Shown here one piece after another: positions 1-38,016 of a stretch of 38,016 bases of DNA. A program made the translations under genes and the position numbers. Source of the stretch: Methylothermaceae bacterium (GTDB lineage: Bacteria; Pseudomonadota; Gammaproteobacteria; Methylococcales; Methylothermaceae). Numbering within the stretch: the stretch's first letter is position 1; every line of letters begins with the position of its first letter. Under the pieces are notes generated by a model. The model made no database searches. It worked only from the letters and a program-made list of their open reading frames with translations, and was not told the origin of the DNA. The stretch covers positions 1 to 38,016 of the forward strand of contig JALSGR010000306.1 of the NCBI GenBank assembly GCA_026982635.1, in the 5' to 3' direction.

Positions 1-2
1 CC

Positions 3-161
3 GAGCTGATGCGTTGGTTCGTCAATCCGGTGTTCGTGTTCGAGCTGGAGCTGACGCCGCAGCGCCGACTGGCCCGCGCCGACGTCGGCCAGGTGATGGC
101 GGCGCTGCGCGAACAGGGTTGGTACCTTCAGCCCCCACCACCGCCGGAGCCTCTTGGCTGA
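3..161 (+). CDS. 3' end of an unidentified CDS (partial, ...[52 protein letters not shown])
   Basis: Open frame from the window edge to TGA at 159-161, directly abutting the rsmE start; family not recognised. Confidence 0.55.
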
Positions 162-887
162 GTGCGCCGCTCCCGCCTGTACCTGCCCGCCTCGCTGCAG
201 AGCGGTCGTGAGGTGACCGTCGAGGGTGAGCGCGCCCACTATCTGCGCAGCGTGCTGCGGTTGCGTGCCGGCGCGGCGTTGACGGTGTTCGACGGCGAAG
301 GCGGCGAGTTCGAGGCCGAGGTGCTTTCCGTCGAGCGCCACCGGGTCCGTCTCCGGCTCGGTGCCTGGCGCGACGTGGACCGGGAATCGCCCTTGCGCGT
401 CCATCTGGGGCTGGCCGTCGCCAAGGGGGAGCGGATGGACTGGGCGGTGCAGAAGGCGGTGGAACTGGGGGTGGCCTGCATCACGCCGCTGCTGACCGAG
501 CGCGGCAACGTCGTGCTCGAAGGCGAACGCGCCGAGCGCCGCCGCCGCCACTGGCAGGCCGTCGCCATCGCCGCCTGCGAGCAATGCGGCCGCAACCGGG
601 TACCGGCGGTCGCCACGCCGCAGCCGCTGCCGGCCTGGCTGCCGGGCCGCCGTGGTCTGGTCCTCGATCCTTCGGGTGCTGCGCTGGGCGCGTTGCCGGA
701 ACCGGCGGGGGAGTTGGCGCTGCTGGTCGGTCCCGAGGGGGGGTTGACCGACGCCGAGCTGCGTCTGGCCGAGGCCGAAGGACTGGCACCCACGGCCCTC
801 GGCCCGCGGATTCTACGGGTGGAGACCGCGGCGGTGGCGGCCCTGACGGCGGTGCAATGCCGCTGGGGGGATCTGGCGAGCCGGTAA
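162..887 (+). CDS. rsmE: 16S rRNA (uracil1498-N3)-methyltransferase RsmE
   Basis: MRRSRLYLPASL...ERAHYLRSVLRLR...VGPEGGLTDAE...LGPRILRVETA motifs; GTG start. Confidence 0.93.
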   Translation: MRRSRLYLPASLQSGREVTVEGERAHYLRSVLRLRAGAALTVFDGEGGEFEAEVLSVERHRVRLRLGAWRDVDRESPLRVHLGLAVAKGERMDWAVQKAVELGVACITPLLTERGNVVLEGERAERRRRHWQAVAIAACEQCGRNRVPAVATPQPLPAWLPGRRGLVLDPSGAALGALPEPAGELALLVGPEGGLTDAELRLAEAEGLAPTALGPRILRVETAAVAALTAVQCRWGDLASR

Positions 888-937
888 CCCCCTTGTCATC
901 GGCCGCTCACGCGTTTGTAACGCCGGTGTCGGAGAAT
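882..937 (+). promoter_or_regulatory. Pho-box-like tandem 11-bp repeats plus -10 upstream of the PlcP-like gene
   Basis: CGGTAACCCCC/TTGTCATCGGC/CGCTCACGCGT/TTGTAACGCCG (882-925, exact 11-bp phase), then GAGAAT at 932-937. Confidence 0.6.
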
Positions 938-971
938 GGCCTCTCCGATCCGCTTTAGGAGGGCGCGTCTC

Positions 972-1769
972 ATGCTGGAATATCGCACCGTCTGCCTTTC
1001 CGATCTCCATCTGGGTACCCGCAGCTGCAAGGCCGACTATCTGCTGGATTTCCTCCGTCACGTCCATTGCCGGAAGCTGTATCTGGTGGGCGACGTTCTC
1101 GACCTGTGGCGGCTGCGCAAGGGGGGGTGGTTCTGGCCCGCCTCGCACGATGCCGTGGTTCGGCGGATTTTCGCCCTGGCCCGGCAAGGGACGGAAGTGA
1201 TCTACATCCCCGGCAATCACGACGGGACGATGCGCGATTACGAGGGGACGGGGATCGAAGGCGTGCGTCTGCGTGGTCGTTGCTGTCACCGAAGCCTTGA
1301 CGGCCGCCGTCTGCTGGTGCTGCACGGTGACGAGTTCGATACCGTCATCAACGGCGGAGGCGCGTTGCGTTTCCTTGGCTGTCTCACCTACGACAGTCTG
1401 GTGGAGATCAACCGTTGGGTGAACCTGTACCGGGTTCGCCGCGGCTTGCCTTACTGGTCCTTCTCCGGATTTCTCAAGTCCCGGATCGAGAACGCGCGCC
1501 GTTACATCGCCAACTTCGAAGAAACCTTGATGAGGAACGCCCGCCGTCACGGTTTCGACGGTGTGATCTGCGGCCACATCCACCACCCGGCGCTGCGCCA
1601 GGTGGACGGGGTGTTCTACGCCAACTGCGGCGACTGGGTGGAAAACTGTACGGCCCTGGTCGAGGATACCGCGGGTCGGTGGCGTCTCATCCGCTGGGCG
1701 ACCGAGAGCGCCTACCTGCTCGATCTCGAGCGGGAAGAAAATGCGGGAGCGGCGTTGCTGACGGATTAG
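972..1769 (+). CDS. Calcineurin-like metallophosphoesterase, PlcP-like (usually annotated UDP-2,3-diacylglucosamine diphosphatase family)
   Basis: SDLHLGT, LVGDVLDLWRL, IPGNHD, LHGDEFD, GHIHHP metallophosphoesterase motifs; 265 aa. Confidence 0.85.
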   Translation: MLEYRTVCLSDLHLGTRSCKADYLLDFLRHVHCRKLYLVGDVLDLWRLRKGGWFWPASHDAVVRRIFALARQGTEVIYIPGNHDGTMRDYEGTGIEGVRLRGRCCHRSLDGRRLLVLHGDEFDTVINGGGALRFLGCLTYDSLVEINRWVNLYRVRRGLPYWSFSGFLKSRIENARRYIANFEETLMRNARRHGFDGVICGHIHHPALRQVDGVFYANCGDWVENCTALVEDTAGRWRLIRWATESAYLLDLEREENAGAALLTD

Positions 1770-2524
1770 CCGGCCCGTCGTGCCGGTGCCACCGATACCG
1801 TGGCGATGGTGTTCCTGGCCCGGCGGGCAAGCGATCGGCGACAGCGGTCCTGGATCGGCGGGTGCCAGTGGCAGCGGACGTCCACCTCGGATAGGCACAG
1901 CAGGCGCCACAGGGAAGCGGCGAAGGTGTCGTCGCCGACGAACGGCGCGGCGGCTGCTGCAGCGCCGAGATAATTCAAGCTGACCGGCTGGACCGGGACG
2001 CCGGCGTCGATCGCCGCCTGCAGGAGCGAGGAGGCGAACGGCAGGACCCGGTCGCCCCGGCTGGTCGTCCCTTCGGGAAAGAGCGCCACCCGCTCGCCCC
2101 GTCGGAGCCGTCCACCGACCGCCGCCCGGATTCGGTGCATCGACCTCAGGCTGCCCCGCCGGATGAATAAAGTGCCGCTGCGGCGGGCCAGGGTTCCGAT
2201 CAGCGGCCAGCGGGCGACTTCTTCCTTGGCCACGAACGTCAGCGGCGCTTGACAGCCCAGGACCACGATGTCGAGCCAGCCGATATGGTTGGCGACGACG
2301 AGGAGCGGGCCTGTGGCGGGCCGGCCCATTGCCTCCAGGCGCAGGCGCAACAGGCGGGCCAGCCCCCGGAACCAGCGCAAGCGGACGGCGTCACAGCGGT
2401 GGGCGTCGAGACGGGTGAGCCAGGGAAAGACGGCGATCAGAATCACGACGCCCCAGATCAACCACGCCAGGACGACGGCGGCCCGTCCCAAGGCCCGCCA
2501 CGTCGTTGCGCTGGCGTCAGGCAT
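1766..2524 (-). CDS. Lysophospholipid/1-acyl-sn-glycerol-3-phosphate acyltransferase, OlsA-like
   Basis: PlsC motifs NHIGWLD and FPEGTTSRGD; overlaps the upstream OlsB-like gene by 8 bp. Confidence 0.85.
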   Translation of the reverse strand: MPDASATTWRALGRAAVVLAWLIWGVVILIAVFPWLTRLDAHRCDAVRLRWFRGLARLLRLRLEAMGRPATGPLLVVANHIGWLDIVVLGCQAPLTFVAKEEVARWPLIGTLARRSGTLFIRRGSLRSMHRIRAAVGGRLRRGERVALFPEGTTSRGDRVLPFASSLLQAAIDAGVPVQPVSLNYLGAAAAAAPFVGDDTFAASLWRLLCLSEVDVRCHWHPPIQDRCRRSLARRARNTIATVSVAPARRAG

Positions 2525-3296
2525 GACCGTGGATTTCCGCAGGCCGCCGGATGAAACGACGGGAATAGCGGGCCTTGAGGCGGGTCAACGGCAGGAGGAT
2601 GAACACGTCCATGCAGTCGAAGGCTTCGTCCCAATACGGCTCGCCGCAGACCCAGGCGCCCAGCCGGAGATAGGTCTGCAGCAGCGGCGGCAGGCCGCAG
2701 TCGTCGCGCTGACAGCGTAGATGATCGGGCACCGGCCGCAGCGATCGCACGTTCAGCCACAGGGGGCCCCGCTGTGCCGGGGTGAGGCGGCGTTGGAACG
2801 CCTCGACGGCGAATCCCGACGGCCCTGGGGGGATGCTGGCGCAACCCATCAGATAATCGAAACCGCGTTCGATGGCGTAACGCGCCAGACCGGACCACAA
2901 AGTCGTCAGGACGATGCCGCCGCGGCAGGCGGGATCGATGCAAGTGCGCCCCACCTCGAGGAATCGCCCCGGCAGGGTGAAGATCGCGTCGATGTCGAAT
3001 TCCGTTTGGGAATAGAATCCTTCGCCGCGTTCGGCGGCCTGGTCGCTGAGCAGGCGGGTGGTGGCGACGATGCGGCCGTCCTGGCGGTCCTGGACCACGA
3101 GATGATCGCAGTATGGATCGAAACGATCCTGTTCGATGCCGTCGCCGGGCAGACGGGCGCCGAGTTCTTCGACGAAGACGCGGTATCGCAGTCGATAGGC
3201 GGCCGCCACCGTGGCGGGATCGAGGGCGACGAGCGTCTGATAACGGCCGGAAATCTCGGAACGTTGCCACCGGCCGGTGGGAATATCTTGTCGCAT
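2517..3296 (-). CDS. GNAT-fold acyltransferase, OlsB-like (L-ornithine N-alpha-acyltransferase family)
   Basis: RLRYRVFVEELGA...DRFDPYCDHLVV...FLEVGRTCIDPACRGG...YLMGCASI; GGAG SD before ATG at 3296; alternative start 3308. Confidence 0.78.
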   Translation of the reverse strand: MRQDIPTGRWQRSEISGRYQTLVALDPATVAAAYRLRYRVFVEELGARLPGDGIEQDRFDPYCDHLVVQDRQDGRIVATTRLLSDQAAERGEGFYSQTEFDIDAIFTLPGRFLEVGRTCIDPACRGGIVLTTLWSGLARYAIERGFDYLMGCASIPPGPSGFAVEAFQRRLTPAQRGPLWLNVRSLRPVPDHLRCQRDDCGLPPLLQTYLRLGAWVCGEPYWDEAFDCMDVFILLPLTRLKARYSRRFIRRPAEIHGHA

Positions 3297-3333
3297 GGTC
3301 GGCTCCATGTTCGTGAAACGCGGCGTCAACCCT

Positions 3334-3384
3334 AAGACGGCGATATGACAATGTGACGATGAGTTTGTGACGGTTCGATGGCAG
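3334..3384 (-). promoter_or_regulatory. Pho-box-like tandem repeats upstream of olsB-like gene
   Basis: Minus strand: CTGCCATCGAA/CCGTCACAAAC/TCATCGTCACA/TTGTCATATCG (3384 to 3341), 3 of 4 units match CTGTCAT-like core. Confidence 0.5.
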
Positions 3385-3390
3385 CATCAC

Positions 3391-3446
3391 CGGTCATCGA
3401 GCGGTAACCGAACGGTGATCGATTTGTCATTTGCGGCGGCTAGTTT
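3391..3446 (+). promoter_or_regulatory. Pho-box-like array of four 11-bp direct repeats plus -10 upstream of PAP2/glycosyltransferase operon
   Basis: CGGTCATCGAG/CGGTAACCGAA/CGGTGATCGAT/TTGTCATTTGC in exact 11-bp phase, then TAGTTT at 3441-3446. Confidence 0.68.
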
Positions 3447-3484
3447 GGGAAAGGTCCGTTTCATCGTTGACGAGGGGATTTCCC

Positions 3485-4012
3485 ATGCGTGTTCTCCAGT
3501 CGCTGCAGCATTACGACGAGATCCTGTTTCTCTGGCTTCTCCAACGGCGTTGCCATCGATGGCTGGTCGCCGCCAGCCGGTGGGTGTCGCGCACCGGCGA
3601 CGGTTACTGGTACGCTCTCCTCGGGGCCGGGTTGGGGTGGTTCGACGGGGACCGCGGGGCGGCGTTCCTAGGCGCCGGTCTGGTCGCTTTTCTCATCGAG
3701 CGGCCGACGTATTTTCTGCTCAAGAACGGTTTTCGGCGGGGACGTCCCCAGACCCGTCTGGCCGGGTTTCGCAGCTACGTGGTGCCGGCCGACGAGTTCA
3801 GCTTCCCTTCCGGTCATACTTCGGCGGCCTTCGTCACTGCGGTGTTGCTTTCCTGGTTCTATCCGGCGCTTTCCCTGCCGGTCTTTCTCTGGGCGGCGGC
3901 GGTCGGCCTGTCGCGGGTCTTGCTCGGGGTCCATTATCCCGCCGACGTTCTGGCCGGCGCGGTGATGGGGACGCTGTGCGCCTGGGCCGGGTTGATCTGG
4001 TCGGGCGGATGA
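3485..4012 (+). CDS. PAP2 superfamily phosphatase
   Basis: KNGFRRGRP, FSFPSGHTSAA, SRVLLGVHYPADV PAP2 signature triplet; multiple TM segments. Confidence 0.92.
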   Translation: MRVLQSLQHYDEILFLWLLQRRCHRWLVAASRWVSRTGDGYWYALLGAGLGWFDGDRGAAFLGAGLVAFLIERPTYFLLKNGFRRGRPQTRLAGFRSYVVPADEFSFPSGHTSAAFVTAVLLSWFYPALSLPVFLWAAAVGLSRVLLGVHYPADVLAGAVMGTLCAWAGLIWSGG

Positions 4013-5049
4013 GGATCCTCTACGGCGTCCAGGGGACCGGCAACGGCCATTTGACTCGGGCTCGGGTCATGGCCCCGGCGCTCGCGGCGGCCGGCATCGA
4101 AGTCCAGTTCCTGTTCAGCGGCCGCCCGCGGGAACAATTCTTCGACATGGCCCTCTTCGGCGACTGGTGGTGGCGTCGCGGCTTGACCTTCGTTTCCCGG
4201 GGCGGGCGCGTCGATTACTGGCGAACCCTGGCGAAGGCCGGCGACCTTCCCGCCTTCGTCCGTGACGTGCGCCGCCTGGATCTGACCGGCTTCGATCTGG
4301 TGCTCAGCGATTTCGAGCCGGTATCGGCCTGGGCCGCCCGCCTTCAGGGGGTGCCGGTGATCGGCATCGGCCATCAGCAGGCGTTTCGCCACGCCGTTCC
4401 CAAATGCCGTGGTGGCTGGCACGCGCGTCTGTTGATGCGCTGGTACGCCCCGGCTCCCGTCGGCCTCGGGTTGCACTGGCATCATTTCGATCAGCCGATT
4501 CTGCCGCCGCTGGTGTCGCCCTTGCCGGAGGCGGCGGCCGATCCCCGGAAGGTGCTGGTCTACCTGCCGTTCGAGTCGTTGGCGAGTATCCGGGCGTTGT
4601 TGCGGCCTTTTTCCGCATGGCGCTTTCACGTCTATCACGGTCAGGTGCTTCGACGCGCTTCCGAAGGCCATCTTCACTTGCGACCGTTTTCTCGGGATGG
4701 TTTTCAGCGGGATCTGGCCGCCTGCGGCGGTGTGATCTGCAACAGCGGCTTCGAGCTCATTTCCGAGGCGCTGGCGGGGGGTAAGAAGATTCTCACCAAG
4801 CCCCTGGGGGGGCAGTGGGAACAATGCAGTAACGCCCGGGCGCTGGAAGCGTTGGGGTGGGGGACGGTGATGCCTTGCCTCGATTCGGCGGCGGTGGCCC
4901 GGTGGCTGGAAAGCGGCGTGGCGGTGCAGGTGCGTTATCCGGACGTAGCCGGCGCTATCGTTGCCTGGTTGCGGGAGGGGGCGGGAAGGATCGATCCCGG
5001 CTGGGCCGCTTCCGTCTGGGAGGGCTGCGAGGTCCGTCAGGTGGCCTGA
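4009..5049 (+). CDS. MJ1255/VC2487-type glycosyltransferase
   Basis: MRILYGVQGTGNGHLTRARVMAPAL...VICNSGFELISEALAGGKKILTKPLGGQWEQ; ATGA overlap with PAP2 gene. Confidence 0.85.
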   Translation: MRILYGVQGTGNGHLTRARVMAPALAAAGIEVQFLFSGRPREQFFDMALFGDWWWRRGLTFVSRGGRVDYWRTLAKAGDLPAFVRDVRRLDLTGFDLVLSDFEPVSAWAARLQGVPVIGIGHQQAFRHAVPKCRGGWHARLLMRWYAPAPVGLGLHWHHFDQPILPPLVSPLPEAAADPRKVLVYLPFESLASIRALLRPFSAWRFHVYHGQVLRRASEGHLHLRPFSRDGFQRDLAACGGVICNSGFELISEALAGGKKILTKPLGGQWEQCSNARALEALGWGTVMPCLDSAAVARWLESGVAVQVRYPDVAGAIVAWLREGAGRIDPGWAASVWEGCEVRQVA

Positions 5050-5645
5050 TAACGGTCGTAGGTGGCGGCGGTGGCGGCGTTGTTGGCCCGCACCCGGCGT
5101 TCGATCTCCTCGGCGCTGACGGGGCCGGCGGCGTCCAGTTCACCGATCAGATCGCGGCGGATGGCGATGGTCAGTTCCGCCAGCGCGTCATGGAGGTCGT
5201 CTCGTTCGCGGTGGTCGAGGCGGCGGTCGCCGATGCTGGCCGAGAAGATTCGCAGCAGGTTCTGGAAGCGCCGCAGCACTTCCGGGCTGGCGGAGATGGC
5301 CAGCTTGTGGGTGAGGAATTGGAGGCGGACGACGTCGTCCTCGGTGATCTGGGGTTGATGGAACAGCCCTTCCAGGTAATGGAGCAGATCCAGGTAGATG
5401 GTGGTCTTGAGGTCGAGGAACTTGACGTTCTGTTCCTTGGTCAGCTCCACTTCGGTCTGTTTGTTGAGCAGGATGGCGGTGATGAGCACGGTGGCCAGGG
5501 TGCCGAGGACCACCAGGACGATTTCCTGGGTGAAGGGCATCGGTTCGGCCACATGGTAGGCGGCGCGCAGAAAGAAATAACCGCCGACGAAGAGGACGGC
5601 GGTCAGCCCCATCTGGAGCAGGGTTTGCAGGCGGATCCGGGTCAT
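5037..5645 (-). CDS. Hypothetical protein with two N-terminal TM segments
   Basis: MTRIRLQTLLQMGLTAVLFVGGYFF...; 202 aa; ATGA-type overlap with upstream plsC-like gene. Confidence 0.75.
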   Translation of the reverse strand: MTRIRLQTLLQMGLTAVLFVGGYFFLRAAYHVAEPMPFTQEIVLVVLGTLATVLITAILLNKQTEVELTKEQNVKFLDLKTTIYLDLLHYLEGLFHQPQITEDDVVRLQFLTHKLAISASPEVLRRFQNLLRIFSASIGDRRLDHRERDDLHDALAELTIAIRRDLIGELDAAGPVSAEEIERRVRANNAATAATYDRYQAT

Positions 5646-6376
5646 GAATGGCTGATGTCGGCCATTGTCGCCTCGATCCACGCCTCGGCGCGGCGGTTGA
5701 TCTCCTCGGCCGGCAGTTCGGCGCCGTCCAGGGGCGGGCCGATGACCAGGGTGATGGTGCCGGGATGTTTGAGGAAGCCGTTGCGGGGCCAGTGTTCGCC
5801 GGCGTTGTGGGCCACCGGTACCACCGGCGCTTTGGCGCGGGCGGCCAGCACCCCGCCGGAGCCGGCGTAGCGGCGCCGTTCCCCCGGGGCGACCCGGGTT
5901 CCCTCCGGAAAGATGATGATCCAATGACCTTCCTGCAGCCGGCGCAATCCCTGTTTCATCAACGCCACCATCGCTTTCTTGGGTTTGCTGCGGTCGATGG
6001 CGATGTGGCGGTAACGCCCCAGGCACCAGCCGAAGAAGGGAATCCTCAACAGTTCCTGCTTGAGGACGTAGACGGTGCGGGGAAAGATCAGGAACAGCAT
6101 CAGGGTTTCCCAGGCCGACTGGTGCTTGCTGAGGACGACGCCGTTGCGCGCCGGGATGTTTTCCCGCCCCTGGATGTCCCAGTCGATGCCGCAGATCCAG
6201 CGTAGGGCGGTGAGAATCGAGGCGGCCCACAGCCGCGCCAGCCGGTAGCGGTATTCGTACCGGGGCAGGGTCGAGGCCGCCAGCACGATGGGGGTCATCA
6301 CCACGGTGATGGTGGTCTGCACCAGGAGGAACAGCGCCGAGCGCAGGAAAAGCAGGGGGGTGAGGTCGCGTTTCAT
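5642..6376 (-). CDS. 1-acyl-sn-glycerol-3-phosphate acyltransferase
   Basis: SKHQSAWETL, IAIDRS, IIFPEGTRVAPGE motifs. Confidence 0.92.
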   Translation of the reverse strand: MKRDLTPLLFLRSALFLLVQTTITVVMTPIVLAASTLPRYEYRYRLARLWAASILTALRWICGIDWDIQGRENIPARNGVVLSKHQSAWETLMLFLIFPRTVYVLKQELLRIPFFGWCLGRYRHIAIDRSKPKKAMVALMKQGLRRLQEGHWIIIFPEGTRVAPGERRRYAGSGGVLAARAKAPVVPVAHNAGEHWPRNGFLKHPGTITLVIGPPLDGAELPAEEINRRAEAWIEATMADISHS

Positions 6377-8447
6377 CCTTGCAGCTTGGAAATGTCCGCG
6401 ATTTCGAGGAACAGCCGCGCCACCTGGGCCAGCAGATCGAGGCGGTTGCGGCGTACGGCCTCGTCCTCCACCATCACCATCACCTGGTCGAAGAAGGCGT
6501 CGACGCTGGTGCGCAGCCCGGCCAAGCGTTTGAGGGCGGCGGTGTAGTCGTGCCGGGCCAGCAATGGTTCGACGTCGGTGCGGGCGGCCTGCAGTTCGTG
6601 GAACAGGGCGCTTTCCGCCTCGGTTTCGAACAGGGCAGGATCGACCTTGCCGGCGGCGGTCACCGGCCTTTCCGCCTGACGCAGGATGTTGCGGATGCGT
6701 TTGTTGGCGGCGGCCAGGGTTTCGGCCTCCGGCAGGCGGCGGAAAGCGTGGACCGCCTCGAGGCGGTGGTGGAAGTCGAGCAGGCTGACCGGCTCGACGG
6801 CGGCGACGGCCTCGAACTCGTCGGCGGAGAAACCGCGCTCGCCGAGATGATGGCGCAGGCGTTCCAGGATGAATTGGAACACCTGGCGCACCACGGCCTT
6901 GCGCTCGAAGGTATGCTCGTAGAGGTCCGCGGCCCGGCGCAGCAACGCTGTCAAGTCCAATTCCAGCCGCCGTTCCAGGATGATACGGATCACTCCCAGG
7001 GCGGCTCGGCGCAGGGCGTAAGGATCCCTGGTGCCGCTGGGGATTTGGCCGATGCTGAAAATGCCCACCAGGGTGTCTATCTTGTCGGCCAGGGCCAACG
7101 CCTGACCGGACGGGGTTTCCGGCAGCCGGTCGCCGGCGAAGCGGGGGCGATATTGTTCCTCCAGGGCGGCGGCCACCTCCGGGTCTTCTCCTTGGGCGAG
7201 GGCGTAGTAGCGTCCCATGACGCCCTGGAGTTCCGGAAACTCCCCTACCATGTCGGTGACCAGGTCCGTCTTGGCCAGGCGGGCGGCGCGTCCGGCCTTT
7301 TCCGGATCCGCTCCCACGCGGGGGGCCAGATCGGCGACCAAGCGCTCCAATCGCCGGGTTTTGTCCAGCAGGGTGCCGAGCTTCTTTTGAAACAGGATGC
7401 CGGCCAGTCGGTCCAGGCGCCGTTCCAGCGGCGTTTTCAAGTCCTGGTGCCAGAAGAACTCGGCATCGCTCAGTCGCGGGCGGATGACGCGCTCGTTGCC
7501 GGCGCGCACCGTCGCCGGATGCTTGCTGTCGAGATTGGCGAAGGCGATGAATCGGGGCAGCAACCGCCCGTCGGCGTCGAGGACCGGGAAGTATTTCTGG
7601 TGGGTCTGCATGACCGTGATCAACACCTCCTTGGGCAGGGCGAGGAACCGGTCCTCGAATGCGCCCACCAGCCCCACCGGCCATTCCACCAGGGCGGTGA
7701 CCTCGTCGAGGAGATCGTCCTCGATGTGGGCGCGGCCGCCGGCCTCCTGCGCCAGTCGGTCCGCCTGCTGGCGAATGTGGTTGCGACGTTCGGCGAAGTC
7801 GGCCAGTACCCGGCCTTCGCTCAGCAGCAGTTGGGGGTAGTGATCCGGCTGGCGCAGCCGCAGCGGCTGCGGACAGTGGAAACGGTGGCCGTGGGTGGTG
7901 GCGCCGGTCTGCACGCCGAGGATTTCCGTCTCGATGACCTGCTCGCCGTAGAGGAGCACCGCCCAGTGGACCGGGCGGACGAATTCGGCCTCCCCGTCGC
8001 CCCAGCGCATCCGCTTGGGGATGGGCAGGGCGGCCAGGGCGCGGTTCAGGATTTCGGGCACCAGTTCCTCGGCTTTTCGGCCCTGCTGGTGAATCCGGCA
8101 CAGGAGCCAGCGGCCTTTCTCGTTCTCTAGGATTTCCAGATCCTCGACGGCGACACCGCAGCTCTTGGCGAAGCCCAGGGCGGCGGCGGTCGGTTTGCCT
8201 TCGGCGTCGAAGGCGGCTTTTACGGCCGGACCCCGGCGCTCGACGGTTTTGTCCGGCTGGGCTTCGCACAGTTCGTGGACGATCAGCGCCAGACGCCGGG
8301 GGGTCGCGTAGGCGTCGATGTAGGCGAAGGCCAGGTCGGCCTTGGTCAGACGCTCGGCCACCCCGTCGCGCAGGGCCGCCATCAAGGTGCGCAACGCTTT
8401 GGGGGGCAGTTCCTCGGTACCCAGTTCGAACAACAGATCGTGACGGT

Positions 8448-8451
<4 letters not shown>
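6373..8451 (-). CDS. glyS: Glycine--tRNA ligase beta subunit
   Basis: [20 protein letters not shown]...; typical length 692 aa, downstream of glyQ. Confidence 0.97.
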
Positions 8452-9350
<899 letters not shown>

Positions 9351-9418
9351 GGTCGCTGGCCTGTCGGTTAAAAGCGGGTATTATACGGCTTTGTCACGCA
9401 AGTTGGGGATGTGCCTCC

Positions 9419-9913
9419 ATGCGATTGCTACCGTTACTGCTGGCCTGGTCGCTCTTGAGCGGCTGCGGTTTCCACCTGCGCGGCGCCGTGGATTTGCCGC
9501 CCGACGAGCGGGTCGTCGCCCTGGCGGGTATCGGCCTGGACCGGCCGTTCGCCCGTGAGCTGCAGCGGCTGCTCGAGCTGGTGGAAGGCCGCCTGACACG
9601 CGATCCCAAGGAGGCTGGCAGCGTGGTGGTCGTCCATCAGATCCAGCAGGACCGGCGTATCGTCTCTCTGGACGAACACGGCAAGGCGATCGAGTTCGAG
9701 CTGGTCTATCGGGTGCGCTTCGAGGCGCGCAAACCGGATGGCCGCGTGCTGTTGCCCATGCAGACCATCACCATCCGTCGCATTTATCTCAATCCCCAGT
9801 TCCAGATCATCGGTAAGTCGGAAGAAGAATCCGTCATCCGGGAGGAAATGCGGCGGGAGGCGGCCCGCACCCTGTTGCGCCGGTTGCGGAGGGTTCTGGT
9901 CAATGCGGATTGA
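9419..9913 (+). CDS. lptE: LPS assembly lipoprotein LptE
   Basis: Lipobox LLSGCGFHLRG; precedes holA. Confidence 0.9.
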   Translation: MRLLPLLLAWSLLSGCGFHLRGAVDLPPDERVVALAGIGLDRPFARELQRLLELVEGRLTRDPKEAGSVVVVHQIQQDRRIVSLDEHGKAIEFELVYRVRFEARKPDGRVLLPMQTITIRRIYLNPQFQIIGKSEEESVIREEMRREAARTLLRRLRRVLVNAD

Positions 9914-10940
9914 TTTCCCGCAGTTGGCGTCCCAGCTGCGCCAAGGCCCCAGGCCGGTCTATCTGCTTCACGGTGACGAGCCGCTTCAGCTTACCGAGGC
10001 CGCCGACGCGATCCGCCGTTGTTGTCGGGATCACGGCTTCGAGGAGCGCCGGATCTTCACCGTGTTGCCGGGATTCGATTGGGGGGAACTGGCGGCGGAG
10101 GCCGAAGCTTTGCCCCTGTTCGCCAGTCGTCGTCTCCTCGACGTCCGGGTGCCGGAGGGCAAGGTGGGGAACGAGGGTGCCAGGGTGCTGGGCCGCTATG
10201 CCGAGGCGCCGGCCGCCGACACCGTCTTGCTGTTGATCCTGGAGAACGCGCCGGCGGCGGTGACTCGGGCGGGTTGGTTCCGGAGCCTGGAGCGCCTCGG
10301 CGTCGCGGTGCAGACTCGGGTCCTGCATGGCCGGGAGTTCCTCGCCTGGCTGGATCGTCGTGCCAGGACACGGGGGTTGCAACTGAGCGGTGACGCCCTT
10401 CAGTTGCTGGCTCTGCGCACCGAAGGCAATCTGTTGGCCGCCGCTCAGGAGATCGATAAACTGCACGTTTTGTTCGGCGCCGCCGTCGTCGATGCCGACC
10501 GGCTGGCCCGGGCGGTGGCGGACAGCGCCCGCTTCGACGTCTTCGATCTGGTGGAGGCGATGCTGCTGGGGCGGGTGGTGCGCTGTGACCGGATCCTGTC
10601 CGGCCTGGCGGCGGAGGGCGTGGCCCCGGCCGTGGTATTATGGGCGGTCACCCGGGAGGTGCGGCTGTTGCTGACTTTGTTGGACGACCGGCGCCGCGGC
10701 GTCGCGCTGGCGGAGAGTTGTCGTCGGCTGCGGCTGTGGGATCGGCGCAAGGCCCAACTGGAACGGGCCCTGCAGCGGCTGCGGCCGGCGGACTTGCATC
10801 GGGCCGTCCGTCTGGCGGCGCGAATCGACGCCCGGATCAAGGGACAGCAGGACGGCGAGGCGTGGCCGGGGCTGCGCGATTTGTGCCTCGGCCTGGCCGC
10901 CGGCGCCGATCGGTGGATGGGTATGATGGAGACAGGATGA
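9903..10940 (+). CDS. holA: DNA polymerase III subunit delta
   Basis: [21 protein letters not shown]...; 345 aa; overlaps lptE. Confidence 0.93.
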
Positions 10941-10947
10941 GAGAGCG

Positions 10948-12213
<1,266 letters not shown>

Positions 12214-12852
12214 ATGATCGGCGTTTACGGCGGCACCTTCGATCCGGTTCACTACGGCCATCTGCGCACCGCCCTGGAGGTCATGGAGAACCTGGCGCTG
12301 CGGGCGGTCCATTTCGTCCCCTGCCGGGTTCCCCCCCATCGCCGCCAACCCCATTTTTCCGCCCGCCAGCGATGCCGCTTTCTCCAGCTGGCGCTGGCGG
12401 ACACGCCTGGGTTCGTCCTCGATACCCGCGAACTGGAGCGTCCGGGGCCCTCCTTCATGGTGGACACCCTGGCTTCGCTGCGCCAGGAGATCGGCAGGGA
12501 GCCGCTTTGCCTGATTCTGGGCCTGGACGCCTTTCTGGGGTTGCCGGGCTGGCATCGCTGGCAGCGCCTGTTCGATCTGGCCCATATCGTGGTGATGGAC
12601 CGTCCCGGTTATCAGCCCGACTGGCCTCCTCCGCTGGTGGATTGGGTCGAACGGTTGGGGACGGCGGAAACGCAGGAATTGCAGCGGCTTCCGTCGGGCC
12701 GGATCCATTTCACCCGCGTGACCCGGCTGGAAATTTCCGCCACCCTGATCCGGCAGTGTTTGCGCCGGGGGCGGGATCCCCGCTATTTGTTGCCCGATCC
12801 CGTACTCGATTTGATCAAACGGTCCTATGCGACGGAGTCGAAACATGACTGA
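12214..12852 (+). CDS. nadD: Nicotinate-nucleotide adenylyltransferase
   Basis: [23 protein letters not shown]. Confidence 0.96.
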
Positions 12853-13186
12853 ACGATTGCTCCAGTGGGTGCTCGATGCCCTCGACGACATGAAGGCCCG
12901 GGAAGTGACCGTGCTCGACGTGCGCGGCAAGACCAGCGTGACCGATTACATGGTGGTGGCTTCCGGCACTTCCGAACGCCACGTTCATGCCCTCGCCGAT
13001 CACGTGGTCGAGGCGGTGGCGGTGCATCGCATCAAGCCCCTCGGGGTCGAAGGCGAGCATTCCCGCGACTGGGTGCTGGTGGACCTGGGGGATGTCATCG
13101 TCCATGTGATGCTGCCGGAAACCCGCCAGTTCTACCAATTGGAAAAATTGTGGCAGGTGGAGGAGGAAGGCGGCCAAAGCGCCTGA
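12845..13186 (+). CDS. rsfS: Ribosome silencing factor RsfS
   Basis: [34 protein letters not shown]...[18 protein letters not shown]. Confidence 0.95.
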
Positions 13187-13188
13187 GC

Positions 13189-13479
13189 TTATGGCAGGAC
13201 GATCTCCAGGACGCCGCTGCGGCCCTGGTTGGTATGCCAGCGGATTTCCAGCCGGTCCCCGGGGCGGGTGCCGTCGATGCGCAGGGCGAAAAAAGGTTCC
13301 GCTGCGATGCCGGGGCCGAAGCCGGCTTCCAGGATCAGGGCGCCGTGGAGATGGAGGCTTAGACGATCCAGGTGGCGTTCGGGCCAGGTCTCCTCACCGG
13401 TCCAGATCTCGCTGGCCGGGAAAAACAGACGAAGCTCGACGCTGTCGTCGCGGTGCCGCTTGCTGCGGTATTCGATCAT
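13189..13479 (-). CDS. SoxZ-like sulfur-compound carrier partner
   Basis: 96 aa; LSLHLHGALILEAGFGPGIAAEPFFALRIDGTRPGDRLEIRWHTNQGRSGVLEIVLP resembles the SoxZ Ig-like fold; TGATG coupling to soxY-like gene. Confidence 0.72.
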   Translation of the reverse strand: MIEYRSKRHRDDSVELRLFFPASEIWTGEETWPERHLDRLSLHLHGALILEAGFGPGIAAEPFFALRIDGTRPGDRLEIRWHTNQGRSGVLEIVLP

Positions 13480-13910
13480 CAGCTGCACCCTTCCGAGACG
13501 CTGATCTTGGCGCTTTGGCGGAAATAACGGCCGTCGGCGCGCACCACCGCGATCACCTCGCTGTCCTGCAGAATGCGCAGATGGGTGCGGATGGCGGGGC
13601 GCATGCGGGGAGACAGATTGAAGCGGGCTGCCAGGGGGTCGGGATGATCCCGGACGAGCAGCGCGATCATGTCCACCCGGCGAAGGCGACAGGCCACCCG
13701 GACCGGCACCGCCAGACGGGAGACCGCCCGCGACGGCATCCGCAGACCGACGCCCGGATGGTATTTGGGCAGGGTGCCGCCCGTCAATTCCTGAAGCGCT
13801 TGCCGCAGGCGGGCATCGTCCGGGTACCCCAAGCGGGGCCACAGAGGCAAGCCGCTGCACCAGGCCAGCAGACGCAAGAACCGTCTTCGCGGCGGGGAGA
13901 CCGGGCTCAT
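13479..13910 (-). CDS. SoxY-like protein with twin-Arg-type leader and C-terminal Cys (…SEGCS)
   Basis: MSPVSPPRRRFLRLLAW leader; FNLSPRMRPAIRTHLRILQDSEVIAVVRADGRYFRQSAKISVSEGCS resembles the SoxY C-terminal region. Confidence 0.72.
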   Translation of the reverse strand: MSPVSPPRRRFLRLLAWCSGLPLWPRLGYPDDARLRQALQELTGGTLPKYHPGVGLRMPSRAVSRLAVPVRVACRLRRVDMIALLVRDHPDPLAARFNLSPRMRPAIRTHLRILQDSEVIAVVRADGRYFRQSAKISVSEGCS

Positions 13911-14542
13911 CTCCGTTTCGGTTCCGGGAACAGGCGGGCGAAACCGGCAGCGGCCCTTCGGAGGTCCGGTGCGTGGAACAGGGCGCTGATCGCCGCGATC
14001 AGATCGGCGCCGGCCTCGATCACTTCCGGGGCCCGCTCCAGGGTGATGCCGCCGATGGCGACGACCGGGCATCGCAGGGCCCGGCGCGCCTGCCGCAGCA
14101 GCGCCAGGGGAGCGGGGGCGGCTTCCGGTTTGCTGGGCGAGGGGAAGAAAGCGCCGAAGGCCACGTAGCTGGCGCCCGCCCGTGCGGCGGCATCGGCCCA
14201 CGCCAGGTCCCGGTAACAGGAGATGCCGATGATGGCCTCGGGGCCGAGGATCTTGCGGGCTTGGTGGATGTCGGTGTCGTCGCGTCCCAGATGAACGCCG
14301 TCGGCGCCGGCGCGACGGGCCAGATCGACGCGATCGTTGACGATCAAGGGGGTCTGGAAGTCGTGACACAGCGCCACCAGTTCCTCCACCTGAGCCAGGG
14401 ACAGGCGGCCGTGCTTGTCACGCAACTGGACGACCCGGGCGCCGCCGCTCAAGACGGTCCGTATCTGCCGTTTCAGCCGTTCGAAGTCTTCCGGATCGGG
14501 GGTGACGGCGTACAAGCCGCGACGGGGAAAGGGCAGGGTCAC
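13907..14542 (-). CDS. thiE: Thiamine-phosphate synthase
   Basis: GLYAVTPDP...VVQLRDK...LIVNDRVDLARRAGADGVHLGRDD...FGAFFPSPSK...VAIGGI; GTG start at 14542. Confidence 0.93.
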   Translation of the reverse strand: MTLPFPRRGLYAVTPDPEDFERLKRQIRTVLSGGARVVQLRDKHGRLSLAQVEELVALCHDFQTPLIVNDRVDLARRAGADGVHLGRDDTDIHQARKILGPEAIIGISCYRDLAWADAAARAGASYVAFGAFFPSPSKPEAAPAPLALLRQARRALRCPVVAIGGITLERAPEVIEAGADLIAAISALFHAPDLRRAAAGFARLFPEPKRR

Positions 14543-14544
14543 GG

Positions 14545-15312
14545 TCAGCTCCAGAAGAATCGGTAGGGGATTTTCCTTCCCTTTCCGGGGCGAAAGGCAT
14601 ACTTGATCGCGTTCCAGGTGTATTGCTGGGCTTTGCGGACGGCTTCCTCGAGCTCGAGGCCGCGCGCCAGCAGTGCCGCCAGTGATGCCGCCAGGGTGCA
14701 GCCGGAGCCGTGGGCGCCACCGGGAAGCTTTTCCCAGGTGAAGGTTTTGTGGTGGTGTTTCCAGTACAGGGTGTTGTAGACCAGGGGCGTCGGTTCGTCG
14801 CCGCCGGTGATCAGAACCGCCTGGCAGCCCCGCGCCAGCAGCCAGTCGGCGCACTGATGGGGAAGTTCCTTGCCGCTCAGCCGCCGGGCTTCCTGAAGGT
14901 TGGGAGTGACGACGGTGGTCAGCGGCAGCAGCTCCTCGCACAAGACCTCGATCAGGCGTTCGTCCGCCAGCTCGGTTCCGCCGCCGGCGCGGAGGACCGG
15001 ATCGAGGATCACGGTTTCACAGGGATCGTCCCTGAGCAGGGCGCCCAGACGGCTGGCGATTTCCGCCGAGCCCAACAGGCCGATTTTGACAGCCTGGATG
15101 GGCATGTCGGACCGCAGCACCGCCCACTGCGCCGCCAGGATTTCGGGAGGCTGGGGATACAGTCTGTGGACGTTGCGGGTGTCCTGGCTGGTCAGGCAAG
15201 TGACCAGGGTACAGGGGTGGCACCCCTGACTCAAGATGGCTTCGATGTCGGCCTGGATACCGGCGCCGCCGGTCGGATCGTGGCCGGAAACGGCGAGTAC
15301 GATGGGTTTCAA
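14545..15312 (-). CDS. thiD: Hydroxymethylpyrimidine/phosphomethylpyrimidine kinase
   Basis: VLAVSGHDPTGGAGIQADIEAI...LLDPVLRAGGGTEL-type motifs...GAHGSGCTLAASLAA; probable TTG start. Confidence 0.92.
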   Translation of the reverse strand: MKPIVLAVSGHDPTGGAGIQADIEAILSQGCHPCTLVTCLTSQDTRNVHRLYPQPPEILAAQWAVLRSDMPIQAVKIGLLGSAEIASRLGALLRDDPCETVILDPVLRAGGGTELADERLIEVLCEELLPLTTVVTPNLQEARRLSGKELPHQCADWLLARGCQAVLITGGDEPTPLVYNTLYWKHHHKTFTWEKLPGGAHGSGCTLAASLAALLARGLELEEAVRKAQQYTWNAIKYAFRPGKGRKIPYRFFWS

Positions 15313-15375
15313 GGAGGACCTGACGGGATCGTCTAAACTTGGAATAGATTCGGTCTTCAAGGCGGATGCCGAAAC

Positions 15376-15843
15376 ATGGATAGCGATTATAACAAGTTGA
15401 TCGAGGCGATCGCAGAGTTTTGCCGGACGGTGGAACGGTTCGAGTGTTATCGATGCCTGCCCTGGTTGAGAAAAATCGAAAGGTTGTTGCGAATCATCGA
15501 CGACGGCATGGCCCGGTTGGACGTGAAGACGGAGGCGGGTGTCTTCCCGTTGCCGGATCTGGATCGGCGCTTCGAGCTCTACCGCCGGTTGAAGGCGTTT
15601 CTGGGGGATTTGGACGGTTATCCCCTGGCCGGGGACCGGGTCGATGATCCGTTGGACTACTCCGGCAGTCTGGCCGACGACATCACCGATCTCTATTTCG
15701 AATTGCGCCGTGGCCTGAGGTTGTACGAGACGGAATCCACCGGTCTGCTGCCGGCGCTGAGCCTTTGGTATGCGGGGTATCGTCTGCATTGGCGGGATCA
15801 TCTTCTCGGCGCGCGAAGCCGGCTCCGGGAGCTGCAGCCCTGA
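15376..15843 (+). CDS. Hypothetical protein, possibly DUF5063 family
   Basis: 155 aa acidic ORF MDSDYNKLIEAIAEFCRTVERFECYRCLPWLRKIERLL...; family by recollection only. Confidence 0.65.
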   Translation: MDSDYNKLIEAIAEFCRTVERFECYRCLPWLRKIERLLRIIDDGMARLDVKTEAGVFPLPDLDRRFELYRRLKAFLGDLDGYPLAGDRVDDPLDYSGSLADDITDLYFELRRGLRLYETESTGLLPALSLWYAGYRLHWRDHLLGARSRLRELQP

Positions 15844-15878
15844 AGTGACGTCGAACTCGATCATGGAGAGAAATGTAT

Positions 15879-15907
15879 TTGATAACGGTTATCATTTGTA
15901 TTACTAT
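15879..15907 (+). promoter_or_regulatory. Fur box overlapping sigma70-like promoter
   Basis: TGATAAC-G-GTTATCA (15880-15894), perfect 7-1-7 palindrome, inside TTGATA-17 bp-TACTAT. Confidence 0.75.
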
Positions 15908-15954
15908 CTGTTCCCCAAAAACGATTCATCAACTCAATCAAGGGAGGATGGTTC

Positions 15955-17331
15955 ATGCGAACTTTGATCCGGGCCGTATCGACCCTGAGTGTGGCTGCCT
16001 TGTCCATTGCCCCCGCTCTGGCGGAATCGACGATGCCGACCCCGGAGGAACTGTGGCGCATCGTGCAGCAGCAACAGAAGGAGATCGAGGCCCTCAAGGC
16101 CAAACTGGCGGAAAAGGAGAAGGTCGGCAAAACCGAGGCCAAGGCGGCACCCGAGGAAGTCGAGGAGTTGAGACGCGAAACCAGCATCCTGGCGCAGGAG
16201 CTGGAGAAGATGCGTACTCTGTTGGTGATTCCCGAGGAACCGGAATACAAATCCATGTACGGTCTGGGTCCGGCGGCCTCCAAGGTCTATCAGGTGGGCA
16301 AGGGGTTGTCCATCGGCGGCTACGGTGAAGGACGTTATCAGGTATTCACCGATGATCAGAACGGCAGGAAGGACAACGCCGACTATTTGCGATTCGTGCT
16401 CTATGTGGGTTACAAGTTCAACGACTGGATTCTGTTCAACAGCGAGCTGGAGTTCGAGCACGCCACGACGGGTCGGGGGGGATCGGTATCGGCGGAGTTC
16501 GCCGCCCTCGATTTCTTTCTCGATCCCCGGGCCAACGTCCGCGCCGGAATCGTGTTGATCCCGATGGGCTTCATCAACCCGATCCATGAACCGCCGTTCT
16601 TCTTCGGCAACCACCGTCCGGAGGTGGAGCAGCGGATCATTCCCACCACGTGGCGCGAATTGGGGGTCGGGTTGTTCGGGGAATTGTTCCCGGGTCTGAC
16701 CTATACTACATATGTGGTCAACGGTATGGACGCCACCGGGTTTTCCGCCACCGGTATCCGCGGCGGTCGTCAGAACGCCAGCAGGGCCAAAGCGGAAAAT
16801 CTGGCCTGGGTCGGCCGGGTGGATTATGCGGTGCCCTGGGTGCATGGGTTGCTCGTCGGCGGATCGGCCTATCTGGGCAACTCGGGGCAGGACGAGATCG
16901 GCAGCGCTGACGTCTTCACCCAGATCTACGAAGGTCATCTCGAATGGAAGTATCGGGGTTGGGAGGTGCGCGCCCTGGGCGCTTGGAGCCACATCGACGA
17001 CGCCGACAAGGTCAGTCGGGTGGTGGGTGAGACGGTGGGCCGCGAACAGTTCGGCTGGTACGCCGAGGCCGGTTACAACGTCTTGCCCTGGCTGCTGCCG
17101 GATTCCACTCAGTATCTGGCGCCCTTTTTCCGCTACGAGCGTTGGGACACCCAGGCCGAGGTGGCCGGCGGGTTCGAACAGAACGGCAACCTAGACCGGC
17201 GCTTGTGGCAGGTGGGGATTCACTACAAACCGATTCCCAACGTGGTCATCAAAGCCGACTATCGGAATTTCGATGCCGATCAGGGCGAGGTGGCCGACGA
17301 GCTCAACTTGGGGGTCGGCTTCATTTTCTGA
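15955..17331 (+). CDS. Outer-membrane beta-barrel porin with N-terminal coiled coil
   Basis: Signal peptide, EELWRIVQQQQKEIEALKAKLAEKEK coiled coil, alternating amphipathic strands, C-terminal LNLGVGFIF. Confidence 0.85.
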   Translation: MRTLIRAVSTLSVAALSIAPALAESTMPTPEELWRIVQQQQKEIEALKAKLAEKEKVGKTEAKAAPEEVEELRRETSILAQELEKMRTLLVIPEEPEYKSMYGLGPAASKVYQVGKGLSIGGYGEGRYQVFTDDQNGRKDNADYLRFVLYVGYKFNDWILFNSELEFEHATTGRGGSVSAEFAALDFFLDPRANVRAGIVLIPMGFINPIHEPPFFFGNHRPEVEQRIIPTTWRELGVGLFGELFPGLTYTTYVVNGMDATGFSATGIRGGRQNASRAKAENLAWVGRVDYAVPWVHGLLVGGSAYLGNSGQDEIGSADVFTQIYEGHLEWKYRGWEVRALGAWSHIDDADKVSRVVGETVGREQFGWYAEAGYNVLPWLLPDSTQYLAPFFRYERWDTQAEVAGGFEQNGNLDRRLWQVGIHYKPIPNVVIKADYRNFDADQGEVADELNLGVGFIF

Positions 17332-17340
17332 GGGGTTGAT

Positions 17341-17904
17341 ATGCGTAGGTTCGTATCCCTTTGCGTTTGCGCGCTGCTGGCGGTCTTTTCGGCCGCCGGC
17401 GTCGCCAAGATCTATTACAGCAAGCAGGAGGCCATGGTGCTGGCGTTCGGTGAGGGGGCCAGTGTGGAAATGCGTCCCCTTTTCCTGACCGAGGATCAAC
17501 GGAAGACCATCGAGCGTCTTGGCCACGTGCGATTGGAATCGGCGCTGTACACTTTCTATGTCGGTAGACGCGATGGCGAGATCGTCGGTTATGCCGCCAT
17601 CGAGACCCATACGGTGCGCACCAAGCCGGAAACCTTGCTGATCGTCCTCACGCCGGACGGCAGGTTGAGGGACGTGGTGGTGCTGGCGTTTCACGAGCCG
17701 CCCGAGTACCAGCCGCCGGAACCCTGGTTTCGGCAGTTGTTGGAAAAGGACGTCGATACCTTGCGCGTGGGTGTGGTGGAAGGCGTCTCCGGGGCGACGC
17801 TCAGTGTCCGCGGGACGCTCGAAAGCGTCCGGAAGGTGTTGTCGATCTATCGGGTCGCCCTCGCCGGGGAAAGGCCGGTGACCGTTGCCGCGGGGGGGGA
17901 ATGA
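17341..17904 (+). CDS. Periplasmic FMN-binding domain protein
   Basis: Signal peptide; VVEGVSGATLSVRGT resembles the SGAT flavinylation motif of NqrC/RnfG-type domains. Confidence 0.82.
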   Translation: MRRFVSLCVCALLAVFSAAGVAKIYYSKQEAMVLAFGEGASVEMRPLFLTEDQRKTIERLGHVRLESALYTFYVGRRDGEIVGYAAIETHTVRTKPETLLIVLTPDGRLRDVVVLAFHEPPEYQPPEPWFRQLLEKDVDTLRVGVVEGVSGATLSVRGTLESVRKVLSIYRVALAGERPVTVAAGGE

Positions 17905-18422
17905 TGCGGTTCTTCGTCACCGGCGAGCATCACCGCAAGGTGCTGCTCAACACCTGCATCCTGTTGTTCCTGGGGTATATCGTCCTGTTCGCCGTCAGCG
18001 CGGCGCTGATGTACTTTCACAACATGGATCTGAGCCCGGCGTCGGTGGTGGCCTACTATCTGGGGAACGAGGCAGAATTCCGCCCGCCCCGGTCCTATGA
18101 GAGCCTGCTGGAAGTCAGTCATTTTCATCTCTTCGCCCAGGGGATGCTGGCGATGACCCTGGTGCATCTGCTCCTCATGACCGAGTTGCCGGTGTGGTGG
18201 AAGGTCGCGTTGGGCGGGGTGAGTTTTTTCAGTGCGGTGGCCAACGAAGTCGCCGGTTGGCTGGTGCGTTTCGTGCATCCGGCCTTCGCCTGGATGAAGG
18301 TGGGAACCTTCCTGTCGTTGGAATTGTCTTTGGCGATGCTCGTTCTGTGTGTCGGGGCGTCTTTGATCGGCGGACGGAAAAAGTCCAGATCACGGCTTCG
18401 ATCCGCCAGATCCTCGGCATGA
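17901..18422 (+). CDS. Four-TM inner-membrane protein with conserved-looking His residues
   Basis: Four hydrophobic segments; ESLLEVSHFHLFAQGMLAMTLVHLLLM and VRFVHPAFAW; ATGA overlap with FMN-binding gene. Confidence 0.8.
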   Translation: MMRFFVTGEHHRKVLLNTCILLFLGYIVLFAVSAALMYFHNMDLSPASVVAYYLGNEAEFRPPRSYESLLEVSHFHLFAQGMLAMTLVHLLLMTELPVWWKVALGGVSFFSAVANEVAGWLVRFVHPAFAWMKVGTFLSLELSLAMLVLCVGASLIGGRKKSRSRLRSARSSA

Positions 18423-18457
18423 GGGTCATCGAAACCGGGTCGGGTGGGCCGCGATGC

Positions 18458-18486
18458 TTTACAGAGCAGGGTTTATGTTGCATAAT
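18458..18486 (+). promoter_or_regulatory. Sigma70-type promoter of tRNA-Val
   Basis: TTTACA-17 bp-CATAAT, 15 nt before the tRNA. Confidence 0.65.
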
Positions 18487-18500
18487 TAATCAAATCCGAC

Positions 18501-18577
18501 AGGCGCGTAGCTCAGTTGGTTAGAGCACCACCTTGACATGGTGGGGGTCGTTGGTTCGAATCCAATCGCGCCTACCA
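18501..18577 (+). tRNA. tRNA-Val(GAC)
   Basis: Cloverleaf AGGCGCG/CGCGCCT acceptor, CCACC-TTGACAT-GGTGG anticodon arm, TTCGAAT T-loop, encoded CCA. Confidence 0.97.
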
Positions 18578-18587
18578 ATTCGTAACG

Positions 18588-18615
18588 AAAAGCATCGCCG
18601 GGCGATGCTTTTTAT
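18588..18615 (+). terminator. Rho-independent terminator between tRNA-Val and thrS
   Basis: AAAGCATCGC-CGG-GCGATGCTTTTTATTTTT. Confidence 0.85.
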
Positions 18616-18633
18616 TTTTATATTCAGGTTCCT

Positions 18634-20565
18634 ATGCCTACGATCACGCTTCCTGACGGTAAACAACTGGCGTTCGATCGCCCGGTGACGGTTCGGGAGG
18701 TCGCCGAGGCCATCGGTCCCGGGCTGGCGAAGGCGGCCGTCGCCGGCAAGGTGAACGACCGGCTCGTGGACCTGAGCTACGTCATCGATCAGGACGCCCA
18801 GGTGCAGATCATCACTCCACGGGAGCCGGAGGGGTTGGAGGTGGTGCGCCACTCTACCGCCCACCTGTTGGCTCAGGCGGTCAAGGAGCTGTACCCGAAA
18901 GCTCAGGTGACCATCGGTCCGGTGATCGAGGACGGCTTCTATTACGACTTCGCCTTCGAGCGCCCCTTCACCCCCGAAGACCTGGAAAAGATCGAGAAGA
19001 AGATGCAGGAGCTGGCCAAGGCCGCCCTGCCGGTCGAGCGTCGGGTGATGCCGCGGGAGCAGGCGATCGAATTCTTCCGCCGTCAGGGTGAGGAGTACAA
19101 GGCTCGAATCATCGAGGAGATTCCCGAAGGGGAGACGATTTCCCTCTATTCCCAGGGAAATTTCACCGATCTGTGCCGGGGGCCCCACGTACCCGACACG
19201 GGCAAGCTGAAGAGCTTCAAGCTCACCAAGGTGGCGGGCGCCTACTGGCGCGGCGATTCCCGCAACGAGATGCTGCAGCGCATCTACGGTACCGCCTGGG
19301 CCGACAAGAAGCAGCTCAAGGAATACCTGCGCCGTCTGGAAGAGGCGGAAAAACGGGACCACCGCCGCCTGGGCAAACAACTCGACCTGTTCCACATCCA
19401 GGAAGAGGCGCCCGGCATGGTGTTCTGGCACGACAAGGGCTGGCGCCTCTATCAGACCATCGAGCAGTACATCCGGGGTAAATTGCGCCGGAACGGCTAT
19501 CAGGAAGTCCGGACGCCGATGGTGGTGGACCGTTCCTTATGGGAAAAGTCGGGTCACTGGGACAAGTTCGGTGACATGATCTTCACCACCCATTCGGAGA
19601 ACCGGGACTACGCCATCAAGCCCATGAACTGCCCGTGCCACGTGCAGATCTACAACCAGGGCCTGAAGAGTTACCGCGATCTGCCCCTGCGCATGGCCGA
19701 ATTCGGATCCTGTCACCGCAACGAGCCGTCCGGCACCCTGCATGGCCTGATGCGGGTGCGGGCCTTCACCCAGGACGATGCCCACATTTTCTGTACCGAG
19801 GCCCAGATTCAGGAGGAGGTTTCCCGTTTCATCGATCTGTTGTACGAAGTGTATCGGGACTTCGGCTTCGACGACGTGCTGGTGAAGCTTTCCACCCGTC
19901 CGGAGCAGCGGGTCGGCAGCGACGAAATCTGGGACAAGGCGGAAAAAGCCCTGGAAGAAGCCCTCGATCGCAAGGGGCTGGACTGGGAATTGCAGCCCGG
20001 CGAAGGCGCCTTCTACGGTCCCAAGATCGAATTCGCCCTCAAGGATTGCCTCGGCCGGGTCTGGCAGTTGGGCACCATCCAGGTGGACTTTTCCATGCCC
20101 GGGCGTTTGGGTGCCAGCTACGTGGCCGAGGACGGTTCCAGGAAGACGCCGGTGATGTTGCACCGGGCCATTCTCGGTTCCCTGGAGCGTTTCATCGGTA
20201 TCCTCATCGAACATTACGCCGGGCTGCTGCCCCTGTGGCTGGCGCCGGTGCAGGCGGTGGTGCTCAACATCACCGACCATCAGCGTGATTATGCCCTGGA
20301 GGTGGAAAGCTTCCTGCGATCCCGGGGTTTCCGGGTCGAGTCCGACTTGAGAAACGAGAAGATCGGCTATAAAATCCGCGAGCACTCCATGCAACGGGTG
20401 CCGTATCTGCTGATCGTCGGCGACAAGGAAATGGCGGCGCGCCAGGTGGCGATACGGACCCAGAAGGGCAAAGATCTGGGCGCCATGTCGCTGGATCGGT
20501 TGGCATCCTGGTTGCAGGAGCAGGTGGCGGCCAAACGGTTGGTCGTGGATGTGCAGGAATCGTAA
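18634..20565 (+). CDS. thrS: Threonine--tRNA ligase
   Basis: [14 protein letters not shown]...[16 protein letters not shown]...[28 protein letters not shown]. Confidence 0.98.
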
Positions 20566-20585
20566 ATCAACGGGGGGATAACCTC

Positions 20586-21107
20586 ATCGCAGCGAAAGTT
20601 ACAGAAGTCCGTCGCAACGAGGACATTCGGGCTCCGCGGGTTCGTCTGATCGGGCCGGACGGGGAGCAGATCGGGGTCGTGCCGCTGGCCGAGGCCCTGC
20701 GGGTCGCCGAGGATGCCGGCTTGGATCTGGTGGAGGTGGCGCCGCAGGCCGATCCGCCGGTGTGCCGGATCATGGATTACGGCAAGTTCCGTTTCGAACA
20801 GAGCAAAAAGCTCCAGGCGGCCCGGAAGAAGCAAAAGCAGATCCAGGTCAAGGAAATCAAGTTCCGCCCGGGAACCGGCGAAAGCGATTATCAGATCAAA
20901 CTGCGCAATTTGATTCGGTTTCTGGAGGACGGCGACAAGGCCAAGGTCACGGTGCGCTTCCGCGGTCGGGAGATGGCCCACAAGGAGCTGGGTATGGAGC
21001 TGTTGAAGCGCGTCGAAAGGGATCTCGAGGAATATGCCGTCGTCGAACAGCATCCCAAGATGGAGGGGCGGCAGATGGTGATGGTGCTGGCGCCGAAGAA
21101 GAAATGA
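20586..21107 (+). CDS. infC: Translation initiation factor IF-3, probable non-canonical AUC start
   Basis: Frame reads (M)[70 protein letters not shown] at 20586 preceded by GGGGGGA SD; ORF track begins only at internal Met 20679. Confidence 0.9.
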
Positions 21108-21161
21108 GCGCGACCGTCCCTGCCTCGTATAGAGCGTAAGTCATTCATTGAGGAGCGAACG

Positions 21162-21359
21162 ATGCCGAAACTGAAGACCAATCGCGGCGCAGCGAAGCGC
21201 TTCAGCCGGACCGCCGCCGGCAAATTCAAGCGCAATCACGCCAATCGCCGCCACATTCTCACCAAGAAAACGACCAAGCGCAAACGCCACCTGCGTCACA
21301 AGGCGTATCTCAGTCATGCCGACGCGCGTGAGGCCAGGCAGTTGCTGCCTTATGCGTGA
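21162..21359 (+). CDS. rpmI: 50S ribosomal protein L35
   Basis: [36 protein letters not shown]. Confidence 0.98.
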
Positions 21360-21400
21360 CGGACAATCCTTTTCCTGAAACTTAGAACGGAATTGCCATC

Positions 21401-21751
21401 ATGCCGAGAGTCAAACGCGGGGTGACTGCCCGTCGCCGTCACAAGAAAATTCTCAAACAGGCCAAGGGTTATTACGGAGCCCGCAGTCGGGTGTTCCGGG
21501 TCGCCAAGCAGGCGGTCATCAAAGCGGGTCAGTACGCCTATCGGGACCGGAAGCAGCGCAAGCGCCAGTTCCGTTCCCTGTGGATCGTCCGTATCAATGC
21601 CGCCGCGAGGGAAAACGGCCTGTCGTACAGCCGCTTCATGGCGGGGCTGAAGAAGGCGTCCATCGACATCGATCGCAAAGTTCTGGCCGATATGGCGGTG
21701 CACGACAAAGAAGCCTTCGCCGAACTGGCCAGGATCGCCGCCCAGGCCTGA
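21401..21751 (+). CDS. rplT: 50S ribosomal protein L20
   Basis: [39 protein letters not shown]. Confidence 0.98.
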
Positions 21752-22777
<1,026 letters not shown>

Positions 22778-22789
22778 GAATTTTCGTTC

Positions 22790-25180
22790 ATGCGCTTTAG
22801 CGAAGCCTGGCTCCGGGAATACGTCGACCCGCCGCTGGATACCGAACACCTGGTGGAACAGTTGACCATGGCGGGACTGGAGGTGGACGCCGTCGAGCCG
22901 GCGGCTCCCCCTTTCTCCGGCGTCGTGGTGGCCGAGGTGATTTCGGTGGAACCTCATCCCAACGCCGACAGGCTGCGTGTCTGTCAGGTGGTGGCGGGTG
23001 CGGAGACGCCGTTGCAGATCGTCTGTGGTGCGCCCAACGTACACCAGGGCATGAAAGCGCCGCTGGCGACGGTCGGGGCGGTGTTGCCGGGTGGGGCGAA
23101 GATCCGGAAATCCCGGTTGCGGGGGGTCGAGTCCTTCGGCATGCTGTGTTCGGCCAAGGAACTGGGACTGGCCGAGACGGCGGAAGGGCTTTGGGAACTG
23201 CCGGCCGATGCTCCGGTGGGAGAGGATCTGCGGGCCTATCTCCAGCTCGACGACCGTGTCATCGAGGTGGACTTGACCCCGAATCGGGCCGACTGCCTCA
23301 GCGTCGAGGGAATCGCCCGGGAAGTGGCCGTTCTCAACCGCATCGATTGGCGTCCTGGAGCCGTCGAAGCGGTAACGCCTCTCCACGAGGAGCGGTTGTC
23401 CGTCGAGGTCGCCGAGGAAGCCAAATCGGGCTGCCCCCGTTATCTGGGGCGGCTGATCCGCGGCATCGACCCCAGGGCGCCGACCCCCATGTGGATGCAA
23501 GAGCGCCTGCGCCGCAGCGGCATCCGCAGTCTCGGTGCCGTGGTGGACGTGACCAATTATGTCCTGTTGGAGCTGGGACAGCCGTTGCATGCCTTCGATG
23601 CCGCCCGGATCGACGATGGCATTCAGGTACGGCTGGGGCGTCCGGGGGAGAAACTGACGCTGCTCAACGACCAGGAAATCACGCTCAGCGGTGACGAGCT
23701 GGTCATCGCCGACGCCCGGCGGCCGTTGGCTCTGGCCGGCATCATGGGTGGTCGCGAGTCGGCGGTCGACGACACCACCGAAGACATCCTGCTGGAGTGC
23801 GCCTTCTTCGCGCCGGCGGCTATCATGGGCAAGGCGCGCCGCTACGGTCTGCATACCGACGCTTCCCATCGATTCGAGCGGGGCGTCGATCCCCAATTGC
23901 AGGCACGGGCCATGGAACGGGCTACCCGGCTGATTCTGGAGATCGCCGGTGGCCGGCCGGGACCGGTGGTGGCCGCGGTCGCCACCGAGCACCTGCCGCG
24001 GAAGCGGCCGATTTCACTCCGTGCCGCCCAAATCGAGCGAATTCTGGGGCGTGGGTTTCCAGCGGCGGAAGTGACGGCGATCCTGAAACGTTTGGGTATG
24101 GCGGTGGAAGCCGATCGGCCCGGTCACTGGCAGGTGACCCCGCCCAGTTTCCGCTTCGACATCGACATCGAAGCCGATCTGATCGAAGAACTGGCCCGAA
24201 TCGCCGGTTATCAGAACTTGCCAACGCGGAGTCCCCGCTTGCCTGTGACCCTGCGGTCGGTTCCGGAAGAACGTCTGTCGCCGGCGCGGGCGAATGCGTT
24301 GCTCTGTGACCGAGGTTACCAGGAGGCGATCACCTACAGTTTCGTCGATGCGGCGTTGCAGCAAAAGCTGGCGCCGCAACGGGAGCCGGTGCCCCTGGTC
24401 AATCCGCTTTCGTCCGACATGGCCGTCATGCGGACCACCCTGTGGACCGGCCTGCTACAAGCATTGCGTTACAACCTGAGCCGGCAACAGAGCCGAATCC
24501 GCCTGTTCGAGAGCGGTCTGCGGTTTTGCCGGAAGGATGGGGCCATTCGCCAGGAAAAATGCCTGGCGGGGATCCTCAGCGGGGATGCGTTCCCCGAGCA
24601 GTGGGCCCTGCCGCGGCGGCCGGTCGATTTCTACGATCTCAAAGGGGATGTAGAGGCGTTGTTGGCGTTGACCGGCAGGCGTACCTTCATCTTTCGCCCC
24701 GAGTCGCATCCTGCCCTGCATCCGGGGCAGAGTGCCGCCATCGTCGATCGTGCCGATCAACGCCATTGCGGTTGGCTGGGAATGCTGCATCCGGTGCTGG
24801 CCGAGGAATTGGGGATCGATCAGGACGTGTTTCTGTTCGAACTGGATCAGGACGTGATCGAACGATGTCGGCTCCCCTTTTACCGGGCGGTTTCCCGGTT
24901 TCCCGTGGTACGCCGGGATCTGGCTGTCGTGGTCGACGAGGCGGTGCCGGCCCAGGCGTTGCTGGACACCGTCGCGGACAGTGTCGGAAAATTATTGGTC
25001 GATCTAGTCCTGTTCGATGTCTATCGGGGATCGGGGCTGGCGGAAAAGGAAAAAAGCCTGGCTCTGGGTTTGGTGCTGCAGCATCCCGAACGTACCCTGA
25101 CCGATGACGAGGTCGATCGTCTTATCGATCAAGTGCTCGAAACCCTGGAACAACGTTTCGGAGCCAGGCTGAGAGGATAG
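22790..25180 (+). CDS. pheT: Phenylalanine--tRNA ligase beta subunit
   Basis: [33 protein letters not shown]...; 796 aa. Confidence 0.98.
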
Positions 25181-25182
25181 AG

Positions 25183-25521
25183 ATGACCTTGACCAAAGCG
25201 GATATCGTGGAACGGTTGTTCGAGGATATCGGTCTCTCCCGAAAAGAGGCCAAGGAACTGGTGGATCTCTTTTTCGAGGAGATCAAACGTTCCCTCGAAC
25301 GTGGCGACCCGGTCAAGTTGTCCGGATTCGGCAATTTCGACCTGCGTGACAAGAACGAGCGTCCCGGCCGCAATCCGAAGACCGGCGAGGAAATCCCGGT
25401 CAGCGCCAGGCGGGTGGTGACGTTCAAGGCGGGCCACAAACTCAAAAGCCGCATCGAAGCCTATTCGCAGCAATGGCGGGAGCACGAGGCGATGCAGAAT
25501 CCGGCATCGGAGGGTGAGTGA
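25183..25521 (+). CDS. ihfA: Integration host factor subunit alpha
   Basis: [73 protein letters not shown]. Confidence 0.97.
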
Positions 25522-25601
25522 TAGCCGGGATTCGATCACTCTGGTCTTCCCGGGCGCTGGAAATCCGGATCGATAGGCGGGGAGGACGGCACCAAAGCCG
25601 A

Positions 25602-25630
25602 TTGATGGAAGGCGAAGTTTGGGATATAAT
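25602..25630 (+). promoter_or_regulatory. Sigma70 promoter of tRNA-Pro
   Basis: TTGATG-17 bp-TATAAT, 12 nt before the tRNA. Confidence 0.8.
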
Positions 25631-25641
25631 TTGGAATTCAT

Positions 25642-25718
25642 CGGGGCGTAGCGCAGTCTGGTAGCGCACCACAATGGGGTTGTGGGGGTCGCAGGTTCAA
25701 ATCCTGCCGTCCCGACCA
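25642..25718 (+). tRNA. tRNA-Pro(GGG)
   Basis: CGGGGCG/CGTCCCG acceptor, CCACA-ATGGGGT-TGTGG anticodon arm, TTCAAAT T-loop, encoded CCA. Confidence 0.96.
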
Positions 25719-25739
25719 AATACCCTCCCATGACGTCTC

Positions 25740-25764
25740 AAAGCCCGCATCATGCGGGCTTTTT
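25740..25764 (+). terminator. Rho-independent terminator after tRNA-Pro
   Basis: AAAGCCCGCA-TCA-TGCGGGCTTTTT. Confidence 0.88.
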
Positions 25765-25830
25765 CATGCTTGTTTATTCCCATAACGTTCCATAAGATTT
25801 CACTGCATGCCCCCAAAGTGGGGGCATTCT

Positions 25831-25944
25831 GGGACGCACCCGGTTTCTTCAGCAGCGCCGGGAGATGATGCAAGCCTGGGACGACGATCTGGACGGGCTG
25901 AGAGCTGGAGCCAATGTGATGCCAATCGCAAGGATGCGGGCATG
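25831..25944 (+). pseudogene. C-terminal remnant of a phage/island tyrosine integrase
   Basis: Frame ...LGRTRFLQQRREMMQAWDDDLDGLRAGANVMPIARMRA* resembles P4-type integrase C-termini; lies just downstream of tRNA-Pro. Confidence 0.5.
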
Positions 25945-26106
25945 AGCCGCAATCCCAAGGCAGTGAGATTTGATGATGCCTGCAAGGTGGCTGAGGAACG
26001 CCCCGAACACCTGGCCAGCGCACCAGGCCCGTACCGGCTTCCATTCATGAGGTGCCGTAGCCTCCTCCTGACGGACAGCCGGTCGTTCCGCCAGGCCGAA
26101 CCATGA
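25942..26106 (+). pseudogene. Truncated HicA-like toxin remnant
   Basis: ATGA overlap with the integrase remnant; MSRNPKAVRFDDACKVAEE resembles HicA N-termini, remainder not HicA-like. Confidence 0.4.
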
Positions 26107-26231
26107 GTGGAGTGGAGAAAAAGCGCATCGGCCGGCTTTCGCACTAGATCGAGCATTCAATCGAAATCTGACGAAGCGGAGAGAAAAGGCATAAAATAAC
26201 GCTTTCTCATTTCAGAACGCATAACAACAAT

Positions 26232-26822
26232 ATGGTAGCCACATCACTCGATACCGTGGAAAAGAAAAATCCCAAAGAGGAAATTATGAAGGCGGCCCTG
26301 AGACTCTTTACCGAAAAGGGCTACTTCAACACTTCCATCGCCGACATTCGCCAACTGGCGGATGTGAGTACCGGAACAATCTACCACTATTTCAAAAACA
26401 AGGAGGCGATCGCCGAGGCCCTGTTCGAGGAAGTGGTGCACAGCCTGGAGGATTCGATTCGGGAGATCCGCAAGCTCAACAACGCCTTCGAACGTCTGCG
26501 GGCCATCGTCGAATTGTTTTTCGAGCTTACGGAAAACGAACCGGAGATCATGCGTTTCATCGTCGTGGTGCGCCATCAGGAATTTCTCGGCAACCGTCCT
26601 TCCCTGAGTCTGTCGCCGCCTTTCCAGAAACTGACTCAAATCATGGAGGAGGGAATCCGGGCGGGGGAACTGCGACGAATGGATCCGATCGTGGCAAGCG
26701 GTGTCTTTTACGGCACCGTGGCCAGAATGATACAGCTTCGTTTGGAGGGGGTGTTGGAAAAACGGCTCGACTGGTATTTGTTGGATACCTGGACGGCGAT
26801 CTGGCGGGCGCTGTCACCCTGA
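26232..26822 (+). CDS. TetR/AcrR family transcriptional regulator
   Basis: EEIMKAALRLFTEKGYFNTSIADIRQLADVSTGTIYHYFKNKEAIAEALFEE HTH signature. Confidence 0.95.
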   Translation: MVATSLDTVEKKNPKEEIMKAALRLFTEKGYFNTSIADIRQLADVSTGTIYHYFKNKEAIAEALFEEVVHSLEDSIREIRKLNNAFERLRAIVELFFELTENEPEIMRFIVVVRHQEFLGNRPSLSLSPPFQKLTQIMEEGIRAGELRRMDPIVASGVFYGTVARMIQLRLEGVLEKRLDWYLLDTWTAIWRALSP

Positions 26823-26844
26823 CGTCTTCGGTCTTCCGGCACAC

Positions 26845-26873
26845 GGGAAGGATCCGTCAACCGGATCCTTCCC
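26845..26873. terminator. Perfect 12-bp stem-loop between convergent TetR and gltD genes
   Basis: GGGAAGGATCCG-TCAAC-CGGATCCTTCCC; no T tract on either strand. Confidence 0.5.
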
Positions 26874-26906
26874 GGCCGCCGCAAAGACGAAACGGCTGAG
26901 GATGCC

Positions 26907-28349
26907 TCAGTAGGGTAGTTCCGAATAACCCATCAGGTATTCGTCGACGGCCCGTGCGGCCTGGCGGCCTTCCCGGATCGCCCATACCACCAACGATTGG
27001 CCGCGGCGCATGTCACCGGCGGCGAAGACCTTGTCGATGGAGGTGCGGTAGCTTTGGGTGTCGGCCTTGACGTTGCCGCGCGGGTCCAGTTCGGGGCCGA
27101 GTTCCTGAATCAGGCCCTCGTGGACCGGATGGACGAACCCCATGGCCAGCAGCACCAGATCCGCCTCCAGGGTGAATTCGCTGCCGGGGATTTCTTTCAT
27201 CTGCCAACGGCCGTCTTCGTCCTGATTCCATTCCACCCGCACCAGGTGGATTTTATTGACCTTGCCGTCCTTGCCCTCGAACGCCTTGGTGCTGACGCTG
27301 AACAGACGCTCGCAGCCTTCCTCGTGGGAAGAGGAGGTGCGCAGTTTGGTGGGCCAGTAGGGCCAGGTCAGCAGCTTGTTTTCCTTCTCCGGCGGTTTGG
27401 GCAGGATTTCCAGCTGCACCACGGATACGGCTCCCTGACGGATCGAGGTACCGATACAGTCGGAGCCGGTGTCGCCGCCGCCGATGACCACCACCCGTTT
27501 GCCGGTGGCGAGGATTTCCTCCTCCGGCGGGATGACGTCGCCGGCCACCCGCTTGTTCTGTTGTCGGAGGAAGTCCATGGCGAAGTGGATGCCCTCCAGT
27601 TCACGGCCCGGAACGGGCAGGTCGCGGGGCTTTTCCGCGCCACCGGCCAGGACGACGGCGTCGTAGCGGTCCAGTAGTTCCCGCGCGGGAACGTCGACCC
27701 CGATCCAGGTGTTGGGACGGAAGATCACGCCCTCGGCGCGCATTTGCGCCATGCGGCGGTCGATGTGATGTTTTTCCATCTTGAAATCGGGAATGCCGTA
27801 ACGCAGCAGACCGCCGATTCGATCGTTCTTCTCGAACACCACCACCCGGTGCCCGGCCCGGGCCAATTGCTGGGCGCAGGCGAGTCCCGCCGGCCCGGAG
27901 CCGACGACGGCCACCCGTTTGCCCGTGCGGGCCTTGGGAATCTCCGGTTTGATCCACCCTTCTTCCCAGGCCCGGTCGATGATGGCGCATTCGATCGTCT
28001 TGATGGTGACCGGTTCGTCTTCCAGATTCAGGGTGCAGGCCGCCTCGCAAGGGGCCGGACACACCCGACCGGTGAATTCGGGAAAGTTGTTGGTGCGGTG
28101 CAGTTCGCGGATGGCTTCCCGCCAGCGTTCCCGATAGACCAGATCGTTCCAGTCGGGGATCAAGTTGTTGACGGGGCAGCCGTTGTGGCAGTAGGGAATG
28201 CCGCAGTCCATGCAGCGGGCTCCCTGTGCCGTCAGTTCGTTCTCGGGCAGGGGAATGACGAACTCGCGGAAATGACGGATCCGGTCGGCGACGGGCGCGT
28301 AACCTCGGTCGCGGCGTTGGATTTCCAGGAAACCGGTCGGTTTGCCCAT
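26907..28349 (-). CDS. gltD: Glutamate synthase small subunit
   Basis: [30 protein letters not shown]...[27 protein letters not shown]. Confidence 0.97.
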
Positions 28350-28419
28350 GAAATTACCTCTTCAATCCTATCCGAATGGGTTGGCGACGGGCCCGGGTCG
28401 CCCCGGGCCACCGATGGAG

Positions 28420-33054
<4,635 letters not shown>

Positions 33055-33206
33055 GTTCAACCTCGTCTGAACAAGCTGCCAAGGACTTTCATGAGCACCG
33101 CGCGCCGGCACAGGCCCGTTTCTCAGCCCTATCCACAGAAAAGCACTAAAGAATAGGGAAGTTGGCAGCGATTTGCAAGACGCCGGGTGACGGAGAGAAG
33201 CGGCGG

Positions 33207-33908
33207 ATGTCAGGGGGCGGCCGGTGGCTGATCGTCCTCCTGGTGCTGGGCCTGACGGCCTGCGCCGGCTCCAATCCGCCCCGAAAGCGCTATTTCCCGC
33301 CGATCCACGGTCAGTTTTACCGTGTCCGACCCGGCGACACCCTCTATTCCATCGCCCGCCGCAGCGGTCATCGGTATCGGGACCTGGCGCGTTGGAACCA
33401 TATCCGTCCGCCTTACACGATTTACGTCGGACAGGTTTTGCGCCTCAAGCCCCGTCCCACGATCGAGAAAAAAACAGTCAAAAAAGTCAGGCGCCGGAAG
33501 ATTCCGTCCCGCCATCCGAAAAAAAACGGGAAAAAAAATTTAAAGATTTTTTTCCGCTGGCCGTTAAGGGGGGTGATCGTCAGAAATTTCACCCAGACCG
33601 GCCGGAAAGGGATCGACATCGCCGCAGCGCCGGGCACCCCGGTAAGGGCGGCCGCTTCCGGAAAGGTGGTCTACAGCGGCAACGGCTTGGTCGGTTATGG
33701 GAATCTGGTGATCATCAAGCATGGCGAAACCTATCTGTCCGCCTACGGCAACAATCGCCGGCTCAGGGTTCGGGAAGGACAGCGGGTGAAAAGCGGTCAG
33801 ACGATCGCAGAGGTCGGGACAGGGAGCGACGGCCGCGCCGTGCTTCATTTCGAGATCCGCAGAAACGGGGATCCGGTGGATCCGCTGCGGTATTTGCCGA
33901 AACGCTGA
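33207..33908 (+). CDS. nlpD: LysM/M23 peptidase-domain lipoprotein, NlpD-like
   Basis: Lipobox LGLTACAG; Lys[18 protein letters not shown]; LytM-type C-terminal domain; followed by rpoS. Confidence 0.9.
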
Positions 33909-33933
33909 TCGAATCTAGCGGGAGGAGTAGGGG

Positions 33934-34878
33934 ATGGTAAGCACGATGGGCATCGACATGACGAATTCCACCAATCTCGAAGCGTTTCCGGAATGGTTGG
34001 GCGACGGTCCGGCCGACGACGTCGGTACCGGTGATGGGGGAGGGCAGTTCGACGCGACCCAGATCTATCTGAACGAGTTGAGCAAGTCCAAGTTGCTGTC
34101 CGCCGAAGAGGAAAAGTACTACGGCACCCTGGCGCGGCAGGGAGACGAGGCGGCCCGCAGGCGCATGATCGAGAGCAACCTTCGCCTGGTGGTCAAGATC
34201 GCCCGGCGTTATCTAAACCGCGGTTTGCCGCTGCTGGATCTGATCGAGGAAGGGAATCTAGGGCTGATCCGGGCCGTGGAGAAGTTCGAGCCGGAACGGG
34301 GGTTTCGTTTTTCCACCTATGCCACCTGGTGGATTCGCCAGACCATTGAGCGGGCCTTGATGAACCAGACCCGCACCATCCGCCTGCCGATCCACATCGT
34401 CAAGGAGATGAACGTATATCTCAAGGCGATGCGTCATCTGGCCCAGCAGCTGGATCGCGATCCGACCCCCGAAGACATCGCCGAATATCTCGACAAACCG
34501 GTCAAGGACGTCGAGCGGATGCTCAAACTCAACGAGCGCACCAGTTCGGTGGACGTGCCCTACGGCAAGGAATCGGACAAGCCGCTGCTGGACGTGATCA
34601 CCGATGAAACCATCGACGGTCCGGAAGTCCAGGTCCAGGAGGACAGCATTCGTAACCACATGAACCGTTGGTTGCGGCAATTGCCGGAGAAACACCGCGA
34701 AGTGCTGATGCGCCGCTACGGCTTGGGTGGTTACGAAGTCTCCACGCTGGAACAGGTGGCCAAGGAGCTGCGGGTGACTCGGGAACGGGTGCGGCAGATC
34801 CAGATGGAGGCGGTGAGGAAGATGCGCGAGATGCTGGAAAGCGAAGGCTTTTCCGTCGAGGCGGTTTTCCATCATTGA
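33934..34878 (+). CDS. rpoS: RNA polymerase sigma factor RpoS
   Basis: Sigma70 regions 2-4: [53 protein letters not shown]; nlpD-rpoS synteny; GGAGGAG SD. Confidence 0.94.
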
Positions 34879-35092
34879 GGCCGTTCCGTGGGCGCGGTGG
34901 GCTCATGAATGGGTAGGCGGGATTGCCCTGTTCTTGCCGCCTCTGGTTTGCTAGAATAATCGATTCCTCAGCCCGCTTTACGGAGCGGGCCGGTTCCTTA
35001 CTCATGTAGTTCCAGATGCCTTGGCGCCTTTCGGATTCTGTGCGGCGCGGCGCATCGGGCTGCCGTGTTCCACCAAGATCCAAGGTATCTGA

Positions 35093-36691
35093 ATGTCCAA
35101 TATTTCCTTCCAAGAATTCAATCTGCCCGAAGCGATTCTCGGCGCCATCCGCCAGGCCGGTTACGAATCGCCCACACCGATTCAGGCCGGTACCATTCCC
35201 CATGTGTTGGCGGGGCGCGATGTCATTGCCCAAGCGCAGACCGGCACCGGGAAGACGGCCGCCTTCGCCCTGCCGCTGTTGGCGCGTATCGACGTCGCCC
35301 GTCCCGTTCCCCAGGTATTGGTGCTGACGCCGACGCGGGAACTGGCGCTTCAGGTGGCCGAAGCGTTTCAGACCTACGCCGCCGGTTTGCCTCGTTTGCA
35401 CGTCGTTCCCATCTACGGTGGTCAGGAATACGGTCGCCAGCTCCGGGCGCTGCGGCGCGGCGTCCACGTGGTGGTCGGCACGCCGGGGCGGGTCATGGAT
35501 CACATGCGCCGCGGCACCCTGGACCTTTCCGGATTGACGACTCTGGTGCTGGACGAAGCGGACGAGATGCTGCGCATGGGATTCGTCGACGATGTGGACT
35601 GGATTTTGGAGCAGACGCCCGCCGGCCGCCAGGTGGCCCTGTTCTCCGCCACCATGCCGGCGCCGATCCGGCGCATCGCCAGACGCCACTTGCGCAATCC
35701 CGAAGAGATCAAGATCCAGGTGAAGACCGCCACCGCCGACACTATCCGCCAGCGTTATTGTCTGGTCGCTCCCCAGGCCAAGCTGGACGCGCTGACCCGG
35801 CTTCTCGAAGTGGAAGATTTCGAGGCGGTGATTCTGTTCGTGCGCACCAAGACGGCCACGGTGACGCTGGCGGAAAAATTGGCGGCCCGCGGCTATGCGG
35901 CGGCTCCCTTGAACGGAGACATTCCCCAAAGCCAGCGGCAGCGTACCGTCGAACGGCTCAAGGACGGCCGGCTCGACGTCATCGTCGCCACCGATGTCGC
36001 CGCCCGTGGTCTCGATGTCCAGCGCATCAGCCATGTGATCAACTACGACGTGCCGCTGGACACCGAGTCCTATGTCCATCGGATCGGCCGGACCGGCCGT
36101 GCCGGGCGCAGCGGCGAGGCCATTCTGTTCGTCACCCCGAGGGAAAAACGCTTGCTGTGGGGTATCGAGCGGGCCACCGGACAGAAGATCGCCCCCATGG
36201 AATTACCGACGGCCGAGATTATCAATGACCGGCGGATGGCGAAATTCCGGCAGCGCATCAGCGACACGCTGGCGAACAAGGATGTCCGCTTCTTCCGCGA
36301 TCTGCTCCAGCAGTTCGAGCGCGACCATGATCTGCCGGCCATCGACATCGCCGCTGCGTTGGCGGTTCTGCTGCAGGGTGACGATCCCCTGTTGCTGGAG
36401 GAAGCGCCGCGGCCGGAACGCCGCATGACGCTGAAGCGCAAACCCCGCCGCGATGCGGTGGCGATGGCCAGTTACCGGGTCGAGGTGGGGCGCGCTCACG
36501 GCGTCAAACCGGGCAACATCCTCGGCGCCATCGCCAACGAGGCCGGCCTCGACAGCCGCTTCATCGGCCGTATTCAGATTCATGAGGATTTCAGCACCGT
36601 CGATCTACCAGAAGGCATGCCCAGGGAGGTGTTGCGTACCCTGAAGCGGGTATGGGTGGCCGGGCGGCCGCTCAACATTTCCAGGGCATAG
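35093..36691 (+). CDS. deaD: DEAD-box ATP-dependent RNA helicase (DeaD/CsdA-like)
   Basis: AQTGTGKTAAFALP, DEADEMLRMGF, SATMP, HRIGRTGRAG; C-terminal DbpA-type RNA-binding domain. Confidence 0.92.
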   Translation: MSNISFQEFNLPEAILGAIRQAGYESPTPIQAGTIPHVLAGRDVIAQAQTGTGKTAAFALPLLARIDVARPVPQVLVLTPTRELALQVAEAFQTYAAGLPRLHVVPIYGGQEYGRQLRALRRGVHVVVGTPGRVMDHMRRGTLDLSGLTTLVLDEADEMLRMGFVDDVDWILEQTPAGRQVALFSATMPAPIRRIARRHLRNPEEIKIQVKTATADTIRQRYCLVAPQAKLDALTRLLEVEDFEAVILFVRTKTATVTLAEKLAARGYAAAPLNGDIPQSQRQRTVERLKDGRLDVIVATDVAARGLDVQRISHVINYDVPLDTESYVHRIGRTGRAGRSGEAILFVTPREKRLLWGIERATGQKIAPMELPTAEIINDRRMAKFRQRISDTLANKDVRFFRDLLQQFERDHDLPAIDIAAALAVLLQGDDPLLLEEAPRPERRMTLKRKPRRDAVAMASYRVEVGRAHGVKPGNILGAIANEAGLDSRFIGRIQIHEDFSTVDLPEGMPREVLRTLKRVWVAGRPLNISRA

Positions 36692-36759
36692 CTACACCGC
36701 CCCGTTCGCTTTTTCGACGTGATCGGCCCTTGGCAAGGGGCCAGGGGAAGACCATCATA

Positions 36760-37203
36760 ATGGTCATGAAGCGAGCGAGGGCCAAAACCCTGTCCGCCGG
36801 TGTGGTCGTGGTCCGATTTCGTGATCGGCGGCCCCACTATCTCTTGCTGAGGGCCTATCGTCATTGGGATTTCCCCAAGGGGATCGTGGAACCGGGGGAA
36901 CAGCCGCTGCAGGCGGCGATCCGGGAAGTGGCGGAGGAAACTGGGATCCGGGATCTGAGGTTCCGTTGGGGCGACATCCACCGTGACACCCCGCCCTACG
37001 GCAAAGGGAAAGTGGCCCGCTACTACGTGGCGGAATCCCCGGCGAACGCCGTGCATCTGCCCATCAATCCGGAACTGGGCCGTCCGGAACATCAGGAATT
37101 TCGCTGGCTGCCCTACGAACGGGCGCGCTCCCTGTTGGTGCCGCGCTTGCAGGAAATTCTCGACTGGGCCCATGGGGTCGTCACCGGGGCGGAGTCACAC
37201 TGA
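36760..37203 (+). CDS. NUDIX hydrolase
   Basis: Nudix box GIVEPGEQPLQAAIREVAEETGI. Confidence 0.93.
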   Translation: MVMKRARAKTLSAGVVVVRFRDRRPHYLLLRAYRHWDFPKGIVEPGEQPLQAAIREVAEETGIRDLRFRWGDIHRDTPPYGKGKVARYYVAESPANAVHLPINPELGRPEHQEFRWLPYERARSLLVPRLQEILDWAHGVVTGAESH

Positions 37204-38016
37204 TGGACGGTGAGGTGTCGTTGGCGGCCAAGGTGGCCTTTCTGGGCGACCCTTCCCATCATCCGGATCGTCCGGCACGGGTGGAAGTGATCGAGACCCA
37301 CATGGCCTGGGTGTTCCTGACCGAGCGTTTCGCCTACAAGCTGAAAAAGCCGGTGCGCTATCCGTATCTCGACTTCAGCACGCTGGCGGCCCGGGAATAC
37401 TACTGCCGGGAGGAAGTCAGGCTCAATCGGCGCCTGGCACCCGGTGTCTATTTGGGGGTGACGGCGCTGAACCGACACGACGGCCGGCTGGCCCTGAACG
37501 GCGACGGGGAGGTGGTCGACTGGCTGGTGTCCATGCGTCGGTTGCCCCGGGCGCGGATGCTGGATCGGCTGATCCGGCGCTGGACCCTGGAGGGGCGGCA
37601 GCTGGCGTCTTTGGCCCAGCGGCTGGTGGAATTCTACCGCGGCTGCGTACCGGAACCCCTCAGCGGGGAAGCCTATCGTCGCCGCTACCGCGAGGCGGTT
37701 CTCGTGAATCTTAGGGAACTGCAAAGACTGCGGGCGTTTTGCCGCGGTTTGGACATTCAGCGTCTCTCCGAGCTGAAGCTGACCTTTCTCGAGCGCCGCG
37801 CCTACTGGTTCGACGCCCGGGCGGGGGAGGGGCGGATCGTGGAGGGCCACGGCGATCTGCGACCGGATCACGTTTGTTTCGAGCGCCCATGGCCTTTCAT
37901 CATCGATTGTCTCGAGTTCAACCGGGCGTTCCGCATTCTCGACAGCGCCGATGAAACCGCCTATCTGGCGATGGAATGCGCCTTCCTCGGCCAGCCGGAG
38001 GTGGGGGAGTCGTTTC
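37203..38016 (+). CDS. Aminoglycoside phosphotransferase-like kinase family protein (COG2187 type), N-terminal part, runs off window
   Basis: ATG overlapping the NUDIX stop (TGATG); VEVIETHMAWVFLTERFAYKLKKPVRYPYLDFSTL...VEGHGDLRPDHVCF; open to window end. Confidence 0.85.
   Translation, partial: MDGEVSLAAKVAFLGDPSHHPDRPARVEVIETHMAWVFLTERFAYKLKKPVRYPYLDFSTLAAREYYCREEVRLNRRLAPGVYLGVTALNRHDGRLALNGDGEVVDWLVSMRRLPRARMLDRLIRRWTLEGRQLASLAQRLVEFYRGCVPEPLSGEAYRRRYREAVLVNLRELQRLRAFCRGLDIQRLSELKLTFLERRAYWFDARAGEGRIVEGHGDLRPDHVCFERPWPFIIDCLEFNRAFRILDSADETAYLAMECAFLGQPEVGESF

Follow-up and report, generated by a model that had tools for sequence, protein, structure and literature searches.

Four direct repeats with an 11-bp period lie in a short intergenic gap upstream of a PAP2-family phosphatase gene and a glycosyltransferase gene (the PAP2-GT operon), raising the question of which regulator would read them and to what end. 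The window analysed here (38,016 nucleotides) forms contig C306 in the 2.26-Mb genome (G000) of a methane-oxidizing bacterium from the order Methylococcales. An earlier note had taken the repeats for a Pho box, and four units exactly 11 bp apart, followed by TAGTTT, do lie where it had placed them; its reading was nonetheless incomplete, as it overlooked two further boxes, one facing olsBA and one before a plcP-like gene. The array is very probably a landing site for PhoB, and we are highly confident in predicting that region 3329–3446 as a whole is a bidirectional PhoB-activated promoter in a Pho-controlled lipid-remodelling locus (plcP, olsBA and PAP2-GT). The features of this locus are as follows.

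882–925, plus strand: third four-unit Pho box, 5′ of the plcP-like gene (CGGTAACCCCC TTGTCATCGGC CGCTCACGCGT TTGTAACGCCG); score 18.3
932–937, plus strand: −10-like GAGAAT, 6 nt past the plcP box; in relatives with a box, TAnnnT at +6 in 15 of 23
972–1769, plus strand: plcP-like calcineurin-type phosphoesterase; Pfam Metallophos, far under the LpxH cut-off, orthologues across the order
1766–2524, minus strand: olsA-like lyso-ornithine lipid O-acyltransferase; NCBIfam OlsA 143 bits, cut-off 300
2517–3308, minus strand: olsB-like ornithine N-acyltransferase; NCBIfam OlsB 148 bits, cut-off 320
3329–3334, minus strand: −10-like TAGGGT, 6 nt past the olsB box; TAnnnT at +6 in 27 of 28 orthologues
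3341–3384, minus strand: second four-unit Pho box, facing olsBA (CTGCCATCGAA CCGTCACAAAC TCATCGTCACA TTGTCATATCG); top score of the window, 24.0
3391–3434, plus strand: four-unit Pho box (predicted PhoB site) of the PAP2-GT operon; score 17.4, kept in 30 of 30 relatives
3391–3401, plus strand: unit 1 of this box, CGGTCATCGAG
3402–3412, plus strand: unit 2, CGGTAACCGAA
3413–3423, plus strand: unit 3, CGGTGATCGAT
3424–3434, plus strand: unit 4, TTGTCATTTGC
3441–3446, plus strand: −10 element TAGTTT, 6 nt past the box; TAnnnT at +6 in 30 of 30 orthologues
3485–4012, plus strand: PAP2-family membrane phosphatase; Pfam PAP2, 1.7e-22
4009–5049, plus strand: MJ1255/VC2487-family glycosyltransferase, overlapping the PAP2 gene by 4 nt; TIGR00661

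Pho boxes consist of 11-nt direct repeats in which seven positions are conserved, reading CTGTCAT in E. coli (PMC4415409). The window has direct 11-nt repeats with seven conserved positions, the box stands in place of a −35 element at a fixed distance (6 nt) from the −10 and the host encodes both PhoB and PhoR. All three sites share one layout, in which four units are followed after 6 nt by a −10-like hexamer. The olsB and PAP2 boxes lie back to back on opposite strands of the same intergenic gap, 6 bp apart, with the former outscoring the latter (24.0 versus 17.4), while the plcP box overlaps the stop codon of rsmE. The position of the plcP box favours ATG 972 over ATG 936 as the start of the plcP-like gene, for which AGGAGG is found at 957–962. 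E. coli pstS has four units, 6 nt and TATTTT and phoA has two units, 6 nt and TATAGT (NC_000913); the 6-nt gap of the PAP2-GT box equals that of both promoters, the earlier note having likened its spacing to that of phoA. The window shares with these promoters the 11-bp CTGTCAT-type direct repeats and, with pstS, the succession of four units, 6 nt and a −10; it departs from them in that its units are GC-rich and more degenerate and in the back-to-back pairing of two boxes. No consensus σ70 promoter (a −35/−10 pair) was found at 800–5300, as expected for an activator-dependent promoter in which PhoB replaces the −35. Other genes nearby (window 162–12213) look like ordinary housekeeping genes: rsmE, which was tested, and, by eye from the translations, a plsC-like acyltransferase gene, glyS, glyQ, lptE, holA and proA.

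The boxes were scored with a seven-position matrix derived from 20 PhoB units of E. coli K-12 (NC_000913; the phoA, phoB, pstS, ugpB, phoE, phnC and phoH promoters), a source chosen to avoid circularity; no window sequences entered the matrix. When four tandem units at 11-bp spacing were scored on both strands of the whole window, only three places gave positive scores (3341–3384, minus strand, 24.0; 882–925, plus strand, 18.3; 3391–3434, plus strand, 17.4), all of them at the olsBA, plcP and PAP2-GT promoters, and the next unrelated site reached −2.4 (shifted registers of the same arrays set aside). The best match in 30 dinucleotide shuffles of the window, both strands, had a mean of 4.3 and a maximum of 13.0. 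No 360-nt window tile outside the promoter regions exceeded −2.4. A degenerate TGTCA pattern allowing three mismatches discriminated poorly (52 matches, little above the 33 in the control), and its genome matches are informative only at two mismatches or fewer. Within the PAP2-GT array, unit 4 is strong (11.5), units 1 and 2 are moderate and unit 3 is slightly negative, having GTGA for GTCA. Such uneven units are what a chance repeat in a GC-rich gap might look like, but a score of 17.4 did not arise in any of 5000 shuffles of the intergenic region and the exact phase and −10 spacing recur in all 30 relatives, making chance a vanishingly improbable explanation, as the earlier note had supposed. 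What is persuasive here is the combination of 11-bp phase, −10 spacing and conservation and not the perfection of the repeats. A dispersed repeat was ruled out, as a 33-mer of the array is present in a single copy in an exact genome-wide search.

PAP2 matches were found in 36 of 61 genomes searched. A four-unit array precedes PAP2 in all 30 loci fetched, the window's own included (shuffle p ≤ 0.0025 each), and olsB in all 28 usable loci (L101, a partial match, being left out); the plcP-like gene has one in 21 of 30 loci at p ≤ 0.01. Median scores at 11-bp spacing were 18.7 for PAP2, 21.2 for olsB and 9.3 for plcP, and 11 bp was the only spacing between 7 and 16 bp to give positive medians with this matrix, those at 7–10 and 12–16 bp all being negative. 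TAnnnT falls at exactly +6 in the proportions listed above and almost never at other offsets. Loss of the 11-bp phase in relatives had been named in the earlier note as one observation that would refute a Pho box; the comparison showed the phase to be conserved. The upstream regions appear too diverged across families for simple alignment, and conservation of the array is thus not trivial sequence identity, although some pairs, such as G000 and G007, are nearly identical and should count once. The divergent olsB/PAP2 layout is kept in four genomes with 4–6 bp between the boxes, and the invariant columns include box bases. The genes plcP, olsB and PAP2 tend to co-occur or to be jointly absent within the genus: all three are present in six genomes and all are absent or weakly matched in three. 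In one relative (G003, L121 2718–3767), an alkaline phosphatase-like gene directly upstream of plcP extends the Pho cluster, and a four-unit box was found 232 nt before plcP. A wider sample comprised the 80 named genomes with the best glycosyltransferase matches. PAP2 lies directly upstream of the glycosyltransferase gene in 71 of them. A box at p ≤ 0.005 accompanies the pair in 65 of the 71, among them Shewanella, Vibrio, Marinobacterium, Amphritea and a Nitrosomonas; of 552 control stretches similar in length, four exceeded a score of 5 and one a score of 10. As a predicted PhoB target, the pair is conserved across the gammaproteobacteria.

Direct repeats spaced by about 11 bp are also recognized by several regulators of the OmpR/PhoB family. 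The genome holds 27 response-regulator matches to the PhoB profile, and unit 2 in relatives often reads TTAA instead of GTCA, so that use of the sites by another member of this family has to be considered. It is nevertheless very unlikely, as the independent E. coli PhoB matrix singles out these very sites, the PhoB of the genome agrees with that of E. coli at all eight DNA-contact positions checked (R193, H198, R200, R201, R203, T217, R219 and Y223) and further boxes precede the genes for a porin O/P (phosphate porin; 36.2) and an alkaline phosphatase (16.5). This PhoB scores 319.7 bits, over the family cut-off, as in nine of nine genomes, and is identical to E. coli PhoB at 125 of 229 positions. 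PhoR is encoded as well (398 bits). The Pho-box reading thus draws support from conservation, from the PhoB and PhoR genes and from boxes at other typical Pho genes. The phoB promoter itself has at most a weak two-unit match. The TIGR00975 (PstS) profile gave no clear gene in the genome and TIGR02136 a weak pstS-like gene; the main pstS-like gene showed no convincing box. A weaker Pho-like array (8.2) lies at positions 16178–16204 of contig C123, flanked, by eye, by an MlaA-type lipoprotein-like gene and an RNase T-like gene.

The genes behind the second and third boxes suggest what the regulator would control. The phosphoesterase has the marks of PlcP, being calcineurin-like, distinct from LpxH (38–41 bits against the LpxH profile, cut-off 190), preceded by a box and adjacent to genes for non-phosphorus lipids; in Methylococcaceae genomes its orthologue is followed by an Agt-like glycosyltransferase gene. 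We infer a PlcP-like enzyme, with hydrolysis of phospholipid to diacylglycerol as its predicted activity. That it serves as the LpxH of the genome is disfavoured by the far sub-cut-off score and by the absence of the gene from four same-genus genomes. A lipid A role keeps some small probability, since the genome yielded no LpxH over the cut-off and no LpxI; the same search came up empty in six same-genus genomes. Lipid A synthesis would need an enzyme of the LpxH/LpxI type, and the plcP-like gene is the sole LpxH-like match. The acyltransferase genes both fall short of the NCBIfam equivalog cut-offs and are therefore termed OlsB/OlsA-like, the models being apparently alphaproteobacterial, judging from their names. 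A Pho box 5′ of olsB is also known from Acinetobacter (PMC11828411), but in the window olsB and olsA are joined, and they share their promoter region with the divergent PAP2-GT operon.

The PAP2-GT operon is harder to interpret. The catalytic motifs of PAP2 (KxxxxxxRP, PSGH and R..H) are invariant, and the nearest solved folds to its model are Bacillus subtilis PgpB and Aquifex LpxE. The glycosyltransferase belongs to the MJ1255/VC2487 family (TIGR00661, 231.8 bits, cut-off 195.9); a sequence search of the PDB gave no match, and its model (pLDDT 83.7) has a GT-B fold closest to the antibiotic glycosyltransferase/MurG group (CalG3, MurG and YjiC), a broad group that leaves the acceptor unsettled. 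PAP2 is as close to LpxE (TM 0.77/0.81) as to PgpB, and its best NCBIfam matches are undecaprenyl-diphosphatases, far under cut-off. These matches, together with a fold group that does not specify the acceptor, would also fit true PhoB sites whose products make no glycosyl-diacylglycerol, with PAP2 acting as a lipid A 1-phosphatase or undecaprenyl-diphosphate phosphatase and the glycosyltransferase modifying the envelope to leave less surface phosphate. We hold this to be possible but doubtful, given that the olsBA-like and plcP-like genes of the locus point, if indirectly, to replacement of membrane lipids. The canonical enzyme for that purpose, Agt, is a GT4 diacylglycerol glycosyltransferase, a different family from that of the window enzyme, and no strong orthologue was found in the genome with a Methylococcaceae Agt-like protein as query (best match 53.5 bits, partial, against 455–795 bits where agt is present). 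Some same-genus genomes have near full-length but weaker GT4 matches (76–92 bits), in which a distant Agt is conceivable. Two Methylococcaceae genomes (G012 and G024) have Agt and PAP2-GT together, indicating that the two are not simple substitutes. We regard PAP2-GT as a candidate for glycolipid synthesis in the absence of canonical Agt.

Taken with the lipid-replacement reading, these predictions suggest a mechanism. On phosphate starvation PhoR would phosphorylate PhoB, which would bind the 11-bp units of the two back-to-back boxes head to tail, stand in for the absent −35 and bring RNA polymerase to both −10 elements. Induction on the leftward side would supply olsBA for ornithine lipid synthesis and on the rightward side PAP2-GT, while the third box would activate plcP. 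Phospholipids would then be broken down by PlcP and by PAP2 (acting on lipid phosphates), and the phosphorus-free products would be ornithine lipid and probably glycosyl-diacylglycerol. The cluster very probably serves to replace phosphorus-containing membrane lipids with phosphorus-free ones at phosphate exhaustion; the weakest step is the choice of substrates for PAP2 and the glycosyltransferase.

The mechanism and the promoter type are textbook knowledge, and what is new is the locus and the PAP2-GT operon. In having a plcP-like gene and a Pho box beside genes for phosphorus-free lipids, the locus resembles plcP-agt remodelling in Pseudomonas aeruginosa (PMC8528852), marine bacteria (PMC4796936) and Methylosinus (PMC9239053); unlike these, its plcP has no adjacent agt, with PAP2-GT and olsBA present instead. 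Proteobacterial methanotrophs have plcP throughout and OlsBA in some cases; type Ia methanotrophs have no agt beside plcP, several of their genomes having another putative diacylglycerol glycosyltransferase, and the Methylosinus MGDG synthase was left without a named enzyme (PMC9239053). The open-access papers searched assign no role to the PAP2-GT pair and do not report the operon as a Pho target, although an earlier report may exist. Whether PAP2 and the MJ1255/VC2487-family glycosyltransferase form a widespread PhoB-controlled pathway to phosphorus-free glycolipid in gammaproteobacteria that works without Agt and fills the gap in type Ia methanotrophs is, in our judgement, evenly balanced. 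The prediction connects an uncharacterized operon, which ranges from methanotrophs to Vibrio and Shewanella, with the phosphate-starvation response and with two known types of lipid-replacement genes. It offers a concrete candidate for the glycolipid enzyme of type Ia methanotrophs and bears on how methane oxidizers may cope with phosphate shortage.
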